Made by a program: the position numbers and the translations under genes. 64,000 nucleotides of DNA from Polyangia bacterium (lineage in GTDB: Bacteria > Myxococcota_A > Polyangia > Fen-1088), in assembly GCA_036268875.1 (NCBI GenBank), contig DATATI010000001.1, forward strand, positions 1-64,000. The letters are read 5' to 3'. Positions 1 to 64,000 of this stretch are shown piece after piece (position 1 is the stretch's first letter; each line of letters begins with the position of its first letter). The notes below the pieces were generated by a model. The model worked only from the letters and a program-made list of their open reading frames with translations, was not told where the DNA came from and did no database searches.

Positions 1-75
1 CCGGCAGGCCTGTCGCTGATCGCCGGCTTGGGCCTGATCGGGTTCGCCGTCCGTCGTCGCTCGCGTCGTCGCTAG
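1..75 (+). CDS. C-terminal tail of an exported protein with a sorting-signal-like end (partial)
   Basis: Only the last 24 codons are inside the window. They encode a Gly/Leu/Ile-rich hydrophobic stretch followed by an Arg-rich end (GFAVRRRSRRR) and a TAG stop. A hydrophobic helix followed by a basic cluster at the extreme C-terminus is the layout of PEP-CTERM and MYXO-CTERM sorting signals, which anchor surface proteins until they are processed. The diagnostic motif upstream of the helix lies outside the window, so the class cannot be named. An ordinary C-terminal membrane anchor is equally possible. The gene converges on clpA. Confidence 0.55.
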   Translation, partial: PAGLSLIAGLGLIGFAVRRRSRRR

Positions 76-124
76 ACAACGTCGGCAGCCTCCCCCGTTC
101 GTTGCGTACGCGCCGCGCCGGTTT

Positions 125-2409
<2,285 letters not shown>

Positions 2410-2416
<7 letters not shown>

Positions 2417-2760
2417 TGATCGCTCCTTCGCAACGAGCACTGCAACGGCATCTCGTGCTCGCGCGCAAACTGAACTGTCTGATGCACCTTTGTTTCTGCC
2501 ACGTCGAACGGAAAGACTCCCGCCACCCCCAGCCCTTTGGTGTGCACGTGCAGCATGATCTGGCGGGCGGCGACAGCGTCGTGACGAAACAGCTTCATCA
2601 GCACGTAAACGACGAACTCCTGGGTGGTGTAGTCGTCATTGTGCAGCAGCACCTCGTACAAGGGTGGACGTTCGACCTTCCGTTTCTCCAGGGTGCCCAA
2701 GGCTTCCTTGGGCTTGGCCAGTGTCTCTAGCTCCTGGCTCTTGTCGGGTCGTTTCGGCAT
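2410..2760 (-). CDS. clpS: ATP-dependent Clp protease adaptor ClpS
   Basis: ClpS delivers N-degron proteins (Leu, Phe, Tyr or Trp N-termini) to ClpA. The 116-residue product has a disordered, charged N-terminus of about 33 residues, then the compact ClpS core with the substrate-pocket segment YEVLLHNDDYTT, the helix with VLMKLF, and VHTKGLGVAGVFPFDVAETK. The terminal MPLQCSL is also typical. It lies immediately upstream of clpA with overlapping ends, the usual clpS-clpA operon. The start ATG at 2760 has only a weak ribosome-binding site. Confidence 0.95.
2423..2429 (-). promoter_or_regulatory. clpA ribosome-binding site
   Basis: GAAGGAG on the minus strand lies 6 bases before the ATG at 2416, inside the end of clpS. 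It is the main reason to start clpA at 2416 rather than at the upstream in-frame ATG at 2440. Confidence 0.75.
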
Positions 2761-2793
2761 GAAGAGCGTGGATCGTAGCGCAGTCCCCGGCGG

Positions 2794-3834
2794 TCACAAG
2801 CCCGACGGTGCCGGTTGATTCAGCCGGGCCAGCGCCCAAACCGCCGCCTCCGCCACCACCGGGTTGGGGTCGGAAATCAATCGTTGGATGATGGCGCGCG
2901 CCGATGGGTTACCGTCGCGCGCGGCGCCCAGGGACAAAAGTGCGTTGCGCCGGATGCCGTCGTACTGGGCGCGCGCCAGCGCCGTGCCGGCCGCCAGGCG
3001 GGCGAATTCATCGGCGGACAGCGCCGCCAGTGCGGCCGGTGACAGCAGACCGATCGGGCGCGGAGCGAACTTGGCGTCGCCGGGGGGAATGTCGCCGCGG
3101 TTCCAAGGACAAACATCCTGGCAGACGTCACAACCGAACACCCGCCCGCGAAATCCACGCCGCAGCGGCAGCGGCACGAAGGCGCGGTTCTCGATGCTTT
3201 GATAGCTGATGCAGCGGCGGGCGTCGACCACCGCGGGCGCCGGAAAGGCGTCGGTCGGACAGGCTTTCAAGCACAGCACGCAGTCGCCGCAGCGGTTGTC
3301 GTGCGGGCGATCGTAGGCATCCACCGCCCGATCCACGAACATCACCGACAGCGTCAGCCACGAGCCCAGGCCCGGGTTGATGAGGCAGCCGTTCTTGCCG
3401 ATCCACCCCAGCCCGGCGCGTTCCGCCCACGGTTTTTCCATCGCCACGCCGGTGTCCACGCAGGCGTAGGTCTCCAAAGTGGGATCCAGCTTCAGCAGAC
3501 GCCCGCGCAGCGCCTTCATCCGATCGCGGTGGGCGTAGTGATAGTCGCGGCCGCGGGCATAGCTGGCGATCTTCGATCGCTCGTCGCGCGGCCGCTTATA
3601 CCCGATGCCCAGCGCGATCACCGTGCGCGCGCCGGACAGCACCTGCCCCGGATCCAGGCGTTCGGGGAGACGGCGTCGGATCCAGTCCATGTCCGCGGCA
3701 TAACCGGCGGCGAGCCAGCGTTGCAAAGGTGCCGGATCCAGCGGTGCGGCCGGGGCCAGCCCTACCAGCGTGAACTGCGACGCCCGAGCCGCCGCCCGCA
3801 CGGCCTCCGCTGCCAGGATCGGCGCCGCGCTCAT
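2794..3834 (-). CDS. queG: Epoxyqueuosine reductase QueG
   Basis: QueG catalyses the last step of queuosine synthesis, the cobalamin- and Fe-S-dependent reduction of epoxyqueuosine to queuosine at the wobble base of tRNAs for Asp, Asn, His and Tyr. The 346-residue protein shows a DUF1730-type N-terminus (VIALGIGYK, YARGRDYHY), WIGKNGCLINPGLGSW, and two 4Fe-4S motifs, CGDCVLCLKACP near residue 180 and CDVCQDVCP near 235. A HEAT-like helical tail follows. It shares a 4-base ATG overlap with the upstream ABC ATPase gene. Cytoplasmic. Confidence 0.95.
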   Translation of the reverse strand: MSAAPILAAEAVRAAARASQFTLVGLAPAAPLDPAPLQRWLAAGYAADMDWIRRRLPERLDPGQVLSGARTVIALGIGYKRPRDERSKIASYARGRDYHYAHRDRMKALRGRLLKLDPTLETYACVDTGVAMEKPWAERAGLGWIGKNGCLINPGLGSWLTLSVMFVDRAVDAYDRPHDNRCGDCVLCLKACPTDAFPAPAVVDARRCISYQSIENRAFVPLPLRRGFRGRVFGCDVCQDVCPWNRGDIPPGDAKFAPRPIGLLSPAALAALSADEFARLAAGTALARAQYDGIRRNALLSLGAARDGNPSARAIIQRLISDPNPVVAEAAVWALARLNQPAPSGL

Positions 3835-4640
3835 CGCTCACGCTTGGCGCGCGGGGGCGCGGGACGGTCCTCGCGCATCCACTGCTCGCACAACTGGTGC
3901 AGCGCCGCCGGGGCGCCCGGCAGCGCCGCCGCCTGCGCCGCCCGACCACCCGGCGATAGCTCGGCGACGTCTTCCAGGCGCGCGAACCGCCGCAAGCGCC
4001 CCGGGCTCAAGAAAGCCAGGTGCGTGCCCCAGGCCGCCAATCCTTCCAGCACGTGGCTGGCGTAGATGATGGTGACCCCGTGCTGCTCGCTCTCCGCGCG
4101 CAGGAACCGCAGCAGATCGGCGCGCGACAGCACGTCCAGCTCGGCGGTCACTTCGTCCAGCAAGATCACCCGCAGCGGCCGTTCCAGATCCAGCATCAGC
4201 TGCACGCGCCGTCGCTGCCCGTCGGACACGCGATGCATGCGCCAAGCCGGATCAACCTCCAGAATGTCCTGCACGCGCGCCCGCCGCGCCCGATCGATCA
4301 CCGGCCGCCCGGCCAGAATGTCTGCGACCGAGATATCGACGTCGAAGGGAAAGGCCCCGCCCAGGAACGCCACCTCGCTGGCCAGCGTGGTGTCGTGAAA
4401 CGCCGAACGCCCCAGCACGCGGATGACGTCGCCGGCGATCATGTGGCGGCCGGCGATCAAACGCAGCAGCGTGCTTTTCCCGGTGCCGTTGGCCCCCAGC
4501 AACAGGCAGCGAGCGCCCGCCGGCAGCGCCAGCGAGACCTCGGCGAAGACGGCCGCGGCGGCTCCCGGATAAACGAACGTCAGACCATTCACGGCGACGG
4601 CGGCCTGTGCCCCAGCAGTGACGGCGGATTCGTTGGGCAC
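3831..4640 (-). CDS. Soluble ABC-type ATP-binding protein (CAF16-like)
   Basis: This is a single ABC ATPase domain of 269 residues with Walker A GANGTGKST (near residue 52), a signature region VSDGQRRRVQLML and Walker B VILLDEVTAELD, followed by an H-loop segment YASHVLEG. There are no membrane segments and no permease gene nearby. The sequence style (LTFVYPG, GDVIRVLG, SDGQRRRVQ) resembles the soluble CAF16/ABCI ATPases more than transporter subunits; this is by eye. The start is a GTG at 4640. The gene overlaps queG by 4 bases, but a functional link to queuosine is not established. Confidence 0.75.
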   Translation of the reverse strand: MPNESAVTAGAQAAVAVNGLTFVYPGAAAAVFAEVSLALPAGARCLLLGANGTGKSTLLRLIAGRHMIAGDVIRVLGRSAFHDTTLASEVAFLGGAFPFDVDISVADILAGRPVIDRARRARVQDILEVDPAWRMHRVSDGQRRRVQLMLDLERPLRVILLDEVTAELDVLSRADLLRFLRAESEQHGVTIIYASHVLEGLAAWGTHLAFLSPGRLRRFARLEDVAELSPGGRAAQAAALPGAPAALHQLCEQWMREDRPAPPRAKRER

Positions 4641-4679
4641 GCGCGCCGACTATAGCAGCGGACCCGGCAACGAATACGG

Positions 4680-7600
4680 CTACGACGCCGCTTTCGTGCG
4701 CGCCACGTCGAGATCGCCCCGCAAGCGTTCGACCAAAAGCTGGGCGTTCTTTTCGGCCTCCTCGAAGGCCTGCTCGAGGTAGCGCACCGCCGCCTGATAC
4801 CGGCCGCCGCGCAGCGCGGACAGGCCCTTCATCTCGACGATCTCCACCAGATCCTGCGGCTGCACGGTGATTTCGCTCGACTGGGCCAGCAGCGCGTCCC
4901 AGTCGGCCTCCGGGGCGCCGCCGATCGCCAGATCGACCATGGTCAAAAGCAGCCGCTCCGCCGTGCTGAGCTGATTCTCCGAACGCCCGGCCATCACGGC
5001 GTCCGCCTCGCGGCTTTTCACCCGCGCCAAGGCCTCACGCGCGCCGTCCAGATCGCCGCGATAAAGCGCCAGGCGCGCCAGCAGCACCTCGGCCACCGAC
5101 ACCGGCCGCGCCGCCGGCCCCAGGATCTGGGTGCACATCTCGACCGCGCGGTGGACGTGCGGCTCGGCTTCTTCGATCCGGCCCAGCAAATAATAGACCT
5201 CGCCCAGATCTTTCTGCGCGCCCGACTCCAGCAACGGAAAGCCGTTCTCGCGGGCGATGACGATGGCCCGCTTGTAGTCGTTCAGCAGGCGATCGGATTT
5301 GTTGGTCAGCAGCCACAGCAAGCAGCGGTTCTGCAGCGCGCCTGCCATGTTGATCATGTCGCCGTGCTCGGCGAACACGCCCAGCACGCGCTCGAAGAAT
5401 TTCTCCGACTGTTCAAAGCGACCGGTGGCGGCGAACCCCCAGGCCAGCATGGACAGGCTCTGCGAATACGATTCGTATCCTTCGTCGCCCAGCGTCTCGC
5501 TCAGCGCCTCGGCACGTTCCAGGTAGACCTCCGCCTCCTGCAGGTGCCCGGCGCGGTGAAGCGAGCGCCCCTTGCCGAACAGCAGCCGCGCCTCCACCGC
5601 CGGCGTGCGCAGCGGGCCGGCCGCCAGCGCCTCGGCCGCTTCCACCATCGCCGCCGACTGTGGCCACTCCTGCGTCCAGTCCTGCACCACCGCCTGATCA
5701 AGGAGGATTTCGATCTCCGCCGGCTGCACGGCCGCCTTTTGTGCCCGCGCCCGCGCGGCGATGAAGTCCTTGATCGAATCTTCGTACCGCCCCAGCCGAA
5801 AGCGCATCAGACCGAGGCCCTTGCTGGCAGTGATCTGCCGCTCGTCATCGGCGGCGTTCAAGTTCCCCAGCGCGTCCCGGAACAGCATCTCGGCGTCCAG
5901 ATACTTGTGCCGGGCCAGTGCGCGCTCGGCCAAGTCGAGATAGATCCGCCCGGCGTCATCCTTCAAACCGCTGCGCGCGGCATGAAACGCCATCTGCGGC
6001 AGGCGTTCGTCGTCGGGCGTCTGCTGCTGCTGATAATAACTGTAGGCGGCGCGATGAATGGCGTCGCGCTGGCCGGCCGCCAAGCCCTGATAGACCGTGT
6101 CACGCAGCAACGAATGACGAAAGCCCACCCGACCGCGGCGGTGGCGCACCAAAATGCCGGTCTCGGTCAATCGGCGCAGACCGACGCTGGCATCCAGCTG
6201 GGCGTCGGTCGCGACGCCGGCGCGCTCCAGTTCTTGCAGCACGCCCTCCAGATCGTCGGCGGAGAACTCGGCCCCCAGCAACGCCGCCAGCCGTGCGTGC
6301 GCCAGAAGATCGGGCGGCAGCGATTCGGTCTCGCGGCTGGCCAGCCACTGCACGAGAGGCAGATCCGGCAAGCGATCCAGCTCGTCGGTAGCCAGATACC
6401 ACGACGTGCCCTTCTCCGACCGTCGCACCAACCCATCGCGCTTGAGGCCGCGCACCAGCTCGGCCAAGAGCAGAGGAATTCCTTGCGTGCGTTCGGCCAG
6501 CCGCTCGAGAGCGGTGGCGGGGACATTTTCGGCGGGCGACAAAAGCCGCCGCGCCAGCTCGGCCGCCGCCCCCGGCTCCAGCGCCGGCAAAGTCAGCTCT
6601 TGTCGGCGAGCGGCGCGCGACGCCCAGGCGGTGCGGCCGCGCCCGAAGTTCGGCCGACCCACCACGCAGATCCACATCGCGCAGCCCGCTTCCTGCAGCG
6701 ACGCGTACTCGAGCGCGTCCAGGGTCGCCTCGTCAACGAACTGCGCGTCGTCGACCACCAGCGCCAGCGGTAGTTTTCTCGCCAGCGCCCGCAAGCCTTC
6801 GCCCGCCGCGCGCGCCGCCGCCGATCGCAAGGCGCCTGGCGCCGCCGCCAGCGCGCGCAGCTCCGGATGTTCGGGCGGCGCCCAGCCCATCGCCACCGCC
6901 ACGCCGCCCCACACCTCGCGTCCGATCTCGGCGCCCACCAGTTCGCCCAACAGACCACGGCCCAGATCGGCGGGCGCCTTCGCCGGAAGCTGAAAGGCCC
7001 GGGCGAAAATTTCGCGCAGGGTTTGATCACTGGCCCCACCCAGGGCTTCTTTGGCCCGAATGAACAGCGTGGTCAGGCGCGGGATCGCTTCCAGGTTTTG
7101 CACCAGCGACTGCGCCACCTGGGTCTTGCCGTAGCCAGCTTCGCCGATCAGCGTGGTGATGGTGGGACGCGATTTTGAGGTGGCGTCGCGCGCGGCTTCG
7201 ATCAGCGTGCGCAGCAACTCGTCGCGCCCGATGGTGGGCGGGCCCGTGGTCACGCGCGTGGCGGTGCGCTCGGAGGCCTGGGTGGTCGGCCGGCGGTGCA
7301 CGACGCCGTTGCGGCCGGCGATCGGATCGACCGCCACGTCAGGCAACACCTCGGCGGCGGCGGCCGACAGCAGCACGCCTTCGGGATCGCTGGGCGCTGG
7401 ATACTGTTCCTTGCGCGTGAACAGCGGACTTTGATAGCGACGGGTGCCGTCGGGGCGCGGCTGGATCGAAACCGATGCCAGATCCACCAACGCCCGTTTA
7501 CACAGATCGCGGGCGATGAACATCTCGGCGGCGGCCGCGGCGCTGCGCGTGGGGTTGTCGCCGACCTCGTGGCCGAAGGCGGCGACGAACTGCACGCCCG

Positions 7601-8783
7601 CGGTATGGGCCAGGTGCGCGCCCACCGCGGTCAGCGCCTCGCGCACCGCCGCCACGTTGCCGCCGCCCTCGAAGAAGACCAGGGCCACCGCTCGCCGCTC
7701 GCGTGCCGGCGCTGCCACGGCCGGTTTGGTCGGCGCTTTCGCCACCGCCACGGCGCCAGTTATCGCGGGTCCGGCCGCTGCGTCGGCTTCGGCCGTCACG
7801 GCGTGCCCGACGGCGGTGTTGCGCGCGCTGGTGATTTCCGCCGCCGCTGCCGCGTCTTTCAGCGCCTGGCGAATCGCCTCTTTGAACTCGCTGACGCTGG
7901 CAAAGCGGCGATCGCGATCCTTGGCCAGGCAGCGCATGATCGCCGCGTCCAGCGCCACCGGCACCTGCGCCTTGCGCGCCAGCGACGCCGGTCGGCGGCT
8001 GCGGTGGCTCTGCTGCACCTCGGCCGGGTTGCCGAAGAACGGCGGCACGCCGGCCAGCATCTCGTAGAAGATCACCGCCAGTGCGTACAGATCACTGCGC
8101 GCGTCCAGATCGACGCGTCCTTCGCACTGCTCGGGCGACATGTACTCGGGCGTGCCGGCGGGTGCTTCCTCGCGCGTCGACTCGCCGTCGTTCTTGCCTT
8201 GCCGCCGCACCAGCCCGAAATCGAACAGCTTGACGCCGAACACATCGTCGACGAACAGGTTCTCGGGTTTGAGATCGCCGTGAACGAAACCGAGCTTGTG
8301 TACGATCTCCATGATTTCCAGGATGGCCAGCGCTTCGCGACCGAACGCCGCCAGGGGCATCGGTTGGTCTTGCGCGAACAGCCGGTCGGCCATGATGGGC
8401 GCCTGCACGAACTCCATCAACAAGAACGCGGCACCGTCGTGAAGACGCCCACTGCCATACACTGCCGGCACGTGCGGCCGCCCGATCGCCGCCAGCACCT
8501 CGCCTTCCAGCACCAATCGTTCGCTGGCCGACGCTTGATCGGCGCGCGCCACTTTGATCGCCACCGACTGGCCGTCCGAAGCGCGCGTCGCTTCGAAGAC
8601 GGCACCGAAGCCACCTTGTCCCAGCAAGCGCCGCGGCATATACCCGGCCAATACGGGCGGGGCCATCGGCGGCGGCGGCGCTTCGCCCGCAGCCGGCGGT
8701 GGCGGGGGTGGCACCGCACCATGCGCGGGACAAATCGGCTGGCTGTCGCGCAGGCGCTTGCCACAGGTCGGGCAGCGGATCAT
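4680..8783 (-). CDS. Ser/Thr protein kinase with zinc ribbon, cyclase-like region, AAA ATPase and TPR domains
   Basis: The product has 1367 residues. It opens with a putative zinc ribbon (CPTC at 4-7, CPAH at 18-21) and a Pro-rich linker. The kinase domain (about 50-310) has GQGGFG, VAIKVA, the catalytic loop HGDLKPEN (HGD instead of HRD), DFG and GTPEYMSPEQ. Residues about 365-485 resemble a degenerate class III nucleotide cyclase. An AAA_16-type ATPase follows, with Walker A GEAGYGKT near 543-550 and LALVVDDAQF. About 930-1365 is a TPR-type helical array. The kinase-ATPase-TPR order resembles the PknK-like signalling kinases common in myxobacteria. The substrate is unknown. The gene is divergent from hrpB, 44 bases away. 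Confidence 0.88.
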   Translation of the reverse strand: MIRCPTCGKRLRDSQPICPAHGAVPPPPPPAAGEAPPPPMAPPVLAGYMPRRLLGQGGFGAVFEATRASDGQSVAIKVARADQASASERLVLEGEVLAAIGRPHVPAVYGSGRLHDGAAFLLMEFVQAPIMADRLFAQDQPMPLAAFGREALAILEIMEIVHKLGFVHGDLKPENLFVDDVFGVKLFDFGLVRRQGKNDGESTREEAPAGTPEYMSPEQCEGRVDLDARSDLYALAVIFYEMLAGVPPFFGNPAEVQQSHRSRRPASLARKAQVPVALDAAIMRCLAKDRDRRFASVSEFKEAIRQALKDAAAAAEITSARNTAVGHAVTAEADAAAGPAITGAVAVAKAPTKPAVAAPARERRAVALVFFEGGGNVAAVREALTAVGAHLAHTAGVQFVAAFGHEVGDNPTRSAAAAAEMFIARDLCKRALVDLASVSIQPRPDGTRRYQSPLFTRKEQYPAPSDPEGVLLSAAAAEVLPDVAVDPIAGRNGVVHRRPTTQASERTATRVTTGPPTIGRDELLRTLIEAARDATSKSRPTITTLIGEAGYGKTQVAQSLVQNLEAIPRLTTLFIRAKEALGGASDQTLREIFARAFQLPAKAPADLGRGLLGELVGAEIGREVWGGVAVAMGWAPPEHPELRALAAAPGALRSAAARAAGEGLRALARKLPLALVVDDAQFVDEATLDALEYASLQEAGCAMWICVVGRPNFGRGRTAWASRAARRQELTLPALEPGAAAELARRLLSPAENVPATALERLAERTQGIPLLLAELVRGLKRDGLVRRSEKGTSWYLATDELDRLPDLPLVQWLASRETESLPPDLLAHARLAALLGAEFSADDLEGVLQELERAGVATDAQLDASVGLRRLTETGILVRHRRGRVGFRHSLLRDTVYQGLAAGQRDAIHRAAYSYYQQQQTPDDERLPQMAFHAARSGLKDDAGRIYLDLAERALARHKYLDAEMLFRDALGNLNAADDERQITASKGLGLMRFRLGRYEDSIKDFIAARARAQKAAVQPAEIEILLDQAVVQDWTQEWPQSAAMVEAAEALAAGPLRTPAVEARLLFGKGRSLHRAGHLQEAEVYLERAEALSETLGDEGYESYSQSLSMLAWGFAATGRFEQSEKFFERVLGVFAEHGDMINMAGALQNRCLLWLLTNKSDRLLNDYKRAIVIARENGFPLLESGAQKDLGEVYYLLGRIEEAEPHVHRAVEMCTQILGPAARPVSVAEVLLARLALYRGDLDGAREALARVKSREADAVMAGRSENQLSTAERLLLTMVDLAIGGAPEADWDALLAQSSEITVQPQDLVEIVEMKGLSALRGGRYQAAVRYLEQAFEEAEKNAQLLVERLRGDLDVARTKAAS

Positions 8784-8788
8784 TGACC

Positions 8789-8818
8789 CGTTATGTTAGT
8801 ACGACGACCATCATAACG
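8789..8818. promoter_or_regulatory. Inverted repeat between divergent kinase and hrpB genes
   Basis: Perfect 7-base arms CGTTATG (8789-8795) and CATAACG (8812-8818) are separated by 16 bases and fill most of the 44-base divergent gap. The spacing fits a dimeric regulator or overlapping divergent promoters. No regulator can be named. Confidence 0.35.
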
Positions 8819-8827
8819 ACAGTCTGC

Positions 8828-11437
8828 ATGAACACTCTGCCCATCGATCCTTTGCTGCCGGATGTGGTGAAAGCACTCCGGAGCGGTCCCGCTGTCGTTA
8901 TCGAGGCGCCGCCCGGCGCGGGAAAAACCACCCGCGTGCCGCGCGCCATTCTCGACGGAAAATTGGCTGCAAACGGGGAGATCCTGGTACTGCAGCCGCG
9001 ACGGTTGGCGGCGCGCCTGGGCGCGTATCGCGTGGCCGAAGAGTTGGGGCAAACGCCGGGTGGGACCGTCGGCTACACCGTGCGCTTTGAAGACGTCGGC
9101 GGCGCCGACACCCAACTGCGCTTTATCACCGAAGGCATCTTGACCCGCCGTTTGCTGGTTGATCCCACGCTGGCCGGGGTCTCCGTCGTCGTGCTGGATG
9201 AATTTCACGAGCGGCACCTGGCAACGGATCTGGCGTTGCCCTTGCTGCGACGATTGCAGCAAACCGCGCGGCCGGATCTGAAGCTGGTGGTGATGTCGGC
9301 GACGCTGGACGCCGAACCGGTACGCGCATTTCTCGACGGCTGCGCATCGTTCCGCAGCGAGGGCCGGCGTTTCGACGTGGCCATCGAACACGTCGACGGC
9401 CCCGACGACCGGCCGCTCGGCGCGCAGGTGGCGTCGGCGGTGCGGCGCCTGGTGGGCGAGCAGCCCGACGGGGACATCTTGGTTTTTCTTCCCGGCGCCG
9501 GCGAGATCCGCCGTGCCCAGGAGGCCATCGCCGGGCAACCGGGCTTGTCGTCGCTGCTGGTGTTGCCCTTGCACGGCGAGATGTCGCTGGGCGAACAGAA
9601 CCGAGCGGTGAAACCAGCCGGACAGCGCAAGGTGATCCTGTCGACCAACGTGGCCGAGACCTCGGTGACCATCGACGGCGTGGTGGCGGTGATCGATTCG
9701 GGCTTGGCCCGCGTGGCCGCGCACTCGCCATGGACGGGATTGCCGACTGTGCTGTTGGCGAAGATCAGCCAGGCGTCGGCGATCCAGCGTGCCGGCCGCG
9801 CCGGTCGCACGCGTCCAGGTGTGGCGTTGCGCCTTTACCCGCGCCACGACTTCGAGACCCGCCGGCGGTACGAACTGGCGGAGATCGCCCGCGCGGATCT
9901 GGCCGAGGCGGCGCTGGCGTTGCACGCGCTGGGGATCGGCGATCTCGACGATTTTTCCTGGTTCGAAGCGCCGCCCGGCGCGGCGCTGGGCGTCGCCGAA
10001 CAGCTGCTGCGCCGCCTGGGCGCCGTCGACGACAGCGGCGCCGTGACCGCACTGGGCCGGCGCATGCTGCGTTTCCCGGTGCACCCACGCCTCGAACGCT
10101 TGGTTTGCGCGGGTGAGGATCGCGGAGTAACCGACGCCGCCTGCACGCTGGCAGCGCTGATCGCCGAACGCGACATCCGGCAGCGGGGTCGCGCCTCGTT
10201 CGGTCGTGCAGCGGTGGGTCCGCGCGGTGGCGGTGCGACAGGCGCGGGCGACGATCGCGGCGTCGATCTGCTGGAGCTGGCCGAGCAATTCGCCGAAGCC
10301 CGCCGTGCCGATTTCGCCCGCGAGCGCCTCCGCACTCTGGAATTGGATCCGCGCGCCGTGGAAACCGTCGAGCGTGCCCGAAGACAGCTGCGCGGCCTGG
10401 CGGCCAAGTCAGCGCCCGCCCGCAACGACGCCGCGCCAGCGCCGCAAAATCCCGAAGCCTTCGAACAAGCCGTGGCCATGGCCGCGTTGACCGCCTTCCC
10501 CGATCGCGTGGCACGCCGGCGGCGACCCGGTGAACGAACGGTTCTGCTGGCCGGTGGCGGCGCCGCCGAGCTGGGGTTCCAGACCGACGCCGACTGGATC
10601 GTCGCCGTCGACGCCGAAGAGACCGGCAGCGCCGCTCGCGCCGGCAGCCGAGTGGTGGTGCGCGCCGGGGTGAAGATCAATCCCGACTGGCTGCTGGATT
10701 TGCCGGGCGAGCCCGTGGCCGAGAGCGACGATTTACAATTTGATCCAAACAGCGAGCGGGTGCTGCGCGTGCGCCGCCTGACCTATCAATCGCTGGTTCT
10801 GGACGAGACCATCACGCCGGCGCCGCCTGGTCCAGCGACGGCGGCCGTGCTGGCGACAGCCGCGCTGGCGGCTGGCATCGAGAGGCTGGACGAGGACGGT
10901 GCCTTGCCACGCTTGCGGGCGCGGGTGGACTTCGCGCGCGAGGTGTTGCCCGCGGTCGATCTGCCGGCTTTGGATGACGCCACGCTGGCCAGCGCACTGG
11001 GCGCCGCCTGCGCCGACGCCACCTGCTTCGAAGATCTCCGCGCGACGGGCCTGGCCGCGCAGCTGCAGCGATCGTTTTCGGCCGACGGTCAACGGGCGCT
11101 GGCGGCGCTGGCGCCCCAATCGGTGACCCTGCCCGGCGGGCGCAAACTGTCGATCAACTATGAAACCGGACAGCCGCCGTGGATCGCGTCGCGCCTGCAG
11201 GACTTCTTCGGCATGCGCACCGGGCCGGTGGTGGGCGGCGGGCGCGTGCCGCTGACCCTGCATTTGCTGGCGCCCAATCAGCGCGCCGTGCAGGTGACGC
11301 GCGATTTGGACAGCTTTTGGCAAAAGCATTACCCGCCACTGCGCCGGGAGCTGGGCCGTCGCTATCCCAAGCACGCCTGGCCGGAAGAGGGAGCCACCGC
11401 CCGCCCGCCGCCGCCCTTGCCACCGCGCAAGCGCTAG
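8828..11437 (+). CDS. hrpB: ATP-dependent helicase HrpB (DEAH family)
   Basis: The product has 869 residues. It shows helicase motif I APPGAGKTT, motif II DEFHERH (the DEFH box typical of HrpB), motif III MSATLDAE, and motifs V/VI STNVAETSVTIDGV and QRAGRAGRTRPG. A helicase-associated region and the HrpB C-terminal domain follow, the latter with LPGGRKLSINYE and the end motif YPKHAWPE. The ATG at 8828 gives the usual HrpB N-terminus; an in-frame ATG at 8699 would run into the divergent kinase gene and is rejected. HrpB is a DEAH RNA helicase whose physiological role is poorly defined in most bacteria. The aminopeptidase P gene follows after 22 bases. Confidence 0.93.
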   Translation: MNTLPIDPLLPDVVKALRSGPAVVIEAPPGAGKTTRVPRAILDGKLAANGEILVLQPRRLAARLGAYRVAEELGQTPGGTVGYTVRFEDVGGADTQLRFITEGILTRRLLVDPTLAGVSVVVLDEFHERHLATDLALPLLRRLQQTARPDLKLVVMSATLDAEPVRAFLDGCASFRSEGRRFDVAIEHVDGPDDRPLGAQVASAVRRLVGEQPDGDILVFLPGAGEIRRAQEAIAGQPGLSSLLVLPLHGEMSLGEQNRAVKPAGQRKVILSTNVAETSVTIDGVVAVIDSGLARVAAHSPWTGLPTVLLAKISQASAIQRAGRAGRTRPGVALRLYPRHDFETRRRYELAEIARADLAEAALALHALGIGDLDDFSWFEAPPGAALGVAEQLLRRLGAVDDSGAVTALGRRMLRFPVHPRLERLVCAGEDRGVTDAACTLAALIAERDIRQRGRASFGRAAVGPRGGGATGAGDDRGVDLLELAEQFAEARRADFARERLRTLELDPRAVETVERARRQLRGLAAKSAPARNDAAPAPQNPEAFEQAVAMAALTAFPDRVARRRRPGERTVLLAGGGAAELGFQTDADWIVAVDAEETGSAARAGSRVVVRAGVKINPDWLLDLPGEPVAESDDLQFDPNSERVLRVRRLTYQSLVLDETITPAPPGPATAAVLATAALAAGIERLDEDGALPRLRARVDFAREVLPAVDLPALDDATLASALGAACADATCFEDLRATGLAAQLQRSFSADGQRALAALAPQSVTLPGGRKLSINYETGQPPWIASRLQDFFGMRTGPVVGGGRVPLTLHLLAPNQRAVQVTRDLDSFWQKHYPPLRRELGRRYPKHAWPEEGATARPPPPLPPRKR

Positions 11438-11459
11438 CGGTCGTGCCTATACTGCTGCG

Positions 11460-12836
11460 ATGGCTCTCGAGCTTGCGCACCGAGAAGCGTTCGAACGCCG
11501 CCGCGCCTTGCTGGCCGCGCGCTTGCAAAATCGCCCGGCGTTGATTGCCGCCGGCGCCGCGCGCCCGCGCAATTATGCGGCCAACGTCTATCCGTATCGG
11601 GCCAGCAGCCACTTTCTGTATCTGGTCGGACTGCCTCTGCGCGGAGGCGTGCTGCTGTTCGACGGCGGCAGCTTCACGTTGTACCTGCCGGAGCCGGGCG
11701 CGGACGACGCGCTTTGGGAGGGCGCCCAGCCGACCTTCGATGAAATTGCCGCCGCCACCGGCTGCACGGTGCGGGCGCTGTCGCGATTGCCCGCTAACGT
11801 GCGCGGCCGCGCGGTGGCCACCGTGCCGGCGCCCGATCTCGACACCTGCGCCGAACAGAGCCGGCTTTTGCAGCGCGAAATCCGCCGCGGCGTCTTCGAC
11901 GTCCTGGACGCGCCGCTGGCCGACGCGCTGATCGATCTGCGCCTGCGCCACGACGACGCCGCCGTCGCCGAGCTGCGTGCCGCCGCCGAGGTGACCGGCC
12001 TGGCCCACCGCGCCGGGATGCGCGCCACCCGGCCCGGCGTGCGCGAGGCGGCCGTGCGCGCCGCCATGGAGGCCGAGATCATCGCCCACGATTTGACGGT
12101 CGCCTATCCGTCGATCGTCACCGTGCACGGCGAGATCTTGCACAATGAAAAGCACCACAACGTCCTTGCCGCGGGCGAGCTGTTGCTGGCCGACGTGGGC
12201 GCCGAAAGCCGCGGCGGCTTCGCCGGCGACGTCACCCGCACCTGGCCGGTCAGCGGCCAATTTTCGTCCGCCCAGCGCGAGCTTTACAACGTCGTGCTGG
12301 AAGCCCAGCGCCAGGCCATCGCCGCCGTGACGCCGGGGGCGCGCTATCGCAACATCCACGTGCTGGCCAGCCAGGCGCTGGCCAGCGGCCTCATCGATCT
12401 CGGCGTGCTGCGCGGCAACCCGATCGAGCTGGTGGCCGACGGCGTGGTGGCGCTGCTGTTCCCGCACGGCGTGGGGCACCTTCTGGGCCTGGACGTTCAC
12501 GACATGGAAGACCTGGGCGATCGAGCGGGATACGCGACTGGACGAACGCGAAGTCAAGACGCCGGATTGCGTTTTTTGCGCCTGGATCGCGACCTGGTCG
12601 CGGGGATGGCGGTGACCATCGAACCAGGGCTATATTTTGTGCCGGCCATCTTGGAAGACCCCATCGCGATGAAAAAGGCGGCCGGCCGATTGGACTTGGA
12701 ACGCCTGGCCCGCTTCCGCCAAGCCCGCGGTATCCGCATCGAAGATGACGTTTTGGTTACGGAAACCGGCGCCGAAGTTTTGACGGCGGCGATTCCCAAG
12801 AGCGCCGACGCGGTCGAAGCAACTTTGGCCGGCTGA
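11460..12836 (+). CDS. pepP: Aminopeptidase P (Xaa-Pro aminopeptidase, M24B)
   Basis: This peptidase removes N-terminal residues preceding proline. The 458-residue protein has the aminopeptidase P N-terminal domain (NYAANVYPYRASSHFLYL) followed by the pita-bread M24 domain. The five expected metal ligands are visible: Asp in LLADVGAE, Asp in FAGDVTRTWP, His in HGVGHLLGLDVHD, Glu in IEPGLYF and Glu in IRIEDDVLV. There is no signal peptide, so it is cytoplasmic. It starts 22 bases after hrpB on the same strand. Confidence 0.93.
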   Translation: MALELAHREAFERRRALLAARLQNRPALIAAGAARPRNYAANVYPYRASSHFLYLVGLPLRGGVLLFDGGSFTLYLPEPGADDALWEGAQPTFDEIAAATGCTVRALSRLPANVRGRAVATVPAPDLDTCAEQSRLLQREIRRGVFDVLDAPLADALIDLRLRHDDAAVAELRAAAEVTGLAHRAGMRATRPGVREAAVRAAMEAEIIAHDLTVAYPSIVTVHGEILHNEKHHNVLAAGELLLADVGAESRGGFAGDVTRTWPVSGQFSSAQRELYNVVLEAQRQAIAAVTPGARYRNIHVLASQALASGLIDLGVLRGNPIELVADGVVALLFPHGVGHLLGLDVHDMEDLGDRAGYATGRTRSQDAGLRFLRLDRDLVAGMAVTIEPGLYFVPAILEDPIAMKKAAGRLDLERLARFRQARGIRIEDDVLVTETGAEVLTAAIPKSADAVEATLAG

Positions 12837-13052
12837 AAAAAAATTCCTCTAATCCGGGAATGGTGCGGCAGGCGGGCCGTGTTGGCCTTATTACTGAGGG
12901 CGGGGAGGAAGACGAATCCTGTGGACGGTCACGCCGCGGCGGTGGTCAAATCGAACTTTCGGTTCCGCCTGCCATAGCCTAGCCGACAGTGTAACGGGGA
13001 CGGGAAACCAGAGGGGGTCGGGTTGGGTCAACACTGATGGAGGTGTCGCGGA
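12837..13052. other. Intergenic stretch, 216 bases
   Basis: The stretch starts with an A-run just after the aminopeptidase P stop and ends with GGAGG 9 bases before the next ATG. I see no convincing promoter pair, RNA fold or coding frame in it. Confidence 0.4.
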
Positions 13053-13340
13053 ATGTTGGTGGCGCACGATTTTCCGATGATGATTCGGCAGCTGCACACG
13101 GAGCTTGACGGTCACGGCGAACGCTGGCGGCTGCAAGCGCACGAGATCGTGAAGGGGCGTCTGAACTCGCCCCACGCGTTTCTAGAGTGGGCCAAGCGCG
13201 ATCGACATTGGTCGTTCACGCTGGCCGAGGTGATGGGTGACGTCTGCTCGAAACCTTCCGAGTTAGCGGCTCGTCTGCTGATCGCCATCCTGGAAGAATT
13301 ACGCGAGGAACAGCAAACGGCGCAGGCCTTGTCCGAATAG
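13053..13340 (+). CDS. Small hypothetical protein, 95 residues
   Basis: I do not recognise this family. The product is charged and mostly helical by inspection, with no signal peptide, membrane segment or Cys motif. It contains a Trp-centred segment (FLEWAKRDRHWSF) and a Glu-rich C-terminal helix (AILEELREEQQ). GGAGG lies 9 bases before the ATG and codon use is like that of neighbouring genes, which supports a real gene. An A/T-rich run (13345-13360) follows the stop. Confidence 0.6.
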   Translation: MLVAHDFPMMIRQLHTELDGHGERWRLQAHEIVKGRLNSPHAFLEWAKRDRHWSFTLAEVMGDVCSKPSELAARLLIAILEELREEQQTAQALSE

Positions 13341-13390
13341 AAACAAAAAAAATTTTTGCTGTCGCCGCGCCCAGGCGTATACATCGACGC

Positions 13391-13627
13391 ATGAGGAACA
13401 CAGGGCGGAAGACGGTGAAAACGGGGAGAACCTCAGCGCCGATGGCGGTCAAGGCTCCTTCCCTGACGACGACGACAAAATCTACGGCGACGGCGAAAAG
13501 CCCGCCCACCTTCGACGAGATCGCGGCTCGTTCGTTCGAGCTTTACCTTGCGCGCGGCGCGGAAGACGGCCATGACGTGGAAGACTGGCTGGCCGCCGAA
13601 GCGCAGCTCAGCGCGAGCAGCCACTAG
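13391..13627 (+). CDS. DUF2934-type small protein
   Basis: The 78-residue product has a basic Thr/Lys-rich N-terminal tail of about 38 residues. A DUF2934-like segment follows, with IAARSFELYLARGAEDG and then HDVEDWLAAEAQL. DUF2934 proteins are small, of unknown function, and often come with a disordered basic extension as here. Cytoplasmic by inspection. It stands alone downstream of an A/T-rich run. Confidence 0.75.
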   Translation: MRNTGRKTVKTGRTSAPMAVKAPSLTTTTKSTATAKSPPTFDEIAARSFELYLARGAEDGHDVEDWLAAEAQLSASSH

Positions 13628-13648
13628 CTGGCGTTCAGCTGGCGCTCG

Positions 13649-13975
13649 CTAATCGACCAGGCGAAACGTCGCCCGCCCCAGCCACGCCTCATCGGCGATG
13701 TCGGGGACTCAGCGAAAATCGCGGATCAGCGACACCTTGTCGCCACGCCACTCGACTATCAAGTCCCGCAGTTCGGCATACCGCGCGTAATGCTCGCCCA
13801 CCGCGGGCCCGCGCCGCCCGACGCGGGACAACAGATCCATCGACGGTCCCCGGGACCAGCGCGCGCAGCACCTCGCACGGTCGGGCGTTGAAGAGGGCAG
13901 CGTGCTGGCGCAGCCGCGCCCGCTCGCCCGGCGCCAAGAGCGAGGACATCTTGGTCAGGCGTTCAATCGCTTTTC
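13649..13975 (-). pseudogene. Remnant of a sigma-70 family factor with SnoaL-like C-terminal domain
   Basis: Minus-strand frames together spell the end of an ECF-type sigma factor with a SnoaL-like tail. One frame reads LLAPGERARLRQHAALFNAR...VLRAL. A second frame resumes at 13840 with MDLLSRVGRRGP, then HYARYAELRDLIVEWRGDK and SLIRDFR. After an in-frame TGA the text continues VPDIADEAW to a TAG at 13649-13651. Family members normally have about 25 more residues between the YAEL and RDLIVEW segments. A frameshift, an internal deletion and a stop mark it as dead. The sigma-2/sigma-4 part is missing; the GNAT gene occupies that place. Confidence 0.6.
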
Positions 13976-14467
13976 CATGCGCACCACCGGAATCTCCCCA
14001 TCGTTCGAGGTGAGTCGCGACGATCCGCCGCAGGGGCGAAAACCGGCGGCGGCGTAAAACGAGACGGCGTTCAGAGACATCGCCCCGTGCAGGCGACCGC
14101 AACCGCGCGCCAACGCGCGCACCTCGATGTGCCCGAGCAACGCCCGACCAACACCTCGTCGCTGCCAGGCCGCATCGACGAACAACGCCCGCAGCCGCCC
14201 GTCGCGCGGATCGAGCTGAGCGAAACCAACGATGCGCGATTCATCTTCGGCAGCGACGGTTTCGTAAGGGCCGAGCAACTCGACGAACAGCGCCTGCGCA
14301 TAGCCGCCAAAGACCTGCGCCAACTGCGACGGCTGGTAGTGCTCCCGGCAGCCGAAGACCACCGCCCGTTCGATCAAGCGCAAGATCTCCGAAACGTCTT
14401 CAAATCGGGCCGGACGCATCTGCAGCGCCGCTGATCCGGCGGTCAACGCCGGGAGCTCGGTCTTCAT
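13955..14467 (-). CDS. GNAT family N-acetyltransferase
   Basis: This is a 170-residue acetyl-CoA-dependent acetyltransferase. It shows RPARFEDVSEILRLI at the start, IVGFAQLDPRDGRLRALFVDAAWQRRGVGRALL with the Q/RxxGxG/A acetyl-CoA loop, and a C-terminal SLNAVSFYAAAGFRP typical of GNAT folds. The substrate cannot be inferred. Its 3' end abuts and slightly overlaps the sigma-factor remnant in another frame, so it may have been joined to it by a rearrangement. It has no strong ribosome-binding site. Confidence 0.85.
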   Translation of the reverse strand: MKTELPALTAGSAALQMRPARFEDVSEILRLIERAVVFGCREHYQPSQLAQVFGGYAQALFVELLGPYETVAAEDESRIVGFAQLDPRDGRLRALFVDAAWQRRGVGRALLGHIEVRALARGCGRLHGAMSLNAVSFYAAAGFRPCGGSSRLTSNDGEIPVVRMEKRLNA

Positions 14468-14841
14468 GATCGTTCAGTATTCCAGAACAACGGCGCCGGC
14501 GCCTGCCGCTTAGGCCGCCTTGCGAACCGCCTCAGCCCGCAGGTCCCAGCCTTCGGACCACAGCCAATCGCCAAGGCCCTTCCATTTCCCCTTGGGGAAT
14601 TGGCGGCGGACCGCGGCCACGTCGGTGTTAGACCCGGCGTCGTTGAACCAGGTAAACATGGTGCCAGTCGCGCATGAACAGGCGAATGACCAGCGGCGGA
14701 ATCTTCTTGCAGATCGCTACCGCTTCGATGTGGGTCAGCTCCTGGCCAGCGAGAGCGACCGCCTGCCCGACAAACTGCGCCCGGCTGAGAAAGTTTCAGG
14801 CGAACGAAAAGATGCGGCCCGTGTGCGCTAAAAACGACTCG
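14468..14841. other. Region with protein-like fragments but no intact recognised gene
   Basis: On the minus strand, a frame at about 14645-14800 reads NFLSRAQFVGQAVALAGQEL, then IEAVAICKKIPPLVIRLFMRDWHH. It starts after a stop and lacks a start codon. It then shifts frame into the short ORF at 14510-14659. The composition looks like real protein in both pieces, so this may be the end of one decayed gene. I recognise no family. Confidence 0.35.
14510..14659 (-). CDS. Small ORF of 49 residues, possible gene fragment
   Basis: The ORF runs from an ATG at 14659 to a TAA at 14510. It encodes MFTWFNDAGSNTDVAAVRRQ followed by FPKGKWKGLGDWLWSEGWDL and a basic end. The Trp- and Lys-rich text looks protein-like rather than like an antisense shadow, since no gene lies opposite. 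It has no good ribosome-binding site. It may be the tail of a frameshifted gene whose upstream part is at 14645-14800. Family unknown. Confidence 0.35.
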   Translation of the reverse strand: MFTWFNDAGSNTDVAAVRRQFPKGKWKGLGDWLWSEGWDLRAEAVRKAA

Positions 14842-16080
<1,239 letters not shown>

Positions 16081-16131
16081 CGGTGGTATCTCCCTCTTCT
16101 TCCTGTACGCTCGGCTTGGTTCGGCCGCGGT

Positions 16132-16371
16132 CTATTTGGCGTGCGACTTGATGTAGTTGATCGCGTCGCCCACGGTCTTGATTTTCTCCGTGTCCTCGTC
16201 GGGGATCTCCAGCTTGAACGCCTCTTCCAAGGCCAAGACCAGCTCGACGACGGCCAGGGAGTCAGCCTTGAGATCGTCCGCGAAGGACGCCTCCGGCTTC
16301 ACCTTGTCCGGTGCGACTTCCAATTGCTCGATGATGATTTTTCGAACGCGTTCTTCGACGTTGTCGGCCAT
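16132..16371 (-). CDS. acpP: Acyl carrier protein
   Basis: This 79-residue acidic protein carries growing acyl chains on a phosphopantetheine arm. The attachment Ser lies in [12 protein letters not shown], where the usual DSLD motif is [15 protein letters not shown] at the start and the C-terminal TVGDAINYI are standard. It lies between fabG (69 bases upstream) and fabF, as in many bacteria. AGAGGA precedes the ATG. Confidence 0.95.
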
Positions 16372-16440
16372 TTTGCTTTGGTCCTCTCAGCAGCTTGACG
16401 CTGCAAATCTTGCGGCTCGGGACACCGCAAGCGGCGTACC

Positions 16441-17193
16441 TTACATGAAAAGTCCCCCGTTGACGCGCAAGACTTGCCCGGTGACATAGGCGGCGCCCGG
16501 GCTACAAAGATAGCTCACCGCGGCCGCCACCTCTTCAGGGCGGCCGACGCGGCCCAGCGGAATCGACTTCAATAACTCGGCGCGCCGCTCTGCCGGCAAT
16601 TCGCTGGCCGTCATGTCTGTATCGATGTACCCGGGCGAGACCGCGTTAGCGGTAACACCGCGCGAGGCGTATTCGCGAGCCAGCGTCTTGGTCAACCCGA
16701 TCACGCCAGCCTTGGCCGCCACGTACGGCGCCTGCCCGGCCGAGCCGACTTCGCCGGTGATCGAAGTGATGTTGATGATGCGGCCGTTCTCTTTGGCCTT
16801 CATCAACGCGCGCAGGGCCGCCCGGGTGCAGTGAAACGTTCCGTTCAAGTTCACGTCGATGGCCCGCTTCCAGTCGGCGTCCTTCGCCCCCAGGACCAGC
16901 GTGTTGACGGCGATGCCGGCGTTGTTCACCAGGATGTGCAGGCCGCCTTCGGCGGCGATGACCTCCTTGATCGCCGCATCGGTCGCCGCCGAGTCGGCCA
17001 CGTCGAAGCGCTTGGTGGTCGCGGAGCCGCCAGCCGTGCTGACCGCCGCCGCGGCCTCGTTGGCCGCCGCCTCGTTAGCCGTGAAGTTGATGATCACCCG
17101 CGCGCCCTGCCGACCCAAGGCGATGGCGATGGCCCGCCCGATGCCGCGCGAGCCGCCGGTGACCAGCGCAATTCTTCCGTCGAGCTCACCCAT
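16441..17193 (-). CDS. fabG: 3-oxoacyl-ACP reductase FabG
   Basis: FabG is the NADPH-dependent short-chain dehydrogenase that reduces 3-oxoacyl-ACP. The 250-residue protein shows [12 protein letters not shown] (cofactor loop), NNAGI, and the catalytic Ser-Tyr-Lys set in NITSITG and [18 protein letters not shown] and the terminal NGGLFM are also family-typical. Its start overlaps the end of fabD by 8 bases, and acpP follows. Confidence 0.95.
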
Positions 17194-18166
17194 GCTGCGC
17201 CTCCTGCTGCCCGTCCGTTCGACCGGCCTGCCGCAGATTCTGGATCGACTCGGGATCGCCCGCCGCCTGCACCGTCAAACCGGGCGCGATCCGTTTGATC
17301 AAACCGGCCAGCACGTTGCCCGCGCCCACTTCGATCCCGGCGGTGATCCCTTGCGAGGCGAGGTGCAGCACCGATTCTTCCCAGCGCACCGGCGCCGTCA
17401 CCTGTCGCACCAGCAGGTCGCGCACGCGTGCGGCGTCCTGATACGGCGTCGCCTCCACGTTGCTCACCACCGGAACCGCCGGCATCTTCACGGTAACCTT
17501 GCCTAGTTCGATTGCCAGGCGATCGGCCGCCGGCTGCATCAGCGCGCAATGGAAAGGCGCACTGACCGCCAAAGGCTTCGCCATCTTGGCGCCGCGCGCT
17601 TTCGCCGCCACGCAGGCGGCGTCGACGGCGCTCTTGTGCCCGGCGACGACCACCTGACCGCCGCCGTTGTAATTCGCCGGGCTGACGAATTGTCCGGGCG
17701 ACGACGCCGATGCCTCGGCGCACACCGCTTCGAGGTCCGCCGGCCCAAGGCCGATGATCGCCGCCATGCTGCCCACGCCGGCCGGCACCGCGTCCTGCAT
17801 GAAACGCCCGCGCAGGTTCACCAGACGAACCGCGTCGGTCAGCGCCAGCGCGCCTGTCGCCACCAGCGCCGAATATTCGCCCAGTGAATGCCCAGCCACC
17901 GCCACCGGACGCAGATCGGTTTCCTTCTCCAGCACGCGCAACGCCGCGATGCTGGTGGTCAGGATCGCCGGCTGTGCGTTGGCGGTCAGCGTGAGCTCCG
18001 CGTCCGGCCCGGCGAAACAAAGCTGGGACAGCGAGAAGCCCAGCGCTGCGTCCGCCTCGGCGAAGACGGCGCGCGCCTCCGGCCACTGCTCGGCCAGGGC
18101 TTTGCCCATACCGACTTTCTGCGAGCCCTGACCGGGGAACAGAAAGACCACGCCCGATGCTGTCAT
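17186..18166 (-). CDS. fabD: Malonyl-CoA:ACP transacylase FabD
   Basis: FabD loads malonyl groups from CoA onto ACP. The 326-residue protein has [14 protein letters not shown] at the N-terminus, the nucleophile Ser in [11 protein letters not shown], and an active-site His in SAPFHCALM. An in-frame ATG at 18241 would extend it into fabH; the ATG at 18166, preceded by TAAGG and 4 bases after the fabH stop, gives the normal N-terminus and is chosen. Confidence 0.95.
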
Positions 18167-18170
18167 CGCC

Positions 18171-19157
18171 TTACCACCGCACCGCAGCCGATGCCCAGGC
18201 CAGGCCGCCGCCGAGCGCGGTGAAAAGCAGCACCTCGCCACTTTTGATCTTTCCGTGCTCCAGCGCCTCGTCCAGCGCCGTCGGCACCGACGCCGACGAG
18301 GTGTTCCCGTAGCGATCGACGTTGATGTAAAACCGCTCCATCGGAATGGCCACCCGCTCGGCCACCCCTTCGATGATGCGCAAGTTGGCCTGGTGGGCGA
18401 TCACCCACGACACGTCTGACGGTTGAAAGGCGTTGGCCTGCAGGGCGATCTTCGCGGCCGCCGCCATGTTGCGCACGGCGTGCTTGTAGACCTCGCGCCC
18501 GTTCATCTTCACGTAGTGCCGCTTGTCCGCCACGGTTTCCACCGACGGAGGCAGGCGGCTGCCGCCCGCCGGCTGGTAAAGAATGTCGGTGTAATTCCCA
18601 TCGGCGAAGAGGTGCGTCGACAGGATGCCGCGCTTGGGATCGTCGTCGGCGGTCAGAAGAACCGCACCCGCGCCATCGCCGAACAGCACGCAGGTCCCGC
18701 GGTCGCTCCAGTCGATGATGCGGGTCAGGACCTCCACGCCGATCACCAGCACGCGTTTGTACTGGCCGCAGCGAATGAAGGCGTCGCCCACCGAGAGGCC
18801 GTAGATGAAACCGGCGCAGGCGGCTGACAGATCGAAGGCGCAGCCGCCGGCCATGGCGCCCAATTTTTTCTGCACGAACGTCGCCGTCGACGGGAACAGA
18901 CAATCGCCGGTCACCGTGCCAAGGATGATGCAGTCGACGGTGGCCGGATCGACGCCGGCCGCTTTGCAGGCGTTGCGCGCCGCCTCGGTGGCCAGATCGC
19001 TGGCCGCCTGCGACGAGTCGAGGACGTGGCGTTCGCGGATGCCCGTGCGCTCGACAATCCAGGCATCGGAGGTGTCGACGGTCTTTGACAACTCGGCATT
19101 GGTGAGAACGCGCGGCGGGACGCCCCGCCCGGTGCCGATGATGCGGCTGCGGATCAT
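18171..19157 (-). CDS. fabH: 3-oxoacyl-ACP synthase III FabH
   Basis: FabH starts fatty acid synthesis by condensing an acyl-CoA primer with malonyl-ACP. The 328-residue protein has the catalytic Cys in SAACAGFIYGL, His in IAHQANLRI and Asn in YGNTSSAS, plus TNAELSKTVDTSDAW near the start. The ATG at 19157 overlaps the plsX stop (ATGA), which supports it over the in-frame upstream start at 19319. Confidence 0.96.
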   Translation of the reverse strand: MIRSRIIGTGRGVPPRVLTNAELSKTVDTSDAWIVERTGIRERHVLDSSQAASDLATEAARNACKAAGVDPATVDCIILGTVTGDCLFPSTATFVQKKLGAMAGGCAFDLSAACAGFIYGLSVGDAFIRCGQYKRVLVIGVEVLTRIIDWSDRGTCVLFGDGAGAVLLTADDDPKRGILSTHLFADGNYTDILYQPAGGSRLPPSVETVADKRHYVKMNGREVYKHAVRNMAAAAKIALQANAFQPSDVSWVIAHQANLRIIEGVAERVAIPMERFYINVDRYGNTSSASVPTALDEALEHGKIKSGEVLLFTALGGGLAWASAAVRW

Positions 19158-20224
19158 CGCGCCGCCTCGGCGGTGGGTGGCGCCGGCGGAGCCGAATCCC
19201 AGATGAAGCGATGGCGGCTGACCGCGCCGGTCAATTCTTGCCCGAGACCGTTCTTGGCGAAGCGATCGGCGACGAAGACCGCATTCTTGATCGCGGTGGC
19301 GTTCGAGCCGCCATGGCAAATCAAAGCAACGCCGTCCACGCCCAAAAGCGGCGCGCCGCCGTGTTCAGCGTAGTCGAGACGCTTCTTCAGCCGCCGCAGC
19401 ACCGAGGTCATCAACGCCGCGCCCAACCGGGCCAGCGGTCCGGCCCGCAACACCTCTTCGCGCACCATGCCCAGGATGGCCTCCGCCGCGCCTTCGACGC
19501 TTTTCAGAACCACGTTGCCGGTGAAACCGTCGGTGACCACCACGTCGACGTCGCCGCGAAAGATGTCGCGGCCCTCGACGTAACCGACATAGTGAAAATC
19601 CGCTCGGGCACCCGGGACCAGCGTGCGCGCCAGCAGTTGGTGCGTCTCGCGGGTCAGCGGCGTGCCCTTGTGTTCTTCCGAACCGTTCGACAGCACGCCG
19701 ACACGCGGCTTCTCCTTGCCGTGTAGGAGGCGCGCATACTGCGTGCCCAGCACGGCGAACTGGGCCAGCACCGCCGGCTTGGGATCAACGTTGGCGCCCA
19801 TATCGAGCAGCGCGCACTCGCCGACCTTGGTCGGGAAGGTGGTGACGATGGCTGGGCGCTCGACGCCGGTCAGCCGGCCGAAGACGAACAGTCCGCAGGC
19901 CATCATGGCGCCGGAGTTTCCCGCCGATACCACCGCGTCCGCCTCGCCGGCCTTCACCAGATCGAAGCACACCCGCATCGATGATTTTTTCTTCTGCTTG
20001 ACCGCCATCGACGGGGCGTCGTCCATGGTGATGACGTCGGGCGCGTGGCGCACGGTCAGGCCCTTGCTGGGTGCGCCCAGCGCCGCCAGTTCGGCACGCA
20101 GGCGTGCTTCGTCGCCGACCAGGATCACCTCCAGGTCGCGCGCACGAACAGCGGCGATGACGCCCTCCACCTCGATGCGAGGCGCCCCGTCAGCTCCCAT
20201 CGCGTCGACGGCGATGCGGGACAT
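19154..20224 (-). CDS. plsX: Phosphate acyltransferase PlsX
   Basis: PlsX makes acyl-phosphate from acyl-ACP for phospholipid synthesis. The 356-residue protein shows AVDAMGADGAP at the start, SAGNSGAMMA, TFPTKVGECALLDMGANVD, NGSEEHKGT, VTDGFTGNVVLK and ALICHGGSNATAI, all PlsX hallmarks. The ATG at 20224 lies 5 bases after the rpmF stop. The C-terminal tail is Ala/Pro-rich. It overlaps fabH by 4 bases. Confidence 0.95.
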   Translation of the reverse strand: MSRIAVDAMGADGAPRIEVEGVIAAVRARDLEVILVGDEARLRAELAALGAPSKGLTVRHAPDVITMDDAPSMAVKQKKKSSMRVCFDLVKAGEADAVVSAGNSGAMMACGLFVFGRLTGVERPAIVTTFPTKVGECALLDMGANVDPKPAVLAQFAVLGTQYARLLHGKEKPRVGVLSNGSEEHKGTPLTRETHQLLARTLVPGARADFHYVGYVEGRDIFRGDVDVVVTDGFTGNVVLKSVEGAAEAILGMVREEVLRAGPLARLGAALMTSVLRRLKKRLDYAEHGGAPLLGVDGVALICHGGSNATAIKNAVFVADRFAKNGLGQELTGAVSRHRFIWDSAPPAPPTAEAAR

Positions 20225-20229
20225 GTGGA

Positions 20230-20424
20230 CTAGGGCTGCTCCTCTTCCTTCGGTTCCACCACCAGGCGATCCCGATAGTACCCGCAGGCAGCGCACATGC
20301 GGTGAGCCAGCTTGGGCTCGCTGCAACGCGGACAGGGGACAAAGTGCGGCACCGATTTCTTCATCACCTGGGCGCGGCGGATCGCCGAGCGCGACTTGGA
20401 CTGTCTTCTTTTCGGAACGGCCAT
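20230..20424 (-). CDS. rpmF: 50S ribosomal protein L32
   Basis: This is a 64-residue basic protein starting MAVPKRRQSKSRSAIRRAQ, with the four-Cys zinc site CPRC...CAAC. It is the normal upstream partner of plsX. The terminal VVEPKEEEQP is an acidic extension. Because the four Cys are kept, it is the zinc-binding rather than the Cys-less paralogue. Confidence 0.96.
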   Translation of the reverse strand: MAVPKRRQSKSRSAIRRAQVMKKSVPHFVPCPRCSEPKLAHRMCAACGYYRDRLVVEPKEEEQP

Positions 20425-20457
20425 GGGATCCTCTGTGAAAGGGTGTTCGGTCTCGGA

Positions 20458-20985
20458 CTAAAGCTTGATCTTGGCGAACGCGTTTTGCTTGAGAGCAAGG
20501 GCGTCCGGTTGGGTCTGACAAGCGCACGCCGTCAGGTTCCGGTTGGCGCCGCACAACGGGCAAAGGCCGCGGCATCCATCCTGGCAAAGCGGGCCGAGAG
20601 GAATGGCCAACAATATCTCGTCGCGGAGCTCCGGCGCGATGTCGACCTCGTCGCTGTCAAAGTAGACCACGTCGGGATCGTCCGCTTCCTCGGGATCGCC
20701 GGGCTCGCGCTCGACGAAGGTGACGGCCAGCGGAATGTTCAGAACAATGCGCGCCGTCTCCAGGCAGCGCGAGCAGGGCGTCTCGATGGCGCCCTTCAGG
20801 TCGCCGCGCAAAAGGATGTCGGCGTCCCGTGCCGAACCGCTGCGCTCGATCACGCCGTGGAGGCGCAACGGCGGTTGAGCAGGCACAAGGTCGCTGTCCG
20901 GACAGGCGGCGGCCAGCCAATCAGCCGTCACCGGCACGTCCAGGACCAGCCCGTCGTCGCCTATGTCCTTGATTTTGTACTGCAT
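20458..20985 (-). CDS. yceD: YceD family (DUF177) protein
   Basis: This 175-residue protein belongs to the DUF177/YceD family, usually encoded just upstream of rpmF. In Escherichia coli and plant plastids, family members have been linked to 23S rRNA accumulation. The sequence shows CSRCLETARI in the middle, the acidic stretch DDPDVVYFDSDEVD, and the Cys cluster CQDGCRGLCPLCGAN near the C-terminus, which looks zinc-binding. It is the first gene of the lipid operon, about 40 bases downstream of a strong promoter. Confidence 0.88.
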   Translation of the reverse strand: MQYKIKDIGDDGLVLDVPVTADWLAAACPDSDLVPAQPPLRLHGVIERSGSARDADILLRGDLKGAIETPCSRCLETARIVLNIPLAVTFVEREPGDPEEADDPDVVYFDSDEVDIAPELRDEILLAIPLGPLCQDGCRGLCPLCGANRNLTACACQTQPDALALKQNAFAKIKL

Positions 20986-21027
20986 TTCAACGCCCAGGGC
21001 GGCCTTTGCTGCCCCGAAAGGTGAGTA

Positions 21028-21055
21028 ACTATAGGGAGGCCCATCGGGGAGTCAA
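21028..21055 (-). promoter_or_regulatory. Sigma-70-type promoter of the yceD-rpmF-plsX-fab operon
   Basis: On the minus strand TTGACT (21050-21055) and TATAGT (21028-21033) are separated by 16 bases. The pair lies about 43 bases upstream of the yceD ATG. Both boxes are one mismatch from consensus in a GC-rich background, which makes chance less likely. Confidence 0.75.
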
Positions 21056-21081
21056 GCTCCGCGACCAGCGACCGATCTCGC

Positions 21082-22605
21082 TTACTTGCTGGCCGCCCCG
21101 GCGGCGGCGCCACCACCCAACAGTAGCAGAGACTTCAGGTCCTCGTCGTTGAACACCAGTTGCGTGCCCAGGAACCAGTCGATGCCGCCGCCGGCACCGC
21201 CGCGTGCGCGGTTGAAGTTCGCCAGATCGTCGCCGCCGCCAAGCAGGAACAGGTTGCGCTTCCACACCGCCAGCGCAACCGTCGGTTTGATGCGTGGGTA
21301 CTGATTCGTCTGGGCGTCAAAGACATCCAACGAAAAATTCAGCCGGTCGTCGAGTAGGTGCAGATCCAGCCCGACACCACCGGTGGATTCCTTGATACCA
21401 AATCGACCAGCCCAAGGACCGATGCGCTTGCCGAACATCAGCGTGAAACGCAGCTGCTGGCTGATGGTCACCTGCTGCTGCGACGTGGTTCCGGTCTGCG
21501 AGCTGCTGGTCACCGTGGTGGTCGCCTGACGGTACCCGCGCGGGTCCTGCACGAGCTCTATCAGATAGAACTTGTCCGGCCGCGGCTCCAGCTGGACCTG
21601 CAGGTACTCCTTGAAGGAACGCGAGATCACGTTGGCGTCGAACCGTAGGCCGACGATGGTCTGCAGCTTGGTCACGCTGCGGACGAAGGTGCTGGCGTCC
21701 TCGGTGATGTCCTCGACGTTGCGAGCGATGGTGTCGTCGGTCAATAGGTGACCGACGGTGCCCTCGCCCTTGTCGATGCGGCTGCTGATCGACTCGGTGT
21801 TCTTCAGCGTTCGGTCCAGGTTGTCGATGGTCCGTTGCAGCTTGTCCAGCGATCCGCGCACCGCCGTGCCCGTCTCCTTGACCTCGCCCTGGCTGGTGCC
21901 GACCAGCGTCTTGAGCGAATCGGTTATCTCGCGAACGTTCTGGATGGCGACCTTGACGTCACCCGCCTCGGACGTTGTCACCCCTTCGACATTGGCCGCG
22001 ATGTGATCGACCCGGTTCAGCAGCCGCTCCAGAACCGACGCGTTGGTCTCGATCAGCTTGTTGACGTTCTCCGCGATGTCCGTGACCGTGCCCGACGTCA
22101 GGCGCTTCACGTCGGTGAGGATGTCTTTCAAGATCGGCAAGATGGTCCCGATGTCAGCCATCAGATCGCCCATCGCCGTCGGCTCGCGAACGTCTTTGAT
22201 CTCGTCGCCGTCTTTAAGGGGAACCATGTCGCGCCGCTGGCCGTTCACCAGCGCGTACGGCGTACCGGGATCTATCTCCAGATAATACTCACCCAGCAGC
22301 GAAGCGGATTTCTTCGAGACCACGGCGTTCGACCACAACTTGATGTTGGGGTTGATGCGCACGGAGATCTTCGCTTTTGCCGTCGCTGGATCCAGTTCGC
22401 GCTTTTCGATCTGCCCGATGGAGATGCCGGCGGTCTGCACCCGCGACTTTTCGAACAGCCCGGAGGCATCGGTAAACAAGCCCCAGACGACAATACCCTT
22501 GCCACCGGTCGTGCGCTCGCTGGTGGCGCGAATGATGACATACGTCGCGCCCGCCACCAGCAGCACCAAAAGACCGACGGTGACCGAGGCCCAGCTTTTC
22601 CTCAC
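21082..22605 (-). CDS. mlaD: MCE-family lipid transport protein (MlaD-like) with extended beta-rich C-terminus
   Basis: MlaD-type proteins bind lipids in the periplasm next to the MlaE/MlaF transporter. The 507-residue product, far longer than E. coli MlaD (about 180), has an N-terminal membrane anchor (residues 8-27), one MCE domain (about 36-120; SGLFEKSRVQTAGISIG and LGEYYLEIDPG) and a long helical, Asp/Lys/Thr-rich region (about 145-320). A C-terminal part (about 325-490) is rich in alternating strands ending in aromatics (YLQVQLEPRPDKFYLIEL, LRFTLMFGKRIG, VGLDLHLLDDRLNFSLDV). That part looks like an outer-membrane beta-barrel or a sheet domain. It overlaps mlaF by 4 bases. Confidence 0.85.
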   Translation of the reverse strand: MRKSWASVTVGLLVLLVAGATYVIIRATSERTTGGKGIVVWGLFTDASGLFEKSRVQTAGISIGQIEKRELDPATAKAKISVRINPNIKLWSNAVVSKKSASLLGEYYLEIDPGTPYALVNGQRRDMVPLKDGDEIKDVREPTAMGDLMADIGTILPILKDILTDVKRLTSGTVTDIAENVNKLIETNASVLERLLNRVDHIAANVEGVTTSEAGDVKVAIQNVREITDSLKTLVGTSQGEVKETGTAVRGSLDKLQRTIDNLDRTLKNTESISSRIDKGEGTVGHLLTDDTIARNVEDITEDASTFVRSVTKLQTIVGLRFDANVISRSFKEYLQVQLEPRPDKFYLIELVQDPRGYRQATTTVTSSSQTGTTSQQQVTISQQLRFTLMFGKRIGPWAGRFGIKESTGGVGLDLHLLDDRLNFSLDVFDAQTNQYPRIKPTVALAVWKRNLFLLGGGDDLANFNRARGGAGGGIDWFLGTQLVFNDEDLKSLLLLGGGAAAGAASK

Positions 22606-23405
22606 GGCGACGCCTCCTGTGGCGTCCCGATGCCCGCAGTATCGATGAACTCGCGCAGCGCCGGGTGGTGCGATCCCCGAACCTCGGCCGACGTCCCGGT
22701 GAGCAAGATCTTTCCTTCGTACAGCATCGAGATGCGATCGCCGATGCGGAACGTCGACGCCATATCGTGCGAGATCACCACCGAGGTCACGCCGAACTGG
22801 TCGGCGGTCCGGCGAATCATCTCGTCGACGTTCTTGGTGGCGATGGGATCAAGGCCGGTGGTGGGTTCGTCGTAAAGCAAGATCTCCGGGCGGTCGATCA
22901 GCGCCCGGGCCAGACCCACCCTTTTGCGCTGGCCACCCGACAGTTCGGCGGGAAACTTCTGCTCGACACCGGCCACATGAGCCAGGTCCAGGCGCTCCAG
23001 CAGATCACGCACCCGGCCCATGATCTCGTCATTGGCCAGGTGGTAACGCTCGACCAGCGGGAAGGCGATGTTCTCCACCACGTTCATCGAATCGAACAGC
23101 GCCGCGTACTGAAACACCATGCCAAACTTGCGGCGCATGGCCGCGATCTGGACGTCGTTCATCGGCACCATGTCGACGCCGTCCACCCAGATGTGGCCGC
23201 TGTCCGGTTTCAGCAAGCCCATCAGGTGCTTCATCAACACTGACTTTCCCGCGCCCGAGCCACCGATGATGATGTTGGTCTTGCCGCGTTCGATGTCGAG
23301 GTCGATGCCGCGCAAGACGTGCTGTGGACCGAAGGTCTTGTTCAGCCCGCGCACGCGAATCTGCCAGCGCTGGTCGCGCTGGGAGGGATCAGCCACCGTG
23401 GACAT
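22602..23405 (-). CDS. mlaF: MlaF-like ABC transporter ATP-binding protein
   Basis: This is the ATPase of an MCE phospholipid transport complex. The 267-residue protein has Walker A GGSGAGKSV, Q-loop VFQYAALFDSMNV, signature LSGGQRKRVGLARAL and Walker B ILLYDEPTTGLDP with ISHD. FQYAALFDSMNVVENIAFPL is typical for Ttg2A/MlaF. The ATG at 23405 is 8 bases after the mlaE stop; the long upstream open frame overlaps mlaE and is not coding. Confidence 0.93.
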   Translation of the reverse strand: MSTVADPSQRDQRWQIRVRGLNKTFGPQHVLRGIDLDIERGKTNIIIGGSGAGKSVLMKHLMGLLKPDSGHIWVDGVDMVPMNDVQIAAMRRKFGMVFQYAALFDSMNVVENIAFPLVERYHLANDEIMGRVRDLLERLDLAHVAGVEQKFPAELSGGQRKRVGLARALIDRPEILLYDEPTTGLDPIATKNVDEMIRRTADQFGVTSVVISHDMASTFRIGDRISMLYEGKILLTGTSAEVRGSHHPALREFIDTAGIGTPQEASP

Positions 23406-23413
23406 CGGGGCGG

Positions 23414-24286
23414 TCACGATTTGTACGGCCACAAGATGTGAAAGATATCGATGAGGAAATAATCGAGGACCAGAACCGAGACCGAGCCTGCAACCACCGC
23501 CCGGGTGGTGGCAAGCCCGACCTCCTTGGCGCCGCCGCGGACGTTGAATCCTTGATAGCAGGCGGTCAGCGCCACGGCGATCCCGAACACCGCCGCTTTG
23601 GTGGCTCCAATGATGTAATCCTTCGGATCGGTCCAGTACGTGTAGTACTCGATGAACTGACCCAAATCGACTTGCTTGAGGTAGATGGCGTACAGGTACG
23701 CGCCGAACAAGCCGACCACGTTGAAGACCATGGTCATGACCGGCATCATCAAGAACGTCGCCACCAGGCGCGGGCTGACCAGGTACTGAACCGGGTTCAC
23801 CGCGAACGTGCTCAGCGCATCGATCTGTTCGGTGATGCGCATCGACCCGAGCTCGGTGGCCATGCCAGAGCCGGCGCGCGCGGTGATCATCAGTGCGGTG
23901 AAGACCGGTGCCAGTTCCTGGGCCAGCGACAGGCCGACGGTGGCGCCGACGTAACGTTCCTGGCGGAAGATCTCCAGCGCGGCGATGGCCTGCTGCGAGG
24001 CGACCGCGCCCGAAAAGAACCCGACCAACAAAATGATGGGCAGCGAACCGACGCCGACGAACTCCATCTGGTCGAGAAAAAGTCGCAGGCGGAACGGCGG
24101 CCGGAACAGCCATTTGACGGCGTCGTAAAGCAACATCGAATGCTCGCCGAAGTAACCGAAGATCAGGCGTAGCGGCGCCATGGCGGCGTCACCCAAATCT
24201 TTCCAGCGCAGGCGTTCTTCGGGCGCGGCGGGCGGCGCTGGGCGCGGTCTTCCAGTCGGCGGATCAGCGGAAGAGAGCTCCGTCAT
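23414..24286 (-). CDS. mlaE: MlaE-like ABC transporter permease
   Basis: This inner-membrane permease of the MCE complex has 290 residues with about five hydrophobic segments. It carries the MlaE signatures LAQELAPVFTALMITARAGSGMATELGSM and EQIDALSTFAVNPVQYLV, and FNVRGGAKEVGLATTRAVV near the end. The Pro-rich N-terminal 25 residues are variable. It overlaps alr by 4 bases and is followed 8 bases later by mlaF. Confidence 0.93.
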   Translation of the reverse strand: MTELSSADPPTGRPRPAPPAAPEERLRWKDLGDAAMAPLRLIFGYFGEHSMLLYDAVKWLFRPPFRLRLFLDQMEFVGVGSLPIILLVGFFSGAVASQQAIAALEIFRQERYVGATVGLSLAQELAPVFTALMITARAGSGMATELGSMRITEQIDALSTFAVNPVQYLVSPRLVATFLMMPVMTMVFNVVGLFGAYLYAIYLKQVDLGQFIEYYTYWTDPKDYIIGATKAAVFGIAVALTACYQGFNVRGGAKEVGLATTRAVVAGSVSVLVLDYFLIDIFHILWPYKS

Positions 24287-25506
24287 GGAACCGACGGCGG
24301 CTGGAGCGGCCCAACCGGCCGCGGCGAAGCAACGTTATACACGCGAGGCACCCGTTTCGAGATGCCGCAGAGAATCTCATAACTGACGGTTCCGGCCCAG
24401 CGTGCCAGATCGTCCACGCTGATGCCCCCTGCCCCGTCGTCGCCGATCAACGTGACGGCGTCGCCCACCGCCGCACCCGGCACATCGGTGACGTCGACCA
24501 TCAACATGTCCATGCAGACCGCGCCGACGATCGGCGCGCGCTGGCCCCGCACCAGCACCGCAGCGTCGCGCACGTGCCGTGGATAGCCGTCGGCGTACCC
24601 GATCGGCAAGGTAGCCACCAGCGACGGACGCGCCGCCCGCCACAAGCCGCCATAACTGACGGTCGTGCCAGTCGGGATGTGGTGCAGCGCCATGATCAGC
24701 GTGGTCAGCCGCAGCGTCGGTTCAACCCCGGCCAGACCGACGTGCGTCGACGGCATCACGCCGTAAAGCGCAAGTCCCGGGCGGACGGCATCCAGCCGAG
24801 CGTCCGGAAATCGGACAGCGGCGGCGCTGTTGGCGGCATGATTGGTCAACCCGTGAAGGCCGCGCTGGGCGGCCAGGTCAACGCAGCTGCGAAAGCGCGT
24901 CAGCGCCTGTAGGGTGGCGGCGCCATCCGCGACGTCCGCCGACGCAAAATGGGTGCACAGACCGGCCAGCAACAAACTGTCGGCGGCCCCGACTTGATCC
25001 AGCATGGCCGGCAATTCGTCGGTGGAAACACCCAAGCGACTCATCCCAGTGTCGACCTTCAAGTGAACCGCCACCCGCCGTCTTCGTTCGTTGCCCGCCG
25101 CCGCGAAGCGCTCGAGGTCGCCAGGATCGTAAACGACCGGCGTCAGCCCCTCGTCGATCACCTCGCGTTGGTGGCGATTGTAGTAAGCGCCCAGAATCAT
25201 CACCGGGCCGCGGAGCCCGGCCGCGCGCAACTCTAACCCCTCTTCGACCAGCGAGACCGCCAACCCATCGCAAAGCGGCTCCAGCGCCCGCCCCACCGCC
25301 ACCGCTCCGTGGCCGTAGGCGTCGGCTTTGATGACCGCCCACAGCTTGACGCCTGAACCGATGGTGGCCCGCAGCCGCGCCACGTTTCGCGCCATCGCCC
25401 CCAGATCGACAGTCGCCACGGTGGGACGGATCGACGTGCGGATGTCGACCTCGGACAACGGTGCGACCGGCGCGGTGATCGCCCCGACTCTGGGCTTCGT
25501 CGCCAA
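24283..25506 (-). CDS. alr: Alanine racemase
   Basis: This PLP enzyme converts L-Ala to D-Ala for peptidoglycan. The 407-residue protein has the PLP Lys in AVIKADAYGHGA (near residue 60), TGMSRLGV, the catalytic Tyr in TVSYGGLWRA and CMDMLMVDVTDV. The N-terminal 25 residues are extra and may include a non-native start. It is the first gene of the alr-mlaE-mlaF-mlaD run and overlaps mlaE by 4 bases, which couples cell wall and envelope-lipid functions. Confidence 0.94.
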   Translation of the reverse strand: MATKPRVGAITAPVAPLSEVDIRTSIRPTVATVDLGAMARNVARLRATIGSGVKLWAVIKADAYGHGAVAVGRALEPLCDGLAVSLVEEGLELRAAGLRGPVMILGAYYNRHQREVIDEGLTPVVYDPGDLERFAAAGNERRRRVAVHLKVDTGMSRLGVSTDELPAMLDQVGAADSLLLAGLCTHFASADVADGAATLQALTRFRSCVDLAAQRGLHGLTNHAANSAAAVRFPDARLDAVRPGLALYGVMPSTHVGLAGVEPTLRLTTLIMALHHIPTGTTVSYGGLWRAARPSLVATLPIGYADGYPRHVRDAAVLVRGQRAPIVGAVCMDMLMVDVTDVPGAAVGDAVTLIGDDGAGGISVDDLARWAGTVSYEILCGISKRVPRVYNVASPRPVGPLQPPSVP

Positions 25507-25563
25507 AACCTGTTTACTTTCCCTTGCGTCAGGCCGGGCGTCAATTTCTGCCGTGTGACGGAA

Positions 25564-26307
25564 TCAGGCGTTCCCTTCGCCTAAACGACGGTTGATCAGA
25601 AGACCACGGCCCTGCGCCTGCAAGAGACCGCGCCGGGTCAGATCGGATACCACGCGTGAAACCGTCTCGCGGCAAGCGCCCACCAGATTGGCCAGCTCTT
25701 GCTGGGTCGGCCGCTGGCGGATCAGCACGCCGTCAGCGACGACCTGCCCCTCCTGCCGCCCCAGCGCCACCAGCGTCGAGACCACCCGTCCTTGAACATC
25801 GGTCAATACCAGGCGGACCGCCAGATCGTGCGACCGGTTCAGGCGGCGCACCAGCTGGCGTGACAACGCCGGAGCCAGATCGGCAACGGCGGCCGGGTTG
25901 GCCAGCAAGGCATCGCGCGGAACGACCAGCACGGTGGAAGGTTCGGTGGCTTCCCAGTCGTTGACCAGAGACTGGTCGGGCGCGGCCAGCGCATCAGCCA
26001 GCAGCTCGCCCGGGCGAAAACTTTCGACGGTGATCTCGCGTCCGTTGGCGCCGCGACGGACGGCGCGGATGCGACCGCGCACGATCAGGAAGGTATGGTC
26101 GGGGACCGCGCCGGTGGCGGCGAGAACCATTCCGCGTCTCAGCTGCTTTAGGCTGCTGCGCGCCGCCAGCGCGCGGAGCACCGGCGGTTGAAAGCGAGAA
26201 AACAGTTCGGCTGATTGAAGGGCCGCCAGCTCCGGGCTGATGATCGAAGGGGTGGTCGCTGGCTTTACATAAGGATTCAGTTCAAGCGATGCGGTCGCGA
26301 TGGCCAT
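25564..26307 (-). CDS. Crp/Fnr family transcriptional regulator
   Basis: The 247-residue protein has a cyclic-nucleotide-binding-like beta-roll (about residues 30-150) and a C-terminal winged helix with TQQELANLVGACRETVSRVVSDL as recognition helix. The beta-roll lacks the cAMP-contact set of E. coli Crp (no RxS pair is seen), and there is no N-terminal Cys cluster of the Fnr type, so the ligand is unknown. The ATG at 26307 with AGGAGG 5 bases upstream is preferred over the one at 26349. A monocistronic gene. Confidence 0.9.
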   Translation of the reverse strand: MAIATASLELNPYVKPATTPSIISPELAALQSAELFSRFQPPVLRALAARSSLKQLRRGMVLAATGAVPDHTFLIVRGRIRAVRRGANGREITVESFRPGELLADALAAPDQSLVNDWEATEPSTVLVVPRDALLANPAAVADLAPALSRQLVRRLNRSHDLAVRLVLTDVQGRVVSTLVALGRQEGQVVADGVLIRQRPTQQELANLVGACRETVSRVVSDLTRRGLLQAQGRGLLINRRLGEGNA

Positions 26308-26312
26308 GTGAG

Positions 26313-26318
26313 CCTCCT
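26313..26318 (-). promoter_or_regulatory. Ribosome-binding site of the Crp/Fnr gene
   Basis: A perfect AGGAGG lies 5 bases before the ATG at 26307, which decides the start against the in-frame ATG at 26349. Confidence 0.7.
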
Positions 26319-26380
26319 GGCGCCTTTCCCTACGCAACCCAGATGCCAAACGGTAAAGCCCGTTCTGATCGCATCTTTGG

Positions 26381-26406
26381 TGTCAGTGCGCGTCCAAAAC
26401 CTGACA
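26381..26406. promoter_or_regulatory. Inverted repeat between the divergent Crp/Fnr and phosphoesterase genes
   Basis: TGTCAG (26381-26386) and CTGACA (26401-26406) form 6-base arms with a 14-base spacer. A second small palindrome (CTGACATCAG) overlaps the right arm. It lies between divergent genes and could be an operator, perhaps for the Crp/Fnr protein itself, but the spacing is not the usual Crp/Fnr site. Confidence 0.25.
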
Positions 26407-26518
26407 TCAGTGGCGCGGTCGCCACACCGCCCGTGAAAAACAGACGGTGGACTTTCTGACAAGCGTGGCTGGCCAAGTCGACAATGCCGTCGACGGGCAG
26501 TAGGACTGCGGCACGGTC

Positions 26519-27721
26519 ATGGGAAGAGCGGGAACAATGATTGTTTTTTTGTTAACCATCGTGGGAATACTGGGCGGTCTTCACGTCTACATTTGGTTGC
26601 GCTTAATCCGCGACACACACTTGCCGGCGCCTTGGAATGCCTTGGCTTTGAGTGTGCTGCTGCTGCTCGGCCTGGCGATCCCCCTCTCACTTTTTTACGG
26701 ACGCGGACATCCGGAGGTGCGCCGGGTACTGGGCTGGCCGGCGAATATCTGGTTGGGGATGGTGTTCCTACTGTTCGTCAGCTTGCTGGGCACAGACATC
26801 GTGCGAGGCCTTTACCGGTTTATCAGCCGGCTGGCCACCGACGGGCCGGCCCTCGACCCGGCACGTCGCACCTGGCTAGCACGCGCTTTCGGCGGCGCCG
26901 CGGTGGCGGTGGCGGCGGCGCTGGGTTTGATCGCCGTGCAGTCGGCACTGGGACCGGTTGCGGTGCGGAAGGTGCGGGTGCGCCTGAAAAGACTGGCGGC
27001 GGCGCAGGACGGACTTTCGATCGTCCAGCTGACCGACATGCACCTCGGCGCGACCCGCGGCCGGGCCTTCGTCGAGGACATCGTGCGGCGAACCAACGCG
27101 CTGTCGCCGGACATCGTGGCCATCACCGGCGACCTGGTCGATGGGTCGGTGGCGGATCTTGGCCATGCAGTGGCGGCTTTGGCTGATCTGCGGGCGCGGC
27201 ACGGCGTCTACTTCGTCACCGGCAACCACGAATACTACTCGGGCGCCGACGCTTGGATCGCCGAGCTGCGGCGCTTCGGCATCCGGGTTTTACGCAACGA
27301 ACGGGTGACCATCGGCGACGGCGCGCAGGCGCTGGAGCTGGCCGGCGTCGACGACTATTCGGCCGGGCGCTTCAGCGGCCAGTCCCACGCGCAAGCCGTC
27401 GAACAGGCTCTGGGCGGACGCGATGTCAGCCGCGAGGTCGTCCTGATGGCGCATCAGCCGCGGTCAATCGACGAGGCAGCGCGGCACGGCGTCGGGTTGC
27501 AGCTGTCCGGACACACGCACGGCGGCCAGGTCTGGCCGTTCATCTACTTCGTCAAGCTGCAACAGCCATTCGTCGCCGGACTACACCGGCGCGGCGACGT
27601 TCAGATCTATGTCAGCCGCGGCACCGGATACTGGGGCCCGCCGATGCGCCTGGGCGCGCCCGCGGAGATCACGCACCTGGTGCTGGAAAAAGAAAACGCC
27701 GGCGATCCGGCCAGCGCCTGA
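26519..27721 (+). CDS. Membrane-anchored metallophosphoesterase (YaeI/YkuE-like)
   Basis: The 400-residue product has about four N-terminal hydrophobic segments (residues 7-30, 39-60, 76-98, 122-142) followed by a calcineurin-like phosphoesterase domain. The metal-binding motifs are complete: LTDMHLG, ITGDLVDG, GNHEYY, MAHQP and LSGHTHGGQ. The domain ends near GTGYWGPPMRLGAPAEI, as in the YaeI/YkuE group, some members of which act on lipid-like phosphates. The start could instead be the ATG at 26537, which has no better ribosome-binding site. Confidence 0.9.
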   Translation: MGRAGTMIVFLLTIVGILGGLHVYIWLRLIRDTHLPAPWNALALSVLLLLGLAIPLSLFYGRGHPEVRRVLGWPANIWLGMVFLLFVSLLGTDIVRGLYRFISRLATDGPALDPARRTWLARAFGGAAVAVAAALGLIAVQSALGPVAVRKVRVRLKRLAAAQDGLSIVQLTDMHLGATRGRAFVEDIVRRTNALSPDIVAITGDLVDGSVADLGHAVAALADLRARHGVYFVTGNHEYYSGADAWIAELRRFGIRVLRNERVTIGDGAQALELAGVDDYSAGRFSGQSHAQAVEQALGGRDVSREVVLMAHQPRSIDEAARHGVGLQLSGHTHGGQVWPFIYFVKLQQPFVAGLHRRGDVQIYVSRGTGYWGPPMRLGAPAEITHLVLEKENAGDPASA

Positions 27722-27795
27722 TTCGAACCCGGCACGACGCAGAAGAACAACGGCGAGCGGCCGTCTGGCAACCGCCCGCCGTCGGTGTTACGCGA

Positions 27796-29400
27796 TCATT
27801 TGACGGTTACAAAACGGGTGCCGCCATTGCCGCGCACCCGCAAAAGATGACCGTTCGGGCCGGCGCTGTGCAATGCCTCGGCGGCCTGCTCGGACGAGCT
27901 CACCGGCTTGCGATCGATCTCGAAGATCACGTCGCCCGGCTTGAGACCGGCGCGTTCGGCCGGGCTGCCGGGCGTCACGTCGGTGACCACCGCGCCCTTG
28001 GCAGAACGGCCGAGACCCAGCGAATCAGCCACGTCGGGCGTCAGCGTTTGCAAGCCCAGGCCGACCTTGCCGGAGGCTTGCGGCTGGCGTTGATCCTCGT
28101 CGGGCAATTCGCCCAGCGTCACTTGCGTCGACCCTGACTTTCCGTCCCGCACGTACTGCAGCGTCACCTTCGAACCGATCGATTGCGACGACACGAAATC
28201 GACCACGTCCGCGGCGCCAGCGACCTTCTGAGAGTTGATGGTGGTGATGACGTCACCGGGGCGAATGCCCGACCGACCGGCGGGTGCGCCCGGGGTCAAC
28301 TCGGCCACGAAGGCGCCGTTTGCGGGCAGGTTCTTCGCGGCTGCGCCCAGTTTGGCCTTCTGCGCATCATCAAGATCTTTGACGTCGCTGAGCATGACGC
28401 CCATGTACGGATAGCGCATGCGCCCTTCCTTCAGCAGCACCTGCGCCACGCGTCGCACTTCGTTCACCGGAATAGCGAAGCCATAGCTGCCGCCCGCCCC
28501 GACCTGAATCAGCGTGTTCACGCCCACCACTTCGCCGTCCAGGTTCACCAGCGGCCCGCCGGAGTTTCCCGGATTGATCTTGGCGTCGGTCTGAATGTAC
28601 CCGCGCACGCGCTTGCCAGACATCTGCACGTGTCGACCGGGGCGGCCTTTGCCGCTGACGATGCCGGCGGTGACGGTCTGCTCGAGGCCGAGCGGACTGC
28701 CCACCGCCACCACCCACTCGCCGACCTCCAGCTTGTCCGAATCGCCGAGGCGGGCGGCGGTCAGATTCGACGGCGCCTTTTCCAATCGGACCACGGCCAC
28801 GTCGGTCTGCGCGTCCTTGCCGATCACCTTGGCCGGATATTCCTTACCGTCGTTGAAGGTCACCGTGACCTTGGTGGCACCTTGGATGACGTGACGGTTG
28901 GTGACGATGTTACCGCTGGTGTCCAGGATGAAGCCGGACCCTACGCCGTGGGTGGGACCGGGGTTCGGTCCCTGAAAACCTTCGCCGCCACCACCGAAAT
29001 CGAAGAAGCGCCGAAAAAATGGCGGGATATTGTTGTCGCTGTCTTCGTCATCGGGCGTGGGATGCCGGCCGTGAGCTTCGGCGACCGCCGGGGCACCCAC
29101 TTCGACCTCGATGCGCACCACCGACGGCGAAAGCGCCTTGGCCACTGACGAGAACGCGTGCGAGATGGCGCGCGCTTCATTGGGCGTCTCCATCTTCGGC
29201 GTCACCGCCGGCGATGCGGCCATGGCCTGACTGCCACCCACGACACCGTTGGCGCGCACGGCGACGCCCGCCGCCGCGCCCACGAAGAGCGCCGCGGCCA
29301 CTGCGGTGATCGCCAGCGTGCGGCCGCCGGTTTTTCTTTTTGGGGTTGAAAATGGTGGTGTCGGCGAGGGCGACGATGAAGATGAAGGCGATCGGTTCAT
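27796..29400 (-). CDS. degP: HtrA/DegP-type trypsin-like serine protease with two PDZ domains
   Basis: This is a periplasmic quality-control protease of 534 residues. A Ser/Pro-rich cytoplasmic tail precedes a single membrane segment (about 31-52). The protease domain carries His in VTNRHVIQG, Asp in DAQTDVAVVRL and Ser in NPGNSGGPLVN. Two PDZ domains follow (GIRPGDVITTI and GLKPGDVIFEI). The ATG at 29400 with AAAGGA 6 bases upstream is chosen over an upstream in-frame ATG. The single anchor resembles DegS, but the two PDZ domains resemble DegP/DegQ. Confidence 0.93.
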   Translation of the reverse strand: MNRSPSSSSSPSPTPPFSTPKRKTGGRTLAITAVAAALFVGAAAGVAVRANGVVGGSQAMAASPAVTPKMETPNEARAISHAFSSVAKALSPSVVRIEVEVGAPAVAEAHGRHPTPDDEDSDNNIPPFFRRFFDFGGGGEGFQGPNPGPTHGVGSGFILDTSGNIVTNRHVIQGATKVTVTFNDGKEYPAKVIGKDAQTDVAVVRLEKAPSNLTAARLGDSDKLEVGEWVVAVGSPLGLEQTVTAGIVSGKGRPGRHVQMSGKRVRGYIQTDAKINPGNSGGPLVNLDGEVVGVNTLIQVGAGGSYGFAIPVNEVRRVAQVLLKEGRMRYPYMGVMLSDVKDLDDAQKAKLGAAAKNLPANGAFVAELTPGAPAGRSGIRPGDVITTINSQKVAGAADVVDFVSSQSIGSKVTLQYVRDGKSGSTQVTLGELPDEDQRQPQASGKVGLGLQTLTPDVADSLGLGRSAKGAVVTDVTPGSPAERAGLKPGDVIFEIDRKPVSSSEQAAEALHSAGPNGHLLRVRGNGGTRFVTVK

Positions 29401-29413
29401 GGCTGTTCCTTTG

Positions 29414-29436
29414 GACCTCCCGAGAGGTCGTGTCAA
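29414..29436 (-). promoter_or_regulatory. Palindrome and TTGACA box upstream of the HtrA gene
   Basis: On the minus strand a perfect TTGACA (29431-29436) is followed directly by the palindrome GACCTC-TCGG-GAGGTC (29414-29429), which ends a few bases before the ribosome-binding site. The stem would cover the 5' leader, or be an operator at the promoter. No clear -10 box is seen at 16-18 bases. Confidence 0.35.
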
Positions 29437-29660
29437 GCGCCGCGGGCAACCGCCCGACGTCGTTTCCAGCGCTCATCCTGCATAACGGGTGCCCGAAAGC
29501 GAAAATTCCTGCCCTTCGGACGACCACCGAAAGTGCCCGTGATGATTTGCGCCGGCCGGCCGTCTTCGCTAAACCACGGGGTTATGAATGGGGTTGTCCG
29601 CCGCCCGCGCCAGCAAGCGTTTGCCCGCCGCTCGACGGTGAACAGCGCGGGCTTTCGCTG

Positions 29661-30680
29661 ATGCGCGCCCTGCGGCTGACGCGCCCGGCGCCGATCGAGA
29701 CCGCGCCCTTGTCGTTGGTCGAAATCGAAACGCCCCCTCCGTCAGCCGGCCAGTTGTCGATCGCCGTCAAGGCCTGCGCTGTCTGCCGCACTGACCTGCA
29801 CGTCGTCGAAGGCGACCTGCCGGTTCGCCGCACGCCGATCATTCCGGGACACCAGATCGTCGGAGCGGTGACGGCGATCGGCGACGGCGTCGACGGCTTC
29901 TCCATCGGACAGCGAGTGGGGGTGGCCTGGTTGCACCGCACCTGCGGCGTCTGTCGCTTTTGCAAGAGCGGCCGCGAGAACCTGTGCGAGCAAGCGGCGT
30001 TCACGGGCTGGACCGAGGACGGCGGCTACGCCGATCACTGCCTGGCCGACGCGCGCTTTGTCTATCCGCTGCCGGACGGTTTTTCCGACCGCGACGCCGC
30101 TCCGCTTTTGTGCGCGGGGATCATCGGCTATCGCGCCTTACGCCTGACCGGGATCGAACGCTGGGCCGGGGCGCGCGTCGGCATCTACGGATTCGGCGCG
30201 GCCGGCCACGTGGCCATTCAATTGATGCGGGCGCGCGGCGCCGAGGTGTTCGTCTGCACGCGCGATCGAACCAAGCATCAGGCGCTGGCCGCCGAGCTGG
30301 GCGCGGCCTGGGTCGGCGACGCCGACGCGGCGCCACCGGCGGCGCTGGACGCGGCGATTATTTTCGCGCCGGCTGGCACGCTGGTGCCGGCGGCGCTGCG
30401 GGCCACCGATCGCGGCGGGGTGGTGGTTCTGGGCGGCATACACATGTCGCCGCTGCCATCCCTGCCGTACGATTTGCTGTACGGTGAACGCGTGCTGCGG
30501 ACGGTGGCCAACAACACGCGCGCCGACGGCCACGCCTTCCTGACCGAAGCGGCGCGCGTGCCGGTGCGAACCCACACCCAACTTTACCCGCTGGGCGAGG
30601 CCAACCAGGCGCTGCTGGCTTTGAAGAACGATGCGATCCGGGGTGCGGCCGTGCTGGTCGTGCCGCCCGCTTCGACCTGA
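29661..30680 (+). CDS. Zinc-dependent alcohol dehydrogenase
   Basis: This MDR-family oxidoreductase has 339 residues. Catalytic-zinc ligands appear in CAVCRTDLH and PGHQIVG, and the structural zinc is held by four Cys in CGVCRFCKSGRENLC. The Rossmann fold has GFGAAGHVA. The sequence is closest in style to the AdhP/AdhA-like 'alcohol dehydrogenase catalytic domain' group (WTEDGGYADHCLADARFVYPLPD). The ATG at 29661 opens the family N-terminus (MRALRLTRPAPIE); the frame is open far upstream, but that part is antisense to htrA. NAD(P) preference and substrate are not clear. Confidence 0.9.
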   Translation: MRALRLTRPAPIETAPLSLVEIETPPPSAGQLSIAVKACAVCRTDLHVVEGDLPVRRTPIIPGHQIVGAVTAIGDGVDGFSIGQRVGVAWLHRTCGVCRFCKSGRENLCEQAAFTGWTEDGGYADHCLADARFVYPLPDGFSDRDAAPLLCAGIIGYRALRLTGIERWAGARVGIYGFGAAGHVAIQLMRARGAEVFVCTRDRTKHQALAAELGAAWVGDADAAPPAALDAAIIFAPAGTLVPAALRATDRGGVVVLGGIHMSPLPSLPYDLLYGERVLRTVANNTRADGHAFLTEAARVPVRTHTQLYPLGEANQALLALKNDAIRGAAVLVVPPAST

Positions 30681-30695
30681 AAACGGGAGCTGGTG

Positions 30696-30974
30696 ATGGA
30701 CTGGAAGCTTTTGGTATCGGCGTTCGTCTCGGTGTTCGTCGCCGAGATAGGCGACAAGACGCAGCTGGCGACGCTGTCGATGGCGGCGGGCGGTCAATCG
30801 AAGTTGGCGGTGTTCCTGGGATCGGCGCTGGCCTTGTGCGCGACGTCGGCGATCGCCGTCCTGGCCGGGGGCCTGATCAGCCGGTACGTCTCGCCCCTGT
30901 GGTTGCGGCGCATCGCCGGCGCGGTGTTCATCGCCATGGGGTTGCTGTTTCTTCTCACCCGCGAAGGCGTTTGA
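30696..30974 (+). CDS. UPF0016 (GDT1/TMEM165) family transporter, half-size
   Basis: The 92-residue product has three hydrophobic segments and a single copy of the family motif EIGDKTQLATL (near residues 17-27). Full-length GDT1 proteins contain two such repeats and transport Mn2+ or Ca2+. A half-size member must dimerise or pair with a second half. No second copy is adjacent. GGGAG precedes the ATG by 6 bases. It follows the alcohol dehydrogenase gene by 15 bases. Confidence 0.85.
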   Translation: MDWKLLVSAFVSVFVAEIGDKTQLATLSMAAGGQSKLAVFLGSALALCATSAIAVLAGGLISRYVSPLWLRRIAGAVFIAMGLLFLLTREGV

Positions 30975-31105
30975 GGACCGAGCCGGCGCCGGCCGCGTCC
31001 CCACATCTCCGTACCATCCGACGCCCAGGCCGTGGGCTCGGCGTTCGCCGGCCCTTCAGAAGATCGGTCAAGTCGACGAATAGATAGCTAGACGGACGCC
31101 CCGGC
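30975..31105. other. Intergenic stretch, 131 bases
   Basis: The stretch holds a GC-rich run GCCGGCGCCGGC just after the UPF0016 gene but no terminator with a T tract. I see no clear promoter for the kinase gene downstream. Confidence 0.3.
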
Positions 31106-33103
31106 ATGGTCCCCAAACAAGTCACCCGCATCCGAGCGGCCGCTCCGCGTCTGTCCGACGCCAGCGCGCCGTCTATCATCGTGCCCGTCGGCACGCCTCC
31201 GAAAGCCGCCTTGCCTGCCGTGGGCTCGTACGAAATCTTGGGCGAGATCGGCGAAGGCGGCATGGGCAAGGTGTACCTGGGCCGCCACAAGCTGATCGGC
31301 CGAAAGGCCGCCATCAAGATCCTGAACCCGGAGATCGCCACCGACGCCGAGGTGGTCTCGCGCTTTTTCAACGAGGCGCGCGCGGTGAACGACATCCGCC
31401 ACCCCAACATCGTCGAGGTCACCGACTTCGGTCAGTTCGGCGACTTCCACTGCATCGTCATGGAGCTCCTGGAAGGCGAGACGCTGGCGGCGCGTCTTCT
31501 GCGGGCGCGCACGCTGGACGAAGCAACGGTCATCCGCGTCGCGCGCCAGGTGACGTCGGCGCTGGGCGCCGCGCACGATCGGGGCCTGGTTCACCGGGAC
31601 ATCAAGCCGGAGAATATTTTTCTTTGCAGCCATCCTGACTATCCCGACTTCGTGAAGGTGCTGGACTTCGGCATCGCCAAGCTCTTGGCCACCGAATCGG
31701 CGCTGGGCCATCACACCAAGACAGGCGCTGTGCTGGGCACGCCATCGTATATGTCGCCGGAGCAATGCCTGGGCGAAACCACGCTGGATCTGCGCAGCGA
31801 CGTGTACTCGCTGGGCATCGTGCTTTATCAGATGCTGACCGGCCAGGCGCCGTTCGCCGGCGAGACGCTGGGGCGGATGATCGTCTGCCACGTCAGCGAG
31901 GCGCCGGCGCCGCCGGTGGTGCTGAACCCGCGCGTGTCGCCGCTGATGAATCAGGTGGTACTGCGGACCCTGCAAAAGAAACCCAGTGATCGCTTCGCCA
32001 ACATGAAAGACCTGCGCGATGCGCTCGAGGCCGTGCCGCTGCAGCAAAGGGCGTCGATGCTGGCGCCCGCACCCGCCCGCACCGCGCCCGCGCCGCGCGT
32101 GATGCCCGCGCACAAGCCTTCAGCCGTCACGCCGTCGACGGCGGTGGTGGTGCGCCCAGCCGTGCCGACCGCTTCCGGCCCGACGATGACCGCCGCCGCG
32201 CCGCCGCGTCCGAGGGCACCCGACGCCGGCCGCGATTTCCCGAGCCGCCTGGTGGGCCTGGTGCAAGAACGTCTGAGCGCCGGCACCATCGATATTCCCG
32301 CGCTGCCGCCGGCCACCGTGCGCTGCATGGATCTGCTGCGCCGTTCGAACCTGGGGTTCGCGGAAGCGGCGCAGGTGATCGACAACGCCCCATCGCTGCG
32401 CTCGCGCATCATGCGGCTGGCCAACAGCGCGGCGTTTCCGAGCTTGATGCCGGCGACCACGCTGGAGATCGCCATCGCGCGCCTGGGCACCGAAGGCCTG
32501 CACACCGCGCTGGTGGAATTTTCTGCGCGCGAAACCCTGGCCGGCAAGCACGCGCGAGTGAAGGAGGCCTTTCGGCGAAGCTGGCCGCACGCGCTTGGCA
32601 CCGCCCTGATCGCCAGCCAGATCTGTCAGCACTTTGATCGCGAGGCGGACGCGCCGGCCGCGTACCTGAGCGGGATCCTCCACGACGCCGGCAAGCCGCT
32701 GGTGGGAACCCTGCTGCTGGAATTCGAGCAACAGCTGATCCGCGCCGGGAGCCGCAGCGTGCTCAGCGAGACGGCGTGGCTGGGCGCCATCGAGCGCTGC
32801 CACCGCGAGGCCGGCGCCCTGCTGGCGCGACGCTGGCAACTGGCGCCGGCGATTGCCGGCGCCATCGAAAACAGCGGCGCGTACGACGCCGCCGCTGGAC
32901 GCGCTCTTCCCAACGTCGCGCGGTTCTCCGAAGCGCTGGCCAACCGCCTGGGCCTGGCCGTCGGCCCCACCGACGCCGCCGAGATCGACGCCGTCTGTGC
33001 CGAGGGCCGTCGCCTGCTGAAGATCGACGATGGCACCGAACGAACGCTGTCGCACGGTTTGAAAGAGCGCGCCATCGCCTTGGCCGCGATCCGCGGCCAG
33101 TAA
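31106..33103 (+). CDS. Ser/Thr protein kinase fused to an HDOD domain
   Basis: The 665-residue product has a full PKN-type kinase domain (about residues 40-310) with GEGGMGKVY, AAIKIL, HRDIKPEN, KVLDFGIAK and GTPSYMSPEQ. An Ala/Pro-rich linker (about 315-385) follows, then an HDOD domain (about 388-590) with LPPATVRCMDLL, ANSAAFP, LGTEGL and LSGILHDAGKPL. HDOD domains are non-catalytic HD-GYP relatives found in signalling proteins. No membrane segment is seen, so it is cytoplasmic. The partner and signal are unknown. Confidence 0.92.
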   Translation: MVPKQVTRIRAAAPRLSDASAPSIIVPVGTPPKAALPAVGSYEILGEIGEGGMGKVYLGRHKLIGRKAAIKILNPEIATDAEVVSRFFNEARAVNDIRHPNIVEVTDFGQFGDFHCIVMELLEGETLAARLLRARTLDEATVIRVARQVTSALGAAHDRGLVHRDIKPENIFLCSHPDYPDFVKVLDFGIAKLLATESALGHHTKTGAVLGTPSYMSPEQCLGETTLDLRSDVYSLGIVLYQMLTGQAPFAGETLGRMIVCHVSEAPAPPVVLNPRVSPLMNQVVLRTLQKKPSDRFANMKDLRDALEAVPLQQRASMLAPAPARTAPAPRVMPAHKPSAVTPSTAVVVRPAVPTASGPTMTAAAPPRPRAPDAGRDFPSRLVGLVQERLSAGTIDIPALPPATVRCMDLLRRSNLGFAEAAQVIDNAPSLRSRIMRLANSAAFPSLMPATTLEIAIARLGTEGLHTALVEFSARETLAGKHARVKEAFRRSWPHALGTALIASQICQHFDREADAPAAYLSGILHDAGKPLVGTLLLEFEQQLIRAGSRSVLSETAWLGAIERCHREAGALLARRWQLAPAIAGAIENSGAYDAAAGRALPNVARFSEALANRLGLAVGPTDAAEIDAVCAEGRRLLKIDDGTERTLSHGLKERAIALAAIRGQ

Positions 33104-33125
33104 GCGCCCGCGCGCCGAGGCGCGT

Positions 33126-33902
33126 TCAGCGTCCTGCCAGATAGTCGGCGTAGCGCAGCGGCCGCATGCGGGAAAGCAAACGTCCGAGCACTCGTTTGAC
33201 GGCGCGTCGTTGCGAGGGTGGGTCGACGTCGACCGGGTGAACCGCGAGGCGGGTGTCGACGGCGGCCGAACGCGCTTGCAGGGCGGCGTAGATCGCCGTC
33301 GCCCGCGCTTCCAGCGCGCTCAGTGATCCCCAGCCAATCACCCGGCGGGCGCGCTTTTCGTCGCCGATGACGATGCCGTCGAACCGTTCGACGTAGTCAA
33401 AACCGGCAGCGGCCACCGCCCTCTCCGCCGCCGGCGACAGCAGCCAGGCGGGCGGTATGAAAGCGCGCGTGGCCGTCGCCAGCCCGGCCCGACGCAAGAT
33501 AGCCGCGCCTTCGTCCAGACGGCGGCGGGCGTCGCCCTCGTCGCAGAGAAAGAATTCACCCTGGCCGCGGGCGAACACGTGGGCGCGGGCGAATCCACCT
33601 GGTGTCCAGGCTCGCCCGATCATCTGATGAGTCAGCCCGTGCATCACCAGATCCACGCCAGCATCGGCGACGGTCCGCAGCCAGCGCACCGTCTCGGCGT
33701 GTTCGTCGACGCGCACCTTCCCTTCGTGAAACGGGATCACGAACGCCGTCAGCTGCCCCGGCTGCACGCCGGCATCGGCCAGCAGCGCGTAGGCCCGCTG
33801 ACACGCCTCCAGCGTCAGCGGCGAAACATCATGCAGCGAGATCAACAGCGCCGGCGGCGACGACGGCGCGCGCCCTAGGCCTGCTGCGTGAACGTCTTCC
33901 AT
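33126..33902 (-). CDS. DUF2334 polysaccharide deacetylase-like protein
   Basis: This 258-residue protein begins with LLISLHDVSPLTLEACQRAY and contains LVMHGLTHQMIG, both typical of the DUF2334 branch of NodB-fold deacetylases. HDV and HGxxH supply the expected metal ligands. RAFIPPAWLLS and RVIGWGS complete the family core. There is no signal peptide. The ATG at 33902 overlaps the end of the PHP-glycosyltransferase gene by 28 bases, which suggests co-expression and a role on the same glycan or glycolipid. Confidence 0.85.
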   Translation of the reverse strand: MEDVHAAGLGRAPSSPPALLISLHDVSPLTLEACQRAYALLADAGVQPGQLTAFVIPFHEGKVRVDEHAETVRWLRTVADAGVDLVMHGLTHQMIGRAWTPGGFARAHVFARGQGEFFLCDEGDARRRLDEGAAILRRAGLATATRAFIPPAWLLSPAAERAVAAAGFDYVERFDGIVIGDEKRARRVIGWGSLSALEARATAIYAALQARSAAVDTRLAVHPVDVDPPSQRRAVKRVLGRLLSRMRPLRYADYLAGR

Positions 33903-36250
33903 ATGCGGCTGAACGGAACTTCGTTCCAGCGGCGAATCATGGCGCGACGGCCGTTGATGCCCAGGTCCTCGGCGCGCTTGGGATCGTCCAGCATGCGGGC
34001 GATGGCGGCGGCCAGCGGTTGGGCGCCGAACTCGTAACATTCGGCGGACAGGCCGTGGGTGACGAATTCAGCGATGCAGGCATCGGCGGGGACCAGCACC
34101 GGCACGCCGCTGGACATGGCCTCCATGTTCACGAGGCCGAGGGTGTCCACCCGGCTGGCGAAAACGAACAGGCGCGCCGACGCATACAGCCGCTTGAGCG
34201 TGTCACCGCTTTGCAGTCCCACGAAGCGGACGAAGTCTTTGTTCTGGCAGGCGGTCTCAAGCATGCGGCGTTCCGGACCGTCGCCAGCGATGACCAGGAT
34301 CGGCGGCTCCTTGCGGTTTTGCAGGCGCGCCACCGCGTCCACCACCATGGGCAGGTTCTTCTCCTCGGAGATGCGCCCCACGCTCAGCACCACCGGCCGC
34401 GTTCCAACGTCCAGGTTCAACACCTCGAAGATGGCGCTTGATCGATGAACGGGCGAAAAATGATCGGGGTCGATGGTGACCGGCATCAGGGACAGCTTGT
34501 CGGGATTGACGCCCATGTCGATCAAACCATCGCGCGAGCCCTGGGAGAAGGCGAACACCCGATCGGGCCGCGAATAGAACCAGGCCAGGTACTTGCGCAC
34601 GGCCTGGGCCAGCATGGCGTTGCCGCCCAGTGGTTGCACCAACGCCGGCACCTCGGTGTGATAGCTGGCGGTCACCGGCAAGCGCAGCACCTTCGCCACC
34701 AGCAAGCCGACCACACCCATCGGCCCCGGCGTCGACAGCTCGATGTGGGAGATGCCGTGCTCCCACACCCAGCGAAGCGCATCGATCAGCGACGGGACGT
34801 AAAATCGGATGCGGTTGTAAAGCGGCAGCTGAAAGCTGGTCGACGAACGCAGCAGGTGAAAGCCGTGCAGCTCGTCGACGTGTTCGGGCAGCGGTCCACA
34901 GTGCGGGATCAGGACCTCGCGGCCTTCGGCGCGCGCTTGCTGGACGAATCGCTGGCACCAGGTCGAAACGCCGTCGACTTGCTCCAGCGAATCGCTGAAG
35001 ACGGCCAGGCGTTCCTTGCGCGGTGGCACCGGCCAGGCGGTCCACTGTTCCCACACCCGACGCACCGCCAGCTCTTGCTTGCCGAAGTGATCGGCGGCGA
35101 AGAACACCGGGGCCGCGCTGACCAGGCCGCCCGCCAGATCGCGGACCGCGCCGAAGATGCGGTACAGATCAAAATCAAACGCGCCCGAGACCAGCTCGTC
35201 CAGGGCGCGGTTCATGACCGTGTCGCTGAGCCGGGCGATGCCGTCGATGATGCGTGAGTCGTCCTCGTGTGACGGCAGCTCGGGCACCTCGAGGATGTCG
35301 AGTTCCTTGCCCACCGGCAGGCCTGCGCGCTCTGCGCCGGACAGCAAGCTGGCCAGAAAACCGGAGACGGCGTCGTTCTGGTCCGTCGATCCGGCGCGCC
35401 CCGCCACCACATCGATCATCTCCACAAAAGGATCGCGATAGTCGCGGCGGTCGACCTGCCGCTGCTTCAGGTGATGATAGGTCGTGTGCTGAACACACAG
35501 GGCCATCGCATCCAGGTGCGCCTGCCGGCCGATCACGCGCGCCTCACCAGCCAGGCAGCGCTCCAGAAATTGCGTAGGCGAAAGCCCGTCGCCATCGACC
35601 TCGGTGTGAACGCCGGCGGACCGACGGTTGACGTGATCGTCGGAGCCGCCGGTGAACGCCTTGCGGTGCGGCTGCCGGCCAAGCGGCGCGATCCCGTGCT
35701 TGGCCGCCAGCCGGGCCAGCTGCTGGGCATCGAGGCCGCGCAACAGCGCCGGAAGGTCATCCTCGATGCGCTCGTCGGTCAGTCCGTTGACTGTTTCCAG
35801 CGTCGGAAACAACAGCAAGACTTTCTCGAAAAGATCAGCGGTCAGTTTGAAGTTCGGACTCAGCAACGGGTGCGCCAGGCCGTGCGCGATCCGTTCGCCG
35901 TTCAAATACTCGGCAAGCCGATAGATGCTGCCGCGCCGTTCCTGGATCAGGCCGTGCTGATCGGGTGTGATGTTCCAGGCCAGCACGTGCATCACGCAGC
36001 CGGTTTCGGGAAAAACCGTGGTGATTTCCTCGGACAGAAAAAAATCCGGGCGATCCAGCAGCTTCAGCCCGCCATCGATTGTGTCATGGTCGGTCAGTGT
36101 CACCAGCGACATGCCCCGGGCCTTGCACAGATCGTACTGCTGCACAGGATCGGCGAAGCTCTCCGGGCACCCGAAGAACTTCGTGTACCACTCTTCGCTT
36201 CCCACCGACGCGCAAGAGTGGAGGTGGAGGTCGCAGCGCATGGCTTTCAT
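33875..36250 (-). CDS. PHP-domain / GT4 glycosyltransferase fusion
   Basis: The product has about 791 residues. The N-terminal PHP phosphoesterase domain has the usual metal motifs DLHLHSCAS, LTDHDTIDGG, AHPLLSP and GGSDDH. The C-terminal part (about 405-785) is a family-4 glycosyltransferase with the Rossmann start LAVFSDSLEQVDGVSTW, SYHTEVPALVQP, LSVGRISEEKNLP and the nucleotide-sugar motif EAMSSGVPVL. The region between (about 245-400) has no domain I recognise. The first ATG at 36277 has no ribosome-binding site; 36250 or 36241 also fits. It overlaps the DUF2334 gene. Probably cytoplasmic. Confidence 0.88.
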   Translation of the reverse strand: MKAMRCDLHLHSCASVGSEEWYTKFFGCPESFADPVQQYDLCKARGMSLVTLTDHDTIDGGLKLLDRPDFFLSEEITTVFPETGCVMHVLAWNITPDQHGLIQERRGSIYRLAEYLNGERIAHGLAHPLLSPNFKLTADLFEKVLLLFPTLETVNGLTDERIEDDLPALLRGLDAQQLARLAAKHGIAPLGRQPHRKAFTGGSDDHVNRRSAGVHTEVDGDGLSPTQFLERCLAGEARVIGRQAHLDAMALCVQHTTYHHLKQRQVDRRDYRDPFVEMIDVVAGRAGSTDQNDAVSGFLASLLSGAERAGLPVGKELDILEVPELPSHEDDSRIIDGIARLSDTVMNRALDELVSGAFDFDLYRIFGAVRDLAGGLVSAAPVFFAADHFGKQELAVRRVWEQWTAWPVPPRKERLAVFSDSLEQVDGVSTWCQRFVQQARAEGREVLIPHCGPLPEHVDELHGFHLLRSSTSFQLPLYNRIRFYVPSLIDALRWVWEHGISHIELSTPGPMGVVGLLVAKVLRLPVTASYHTEVPALVQPLGGNAMLAQAVRKYLAWFYSRPDRVFAFSQGSRDGLIDMGVNPDKLSLMPVTIDPDHFSPVHRSSAIFEVLNLDVGTRPVVLSVGRISEEKNLPMVVDAVARLQNRKEPPILVIAGDGPERRMLETACQNKDFVRFVGLQSGDTLKRLYASARLFVFASRVDTLGLVNMEAMSSGVPVLVPADACIAEFVTHGLSAECYEFGAQPLAAAIARMLDDPKRAEDLGINGRRAMIRRWNEVPFSRIWKTFTQQA

Positions 36251-36343
36251 CGACACGGCAGACGAGACTCTATACACCGAGATCCCCCCCTTCAGCTAAC
36301 TGCCGTGCAACTTCCGGGTCTGGTTGGCATCTTCTGGGGAGCG

Positions 36344-37624
36344 ATGGCGCAGGACGGCACCGGGGGCTGGGACGAGGCCCAGAAGTTTCCGGAAAGAGCA
36401 CCGATTGGATCTGACGTGGCTGCTTCATCGCCGGAGGCGTCCCTGGTGCTGGCGGCGACCGGGCCCACCGGCGCGCTGACACTGGCCCCCGCCGATCCGT
36501 ACGACTCGGCGCCGCTGCCGTTCGATCTGGTCCTGATGGGTGCTGGCCTCAACGTGGCCAGCCGATCGATCGCCCGGGCTTTGTTCGGCTGGAAACGATA
36601 CCCAGGCAAGGCCCAAGACATTTGCCGTGCGGTGATCGAAGATTGCTGGACCGGGGATTTCTTCGCTGGATCGACCGGGCACTTCAAACAGTTCTGGACC
36701 CGCGATCTGGCGATGTGTACGCCGGCGCTGTGCCGGATGGGGTTTCGCGATCGGGTGCTGCAGTCGTGGGCCTTCGGCCTGGACCGGTTCGCGCGCGCCG
36801 GCAAGATCACCACCACCATCTTCAACAGACGGTTCCCGCGCGACGTTTATGCTTACGCCTGTGATTCAGTTCCGATGACGTTGTTCGCCCTGCGCCACGT
36901 CGGCGCAAACGAACTCATCGTCCAGCACCGCGAGCTGCTGAGCCGGGAGATCCAGCGCTTTGCCGACACCGTGCTGGATCGCCAGCTTGGTCTGGCCCGC
37001 ACCGACGGCTATTTCTCCGGGCCGCGCGACTGCATGACCGGTCGTTCGACGGTGTTCGCCAACACGATGATCGCCCTTCTGGCGCGACTTCTGGAAAGCG
37101 AGCCGCTGCTGCCGAACCCGTTTGGCGGTATCGATGCCCGCGCGAATATGCTGCGCCACCACTGGACCGGCGACTTCTTCCGCGATTCGCTGTGCCGGCA
37201 AGACCCGTCGGGCGACGGCAACATCTGGCCGTATTTCTTCGAGGTCTTCACTGACAAAGACATGCGGCGGCGGTCGTTCGCCACCCTGGAGGCGCGCGGG
37301 TTCACCAAGCCGATCCCGCTGCGCTATTTCGAACGCCGCCTGCCAGAGAGCGAGCTGCCGATCCCCAAGATGTTCACGCCCAACTACCAGGGCGACCCCA
37401 GCTGGATGCAGCTGGCGCCGGTTTATTTGGCGCTGTTGGCCGACATCAATCGCCCCCAGATGCTGCAGCACCGAGACCGCATGGCGCAATTCATCGAACG
37501 TGACGGCAATTACCTCGAGCTCTACACGCCAGAGGGCAAGCCGTACAAAGGCCGCGCGATGATGTACTACGCCGACGAGGGCATGATCTGGGCGTCGATG
37601 TTCCTCGACCTTTACGACCGATAA
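36344..37624 (+). CDS. Six-hairpin glycosidase-like protein
   Basis: The 426-residue product shows motifs in the style of the (alpha/alpha)6 six-hairpin glycosidases: a FWTRDLAMC segment near residue 117, ACDSVPMTLFAL near 171, GNIWPYFFEVF near 292 and YADEGMIWASMF at the end. Such proteins (amylo-1,6-glucosidase, GH63 and GH100 relatives) hydrolyse glycosidic bonds; which linkage is not clear. The ATG at 36344 is chosen because the upstream open frame is antisense to the PHP-GT gene. It is divergent from that gene (93 bases from its start), which suggests a shared glycan pathway. Confidence 0.65.
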   Translation: MAQDGTGGWDEAQKFPERAPIGSDVAASSPEASLVLAATGPTGALTLAPADPYDSAPLPFDLVLMGAGLNVASRSIARALFGWKRYPGKAQDICRAVIEDCWTGDFFAGSTGHFKQFWTRDLAMCTPALCRMGFRDRVLQSWAFGLDRFARAGKITTTIFNRRFPRDVYAYACDSVPMTLFALRHVGANELIVQHRELLSREIQRFADTVLDRQLGLARTDGYFSGPRDCMTGRSTVFANTMIALLARLLESEPLLPNPFGGIDARANMLRHHWTGDFFRDSLCRQDPSGDGNIWPYFFEVFTDKDMRRRSFATLEARGFTKPIPLRYFERRLPESELPIPKMFTPNYQGDPSWMQLAPVYLALLADINRPQMLQHRDRMAQFIERDGNYLELYTPEGKPYKGRAMMYYADEGMIWASMFLDLYDR

Positions 37625-37670
37625 GGAACGAGCCCTGGCCAGGGCGGGTGGCCATCGTTAGATTGGGCCT

Positions 37671-39044
37671 ATGGCCATCGCCAGCGTGAACCCGGCAACG
37701 GGTGAGACCGTCCGCGTTTTTGAAGCGATCGACGACGACGAGCTGGAGCGCCGGCTGCAGCGGGCGGCGCGGGCGTTCGAATCGTGGCGGCAACGGACGC
37801 TCGACGATCGCTGCCTGATGCTGCGCCGGGCAGCGGAGCTGCTGGAGCAAGAGACGTCGACGTTTGCCCGGCTATGCACGACCGAGATGGGCAAGCCGCT
37901 CACCGCGGCCGAGCAAGAGGTGCAAAAATGCGCGGCCGGCTGTCGTTACTACGCCGCGCAGGCGGATCGCATCCTGGCCCCGCAGGTGGTGCGGGAAGGC
38001 AGCGGCGTCCTGGAACGGATCGAACTGCAGCCGCTCGGCGTGGTGTTGGCGGTGATGCCGTGGAATTTTCCTTACTGGCAGGTGATCCGCTTCGCCGCGC
38101 CGGCCTTGGCGGCGGGAAACGTGGCCCTGCTCAAGCACGCCTCCAACGTCCCGCAGTGCGCGCTGGCCCTGGAAGATCTGTTCCGCCGCGCCGGCGCGCC
38201 GGATGGTGTCTTCCAGACGCTGCTCGTCGGCGCGCGCGCCGTCGAGCGCATCATTGCCGACGACCGAGTGGCGGCGGTGACCCTGACCGGCAGCGAAGAC
38301 GCCGGTCGGCAGGTGGCCGCCGCGGCCGGCAAACACATCAAGAAAAGCGTACTGGAGCTGGGCGGCAGCGATCCGTTCATCGTCCTGCCCAGCGCCGACC
38401 TGGACGCCGCCGTCGAGACCGCGGTGAAGGCGCGCACGGTGAACACGGGTCAGTCGTGCATCGCCGCCAAACGGTTCATCGTCGCCGCCGGCGTCTACGA
38501 TCAATTCGTCCCCCGTTTTGTCGCCGCGATGCAAGCCTTGCGCGTCGGCGATCCGCTTTCGCCTGACACTCAGATCGGCCCGCTGGCCAGCGCAGCCGGC
38601 GTCGAAGCGATCGAGGATCAAGTCGCGCGCAGCGTTCGCGCGGGGGCGCGGCTTTTGACCGGCGGAAAGCGCATCGGCACGCGCGGAAACTTTTTTGCGC
38701 CGACCGTGCTGGGTGACGTGCCACCCGACGCGCCGGTGGCGCGCGAGGAAACCTTCGGCCCGGTGGCGGCGGTGTTCCGGGTGCCGTCTCTCGAGTCCGC
38801 CATCGCCCTGGCCAACAACACCAGCTTCGGCCTGGGCGCCGCCGCCTTCACCCGCGAACGATCGGAAGCGGAACGGCTGGCGCGCGAGCTGGCGGCGGGC
38901 AGCGTGTTCATCAACAGCATGGTGGTGTCCGATCCGCAGTTCCCCTTCGGCGGGGTCAAGCACTCGGGCTATGGGCGCGAGCTGGCCGACGTCGGCATGC
39001 GGGAGTTCGTCAACCTCAAGACCGTGCGCATGGCCGGGCTTTAG
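37671..39044 (+). CDS. Aldehyde dehydrogenase (succinate-semialdehyde dehydrogenase-like)
   Basis: The 457-residue NAD(P)-dependent enzyme has the ALDH motifs MPWNFPYWQ, LTGSEDAGRQV, the catalytic Glu in LELGGSDPFI, the catalytic Cys in NTGQSCIAAKRF and EETFGPV. The short N-terminus (MAIASVNPATGETV) and FPFGGVKHSGYGREL near the end are like GabD/Sad-type succinate-semialdehyde dehydrogenases. No gene for GABA metabolism is adjacent. Its stop overlaps the convergent MFS gene by 4 bases. Confidence 0.9.
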   Translation: MAIASVNPATGETVRVFEAIDDDELERRLQRAARAFESWRQRTLDDRCLMLRRAAELLEQETSTFARLCTTEMGKPLTAAEQEVQKCAAGCRYYAAQADRILAPQVVREGSGVLERIELQPLGVVLAVMPWNFPYWQVIRFAAPALAAGNVALLKHASNVPQCALALEDLFRRAGAPDGVFQTLLVGARAVERIIADDRVAAVTLTGSEDAGRQVAAAAGKHIKKSVLELGGSDPFIVLPSADLDAAVETAVKARTVNTGQSCIAAKRFIVAAGVYDQFVPRFVAAMQALRVGDPLSPDTQIGPLASAAGVEAIEDQVARSVRAGARLLTGGKRIGTRGNFFAPTVLGDVPPDAPVAREETFGPVAAVFRVPSLESAIALANNTSFGLGAAAFTRERSEAERLARELAAGSVFINSMVVSDPQFPFGGVKHSGYGRELADVGMREFVNLKTVRMAGL

Positions 39045-40315
39045 GCCTCCGCTTCGATCTTTTTCAGGCGCCGCAGCTCGGGTACGCGCCAGCTGATCAG
39101 ACCCACCACGCCGACGGTGATGGCGCCGCCCACCACCACCGAGGTCACCGTGCCGAGCAAGCGCGCCGCCACGCCCGATTCAAAGGCGCCGATCTCGTTC
39201 GACGAACCGACGAAGATCTGATTGACCGACGAGATCCGGCCCAGCATGTGCGTCGGCACCATCACCTGCATCATGGTGCTACGCACGAAGATGCTCAGCA
39301 TGTCGGCGCCACCGCTGACTGCCAGCACGACCAGCGAGAACCAGAACGTCCGCGACAGCGCGAAGGAGATCATGCACAGACCGAACAAGGCCACCGCAGC
39401 CAGGAAGGTCGGCCCGGCTTTGCCCGTCGGCGGTCGTAAGGCCAGAAAAATGGAAACCGCCACCGCTCCCACCGCTGGCGCCGCCCGCAGCATGCCCAGC
39501 CCCTGCGGCCCGACGTGCAGGATCGAATCGGCGAACACCGGCAAGATGGCCACCGCTCCGCCGAACAGCACGGCCAGCAGATCCAGCGTCATCGCGCCCA
39601 GAAAAAGCCGCCGCTTGATCAAGAACGCCAGTCCTTCGCGCAGGCTGTCCAAAAGTGTGACGCTGGCGGCGGGCCGGGTCCGCGCAGGCACGGCGATGCG
39701 CCACACGGCGAGAAATGACGTCGCCATCAGCGCCGCGGCGATCAGATACGCGCCCTTGGCGCCCACCCAGGCGAAGAGCAGGCCGCCCAGCGCGGGACCG
39801 GTCACCGCCGACACTTGCCAGCTGCCACCGCGCCAGGCCACCGCCTGGGCGTAGAGATCGCGGGTGACCACTTCGGCGGACAAAGCGTTGCGCGCCGGCA
39901 GCAGAAAGCTGCGCGCCACCCCGCACAGAACGATCACGCCGTAGATGCCCCAGCGCAAAAGTGCGTGGTCGCCCGCCTGGGCGGCGATGGTGCCGCTCAA
40001 GACCGCCAGCAACCCGGCGCAGCCGCCCAGCACCGCCAGCGCGGCCAGCGCCACCTTTCGGCGATCCACGACGTCGGCGACGTGGCCGGCCAGCAAGGCC
40101 AGCCCGATGAAGGGCGCCGCCTCGGCCAGGCCGACCATCCCCAACGACAGCGGGTCGTGGGTGATGGCGTACATTTGCCAGGCCACCACCAGGCCTTGCA
40201 CCTGCGCGCCCATGGCCATGGTCATCACGCTGACAATGAACCAGCGAAAACTTTTCACGCGCAGCGGAGCGAACGGATCGTGACGATGAGGAACCGGTGA
40301 AGCGACCTGCGACAT
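39041..40315 (-). CDS. MFS exporter (EntS-like)
   Basis: The 424-residue membrane protein has about 12 hydrophobic segments and the MFS loop GHVADVVDRRKVAL after helix 2. The sequence resembles the MFS_3/EntS group (FLLPARNALSAEVV; STMMQVMVPTHMLGRISSVNQIFVGSSNEIG), which export siderophores or other small molecules. No siderophore genes are nearby. The in-frame GTG at 40318 also fits. The ATG at 40315 is 18 bases from the divergent aminopeptidase N gene. Confidence 0.9.
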   Translation of the reverse strand: MSQVASPVPHRHDPFAPLRVKSFRWFIVSVMTMAMGAQVQGLVVAWQMYAITHDPLSLGMVGLAEAAPFIGLALLAGHVADVVDRRKVALAALAVLGGCAGLLAVLSGTIAAQAGDHALLRWGIYGVIVLCGVARSFLLPARNALSAEVVTRDLYAQAVAWRGGSWQVSAVTGPALGGLLFAWVGAKGAYLIAAALMATSFLAVWRIAVPARTRPAASVTLLDSLREGLAFLIKRRLFLGAMTLDLLAVLFGGAVAILPVFADSILHVGPQGLGMLRAAPAVGAVAVSIFLALRPPTGKAGPTFLAAVALFGLCMISFALSRTFWFSLVVLAVSGGADMLSIFVRSTMMQVMVPTHMLGRISSVNQIFVGSSNEIGAFESGVAARLLGTVTSVVVGGAITVGVVGLISWRVPELRRLKKIEAEA

Positions 40316-40333
40316 CACGACCTAGAGTACGGT

Positions 40334-42949
40334 ATGAATGGGCCCCTCCACCAACTGCCATCCGACGAGGTACGCGTGACTCTGGGAAAGAATTTTCGCC
40401 TTCCGCTGGACGCCAAACCCACCGCTTATCGCGCCACGCTGCGCATTGATCTAGGCGAGGGGCAATTCGCCGGGACCTTGGAGATCGACGTCGATCTGCA
40501 ACGACCGCGCAGCATCCTTCACCTGCACGCCGTCGAGCTGACGCTCACCGCCGCGGTGGCCGTCACGGGCGGACGAACCGTGGCCGCCGTTGATTGCGCG
40601 GTCGACGTCGAGAGCGAGACGGTCACGCTGACCTTCGCCGAAGCGCTGCCGGCCGGCTCGGCGACGCTGCGCCTGCCGTTTGCCGGCAAGTTCAGCCCGG
40701 GCCTGCGCGGGCTTTATCGCGCCGGCGGCCTGGCCGTGACGCAGTTCGAAGCGGCGGACGCGCGCCGCGTTTTTCCCTGCTTCGACGAGCCAGCGTTCAA
40801 GGCGCGCTGGTCGATCACCGTCGACGACGTCCCGGCCGGGTTGGTGGCGCTGTCGAACGGCGTGGCCACCAGCGACACGGCGAACGCCGAGGGAAAACGC
40901 CGCGTGACCTTCGCGACCACGCCGCCGATGTCGTCGTACCTGGTGGCGCTGATCGTCGGCGAGCTGGCCGCCAGTCCGACCGTGGTGGAACGGGGCGTCT
41001 CGGTGCGAACGCTGGCCGTGCCCAGCAAGCGGCACCTGACCGCGTTCGCCCAGGAAGCGGCGGTGGCGGTGCTGCCCAAGCTGGAAGATTACTTTGGCCT
41101 GCCGTACGCCTTCGGCAAGCTGGATCAGATCGGCGTTCCCGACTTTGAAGCCGGGGCGATGGAGAACGCCGGGGCCATCACCTTCCGCGAGGTGGCGCTG
41201 CTGCTGGACGTGGCCACCGCGCCGCTCGGCGTGCAGAAGCGCGTGGCCGAGGTGATCACCCACGAGCTGGCGCACCAGTGGTTCGGCAACCTGGTGACCA
41301 TGGTCTGGTGGGACGATCTGTGGCTGAACGAAGCCTTCGCCACCTGGATGGCCTACAAGATCGTCGACCAGTGGCGGCCGCAGTGGCGCATCTGGATGGA
41401 CTTCGAGATCGGCAAGGGCTCGGCGCTGCTGCTGGACGCTTTACGATCGGCGCACCCAATACGCGCCGACATTCACAACGCCGAGGAAGCCGGTGAATCG
41501 TTCGACGCCATCACCTACGAAAAAGGCGGGGCGGTTCTGCGCATGATCGAAGGCTTCCTGGGCCCCGACGCGTTCCGCGAAGGCATCCGCCTTTACATGC
41601 GCCGCCACCGCGAAGGCAACGCCACCGCCGACGATCTGTGGAGCGCGCTGGCTGAATCCTCCGGGCAGCCGATCGTCGCGCTGGCCAATGGCTGGATTCG
41701 CCAGGTCGGCTATCCGCAGGTCACGCTGTCGGCGCCGCAGACCAAAGCCGCCGGCGCCGACGACGCGACGGTGGTGACGCTGTCGCAGCGGCGGTTCTTC
41801 GCCGATCCCGACGCGCGCGAAGACGGCCCGCCCACGCGCTGGCTGGTGCCGGCGGTGCTGCGCTTCCGCGACGGCCGCGGCGTGCAACAACAAGCCGTGC
41901 TGCTGGGCGAGGGCGAACAGACGGTGCGCCTGCAAGCGCAAGGTCCGGTGGCGTGGTGCCTGGGCAATGCTCAGTCGCGCGGTTTTTATCGCACCGCTTA
42001 CGACGCCGGGTTGCGCCGCCAACTGGCGTCGGCCTTTGCCGAGCTGGAGCCGAGCGAGCGCATGGCCCTTCTGTCCGATCAATGGGCGCAGGTTCGCGCG
42101 CAGGCGGCGCCCATCGATGAATTCCTGGATCTGGTGGCTGCGGTGCGCGACGAATCCGACCACTTCGTCCTCGACGAGCTGGTGAACCGACTGTCGGTGA
42201 TCGAACACCGGCACCTGGGCGACGAGGATCGGCCGCGCTTTCGATCATTCGTGGGAGACCTGTTCGCGGCGGCGTCCGAACATCTTGGCTGGCAGGCGGC
42301 GACCGGCGCCGGTGAAGACGACGAGACCCGCCTGCGGCGCGCGGCCCTGCTGCGGGCGACGGTCCTGCTGGCCCGCGCGCCGGCGGCGATCAACGAGGCC
42401 GAGCGACGGTTCATCAAACCGGCGGGCGTGGATCCCAATCTCCTCGACGTGGTGGTGACGGCGGCGGCCCGCACCGCCGACAGCGCCCGCTTCGAAGAGC
42501 TGCGCCGGCGCTCGCAGTCAGAAACCGATCCGGCGGCCAAGCGCCGCTACTTGCACGCTCTTGGCCGCGTCGAAGATCCGGCGCTGACCACCCGCGCGGT
42601 CGAGCTGGCGCTGTCGCCCGACGTGCCGATGCAGGACTTCACGTCCTATCTGAACGTGCTGCTGGGAAATCCGGTGACCCGCGACCAGGCCCTTGGCCTG
42701 GTGGTCGATCGCTGGGACGCCGTGCACGCCAAGGCCGACTCGCCGATGCTGCTGCGGCGGCTGGTCGAAGCGCTGGGCGTGTTGCCTTCGCGGCAACACC
42801 TGACCATCGTCGAGCGCTTTGTCGCCCAGCACCCCATCGACAGCGCCAAGCAAGCCACCGCCCAAACGCTCGAGCGTATGCGAATGGACGTCACCTTGCG
42901 CGAGCGGTTGATCCCGCAAGTGGCGGCCTGGCTGCGCCGGAGATCCTGA
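40334..42949 (+). CDS. pepN: M1 family aminopeptidase (PepN-like)
   Basis: This zinc aminopeptidase of 871 residues has the M1 exopeptidase motif GAMENAG and the zinc site HELAHQWFGNLVTMVWWDDLWLNE (HExxH plus the downstream Glu). CFDEPAFKARW precedes it and TYEKGGAVLRM follows. The ERAP1-like C-terminal domain covers about residues 510-860. No signal peptide, so probably cytoplasmic. It is divergent from the MFS gene with only about 18 bases between the starts. Confidence 0.94.
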   Translation: MNGPLHQLPSDEVRVTLGKNFRLPLDAKPTAYRATLRIDLGEGQFAGTLEIDVDLQRPRSILHLHAVELTLTAAVAVTGGRTVAAVDCAVDVESETVTLTFAEALPAGSATLRLPFAGKFSPGLRGLYRAGGLAVTQFEAADARRVFPCFDEPAFKARWSITVDDVPAGLVALSNGVATSDTANAEGKRRVTFATTPPMSSYLVALIVGELAASPTVVERGVSVRTLAVPSKRHLTAFAQEAAVAVLPKLEDYFGLPYAFGKLDQIGVPDFEAGAMENAGAITFREVALLLDVATAPLGVQKRVAEVITHELAHQWFGNLVTMVWWDDLWLNEAFATWMAYKIVDQWRPQWRIWMDFEIGKGSALLLDALRSAHPIRADIHNAEEAGESFDAITYEKGGAVLRMIEGFLGPDAFREGIRLYMRRHREGNATADDLWSALAESSGQPIVALANGWIRQVGYPQVTLSAPQTKAAGADDATVVTLSQRRFFADPDAREDGPPTRWLVPAVLRFRDGRGVQQQAVLLGEGEQTVRLQAQGPVAWCLGNAQSRGFYRTAYDAGLRRQLASAFAELEPSERMALLSDQWAQVRAQAAPIDEFLDLVAAVRDESDHFVLDELVNRLSVIEHRHLGDEDRPRFRSFVGDLFAAASEHLGWQAATGAGEDDETRLRRAALLRATVLLARAPAAINEAERRFIKPAGVDPNLLDVVVTAAARTADSARFEELRRRSQSETDPAAKRRYLHALGRVEDPALTTRAVELALSPDVPMQDFTSYLNVLLGNPVTRDQALGLVVDRWDAVHAKADSPMLLRRLVEALGVLPSRQHLTIVERFVAQHPIDSAKQATAQTLERMRMDVTLRERLIPQVAAWLRRRS

Positions 42950-43043
42950 CCACAAAATCATCGCGCGCTGCTGCAAAATTGTCGCGCGCGTGGATCGCGT
43001 TGTTGTACGCTTCGCCCGCTCGGCCTGCGACGTGGAGCGTTCG

Positions 43044-43826
43044 ATGCCGCCTCAGAAGACACACACCGCGACTCATCACTCAGCCCCTCATCACTCAGCC
43101 CGGACCAAACCCAATCATCAGTTGATGGGAATGGTGGTCGCGTTCGTCACCGCGGGGGTGGTGTTCGGCATCGGCCAGTTGATCCTGCCGCAACCAGAGT
43201 GGGCCCGCGAAGTGCCGCAGCCGCCCGCGACCATTGGGCCGTCGGCCCAGCAGACGCCACCATCTCCGCCGCCGCCGCCCGCCCCGGTCGCTGCGGCAAC
43301 CACGACGCCGCCGGCCGGGGCCATCCCGCCCGCACCCGCCGCCGCGCCACCGTCGACGCCGCCGGATCGAGCGGCTGCGCCGACGCCGCCGGCCGCGCCG
43401 GAAGCTGATCCGCCCGCGGCAGCCGAAGCCGCTCGCCGTCCCGCCGCCGAACGCAGCCGCGGCACCGACAAAGAAATTGCGCGCGCCGCCTGGCGCAAGA
43501 ACCTACCGGACGTCACCGCCGACGCCAACCGCGCGTCGATCTTGATCCCCATCCGTGGCTCGACCGCCGGTTCGGCATATCACCTGCAGGACAACCCGAA
43601 GGCGGTGCTGATCACCCTGCCCAAGGCCGAATCGATGATCTCCATGGAGTTCTACAAGATCCGCCACGACGGATTCTTGAACCTGTGGATCAAGCACGAC
43701 GATGCGCAGGGCACCACGCTGAAGGTAGTGCTGGGCGACGCCAGCGGCCCGCAGGTGGAGATCCAGGACGACTTCGTGCGCGTCACCGTGCAGAAGACCG
43801 CACCGGCAGCTTCCAGCGGAAACTAG
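43044..43826 (+). CDS. Pro-rich membrane-anchored protein with an AMIN-like C-terminal domain
   Basis: The 260-residue product has one membrane segment (about 28-48), a long Pro/Ala-rich linker (about 55-145) and a compact C-terminal beta-rich domain (about 165-250; ILIPIRGSTAGSAYHL, MEFYKIRHDGFLNLWIKH, VVLGDASGPQVEIQDDFVRV). The domain shows the short-strand pattern of AMIN domains, which localise envelope proteins; this is inferred from pattern only. GGAG lies 6 bases before the ATG at 43044, better than the upstream GTG at 42990. Likely anchored in the inner membrane with the domain in the periplasm. Confidence 0.6.
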   Translation: MPPQKTHTATHHSAPHHSARTKPNHQLMGMVVAFVTAGVVFGIGQLILPQPEWAREVPQPPATIGPSAQQTPPSPPPPPAPVAAATTTPPAGAIPPAPAAAPPSTPPDRAAAPTPPAAPEADPPAAAEAARRPAAERSRGTDKEIARAAWRKNLPDVTADANRASILIPIRGSTAGSAYHLQDNPKAVLITLPKAESMISMEFYKIRHDGFLNLWIKHDDAQGTTLKVVLGDASGPQVEIQDDFVRVTVQKTAPAASSGN

Positions 43827-46535
43827 TCAGGGCGCGGGCGGAATCGCCGCAGTCAAGGTGGGCTCGGCTGACCCGTGGCTGGCCAGCCAAGCCTCGATCT
43901 CGGCCACCTTCATGGGCAGGTGCTCTGCCGCGAAGCCGGTTTTTGCCCTGGTGGCCAGCGCCGTGGCCCGGTGGCGTTCGCGATGCGCGTCCCACAGCGC
44001 CTGCGCCAGCGCAAAGCGAGTCTCGGTCACACGCAGGGCGACGTTTTCCTTGGCCTCGCGGATGCGCAGCGCCCGTTCCAGCGGCGCCACCGCCTCGCGC
44101 GGCTCGTGCTGGTTGAGAAAGCTCTGCCCAATGCCAGTGAGGGCGTAGCCAAGATACGGATGGTCGCTGCCGAGCTCCCGCTCCCAGATGGCCATCGCCC
44201 GCTCGAACGACGCGCGTGCCTCGGTGAATCGGCCAAGGGCGTTCAAGATCTCGCCACGGTTGGAAAGCTGCGTGGCCAGATCCGGATGCGCGCTGCCCAG
44301 GGCCTTTTCAAGGATCGCGATGGCGCGATCCAGCGACTCCAGCGCCTCCTGATTGCGATCCATTCCTTGCAAGGTCAGCGCGGCGTTTCCCAGCGACTTG
44401 GCGATGTCCGGATCCTCGGACGGCAAGATTTTTTCTTTGAGCGCAATGGCCCGCTGGTACGCCAGCAGCGCCTCCTGCTGCCGGCCTTCCAGATCGTAGA
44501 TCGCGCCCAGGTCATTCAGCAGCCACGCCTGCAGCCGTTCGTGGCCGCCGATGCGCTGGATGGCCGAATCGGCATAGCGCGCCCACGCTTCGCCCTGGGG
44601 ATATTTTCCTTCCAGGTAGCCGACCGCCCACACTTCTTCGGTGGCGGCCTGGGCCTTCACCTCGTCGTGGCGCGACGACTCGGCGATGAGGTAGGCCTCT
44701 TCCAGCGAGTGCTCGGCGGCGCGCGGATCGCCGGACTTATGTTGAAGCACGCCCATCACCACCAGCGATTCGGCCAGCACCGGCTGATATTTCAGCGCGC
44801 GCGCCGCCTCGACCACGTCGGGGGCTTTGCGCATCGCCTCGGCCCAGCGGCCCGAGCCGTCAAGCGCCTTGATCTCCGACAGGCGGTGGCGAAGGTCATC
44901 CACCTGGGCGCGCGTCGCCGCGTCCTCGGGCGGCTTGACCAAAGCCCGTAGCAAGCCGACGTCCGCGCAGCGAGCCAGATCGGGAAGACCATTGGTGGCG
45001 CTGACGGCGTTTTCCACCACGGCGCCGGTGGCTTCGCGAAACACGCTGGTCAACGCCTTGATCCCGCCCAGGCGTTCGTTCAGGCAGGACATGCGTAGAT
45101 CCAGCACCTCGGCTGATTGCTCGCCGCGGATCTGGGTGGCCACGCAGGCCTCGCGGTACATCTTCGTCCAGCCGATGACATACCCGTCCAAGGCGCGGCT
45201 GACGCTGGCGAAGACATCGGCGGCATAGGATTTCTTCGTGGCCATGAAGGCCTTGCGGATGGCGCCTTTCGACGGCGTCTCGCTTTGCCGACCGTTCGTG
45301 CTCAGCTCCCAAACGCCGGCCAGCCTGTCCGGGCCGGCGGAGCAGACGGCCGTCTTCGTCTGCGCGCTTTGATGAACGCCCACGCCCACCAGCAGCGGCA
45401 GCACCAGCGCGCCGGCCACTAACAAGCGATTGCGGCGGGTCTTGGCCGGATCGCGCTCCAGCTGGGCCAAGAGGTCGGCCATCGATGGGAAGCGATGGTT
45501 GGCGTTGGCCGAAAGTCCGCGTAGTAACACCTTGCGCAGCCACAACGGCACGCGGCTCTGCGGCGGCGGATCGTCGAGGATCCCCTGCACCACATTCGCC
45601 GTCAGGACCATCATCGTCTTGCCCGAGAACGGCCGCTGGCCGTAGAGCCCTTCGTACAGGGCGACGCAAAAGCTGAACTGATCGCTGCGCGCGTCGGCGC
45701 CAGTGCCCAAGAATTGTTCGGGCGACATATAGGCCGGCGTTCCCATCATCGCCCCGGTGCGCGTCAACACGGCGTCGAACGCGCCCGACGTCGTCGACGC
45801 CCCGAACTCGACCACCGTGGGAATGGATTTGCTGGTGTTGCCGCCGGACAACACCAGTGTTGATTGCAAGTCGCCGCCCGGCACTGTTGTCGTTGCGTCG
45901 ACCGTCAGGCGCGACGGCGTCTGCCGTGACGCCATCAACCGCGACGCCGTCTGCCGCGTGGTCTCGCCGATGGAGACGGCGTTCAGCTTTTCCGTCGTGC
46001 TTCCGCGCTCGCCCACCTGGCGCGCCAGCCCGAAGTCCATCACGCGAACCTGGCCATCGCTGCCGACCATCACGTTGTCGGGCTTGAAATCGCGGTGGAC
46101 CAGGTCTTTTTCGTGAGCGGCAGCCAGCCCGCGGCCCGCCGCCAGGAACACTTTCAAGACCTCCTGCCAGCGGCGCTTTTCCGCCTGAAGCCAGTACGAG
46201 ACAGTGTTGCCCTCGACGAACTCCATGGCGATGAAGACTTCGTCGTGGAAGGTGCCGGCGTCGAAGACCACCACGACATTGGGATGGGACAGCTTGGCGA
46301 TGGCCTGGGCTTCGCGCAGGGTGCGCGTTCGACCCTCGCTGAGGGAGACGCCATTGCCGGGCCGGACGCGCAGCAACTTGACCGCAACCTTGCGATCAAG
46401 CTCTGGATCATAAGCGGCATAGACCTCACCCATGGCCCCCTTCCCCACCAAACCAAGCACGACGTAACGTCCAATGCTCGACCCGCGAGCCGGCGGCTCC
46501 GCCGAGGGCGGTCCCAATGACGCTTCGACTGCCAT
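43827..46535 (-). CDS. Membrane Ser/Thr protein kinase with TPR domain and extended activation segment
   Basis: The 902-residue product has a kinase domain with [25 protein letters not shown] (near residue 148), VMDFGLA (near 168) and [11 protein letters not shown] (near 262). Between DFG and GTPAYM lie about 95 residues instead of the usual 20 or so, Ser/Thr/Arg-rich, with a repeat (TRQTASRL and SRQTPSRL). A membrane segment (about 372-392) follows the kinase, and TPR-type repeats (about 560-890; [16 protein letters not shown]) end the protein. The layout is typical of myxobacterial kinases with an extracytoplasmic TPR region. It is divergent from the WKDPFAD-repeat protein. Confidence 0.9.
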
Positions 46536-46563
46536 GATTTGAAATGGACCTTGCGCCCAAGGA

Positions 46564-46583
46564 ATCGGCGGGCAGCCGCCGAT
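46564..46583. promoter_or_regulatory. Perfect 8-base hairpin in the divergent kinase / WKDPFAD gap
   Basis: ATCGGCGG (46564-46571), loop GCAG, and CCGCCGAT (46576-46583) form a perfect inverted repeat. It lies 29 bases upstream of the kinase start and about 65 upstream of the promoter at 46648. It could be an operator or a 5' leader hairpin of the kinase transcript. Confidence 0.35.
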
Positions 46584-46647
46584 CGTTAAGGTGATGGCAT
46601 CTTTAGGGCCAAAACCGCCGCCACCCGCGTCATAAGCAAAAAACCCC

Positions 46648-46677
46648 TTGAAAGTACGCTAACAAGCCACCGATAAT
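46648..46677 (+). promoter_or_regulatory. Promoter of the WKDPFAD-repeat gene
   Basis: TTGAAA (46648-46653) and GATAAT (46672-46677) are separated by 18 bases, about 35 bases upstream of the ATG at 46712, with GGAGG (46702-46706) in between. Each box is one or two mismatches from the sigma-70 consensus. Confidence 0.6.
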
Positions 46678-46711
46678 GACACCTCAGTCCCCGTCGCACG
46701 TGGAGGTCCGA

Positions 46712-48115
46712 ATGCGGTCGAGGCTCCTCTTTCTTGGCGCCGCTTTTTTTTCTGGGCTGGCCGTCAGTGGCGCAGCGATGTCCGGCGCGTCAGCCGCCAG
46801 CGCGAAAAGCAAAGCGGCGGCGAAGAAGGCTGCTGCTACACACGCCGCGGCCGACGCGACGAAGAAGAAGCCTGCCGAGCTTCTGATCGACGATCGGGCG
46901 ATCAACAAGCAGATGCAGTGGGAAGACAAAGTCATGGGCTCGGACGCGGCCAAGAAGGCCGAACTGGCCAAGATCGCGCGCGCTCAGGCCATCACCAAGG
47001 CGGCGGAAGCTGCCGCGGAAAAAGCCGCTGCCTCTGCGCCGCCGCCGGCCCCGCTGGCCGCGGCCAAACCGAACAAGTCGACGGTCAATTTGCCGTCGTT
47101 GGCCGACGAAGGAGACAAGAGCAAAAGGGACGAGCGCGGGGCCAAGAACCGCGAAATTTCGCCGCGGCTGTCGACCACGGAAGCGACCGCAGTCGTTCCG
47201 CCGCCCAAGCCGGCCGACGACAAGTTCATCGACAAGATCATGGCCAGCGAGGGCAAGAAAAAAACCGTCGCTACCAAGACCCCAGGCGACGGCGAGCTTG
47301 AGCAACTCCTGACCAAGGAGAACGACAAGGCGCCTGGACAGAAGCGCAGCAAGGTCAAGCGCAAGGACAGCGTCGACGATCTTCTGGAGAACGCCTCCAA
47401 AGCGCCGGTGGCCGCCAAGAGCGGACGCAACGCCGACGTGGATGCCATGGAGCCGCTGGCGACGCCACCGCCCTTGGCGCCGGTGGCTGTCAAAAGGCCC
47501 ATGGCGGTCAAGCACGACGACGGCATCATCCATGTCGTGCAAGGAGCGAATTACTCCGCTCCCGGTGCGGCACGATCGGCCGCCGCTCCCACTATGATCA
47601 ACAAGCAAGAGACCGCCATCAAAGCGACCAACTGGAAAGATCCCTTCGCCGACAATCCGTCGGCGCGCAAGATGGCGTCCACCTTGCCTGCGCCGGCCAC
47701 CACGCGCAGCGCCCCACCCGCGCCGCGGATTGAGAAGGCGGCGTCGGTGGCGGCCAGCCCACCCGCGGCCGCCGGACGAGCCAGCGGATGGAAGGATCCC
47801 TTCGCCGATCCGTCCGACAGCGGCAAACCGCGATCGGCGCCCGTCCAGACCAAGGTCGAGCCGAAGCGGAAAGCCGTCGAAGCGCCCAGCCATGCGGCGG
47901 GCTGGAAGGATCCCTTCGCCGACAATGGATCGGAACGCGGAACGGCCCTGTCCGATTCACGCCACCGGGAGCTGTCGACGTCCGCTCCCAGCGCGGTCGT
48001 CGCCGATCCACCCGAGTCAAAATGGAAGGTCGCCGCACGCCACCCAGTTGCCCCGAAAGCCAGGGCCGCGACGGTCGACGGCCGCTCGCGCTGGTCGGTT
48101 CTGAAGAAACGCTAA
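46712..48115 (+). CDS. Exported low-complexity protein with three WKDPFAD repeats
   Basis: The 467-residue product starts with a signal-like segment (MRSRLLFLGAAFFSGLAVSG). The rest is Ala/Lys/Pro-rich and probably disordered, with several charged segments. Three copies of WKDPFAD (residues 308-314, 360-366, 398-404) are spaced 52 and 38 residues apart in otherwise unconserved text, which suggests short binding motifs. The C-terminus is RSRWSVLKKR. GGAGG 5 bases before the ATG at 46712 decides the start over 46676. I do not recognise the family. Confidence 0.75.
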   Translation: MRSRLLFLGAAFFSGLAVSGAAMSGASAASAKSKAAAKKAAATHAAADATKKKPAELLIDDRAINKQMQWEDKVMGSDAAKKAELAKIARAQAITKAAEAAAEKAAASAPPPAPLAAAKPNKSTVNLPSLADEGDKSKRDERGAKNREISPRLSTTEATAVVPPPKPADDKFIDKIMASEGKKKTVATKTPGDGELEQLLTKENDKAPGQKRSKVKRKDSVDDLLENASKAPVAAKSGRNADVDAMEPLATPPPLAPVAVKRPMAVKHDDGIIHVVQGANYSAPGAARSAAAPTMINKQETAIKATNWKDPFADNPSARKMASTLPAPATTRSAPPAPRIEKAASVAASPPAAAGRASGWKDPFADPSDSGKPRSAPVQTKVEPKRKAVEAPSHAAGWKDPFADNGSERGTALSDSRHRELSTSAPSAVVADPPESKWKVAARHPVAPKARAATVDGRSRWSVLKKR

Positions 48116-48349
48116 AGCCGCTCTTCTGCTGCGCGCTGTTCGTGTTCGACCAAGACGCAACTGGACGATTTCGTCTCGGCGGAGATTTTTGAGACGCGCC
48201 GCGTTTGATCGAAAGGATGTGCGCTTAATACTGGAAATCACTAGCTGATTCTGGTGATTCTGCAAGCGGCTAGCGATTTGCGATAAATTTTAATAGAAAC
48301 ATAAAAAAGTAACTCAGGTTACTTAGTTTCTATCCGAAGTACTTGGGTG
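48116..48349. other. AT-rich intergenic region with a dyad, upstream of an outer-membrane protein gene
   Basis: The region is markedly AT-rich from about 48220 to 48340, unlike its surroundings. A candidate -35 TTGCGA (48278-48283) and -10 TAAAAA (48302-48307) are 18 bases apart. AAGTAAC-TCAG-GTTACTT (48307-48324) is a perfect 7-base dyad right at the expected start of transcription. No coding frame is seen. Confidence 0.5.
48307..48324. promoter_or_regulatory. AAGTAAC-TCAG-GTTACTT dyad (candidate operator)
   Basis: A perfect inverted repeat with 7-base arms and a 4-base spacer overlaps the candidate -10/+1 region of the outer-membrane protein gene, a position suited to repression. No regulator gene is adjacent. 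Confidence 0.4.
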
Positions 48350-49024
48350 ATGCGAACCACACGAGTACTTCTGAGCTCTCTCCTCGCAGTTCTCTTCTCG
48401 TCGGCAGTTTCAGCCCAGACGCTGGCGCCGACCGCAACCGCTCCGGAAGCGAACACCGCTCCGCCGGAGACCGTGTCGGTCACCCCCGAACCGGCCAAGA
48501 CGGACACCCTGCCGACGATCGGGCTGATGGTCGACGCCGGCCTGCCCGACGGGATGAACGGGTCGCTGATCTTTCGCCCCACCAGCTGGCTGCGCACGCA
48601 CGCGGGCGGCAGCTACAACCTGATCAGCTCGGGCTTGCGTGCCGGCGTCGCGCTGATTCCCTTCGGCTCCGGCCCGTCGCTGACCCTGGAGGGTGGCCAC
48701 TACTTCGACGGAAACGCCAACGGACTGGCCAAGAAGTTCGCCGGCGCGTCTTTCAAGGACAACGCCCTGCTGGAGCGCATCGGTTACGACTATGCCAACG
48801 CCCACCTGGGCCTCGAGTTCGGTTCGCAGCGGGTGACGTTCTACATCCATGGCGGCATGAGCTACATCCGCGCCTCGGTCCACAACGTGGACCAGGTCGT
48901 TCAACAGCAAGCCGCCTCCAGTGGTCTCGGCGGCAGCGACACGACGGTCAGCGTGAAACAGGATCCGGTCATCAAGGCTTGGACACCGTCGGCCAAGCTG
49001 GGCCTCATCGTCTACCTCTGGTAA
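48350..49024 (+). CDS. Predicted outer-membrane beta-barrel protein
   Basis: The 224-residue product starts with a signal peptide (MRTTRVLLSSLLAVLFSSAV, cleavage after VSA). A Thr/Pro-rich linker follows, then alternating hydrophobic strands with aromatic ends (SLIFRPTSWLRTHAGGSYNL, GLEFGSQRVTFYIHGGMSYI) and a terminal KLGLIVYLW. The final Trp and the strand pattern suggest an outer-membrane barrel of about eight strands. Family not recognised. A lipoprotein gene follows 5 bases downstream. Confidence 0.7.
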   Translation: MRTTRVLLSSLLAVLFSSAVSAQTLAPTATAPEANTAPPETVSVTPEPAKTDTLPTIGLMVDAGLPDGMNGSLIFRPTSWLRTHAGGSYNLISSGLRAGVALIPFGSGPSLTLEGGHYFDGNANGLAKKFAGASFKDNALLERIGYDYANAHLGLEFGSQRVTFYIHGGMSYIRASVHNVDQVVQQQAASSGLGGSDTTVSVKQDPVIKAWTPSAKLGLIVYLW

Positions 49025-49029
49025 TCGCC

Positions 49030-49596
49030 ATGAAAAACAAGACCACCAAGAGCAACACCTTCTCGGGGATCCTCTTCGCCACGGTCGCTGCCGCGCTGGC
49101 CACCGGTGCCTCCGGCTGCGCCCTCTCGGTCGAGGCCGACGTGCCCGAGATCGAGGTGACCAAGAAAGACATCGCTTTTGCCGGCGTGCCGATCGGCGCC
49201 GCGCTGGGCGACGTGTCCATGACCAAGAGCTTCTCGCAGAAGCACACCGCGCTGGAGCTGCCGCAAGGGCTGACCACCGAGGTGCACGCCATCGGCGTCA
49301 CCCTGACGGCGAAGAGCGGCGTCACCGACTTTAGTTTCATCCATATGCTGCGGCTGACGATGGCCGACGAAAATAACCAGGCCACGTCGGTCGAGCTCAT
49401 CAACTACGAGCAACCGACCAATGCCGCCCCCAGCGCCACGTTGACCATGGTCAGCGCCAACCCGGCCAATGCCCTCAAAGAGTGGATGTCCGATTCGGCC
49501 ATCTTCACCATCGACGTGGCCGGCACCCTGCCCACCGGCGATTGGTCGGCGGACGTCACCATGAAATTCGGCGGCTCGATCAAGTACTCGCGCTAG
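49030..49596 (+). CDS. Predicted lipoprotein
   Basis: The 188-residue product has a basic N-terminus, a hydrophobic stretch and a lipobox-like ASGC (LATGASGCALS). The mature part (VEADVPEIEVTKKDIAFAG, VTLTAKSGVTDFSFIHMLRL, WSADVTMKFGGSIKYS) is beta-rich with no known family. The start ATG is 5 bases after the stop of the beta-barrel gene, so the two are likely co-translated and may work together in the outer membrane. Confidence 0.7.
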   Translation: MKNKTTKSNTFSGILFATVAAALATGASGCALSVEADVPEIEVTKKDIAFAGVPIGAALGDVSMTKSFSQKHTALELPQGLTTEVHAIGVTLTAKSGVTDFSFIHMLRLTMADENNQATSVELINYEQPTNAAPSATLTMVSANPANALKEWMSDSAIFTIDVAGTLPTGDWSADVTMKFGGSIKYSR

Positions 49597-49622
49597 CGCC
49601 GCGCCGGCCGGTCGGCTATACG

Positions 49623-50141
49623 ATGGCGGTGGACTACTTTGCCATCATTCATCAATTCGCCCGCACGCTGAAGAACCTGGACGTCATCTTGGACAAGGCG
49701 GCCAAATCTGCCGAGGGTCGCAAGTTCGACGTGAACAACTTCTTCGCGCATCGCCTTTACCCTGACATGCTGCCGTTCTCGGCCCAGGTCCGCATTGCCT
49801 GCGATTCAGCGAAATCAGCGGCCGCGTTCCTCAGCGGCAAAGAGCCCCCGCCCCATGAAGACAACGAAACCACCGTCGCCGAGCTGCGCGGTCGGATCGC
49901 AAAGTGCGTGGCATATTTGGAGGCCTTCACCGCGGCGGACTTTGCCCGCACCACCAACCAGACCCGCATAGTGCTGCCCAATCGCCCGGGCAAGCATCTG
50001 CTGGCCGACGAATATCTGGTGGCGCGCCAGATCCCGAACTTCTATTTTCACGTCACCACCGCCTACGCGCTGCTGCGCCAGGGCGGCGTCGAGATCGGCA
50101 AGACCGACTTTCTCGGTCCGCTGAACTTCATCCAACCATAA
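49623..50141 (+). CDS. DUF1993 family protein
   Basis: The 172-residue product has the family's core: a helical N-terminus (YFAIIHQFARTLKNLDVIL), MLPFSAQVRIACDSAKSAAAFL, and the conserved ending IPNFYFHVTTAYALLRQGGVEIGKTDFLG. DUF1993 resembles the DinB-like four-helix bundle proteins, whose function is mostly unknown. The conserved His in FYFHVTTAY may bind metal. No signal peptide. It lies 26 bases after the lipoprotein gene. Confidence 0.85.
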   Translation: MAVDYFAIIHQFARTLKNLDVILDKAAKSAEGRKFDVNNFFAHRLYPDMLPFSAQVRIACDSAKSAAAFLSGKEPPPHEDNETTVAELRGRIAKCVAYLEAFTAADFARTTNQTRIVLPNRPGKHLLADEYLVARQIPNFYFHVTTAYALLRQGGVEIGKTDFLGPLNFIQP

Positions 50142-50150
50142 CGCGAATGA

Positions 50151-50438
50151 CTACTTGGCGGGTTTGGCGGCGGCCGGTTTGTCGCCGCCCTTGACCTCGA
50201 CCGTGACGGCGCTCATCCGGTATTCGATGGTCACCTTGGCGCCGACCTTCAGGTCGCCGGTCACCTTGGTGTCCTTCGAGCGGGCGATCTCCCACTTCTC
50301 TTTGCCCTTCTGTACGACGATGGTGTCGTCGCTGACCTCCAGCACCGGGCCGGTCACCTGATAAGTCTTCGGCGCACCGGCGAAGGCGGCGCCGGCGTTC
50401 AGGAACAAAGACAGAGCCAAGACGCTGAGCTGCTTCAT
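50151..50438 (-). CDS. Small secreted OB-fold-like protein (DUF5666-style)
   Basis: The 95-residue product has a signal peptide (MKQLSVLALSLFLNAGAAFA) and a short beta-rich mature domain (VTGPVLEVSDDTIVVQKGKEKWEI, VGAKVTIEYRMSAVTVEV) with an Ala/Lys tail. The pattern resembles DUF5666-type proteins of unknown function. AGGAG precedes the ATG at 50438; the longer frame to 50483 is less likely. It lies 83 bases downstream of the M56 gene on the same strand. Confidence 0.65.
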   Translation of the reverse strand: MKQLSVLALSLFLNAGAAFAGAPKTYQVTGPVLEVSDDTIVVQKGKEKWEIARSKDTKVTGDLKVGAKVTIEYRMSAVTVEVKGGDKPAAAKPAK

Positions 50439-50521
50439 ATCGATCTCCTCACGGGTTCGGTTTCGGTGCGCGCATTTCAGCACAACGCTTTCAGGGACGC
50501 ACGCGCCGACTGCGACCGCGC

Positions 50522-51370
50522 CTACGATCGGACGATGGGCAGCGCCCGCACCACGGCGTCACCGCAAGCGATGCCAATCCCCGCGGCAAGTCCCAAAAGT
50601 GCGATCCCGGCCAACCACCAGATCTGGCGCGCGCGCGCTGGCGGCGGCGCCAACGGTCCCAGCAGACGATGCACGCGTCTCAGCAAGGCGTTCTCCTCAC
50701 CGGTGAGAAAGGCCGCCGCCCGCGGCGCGGCGGTCGCCCGACGCCAGCGAGCGGCACCGACGATGGCGCTGGCCAGATCCGCGCCTCGCACACCGGCGTA
50801 GCGCGCTTCCTCGTCGCGAGCCAGCTCCAGCGCCGTGGCCCACGCTTGCCATCGATCGCGGGCGGCGCGCGCCGGCCATTGCAGATCGGTGGCGATCTGG
50901 GCCAGGAACACCCGCAACGGATCGCGATGGCGCACGTGCGCCTGTTCGTGCGCCTCCGCCGCAGCGACGGCGCGCTCGTCGATGGCGCGTCGGAAATCGT
51001 CGCTGATGATCACCCGCGGCCGCCACAGGCCCACCGCGACGGCGGCGGTTTCGCGTTCGGCGCCGCGCAGCGCTTGCCAGGCCCGCCAGAAGGCGCGCAG
51101 CCACACCAGCGCCACCGGCAGCGAGGTCCACAAAGCCAGCGGCCGTACGATCTCGTCGGTGCGCCCGGGTTCTTGCAACGCCCAGCCGATCAGCAGCGCC
51201 AGGGCCAGCGCCGATGGGATCAGCGGCAACCACAGGCGCCGCCAACAGCGACGTTCCATTTTCTGGCCGCTGGGATCGCTGACCGCGCGGGCCGGCAACG
51301 CGCCGAACAACCACCCCAGCGCGCCGCACGCGCTGAGAGCCAGCGCGCAGAAGACCAGATTACGATCCAT
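50522..51370 (-). CDS. M56 family membrane metallopeptidase (BlaR1-like)
   Basis: The 282-residue product has membrane segments near residues 4-25, 47-70 and 80-100, and a final one near 245-265. The zinc motif HEQAH lies in AAEAHEQAHVRHRDP, followed by ELARDEEARY. In BlaR1/MecR1 systems, the M56 protease is activated by an external signal and cleaves the BlaI-type repressor. Here the sensor part outside the membrane is very short, and no penicillin-binding domain is present. Its start overlaps the end of the BlaI-type gene. Confidence 0.88.
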   Translation of the reverse strand: MDRNLVFCALALSACGALGWLFGALPARAVSDPSGQKMERRCWRRLWLPLIPSALALALLIGWALQEPGRTDEIVRPLALWTSLPVALVWLRAFWRAWQALRGAERETAAVAVGLWRPRVIISDDFRRAIDERAVAAAEAHEQAHVRHRDPLRVFLAQIATDLQWPARAARDRWQAWATALELARDEEARYAGVRGADLASAIVGAARWRRATAAPRAAAFLTGEENALLRRVHRLLGPLAPPPARARQIWWLAGIALLGLAAGIGIACGDAVVRALPIVRS

Positions 51371-51809
51371 CACCCTCGCCCTCGCCGCCGCCCTCGGCCG
51401 GACCCCCCCGGGCCTTCCGTCGCGCCTCCAGCGCCGCCGCCAGATCGTCCAGCAACCGAGGATCGATGGCCTCCACGGCGTCCACCAACATGGCCAGGGC
51501 GGGCCGCGGCTCTTGCCCGAAGAGTCCGTTCAAGGTCTTGGCCACGCGCGCTTGCTCGACCTGCTGGCGCGGGGTGCAGGCGGCGAACACGAATACCCGC
51601 GCCCGCCGTTCGCGCGTCACCAGCCCCTTGGCCTGCAAGCGATCCAGCACCTTGGCGGTGGTGGTATAGACCAGATCCAGCGGAACACCGACGCGATCGT
51701 GAAGGTCCCGCCCGGACAGCGGACCCAGCTCCCACAGCGCGACCAGCACCGCGTATTCCAGCTTGCCGCCCGGGACGGCTGATTGGTCGTCCGTCGTCAC
51801 GACCGCCAC
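51360..51809 (-). CDS. BlaI/MecI/CopY family transcriptional repressor
   Basis: The 149-residue winged-helix regulator has the BlaI-type core (LEYAVLVALWELGPLSGRDLHDRVG, VYTTTAKVLDRLQAKGLVTRERRARVFVF) and a helical C-terminus with a Gly-rich tail. In the family it is inactivated by cleavage by the partner M56 protease. The start is a GTG at 51809. It is encoded just upstream of and overlapping the M56 gene. The target operon is not evident; no beta-lactamase gene is in the window. Confidence 0.88.
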   Translation of the reverse strand: MAVVTTDDQSAVPGGKLEYAVLVALWELGPLSGRDLHDRVGVPLDLVYTTTAKVLDRLQAKGLVTRERRARVFVFAACTPRQQVEQARVAKTLNGLFGQEPRPALAMLVDAVEAIDPRLLDDLAAALEARRKARGGPAEGGGEGEGDGS

Positions 51810-51857
51810 GATAGCACGGCGTCCGCGACGCAGCGCTTGCCGCCCGGCTCTCGTCTT

Positions 51858-52805
51858 CTATCGGCCCATGGCCCAGAGGAGGCCGGGGATGACGTGCTGA
51901 TCCACCAACGGCGGCATCATCCAGATCTCGTTCGAATGCCCCAGCGCCGTGTAGAAGATCCGCCCCGCCCCTTCCTCGCGGTACCACGACACCGGGCGAT
52001 GATCCGACGCGCAGGTCAGGACCACCTGATTGTCCATTCGAAACCGAGTGAACGAATAGATCTCGTCCATCACGTTGAAGTTGGCCGGCAGCATCGCCAC
52101 CGACGGATGATTGCCCTGCTTGGTGCAAGTCGCAGACATGAAGTCGCCCGGGTGACCGGCAAAGTCGGCGCCCAGCAAGCCGACATAGGTTTCGGAGTTG
52201 TCGCTGGGATCGTCGTAGGCGTGAGTGGCGTTTTCGATCCCCACCAGCGCGCCGCCATTTTTCACGTAGGCGGCCAGCGCGTTGATCCCGACGGTGCCGG
52301 GACCGAACGGCTCGCCTGTGGTGGCCAGCAAAATGACCGCGCCGTACGGCGCCAGACCGGCGTCGGTGAACTTGGTCGTGTCCTCGCTGGTCTCGGTGGT
52401 CAACCCGGCCAGCTTGGCCGAACGGCCGATGAAGTCTGCGGCCACCGGGATCGAATCGTGCCGCTGTCCGGTGGTGCGCGTGTAGATGAGCACACGGGTG
52501 GATCGCGCTGCCCCATCGCTGGGCGACGACGCGTCGACCGCCGGCTTCACCGAGGCATCAACGGGCGCGGTTTCGGGCGTCGTCCCGCTGCCCGCGTCGA
52601 CCGGAACCGAATTTCCGCCGCTGCCCGACGGCGAGGTCTCGACCGCCGGCGGGGCTCCTCCATCGGGCATGGACCCAGACGTGCCGCCGCTGCCGCCGTT
52701 GGGCGCACCAGAGTCTATCGGCACCGTCCCCGGTGCCGGCGTTGAAGAGCTGCACGCCCCACCCACCCACGCCGCCAGAATCCAGAAAGCGTAAAGACCC
52801 CGCAT
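51858..52805 (-). CDS. ThuA-like domain lipoprotein
   Basis: The 315-residue product is a lipoprotein (lipobox GGAC) followed by a Ser/Gly/Pro-rich linker (about 20-90). A ThuA-like domain (about 98-315) has RVLIYTRTTGQRHDSI at its start, VILLATTGEPFG, GGALVGIENATHAYDD, RPVSWYREEGAGRIFYTALGH and NEIWMMPPLV. ThuA proteins are glutamine-amidotransferase-like, often tied to trehalose or other sugar use. GGGAGG 7 bases before the ATG supports the start. It lies 41 bases downstream of the cytochrome lipoprotein gene. Confidence 0.85.
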   Translation of the reverse strand: MRGLYAFWILAAWVGGACSSSTPAPGTVPIDSGAPNGGSGGTSGSMPDGGAPPAVETSPSGSGGNSVPVDAGSGTTPETAPVDASVKPAVDASSPSDGAARSTRVLIYTRTTGQRHDSIPVAADFIGRSAKLAGLTTETSEDTTKFTDAGLAPYGAVILLATTGEPFGPGTVGINALAAYVKNGGALVGIENATHAYDDPSDNSETYVGLLGADFAGHPGDFMSATCTKQGNHPSVAMLPANFNVMDEIYSFTRFRMDNQVVLTCASDHRPVSWYREEGAGRIFYTALGHSNEIWMMPPLVDQHVIPGLLWAMGR

Positions 52806-52846
52806 CTGTCGGCCTCCCGGCGCTTGGCGCAACGGAAGGTACAATC

Positions 52847-54874
52847 CTACAGCGAATTCAGGTACGCGACCAGATCGCTGATTTGCGGCTGGGTCAGCTT
52901 TGACGTAGCGCCGTGCTTGTCGCCGCCGCCGCAAGTAGCGGTGAAGCGATCGGCCAGCGTTTGGGCACAGCCGTTGTGCATGTACGGCGCGCGGTAGCTC
53001 AACCCGCGCAGAGTCGGCACCTGAAAGGCCCGGCCGGTTCCCACGTCAACGGTCGTGTTGTTGGTGAAGGCACCGCCAGTGTGGCAACTGACGCACGCGC
53101 TGCTGCTGGTTTGATTAAACACCGTTCGCCCGCGCTCGACTGCGTCCGGATCGGCGGGCGCGTCGTGTGGCAGCGAGGGCACCCGATCGAGCCATTTGCC
53201 GAGGACGTCAATGTGGTCGGCGTCCAACTGCGGTCCGCCCATTCGGCTGACAAAGACCACGTTCATCAGATGGCTCATGTCCGGCAGATCGCCATTCCAG
53301 TGAAACGGCGCCGTGGTGGTCACGCCGCCGCGCAGGTTCTGGGTGCGCCGCGCCTGTGGGACTGATGGATTCGTCGAGTCGACGAACTGCCAGACGCGAC
53401 CGTCATCGCCGCCTTCCGGATGGCACGAAGCGCAGGCGATCCCACCGCCCGCGTTCGCGTGAAAGATGCCGTGCCCGGTGTCGAGGCGACTGTCGCGCGA
53501 TAACAGAATCGGCGCGTCGCCGCTGGTGACGATCTGAATAGTGGCCGGCTCTCGCGTCTGTACCAGGAGATGGCCGGTGGGATCGTACGCCACCGCCACC
53601 GCCTCACCGGTCGGCTGGGTGATGAAGCTGACCGTGTCGGACAGGACGTCGCCCGGCTGGCGCGCCGGCGGCGGGGTCATCATCGTGGTCATGGTAGGCG
53701 GCCCTGAAACGGTGGTGCCACCGCAGCCGCCGTTGTCGACGGGGTTCATCACGTTCGTCATGTCCATCATCACCACTTGCCCCTCCGACGGACCTTGCCG
53801 TGACTGGCGCGCGTTGCCGGCAGAGATCAGCGCCGCCTGCTTGCGATCCGGCGACACCGCCAGATCCACCGGCAGCACCGCCTGCGAGACCGCCGCCGAC
53901 GGCACCGGCGAGCCCAGCGGACCGACGTTGCTGACCGCGCTTTGCACGATGCTGGAGCAACCACCCCCTTCATAGCCACCCGGCTGCGTGTCGACGACGC
54001 CGGTGCTGGCGCGCTGGTGCACCATCAAGGTGTTGCCGGGCGAGAGCTGAACCAAACGCCAGGCCACCGACGGTTCCATCTTCACCATCGGCGGACCGGA
54101 CATGGTTTTGAAAATGGCGTTCGACGACGGCGGCGTCGTTCGTTGGGTGATCACGCCTTGCTGGTTCACCGACAGGACCTGGGCGCTGCGGAACCGACTG
54201 ACCAGCAACGTGTCGCCATCGACGACCACGTCACGTAGATCGCTGTCCAAAGTCAGACGACGGGTGATGGCGCCATCGGGCGCGGGCGCCAGCGAGACCA
54301 GCGTGCCGTCGGCGCAGGCCACATGAAGCAAGTCCTGTTTGGCATCATAGGCCACGCCGCGCGGCGTGGCGCAGACAGCGCGCCGGCCGGTGATCGTCCC
54401 CGCCGTCGGATCCAGCGTGACCAGCGCGCCGCCTCGGCGCAGGACCACGTGCACGCGACCGGCGGCATCCTGTTCGACGCGGCCGGGTTCATCGCCCGGT
54501 TGCAGCGGCAACGTGGCGACCAGCGTCTCCTTGCGATAGTCGACAACGTAAATCTGGTCGCGATCGGGATCGGAGGCGACCGCCGTGCGGCCATCGGCGA
54601 GAACGCGCAACGTGCCGCCGCTAATCGCCGGGATCGCTTGCAGGGCGCTGTGCGCGTCTTCGAAAGAAGGCTGCAGTCCGAAGGGTGTCCTGACGCCGGG
54701 GGGGACTGGCCCCTGGTCGGGCGGGGGCGGCTGTTCAGTGACGGTGGCGGTGGAACCGTTGACGCCGGGAATGCAGCCCGAGACCAGCGCTGCGGCGATC
54801 AAACCACCACCCGCGCAAGCGGCCCGCTGCAACCGCGCTGACACCGTCGGGCCCACCTTCGCCGTTGATCGCAT
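52847..54874 (-). CDS. Lipoprotein with beta-propeller and di-haem cytochrome c peroxidase-like domain
   Basis: The 675-residue product has a lipobox in LVSGC, a disordered stretch, a YVTN/WD-like beta-propeller (about 65-430; IYVVDYRKETLVATLPLQPGDE and similar repeats), and a C-terminal cytochrome region with two haem motifs, CASCH (near 481) and CVSCH (near 598). TAPFHWNGDLPDMSHLMNVV and ALRGLSYRAPYMHNG-like text (PTLRGLSYRAPYMHNGCAQT) resemble di-haem peroxidases (MauG/CcpA-like). It is probably periplasm-facing. It is encoded with a ThuA lipoprotein and a membrane protein. Confidence 0.82.
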   Translation of the reverse strand: MRSTAKVGPTVSARLQRAACAGGGLIAAALVSGCIPGVNGSTATVTEQPPPPDQGPVPPGVRTPFGLQPSFEDAHSALQAIPAISGGTLRVLADGRTAVASDPDRDQIYVVDYRKETLVATLPLQPGDEPGRVEQDAAGRVHVVLRRGGALVTLDPTAGTITGRRAVCATPRGVAYDAKQDLLHVACADGTLVSLAPAPDGAITRRLTLDSDLRDVVVDGDTLLVSRFRSAQVLSVNQQGVITQRTTPPSSNAIFKTMSGPPMVKMEPSVAWRLVQLSPGNTLMVHQRASTGVVDTQPGGYEGGGCSSIVQSAVSNVGPLGSPVPSAAVSQAVLPVDLAVSPDRKQAALISAGNARQSRQGPSEGQVVMMDMTNVMNPVDNGGCGGTTVSGPPTMTTMMTPPPARQPGDVLSDTVSFITQPTGEAVAVAYDPTGHLLVQTREPATIQIVTSGDAPILLSRDSRLDTGHGIFHANAGGGIACASCHPEGGDDGRVWQFVDSTNPSVPQARRTQNLRGGVTTTAPFHWNGDLPDMSHLMNVVFVSRMGGPQLDADHIDVLGKWLDRVPSLPHDAPADPDAVERGRTVFNQTSSSACVSCHTGGAFTNNTTVDVGTGRAFQVPTLRGLSYRAPYMHNGCAQTLADRFTATCGGGDKHGATSKLTQPQISDLVAYLNSL

Positions 54875-54919
54875 CGCTGACCTCCGCGGACCAGTCTAAC
54901 GCCGTTTTGCTATCGCCAA

Positions 54920-56347
54920 TCAGAAACCAGCACCCAGCGTGACACCGCGCACGCCCCCCGGCCCCAGCATCGGAAGCAGGCTGTAATGAAGCTCGTCAGC
55001 GTCGCGCCCGGCCCCTTCGGTGGCGACCCTGGTCGGGCGATCGTCCAGCATCAGGTAACTCGCCGTCAGGCCGCCCGCAGCGCCCAGCGTGGCCGCCACC
55101 AAGAACGGGCGTTCCGACCAGTCTCGCGGCGACACCAGATAAAGAAGTCCGGCCGCGGCCAGCCCGCCCGCCGCGGTGCTGAGATCGACCAGCACCGATT
55201 GCCCGACGGAGAAACTGGTGCGGGCCACCAATCGATCGCCGATCACCGTCCCGGCCAGGCCGGCGACCATGATCGTCACCGCCGTTTGTCGGTTCCGCGC
55301 GTTGAAACCATCGGCGGCGGCGATGCCGGCTAGGACCCCGACCAGGCCGGACGTTCGCATGACCTCGGCGTCGCCCCAGGTGTTGTCGCGATCGCTGGCC
55401 AGCCAGTATCCGCCCGCCAGGCCGGCGGTGGTGCCCAGCAAGGCGCTGGCGCTGATCCGGCGCGCCTGCCCGTCACGCGAATTGGCGTCGTCATTGAACC
55501 CGAACAAATATGCGAACCCGAACCCCAGACCCAGGCCGAAATCACCGCCCACGCCGACGGTGTGCGCCTGGCCAGGGGACAGCTTCGCGCGTTCGGCCAG
55601 GACCGTGCCGGTGGTCAAGCCAAGGAGGCTGCCGACCAACAGGCTGCCTGCGAAGACGCTGTACTGGTTGCTGCTGGAAACGTCGCCAGCGACCAGCGCA
55701 GCCATCAACTGCCCGAGATAAGCGCCGCGGGTTCCTGCCCAGAACGCCAGGTTGGCCTGCCCGGCCGACACGTCGTCACCGCGGGTGGCGAGAAACGGCA
55801 GCAGAAAACTGCTGGCCGCGCCGACCATGTACAGGCCCACGAACGTGCGCGGCGATTCGCCGGTGCGCACGCCCAGCGCGCCCGGCAGGGTCCAACCGTA
55901 AAGACCGAGGCCCAGCAGCGAAGTCGTCAGCAGGAACGGAATGTGGCCCGTGTTGTCGGTGGCAACGACCGGTGCCGCGGCAGGCGCGGTGGACGGAAGG
56001 GGCGCGGCAGCGACGGGATTCACCGGCCCGGGCGGTGGCACTGCCGCCTGGCGGGCCAGGCGCAAGGCATGCACCCGCGCCGCGAACGAAGCGGCCACGG
56101 CGCGCGCCGCCGGATCACCGCCCAGGCCGGCGGCATAGGCGAAAGCATTTTCCGCGTTGAAGAGGTCGCCGGCCACCAGAGCCCTGAAGGCGATATCGAA
56201 GACCACCTCGCGCTGAACAGCGGCAGCGTCAGACGGGGCCGGCGCGGGTGTGGACGGCGGCGAATCGTCAGCGGCCAGAACAGGCGACGCGAGCAAGAGG
56301 TTCGCGACGGCTGCACCCGCGAGGACCAAGCTGACGTGGATTCGCAC
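54920..56347 (-). CDS. Polytopic Gly/Ala-rich membrane protein of unknown family
   Basis: The 475-residue product has a signal peptide (ending SPVLA), an N-terminal helical pair (about 40-90), a Pro/Ala linker, and then about ten Gly/Ala-rich hydrophobic segments (about 140-460) separated by short loops (SLLGLGLYGWTLPG, GFGFAYLFGFNDD). It could be an inner-membrane or barrel-type envelope protein. I do not recognise it. It lies 45 bases upstream of the cytochrome gene on the same strand, so the three genes may form one operon. Confidence 0.6.
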   Translation of the reverse strand: MRIHVSLVLAGAAVANLLLASPVLAADDSPPSTPAPAPSDAAAVQREVVFDIAFRALVAGDLFNAENAFAYAAGLGGDPAARAVAASFAARVHALRLARQAAVPPPGPVNPVAAAPLPSTAPAAAPVVATDNTGHIPFLLTTSLLGLGLYGWTLPGALGVRTGESPRTFVGLYMVGAASSFLLPFLATRGDDVSAGQANLAFWAGTRGAYLGQLMAALVAGDVSSSNQYSVFAGSLLVGSLLGLTTGTVLAERAKLSPGQAHTVGVGGDFGLGLGFGFAYLFGFNDDANSRDGQARRISASALLGTTAGLAGGYWLASDRDNTWGDAEVMRTSGLVGVLAGIAAADGFNARNRQTAVTIMVAGLAGTVIGDRLVARTSFSVGQSVLVDLSTAAGGLAAAGLLYLVSPRDWSERPFLVAATLGAAGGLTASYLMLDDRPTRVATEGAGRDADELHYSLLPMLGPGGVRGVTLGAGF

Positions 56348-56440
56348 TTGCCGCTAACATAACGTGGCTGGCGATCTTATGGCCAGGGTGGAACCGCCGG
56401 TGCCGGCAACGCGCGGCGGTCGTAAGATGGCCCGGCGATC

Positions 56441-57421
56441 ATGAGCCGCTCCCGAGCGCCTTCGTCGTCGAGTCCCGCGCTGCCGGATTTTGTCCCGCAG
56501 CTGGCCACGCTGGCCAAGGATCCACCGACCGGCGACGACTGGCTGCACGAACAAAAGCTGGATGGTTATCGCATCGGCTGCCGCGTCGACGACGGGAAGG
56601 TGCGGCTTTTCAGCCGGGCCGGCCTGGATTGGACCGCCAAGTTTCCCGGGATCCGCGAGGCTGCCCAACGCTTACCGGTCGAGCAGGCCTTGCTGGACGG
56701 CGAGGCGGCGGCGGTGTTGCCAAGCGGCCTCACCAGCTTTCAGGCGCTGCAAAATTCATTTCGTGGCGACGCCAGCGTGCCGGTGATCTACTTCGCGTTC
56801 GATCTTTTGTTCTGGAACGGCCGCGACGTGGGCGGGCAGCCGTTGCACCAGCGCAAAGCGCTTTTGAAACGGCTGCTGGATGCCAACGGGGGCAACGTCA
56901 TTCGCTATTCGGATCATGTCGTGGGAGACGGGGCAGCGTTTTTGCGCGCCGGTTGCCGCATGGGCATGGAAGGCATCGTCAGCAAGCGCCAGGACCAGGC
57001 GTACACCCCCGGCCGAAACAGCGGCTGGTTGAAGATCAAATGCATCAAACGGCAAGAGCTGGTGATCGGCGGCTTCACCGATCCAGAAGGATCGCGGCGC
57101 GGGATCGGGGCGCTGCTGGTCGGCTATTACGACGACGACAAACGGCTGGTGTTCGCCGGACGCGTCGGCACCGGCTTCACCGAACAGGTGACGCTGGATC
57201 TGCGGCGGCAGCTGGACGCGCTGGAACGCCAGCAGCCGACGTTCGTCGCCGGACCGCTTTCGGGATTGCCCAAAAAAGGGCTGCACTGGACCAAGCCGAC
57301 GCTGGTGTGCGAGGTGGCGTTCGCCGAATGGACCGGCGACGGCAGCCTGCGCCACCCGTCGTTCCAGGGACTGCGCCTGGACAAAAAGCCGACGGACGTG
57401 GTGCGCGAAGTCCCCGGCTAA
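56441..57421 (+). CDS. ATP-dependent DNA ligase (LigD ligase-domain type)
   Basis: The 326-residue product has the nucleotidyltransferase motif EQKLDGYR with the catalytic Lys at residue 39, DGEAAAVL, YFAFDLLFWNGRD, GMEGIVSKR and WLKIKC, followed by an OB-fold domain. This matches the ligase domain of LigD, which acts in non-homologous end joining. Polymerase and nuclease domains are missing and no ku gene is near. A stand-alone ligase may act with a separate Ku elsewhere. It lies 46 bases upstream of the polyphosphate kinase gene. Confidence 0.92.
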   Translation: MSRSRAPSSSSPALPDFVPQLATLAKDPPTGDDWLHEQKLDGYRIGCRVDDGKVRLFSRAGLDWTAKFPGIREAAQRLPVEQALLDGEAAAVLPSGLTSFQALQNSFRGDASVPVIYFAFDLLFWNGRDVGGQPLHQRKALLKRLLDANGGNVIRYSDHVVGDGAAFLRAGCRMGMEGIVSKRQDQAYTPGRNSGWLKIKCIKRQELVIGGFTDPEGSRRGIGALLVGYYDDDKRLVFAGRVGTGFTEQVTLDLRRQLDALERQQPTFVAGPLSGLPKKGLHWTKPTLVCEVAFAEWTGDGSLRHPSFQGLRLDKKPTDVVREVPG

Positions 57422-57467
57422 CCACCGAGGGGCCGGCGACGGCGCGCGTGCTATCGTCGTCCTCGCC

Positions 57468-58316
57468 ATGAGCCGCGACCACTACGCGCTGACCATCGAT
57501 GGTACCCACCACGTTCAGCTGGATAAGGTCGACCCGGCCGACAGCGCTGGCGTCGACAAAGAAAAAGGCCACGCACTGCTGGAAAAGCTGGGCAACGAAT
57601 ACGCCGAGCTAAGCAACCTTTTGACCTACGCCGGCCAGCACGCCTTGCTGGTGGTCCTGCAGGGACGCGACGCCTCGGGCAAGGACGGGGCCATCCGCAA
57701 GATCTTGGAGTTCTCCAACGTGCAGAACGCGCACGTGGCGCCGTTCAAGATACCGACCCTCGAAGAGAAGGCCCACGATTTCCTGTGGCGCGCGCACAAG
57801 GTGGTCCCGCCGCGCGGCCACATCGGCATGTTCAACCGGTCGCACTATGAAGACGTCATCGCCGCTCGCGTCCACCACCTGGTGCCCGAACGGGTCTGGA
57901 AGGGACGTTTCGAGCACATCAACGGGTTTGAAAACTTGCTGCGCGATGCCGACGTGATCGTGCTGAAGTTCTATCTGCACGTCAGCAAGAAGGAACAGCG
58001 CGAGCGTCTGCTGGCCCGCGAAAAGGATCCGCGCACCGCCTGGAAGCTGAACCCGGAAGACTGGCGCGAGCTGGCTCTGCTGGACGAGGTGAACGCTGCC
58101 TATCACGACGCCATCGACAAATGCAGCAGCCGTGCCCTGCCCTGGTACATCGTCCCGGCCGATAAAAAGTGGTTTCGCAATCTGGCCATCATGCAGCGCC
58201 TGGTGCTGGCGCTGCGGCCGTACCGAAAGATCTGGCTTGCCGCGCTGAAGGAGATGGGCCGGGCGGCGATGAAAGAGATCCGGGCGCTGCACCGGCAGAC
58301 AAATCAGCGGGCCTGA
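57468..58316 (+). CDS. ppk2: Polyphosphate kinase 2 family protein (PPK2)
   Basis: The 282-residue PPK2 enzyme transfers phosphate between polyphosphate and nucleotides. It has Walker A GRDASGKDG (residues 66-74), PPRGHIGMFNRSHYEDV in the lid region, FYLHVSKKEQRERL, and WYIVPADKKWFRNL near the end. The single-domain length fits class I or III. Direction and nucleotide cannot be fixed from sequence. It is in the same direction as the ligase gene, and both are possible stress or repair functions. Confidence 0.92.
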   Translation: MSRDHYALTIDGTHHVQLDKVDPADSAGVDKEKGHALLEKLGNEYAELSNLLTYAGQHALLVVLQGRDASGKDGAIRKILEFSNVQNAHVAPFKIPTLEEKAHDFLWRAHKVVPPRGHIGMFNRSHYEDVIAARVHHLVPERVWKGRFEHINGFENLLRDADVIVLKFYLHVSKKEQRERLLAREKDPRTAWKLNPEDWRELALLDEVNAAYHDAIDKCSSRALPWYIVPADKKWFRNLAIMQRLVLALRPYRKIWLAALKEMGRAAMKEIRALHRQTNQRA

Positions 58317-58329
58317 GGCGCCGCCGCGG

Positions 58330-59385
58330 TCAGCGGTACTCTTCCAGCAGCTTGTTCAGCGCGGCGCTGCCGGGGCAGAGCTTTTCGTACGGGATCTGGG
58401 TCAGCGGCGCGTCGGGCGTTTTGTTCATCTCGTGCATGTCGGCGCGGTCCTCGTCGAGATACAAAAGCCCGGTCGGCACCTCGCCTTTGCCCTGGTGCTC
58501 TTGCAGGTACGCGGACACCTTCTTGGCGTCGCGCGGATCGTAGTCGGCGGCGACCTTGGTGAAGCGCACCACGCTGCCGTCGTGAAGGGTCACGCTGGTG
58601 GCGCTGCCGGCGTCGTAGTCGGCGGTGATCTCTTCGGCGTGCGGCACGAAGTCCGATTGCACCACCTGCATGAGGTGCTTGCGCGTGTAGAGATAACTCT
58701 TGGTCGAGCCTTCATGGTCGTTGAAGGTCACGCACGGCGAGATGACGTCGATGATGGCGAACCCGCGGTGCGAAAGCCCCGCCTTCAGCAGCGGCACCAG
58801 CTGGGCCTTGTCGCCCGAGAAGCTGCGGGCCACGAACGTCGCGCCCAGGTTCAAGGCCAGCATTACAGGATCGATCGGGCTGTACTGGTTGGCGTCGCCC
58901 TTTTTACTTTTCGAACCGACGTCGGCCGAGGCGGAGAACTGGCCCTTGGTCAGGCCGTAGACGCCGTTGTTCTCGATGACGTACAGCATGTTGACGTTGC
59001 GGCGGATGACGTGGGCCAGCTGGCCAAGGCCGATGGACAGCGAATCGCCGTCGCCGGAGATCCCGATGTACTGCAACGATTTGTTGGCGGCGTTGGCCCC
59101 GCTGACGATGGACGGCATGCGGCCGTGCGCCGAGTTGAAACCGTGCGCCCCGCCCACGAAGTAGGTCGGCGTCTTCGACGAGCAGCCGATGCCGGAAAGT
59201 TTCGCGATCATGTGCGGCGGCGTGGCCAGCTCGTAGAACGCCTTCACGATGGCGGCGGTGATCGAATCGTGGCCGCAGCCGGCGCACAGCGTGGACATCG
59301 ACCCTTCATAGTCGCGCACGGTGAGACCGATTTCATTCGGGCGCAGGTGCGGGTGCAGGACGGCTGGTTTTTTGATCGACGGCAT
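58330..59385 (-). CDS. korB: 2-oxoacid:ferredoxin oxidoreductase subunit beta (KorB-like)
   Basis: This is the thiamine diphosphate subunit of a 2-oxoacid (most likely 2-oxoglutarate) oxidoreductase. The 351-residue protein has CAGCGHDSI at the start and the TPP motif GDGDSLSIGLGQLAHVIRRN through NNGVYGLTKGQ. ISPCVTFND supplies a further Cys. It starts 5 bases after the KorA stop. The enzyme passes electrons to ferredoxin. It is the last gene of a three-gene operon with korA and a GltD-like flavoprotein. Confidence 0.93.
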   Translation of the reverse strand: MPSIKKPAVLHPHLRPNEIGLTVRDYEGSMSTLCAGCGHDSITAAIVKAFYELATPPHMIAKLSGIGCSSKTPTYFVGGAHGFNSAHGRMPSIVSGANAANKSLQYIGISGDGDSLSIGLGQLAHVIRRNVNMLYVIENNGVYGLTKGQFSASADVGSKSKKGDANQYSPIDPVMLALNLGATFVARSFSGDKAQLVPLLKAGLSHRGFAIIDVISPCVTFNDHEGSTKSYLYTRKHLMQVVQSDFVPHAEEITADYDAGSATSVTLHDGSVVRFTKVAADYDPRDAKKVSAYLQEHQGKGEVPTGLLYLDEDRADMHEMNKTPDAPLTQIPYEKLCPGSAALNKLLEEYR

Positions 59386-59390
59386 GGCGA

Positions 59391-61205
59391 CTAACCCTCC
59401 AAATGCCCAAGCTGGCTGGTGACGCCGTCGATGACGTGACGGCTGGACAGCGGAAAACCGCCGTACACCAAGATAGGCCGCAGCTTTTCTTTCTTCACCG
59501 ACGTCTCCATGGTCAAGAGCGTGCGCAGCTGGGCGTCGCGGTTCTGCTCGACGACGAAGATGCGCTCGTGGGCGGCCAGAAAAGCCTCGACCCGATCGTC
59601 GAAGGGGAAGCCGCGCACGCGCATGTAGTCGGCGATGATCCCGCGTTCGGCCAGGGCGTCGACCGCCTCGCGCACGGCGGCGTCGCAGCCGCCCAGCGAG
59701 ATGATGCCGAAGCTGGCGTCGGGTTGATTGCGAATGATCGGGGCCGGCACCGCCGAGGCCGCCGCCTTGTGCTTGCGGGCCAGGCGATCCATCACCTCCT
59801 GGTATTCGTCGGGGATCTCGGTGTAGACGCCCAGCTTGTTGTGGCCGGAGCCGCGGGTAAAGAAGGCACCCTTGGCGTGCACGCCGGGTAGCGTGCGGGC
59901 CGCCACCTGATCGGAGTTCTCCGGCGAATAACGATGAAACTTGGGCATGGCCTCCAGCTCGGCGGCGGTCAGCACGCGGCCGCGGTTGGGGCGATAGCGG
60001 TCGTCCCATTTGAGGCGCGAGATCACCCAGTCGTTCATGCCGATGTCGAGATCGGACAGCAGCAGCACGGGGGTCTGAAAGCGTTCGGCCAGATCGAAGG
60101 CGTCGACGGCGAAGTAAAAGCACTCCTCCGGGCTGGAGGGAAACAAGAGGATGTGTTTGGTGTCGCCGTGCGAGGCGTAGGCGCACGAAAGAATGTCCGC
60201 CTGCTGGGTGCGCGTCGGCATGCCCGTCGACGGGCCGGTGCGCTGCACGTCGATGATCACCGCCGGGATCTCGGCGTAGTACGCCAGGCCAATCAGCTCG
60301 CTCATCAGCGAGATCCCCGGCCCGGCCGTCGAGGTGAACGAGCGCGCGCCGTTCCAGTTGGCGCCGATGACCATGCCGATGGCGGACAGCTCGTCCTCCG
60401 CCTGCAGGATGCAGTAGTTGTTCTTGCCGGTCTCCGGGTCCTTGCGGAACTCCTCGCAGAAGCCCTTGAACGCGTCCATCACCGACGTGGCCGGCGTGAT
60501 CGGGTACCAGGCCGCCACCGTCGCGCCGGCATACACACAGCCGAGGGCGAGGGCGGTGTTGCCGTCGATGAGGACGCGGTCGTCGGTGGCGTGCATCTTC
60601 TCCAGATGGAACGGCAGCGGGCATTCGAGCTCGCTCTTGGCGTAGTCAAAGCCGGCGCGCAGAGCGCGGTGGTTGGATTCGAGAAGCGGCTTTTTCCTGG
60701 AGAACTTCTCTTCCAGCATGTGGTCGAGGATCTCCATGTCCACATCCAGCAGCGCCACCAGCGCGCCCAGGTAGGCAATGTTCTTCATCAGGGTGCGCTC
60801 GCGCGAGCTCTTGAAGATTTCGTTGCACATCGCCGCCAGCGGCACACCCAGGAACGTGATGTCGGCGCGGGCCAGCGACGCATCCAGTGGCCAGCTTGAG
60901 TCGTGCAGAAGATAGCCGCCGCTGCGCACCTCCTTGACGTCGCGAGCGTACGTCTCGGCGTTCATGGCGATGATGAGGTCGTATTCCAGCGCCCGGGAGG
61001 TGTGGCCGCTCTTGTTGACGCGCACCTCGTACCAGGTGGGCAGGCCCTGAATGTTCGAGGGAAACAGGTTTTTTCCCGACACGGGGATGCCCATGCGGAA
61101 GATCGCCTGCATCAAAAGCCCGTTCGCGCTGGCCGACCCCGTGCCGTTGACGTTGGCCAGCTTCAGCGCGAAGTCGTTGACTCTAACGATTCTTTCTTGA
61201 TGCAC
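59391..61205 (-). CDS. korA: 2-oxoacid:ferredoxin oxidoreductase gamma-alpha fusion subunit (KorA-like)
   Basis: The 604-residue product fuses the gamma domain (about 1-190; NGLLMQAIFRMGIPVSGKNLFPSNIQGLPTWYEVRV) to the alpha domain (WYPITPATSVMDAF, STAGPGISLMSELIGLAYYAEIPAVIIDVQRTGPSTGMPT). The GTG at 61205 opens VHQERIVRVNDF and overlaps the end of the flavoprotein gene by 23 bases; the frame upstream of it is antisense-like and is rejected. Together with KorB it makes a two-subunit enzyme. Confidence 0.92.
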   Translation of the reverse strand: MHQERIVRVNDFALKLANVNGTGSASANGLLMQAIFRMGIPVSGKNLFPSNIQGLPTWYEVRVNKSGHTSRALEYDLIIAMNAETYARDVKEVRSGGYLLHDSSWPLDASLARADITFLGVPLAAMCNEIFKSSRERTLMKNIAYLGALVALLDVDMEILDHMLEEKFSRKKPLLESNHRALRAGFDYAKSELECPLPFHLEKMHATDDRVLIDGNTALALGCVYAGATVAAWYPITPATSVMDAFKGFCEEFRKDPETGKNNYCILQAEDELSAIGMVIGANWNGARSFTSTAGPGISLMSELIGLAYYAEIPAVIIDVQRTGPSTGMPTRTQQADILSCAYASHGDTKHILLFPSSPEECFYFAVDAFDLAERFQTPVLLLSDLDIGMNDWVISRLKWDDRYRPNRGRVLTAAELEAMPKFHRYSPENSDQVAARTLPGVHAKGAFFTRGSGHNKLGVYTEIPDEYQEVMDRLARKHKAAASAVPAPIIRNQPDASFGIISLGGCDAAVREAVDALAERGIIADYMRVRGFPFDDRVEAFLAAHERIFVVEQNRDAQLRTLLTMETSVKKEKLRPILVYGGFPLSSRHVIDGVTSQLGHLEG

Positions 61206-62976
61206 CGTTTTGTCCCGCGTGAGGAAGGATGAGCTCGAACTTCTGCATGTCCCAGGCTGCCGTCGGGCACCGTTCGGCGCACAGGCCGCAGTGCACGCAG
61301 ACGTCTTCATCTTTCACCATCACCCGCGTGGTCTGCGGCAGCGGGCCCGAAACGAAGATGTCCTGGGTCTCGTTCTCGGCCGGCACGGTCAGCCGCGGGC
61401 GCAGCTCCGCTTCCTCGCCGCCCGGCGTGATGGTCAGGCAGTGCACCGGGCAGATGTCCACACAGGCGTCGCACTCGATGCACAGCTTGTCGGTGAACAC
61501 CGTCTCGACGTCGCAGTTGAGGCAGCGCTGCACTTCCTTGGCGGTCTGCTCGAGATCAAAGCCGAGTTCGACCTCGATGTTGAGCTGGGCGAAGCGCTGG
61601 CGCAGGTCGACATGCTTCATCTTGGCGCGCTTGGCCGGGTTGTAATCGTTGCTGTAGGTCCACTCGTTGAACCCCATCTTCTGGGTGGTGAGGTTCATCC
61701 CCTGCGGCGGCCGTTCCGTCACCGGCACGCCCTGACAGTGGTTGTGAATGGAGATGGCCGCCTCGTGCGCGTGGGCCACGGCCCAGATGATGTTCTTGGG
61801 GCCAAACGCCGCATCACCGCCGAAGAACACGCCGGGCAGCGTCGACTGCATGGTCGCCTGATCGACCACCGGCACGTCCCACTTGTCGAAGGTGATGCCG
61901 ACGTCGCGCTCGATCCATGGGAAGGCGTTCTCTTGCCCGATGGCCAGGATGACGTCGTCGGCGGGCAGGAAGACCGTCTCCAGCACCTTGGACTTCTGAC
62001 CGCCTTTGCCGTCGTCGACATACTCGACGCGATCGAATTCCATGCCGCGCAGCTTGCCGCCTTCGACCACGAACTTCTTGGGCACATGGTTGACGACGAT
62101 CTGGATCAGCTCTTCCTCGGCGTCTTCCAGCTCCCAGGGCGACGCCTTGAAGAACTGGCGCGGGCGGCGGGCCATGACCTTGATGTCCTTGCCGCCCAGG
62201 CGCCGCGAGGTGCGACAGCAGTCCATGGCCGTGTTGCCGACGCCGATGATAAGGACGCGCTCGCCGATCTTGTCGATGTGTTCGAAGGCGACGCTTTCCA
62301 GCCAGTCGATGCCGATGTGGATGCGCTCGGCGCCTTCCTTGCGACCGGGGAGATCCAGTTCCTTGCCGCGCGGGGCGCCCGTACCGACGAAGACGGCGTC
62401 GAAGTTTTCTTTCAGCAGCGCCTTCAGGCTGCCGACCGGCGTGCTGTACCGGATGTCGACGCCCATGTTCAGGATCATCCCGATCTCGTCGTCGAGGACG
62501 GCGCGCGGCAAGCGAAAGACCGGAACGTTGGTGCGCATCAGGCCGCCGGCCTCGGCGGATTTTTCGAAGATGACGACCTCGTAACCAAGCGGCATCAAAT
62601 CGTTGGCCACCGCCAGCGACGCCGGACCGGCGCCGATGCAGGCCACGCGCTTGCCGTTGCGCTGGGCCGGCGCCTTCGGCAGGCGATCGGTGATGTCGCC
62701 GCGCAGGTCGGCGGCCACGCGCTTGAGACGGCAGATGGCCACCGGCTTGTCGTCGATGCGCTCGCGGCGGCAGGCCGGCTCGCAGGGGCGATCGCAGGTG
62801 CGGCCCAAGATGCCCGGGAAGACATTCGATTCGCGGTTCAGCATGTACGCGTCGGCGTACTGCTCTTGCGCGATCATGCGGATGTAACCAGGAACGTTGG
62901 TGTGCGCCGGACAGGCCCACTGACAGTCGACGACCTTGTGGAAATAATTCGGGTTCCGGACGTCCGTGGGTTTCAC
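61183..62976 (-). CDS. GltD-like FAD/NAD(P)-binding oxidoreductase with C-terminal ferredoxin domain
   Basis: The 597-residue flavoprotein is of the glutamate synthase small subunit type. It has an N-terminal Fe-S region (CQWACPAHTNVPGY and CDRPCEPACRR), FAD-binding GAGPASLAVANDL, NAD(P)-binding GVGNTAMDCC and GGDAAFGPKN. Two 4Fe-4S ferredoxin motifs follow at the C-terminus (CIECDACVDICP and CVHCGLCAERCP). As the first gene of the korA-korB operon it is likely to connect the oxidoreductase to NAD(P)H through its own ferredoxin domain. Confidence 0.92.
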   Translation of the reverse strand: MKPTDVRNPNYFHKVVDCQWACPAHTNVPGYIRMIAQEQYADAYMLNRESNVFPGILGRTCDRPCEPACRRERIDDKPVAICRLKRVAADLRGDITDRLPKAPAQRNGKRVACIGAGPASLAVANDLMPLGYEVVIFEKSAEAGGLMRTNVPVFRLPRAVLDDEIGMILNMGVDIRYSTPVGSLKALLKENFDAVFVGTGAPRGKELDLPGRKEGAERIHIGIDWLESVAFEHIDKIGERVLIIGVGNTAMDCCRTSRRLGGKDIKVMARRPRQFFKASPWELEDAEEELIQIVVNHVPKKFVVEGGKLRGMEFDRVEYVDDGKGGQKSKVLETVFLPADDVILAIGQENAFPWIERDVGITFDKWDVPVVDQATMQSTLPGVFFGGDAAFGPKNIIWAVAHAHEAAISIHNHCQGVPVTERPPQGMNLTTQKMGFNEWTYSNDYNPAKRAKMKHVDLRQRFAQLNIEVELGFDLEQTAKEVQRCLNCDVETVFTDKLCIECDACVDICPVHCLTITPGGEEAELRPRLTVPAENETQDIFVSGPLPQTTRVMVKDEDVCVHCGLCAERCPTAAWDMQKFELILPHAGQNGASRKNR

Positions 62977-63260
62977 CGGCTCTGCTCTCCGTGCTCTTGG
63001 ATACGGTCGAAGGAAGCGGACTCTAAAACGAACGCGTTCCCACCGCCACCGACACCACTGAGGGAAAGCCCTGCCGCGCCCGGTATCTACGAATTACGTC
63101 GATTCATTTAGCAGGTTTCCGGCTTGTTTGTCAGGAAACAAACGCCCACCCGCGACAAGAGCCGGGCCCGGATGCTAAACACGCACGGTGTCTCCGGCGG
63201 GCAAAGCCCGCCTGCGATCCGCCAGGGGGTACCAGGATCGGGAGTGGATGTCCCGCGCAG
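62977..63260. other. Intergenic region, 284 bases, with several inverted repeats
   Basis: Besides the hairpin at 63196-63212, the region holds GTTTCC...GGAAAC arms overlapping TTGTTT-GTCAGG-AAACAA near 63115-63140, and CCGGGCCCGG near 63164. It should hold the promoter of the flavoprotein-korAB operon, but no clear boxes are seen. No coding frame looks real. Confidence 0.4.
63196..63212. terminator. GGCGGGC-AAA-GCCCGCC hairpin downstream of the glycogen phosphorylase gene
   Basis: A perfect 7-base GC stem with an AAA loop lies about 50 bases past the stop of the glycogen phosphorylase gene. There is no T tract on the minus strand. It may be a terminator or RNA-stabilising hairpin. Confidence 0.35.
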
Positions 63261-64000
63261 CTATCGATCGATGAGGTTGAGGTCCGTCTTCCGCGGGCGG
63301 ATGTGCCAGATTTCTTCGGCGTATTGACGGATCGTGTTGTCGCTGGAGAATTGGCTTCCGCCGGCGATGTTCAGGGCGGCGCGGCGCGACCAGACGCGGG
63401 GCTGGCGATAGACGGTGCCGGCCTCGGCTTCGCGGGCGACGTAGCTGTCGAAGTCGGCGCAGACCATGAAGGCGTCGTGGTCGCGCAGGCTGTTGACGAT
63501 GGGTTTGTACCGATCGCGTTCGCCCAGGCTGAAGAAGCCAGAGGCCATCAGGTCCAGCGCTTCGGCCAGGACCGGCGATCGATCGATGAAGGCGCGCGGG
63601 TCATAGCCGGTTTCCCAAAGTTCGGCCACCTGGCGGGTGTCCATCCCGAAAAGGAAGAAGTTCTCGTGACCGACGGCGTCGCGGATCTCGATGTTGGCGC
63701 CGTCCAGCGTGCCCAGGGTCAGCGCCCCGTTCAAGGCGAACTTCATGTTGCTGGTGCCGGAGGCTTCCTTGCCGGCGGTGGAGATCTGCACGGACAGATC
63801 GGCCGCCGGAATGATCGCCTGGGCCAGCGACACGCCGTAGTTCGGCACGAACACCATGGCCAGCCGTCCGCGCACCAGCGGGTCGGCGTTGATCACCGCG
63901 GCCACGTCGTTCAGCAGGCGGATGTGCAGCTTGGCCATGGTGTAACCGGGCGCGGCCTTGCCGGCGAAGATGTACGCGCGCGGCACGGTGTCCAGCGATG
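63261..64000 (-). CDS. glgP: Glycogen phosphorylase, C-terminal part (partial)
   Basis: The coding frame runs to the window end, so the N-terminal two thirds are missing. The visible 245 or so residues carry RAYIFAGKAAPGY, FVPNYGVSLAQAIIPAADLSVQISTAGKEASGTSNMK (PLP-site region: GKEASGT) and TLGTLDGANIEI, which are strongly conserved in GT35 alpha-glucan phosphorylases. It would release glucose-1-phosphate from storage glucan. The C-terminus (IRQYAEEIWHIRP) is normal. Confidence 0.95.
   Translation of the reverse strand, partial: SLDTVPRAYIFAGKAAPGYTMAKLHIRLLNDVAAVINADPLVRGRLAMVFVPNYGVSLAQAIIPAADLSVQISTAGKEASGTSNMKFALNGALTLGTLDGANIEIRDAVGHENFFLFGMDTRQVAELWETGYDPRAFIDRSPVLAEALDLMASGFFSLGERDRYKPIVNSLRDHDAFMVCADFDSYVAREAEAGTVYRQPRVWSRRAALNIAGGSQFSSDNTIRQYAEEIWHIRPRKTDLNLIDR

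Follow-up and report, generated by a model that had tools for sequence, protein, structure and literature searches.

The long MCE protein encoded at positions 21082-22605 (minus strand) of the 64,000-nucleotide stretch of myxobacterial DNA analysed here (the window) is likely, judging from structure models, to be a Veillonella-type trans-envelope MlaD that would bridge both membranes, carry lipid through a tube and have no need of MlaA. By prediction, the protein has a long helical region followed by a ten-stranded barrel; its gene has mlaE and mlaF as partners, and MlaA is absent from the genome. This design is already known and has been reported to be widespread (PMC10665443); the new detail is that a soluble-carrier family is retained alongside it.

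The mlaD gene and its genomic context

An initial annotation of this DNA had described an MCE protein of 507 residues in a run of alr, mlaE, mlaF and mlaD genes unaccompanied by mlaA, mlaB or mlaC. Our analysis agreed on both points, as the open reading frame is exact on the minus strand and none of the three genes is present at the locus. A plus-strand reading of the same interval was ruled out, with stops throughout. The features of the locus are as follows:

24283..25506, minus strand: alr-like gene, upstream in the mla run, overlapping mlaE by 4 bases
23414..24286, minus strand: mlaE, permease, 290 aa (PF02405, 247 bits)
22602..23405, minus strand: mlaF, ABC ATPase, 267 aa (PF00005)
21082..22605, minus strand: mlaD, long MCE protein of 507 aa, with AGGAGG in front of its GTG start
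21028..21055, minus strand: TTGACT-16-TATAGT in the mlaD-yceD interval, resembling a sigma-70 promoter (pattern match only)

The first of these genes is one that we take to be alr by recognition of its sequence, and mlaD is the last gene of the tightly packed run. Considering that the start of mlaD shares bases with the stop codon of mlaF (GTGA), that only 8 bases separate mlaE from mlaF and that the alr-like gene overlaps mlaE, the four genes appear to be translationally coupled. On the same strand, mlaD is followed by yceD, plsX, fabH, fabD, fabG and fabF (14842-20985 of the window, minus strand). The sigma-70-like pattern had 2 matches in this region versus 0.8 expected, and the match in front of yceD suggests that the fab/plsX cluster may have its own promoter.

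Predicted architecture of MlaD

The full-length protein was modelled by AlphaFold2 with 39 homologues, and its MCE and barrel parts were confident. Together with the alignment, the model delimits the following parts:

22516..22590, minus strand: predicted inner-membrane helix, residues 6-30 (AlphaFold2 model, homologue alignment)
22186..22494, minus strand: MCE domain, residues 38-140 (PF02470, fold match to E. coli MlaD)
21673..22173, minus strand: amphipathic helical region, residues 145-311 (helices in the model, hydrophobic moment)
21742..21768, minus strand: conserved GxGTxGxLL motif, residues 280-288, late in the helical region (alignment)
21151..21663, minus strand: predicted C-terminal beta-barrel domain, residues 315-485 (models, fold matches, strand pattern)
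21091..21147, minus strand: C-terminal tail, residues 487-505, with conserved DEDLKxLLxxGGSA (low-confidence helix after the last strand)

The single MCE domain proposed by the initial annotation was recovered as PF02470 at residues 39-114 (48.3 bits versus a cut-off of 25.1), which places the protein in the MCE/MlaD family, and this part superimposed closely on E. coli MlaD (5uw2; VIA-align Z 17.5, rmsd 1.4 A). The protein scored 71.6 bits against the E. coli-type MlaD equivalog TIGR04430, below its cut-off of 135, and the similarity was limited to residues 3-150. The helical region of about 175 residues noted earlier was also borne out across the family, where this stretch spans 172-231 residues with a median of 175. 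Its hydrophobic moment at 100 degrees (residues 145-311) was 0.98 versus 0.42 +/- 0.07 in shuffles, and a conserved hydrophobic stripe with a periodicity of 100 degrees per residue follows the entire region; in the GxGTxGxLL motif, G282 and G285 are invariant and T283 nearly so. The amphipathic stripe would suit a tube walled by six helices, like those of PqiB and Mce1, and the helical regions of a hexamer may form such a tube in the periplasm. The pLDDT of the helical region is low (<50 over residues 159-312, with block means of about 31-43), and the tube, its lumen and its span are therefore inferred.

With regard to the C-terminal part, the repeated amphipathic strands that had been noticed from the sequence were confirmed: residues 315-485 are strand-rich, their strands are mostly of high confidence in the AlphaFold2 model, and strand alternation (weighted difference) reached 2.93 versus 1.40 +/- 0.29, a value matched by 0/2000 shuffles. 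Modelled by itself from 32 sequences, the barrel obtained a pLDDT of 83.2 and a pTM of 0.72. VIA-align comparisons of residues 313-485 of the full-length model gave OpcA as a match (Z 16.4, rmsd 2.5 A over 135 residues), with Z values of 14.4 for the omptin Pla and 14.0 for TMB10, a designed barrel. A barrel profile search against PDB sequences returned nothing meaningful. DSSP listed 12 strand segments in the domain. Of these, 358-368 and 372-382 are T/S-rich and have no hydrophobic face, in contrast to nearly all other segments, and the closest structural matches are barrels of ten strands. We therefore rejected a count of 12 membrane strands in favour of 10, in which strands 3 and 4 continue into a hairpin that protrudes from the surface (residues 358-382). 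This count is our reading of the model and not a computed value; the Veillonella barrel likewise has ten strands (PMC10665443).

One face of the strands consists of V, L, I and F, and the other carries glycines and four charged residues that are invariant or almost invariant (E350, K393, R401 and D427). With the inward-pointing face judged from conservation, this arrangement fits small outer-membrane barrels with polar interiors. Last strands of the type Phi-x-G-x-x-Phi-x-F correspond to the BamA beta-signal pattern. The last strand of our protein, FLGTQLVF, fits such a signal, and the pattern is kept in nearly all homologues. Textbook outer-membrane proteins end on their last strand; here it is followed by the conserved tail. 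A stand-alone relative of the barrel is encoded elsewhere in the same genome (contig C23, 86306-86989; L061:4304-4990, minus strand) and has a signal-peptide-like N-terminus; over 165 residues it is 28% identical to the MlaD barrel (E 1e-11). A search of the 58 relatives gave no further stand-alone copy and matched MlaD proteins alone. Such a paralogue is consistent with an outer-membrane domain that folds independently. The outer-membrane barrel and Veillonella-type architecture that had been suggested for this protein are, as a prediction, well supported by the models.

Conservation across the class

MlaD orthologues are 54-67% identical over their full length within the family of the window, and identity is about 36-47% in the rest of the class. 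The relatives named in public records are Myxococcales, Kofleriaceae and other myxobacterial metagenome-assembled genomes, which places the window in Myxococcota. Almost every locus of sufficient length has the gene order Crp-alr-mlaE-mlaF-mlaD, those of the distant Kofleriaceae included. The yceD-plsX-fab block 3' of mlaD, in contrast, is restricted to closer relatives and absent in distant ones. In 49/59 genomes (hand count, our genome included), the MlaD match extended into the barrel.

The ten class members with no match to the barrel part were G022, G030, G032, G038, G040, G046, G048, G050, G054 and G056. Most of these showed a weaker match that covered the MCE and helical parts only, which suggests that their MlaD does not include the barrel.

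Transport partners elsewhere in the genome

Our genome contains one MCE gene and one MlaE gene, and the barrel-type MlaD system is therefore its only MCE transporter. MlaA was detected in 0/59 genomes (our own, 96.8% complete, and 58 relatives), with positive E. coli and Caulobacter controls. STAS-domain genes are located on other contigs, none of them with mlaEF, and the genome has three TamB-family matches. It also has two genes of the MlaC/HpnM family, on contigs C83 and C36 (E 8e-32 and 9e-29), with scores of 111 and 101 bits against Pfam MlaC; the better of the two scored 65 bits against NCBIfam HpnM versus 32 against MlaC, both far below the curated cut-offs. With MlaA absent and the STAS and MlaC-family genes unlinked to the run, these partners depart from those of the six-component Mla system (MlaABCDEF).

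MlaC-family genes were found in 52/59 genomes, our own included. They were present in 43/49 genomes with a barrel-type MlaD (hand count) and in 9/10 of those with none detected. A trans-envelope bridge had been thought to make the soluble carrier family unnecessary, and the initial annotation had put forward a bridge that needs no soluble lipid carrier, naming a genome search for mlaA and mlaC as a check. The absence of MlaA accords with that proposal, but the two MlaC-family genes away from the run do not; considering that such genes occur in our genome and in most of the barrel-type genomes, the claim is unsupported as stated and the carrier-free route is not established.

These genes leave a carrier route open. 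It could be argued that the barrel of MlaD tethers the transporter, that an MlaC-family protein delivers the lipid and that some other outer-membrane partner replaces MlaA. This arrangement, which we consider unlikely, would be consistent with the frequency of the MlaC family in genomes that all lack a detected MlaA, and also with the position of the mlaC-like gene directly 3' of a TolC-family (OEP) gene in 7/15 sampled MlaC loci of relatives (mostly outside our own family), which gives it an outer-membrane neighbour. However, mlaC-like genes did not adjoin mlaEFD in the loci inspected, they are just as frequent where no barrel-type MlaD was detected, and they score as HpnM-like rather than as MlaC. 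Being placed away from the mla run, the MlaC-family proteins in our genome probably serve another pathway. Rather improbable, too, is a hybrid in which the barrel-type MlaD would cooperate with an MlaC-family carrier tied to a TolC-family protein instead of MlaA; if true, this would represent an intermediate or an alternative between a minimal MlaEFD and the six-component system.

An LptD domain was found in 0/59 genomes by a weak search, with controls positive in only 2/14 genomes. This negative result may reflect either a limit of sensitivity or a real lack of LptD. We therefore draw no conclusion on LPS from it, and a role of the MlaD system in LPS asymmetry cannot be taken for granted.

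Proposed mechanism

In the trans-envelope bridge that we favour, six copies of MlaD would sit on an inner-membrane MlaE2F2 transporter, which would make MlaE2-MlaF2-MlaD6 the working unit. The six helical regions would form a tube with a hydrophobic lumen, long enough to span the periplasm: at 1.5 A per residue, about 165 residues would reach roughly 25 nm if the helix is continuous. The six barrels, inserted in the outer membrane, would anchor the far end of the tube. MlaF would power the passage of phospholipid through the tube, which would connect the inner membrane with the inner leaflet of the outer one; by analogy with Veillonella, retrograde transport is the more likely direction. MlaA would be dispensable, since the barrel would make the contact with the outer membrane. 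We infer the hexamer, the tube, the insertion, and lipid transport with its direction from the models and from comparison with known systems. The protein had been described initially as a one-protein lipid conduit. A bridge is indeed likely, but the wording was loose, as the unit would comprise MlaE and MlaF as well and the barrel itself would be too narrow for lipid passage, as was argued for Veillonella (PMC10665443).

It is also conceivable, but quite improbable, that the barrel is only an anchor, with no lipid moving along the helical region and the complex acting locally at the inner membrane. The poor modelling of the helical region would agree with this, as would the report that most long MlaD proteins elsewhere have no barrel (PMC10665443), but the conserved amphipathic stripe along the whole region and the helical tubes formed by PqiB and Mce1 (PMC10665443) argue for a passage. 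Finally, we regard it as very improbable that the C-terminal domain lies outside the outer membrane as a soluble periplasmic barrel (calycin/nitrobindin-like) or as an Mce1-style intersubunit barrel: some soluble ten-stranded barrels do match (nitrobindin, Z 10.9), a tail follows the last strand and the inward face was judged from conservation, but the best fold matches are membrane barrels (Z 14-16), conserved glycines and charged residues lie together on one face with V, L, I and F on the other, the last strand has the beta-signal pattern, each chain has strands enough for a barrel of its own, and the Veillonella domain that corresponds to it by architecture fractionates with the outer membrane (PMC10665443).

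Comparison with known systems

The MlaD of V. parvula (419 aa) consists of a helix, an MCE domain, long helices and a ten-stranded barrel (Grasekamp et al. 2023, PMC10665443), and in fractionation its barrel part went with the outer membrane and its MCE part with the inner membrane (PMC10665443). Like the protein of our window, it has an inner-membrane helix, one MCE domain and a C-terminal barrel of ten strands, a likeness in architecture, predicted for our protein and published for that of Veillonella. The Veillonella protein has about 150 helical residues and its gene has mlaE and mlaF as neighbours in a run that includes neither mlaA nor mlaB, as here. In contrast, our MlaD is 507 aa long, carries the extra tail after the last strand and belongs to a myxobacterial lineage. 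Helical extensions have been reported for some barrel-type members, and 103 barrel-type sequences were identified in diderm Terrabacteria, some Proteobacteria and nearby phyla (PMC10665443).

According to the same study, the barrel tends to accompany the absence of MlaA and MlaC, as a tendency rather than a strict rule (PMC10665443). The absence of MlaA in our genome fits this tendency, whereas its two MlaC/HpnM-family genes do not and provide a counter-example to the loss of MlaC with barrel-type MlaD. Our results would also extend the Veillonella-type bridge across the whole myxobacterial class. Given that barrel and MlaC family coexist in this group, it is well suited for asking whether bridge and carrier cooperate or run separate pathways.

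More distant systems share parts of this architecture. E. coli MlaD (183 aa, MlaFEDB) has the membrane helix, the MCE domain and the mlaE/mlaF partners, but it has neither a long helix nor a barrel and needs MlaC and MlaA. M. smegmatis Mce1 (8fed, 8fef) also has a long helical region after its MCE domain (Foldseek E to 7e-9); it differs in being a heterohexamer to which each chain contributes one strand of a small barrel, with no full barrel per chain (PMC10665443). OpcA and the omptins are ten-stranded outer-membrane barrels that match the fold of the MlaD barrel (Z 14-16), but at 7-9% identity no sequence relation to it is evident, and they are stand-alone proteins, an adhesin or proteases.

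Loci with mlaC-like genes

We found no papers on MlaC with TolC in Myxococcota, or on MlaC, MlaA and Deltaproteobacteria. The seven relatives' loci in which the mlaC-like gene follows a TolC-family gene are L086, L088, L089, L090, L091, L096 and L099, and in L086 and L088 the mlaC-like gene is itself followed by a lipoprotein-like gene of about 480 aa. A lipoprotein-like gene of this size also comes after the mlaC-like gene in other sampled loci. The seven loci possibly represent an MlaC-linked outer-membrane module. On contig C83 of our own genome, a lipoprotein-like protein of 487 aa is encoded after the mlaC-like gene (L062:8335-9798). It has no Pfam match, is kept in seven relatives and contains an FDTG motif that resembles those of aspartic proteases.
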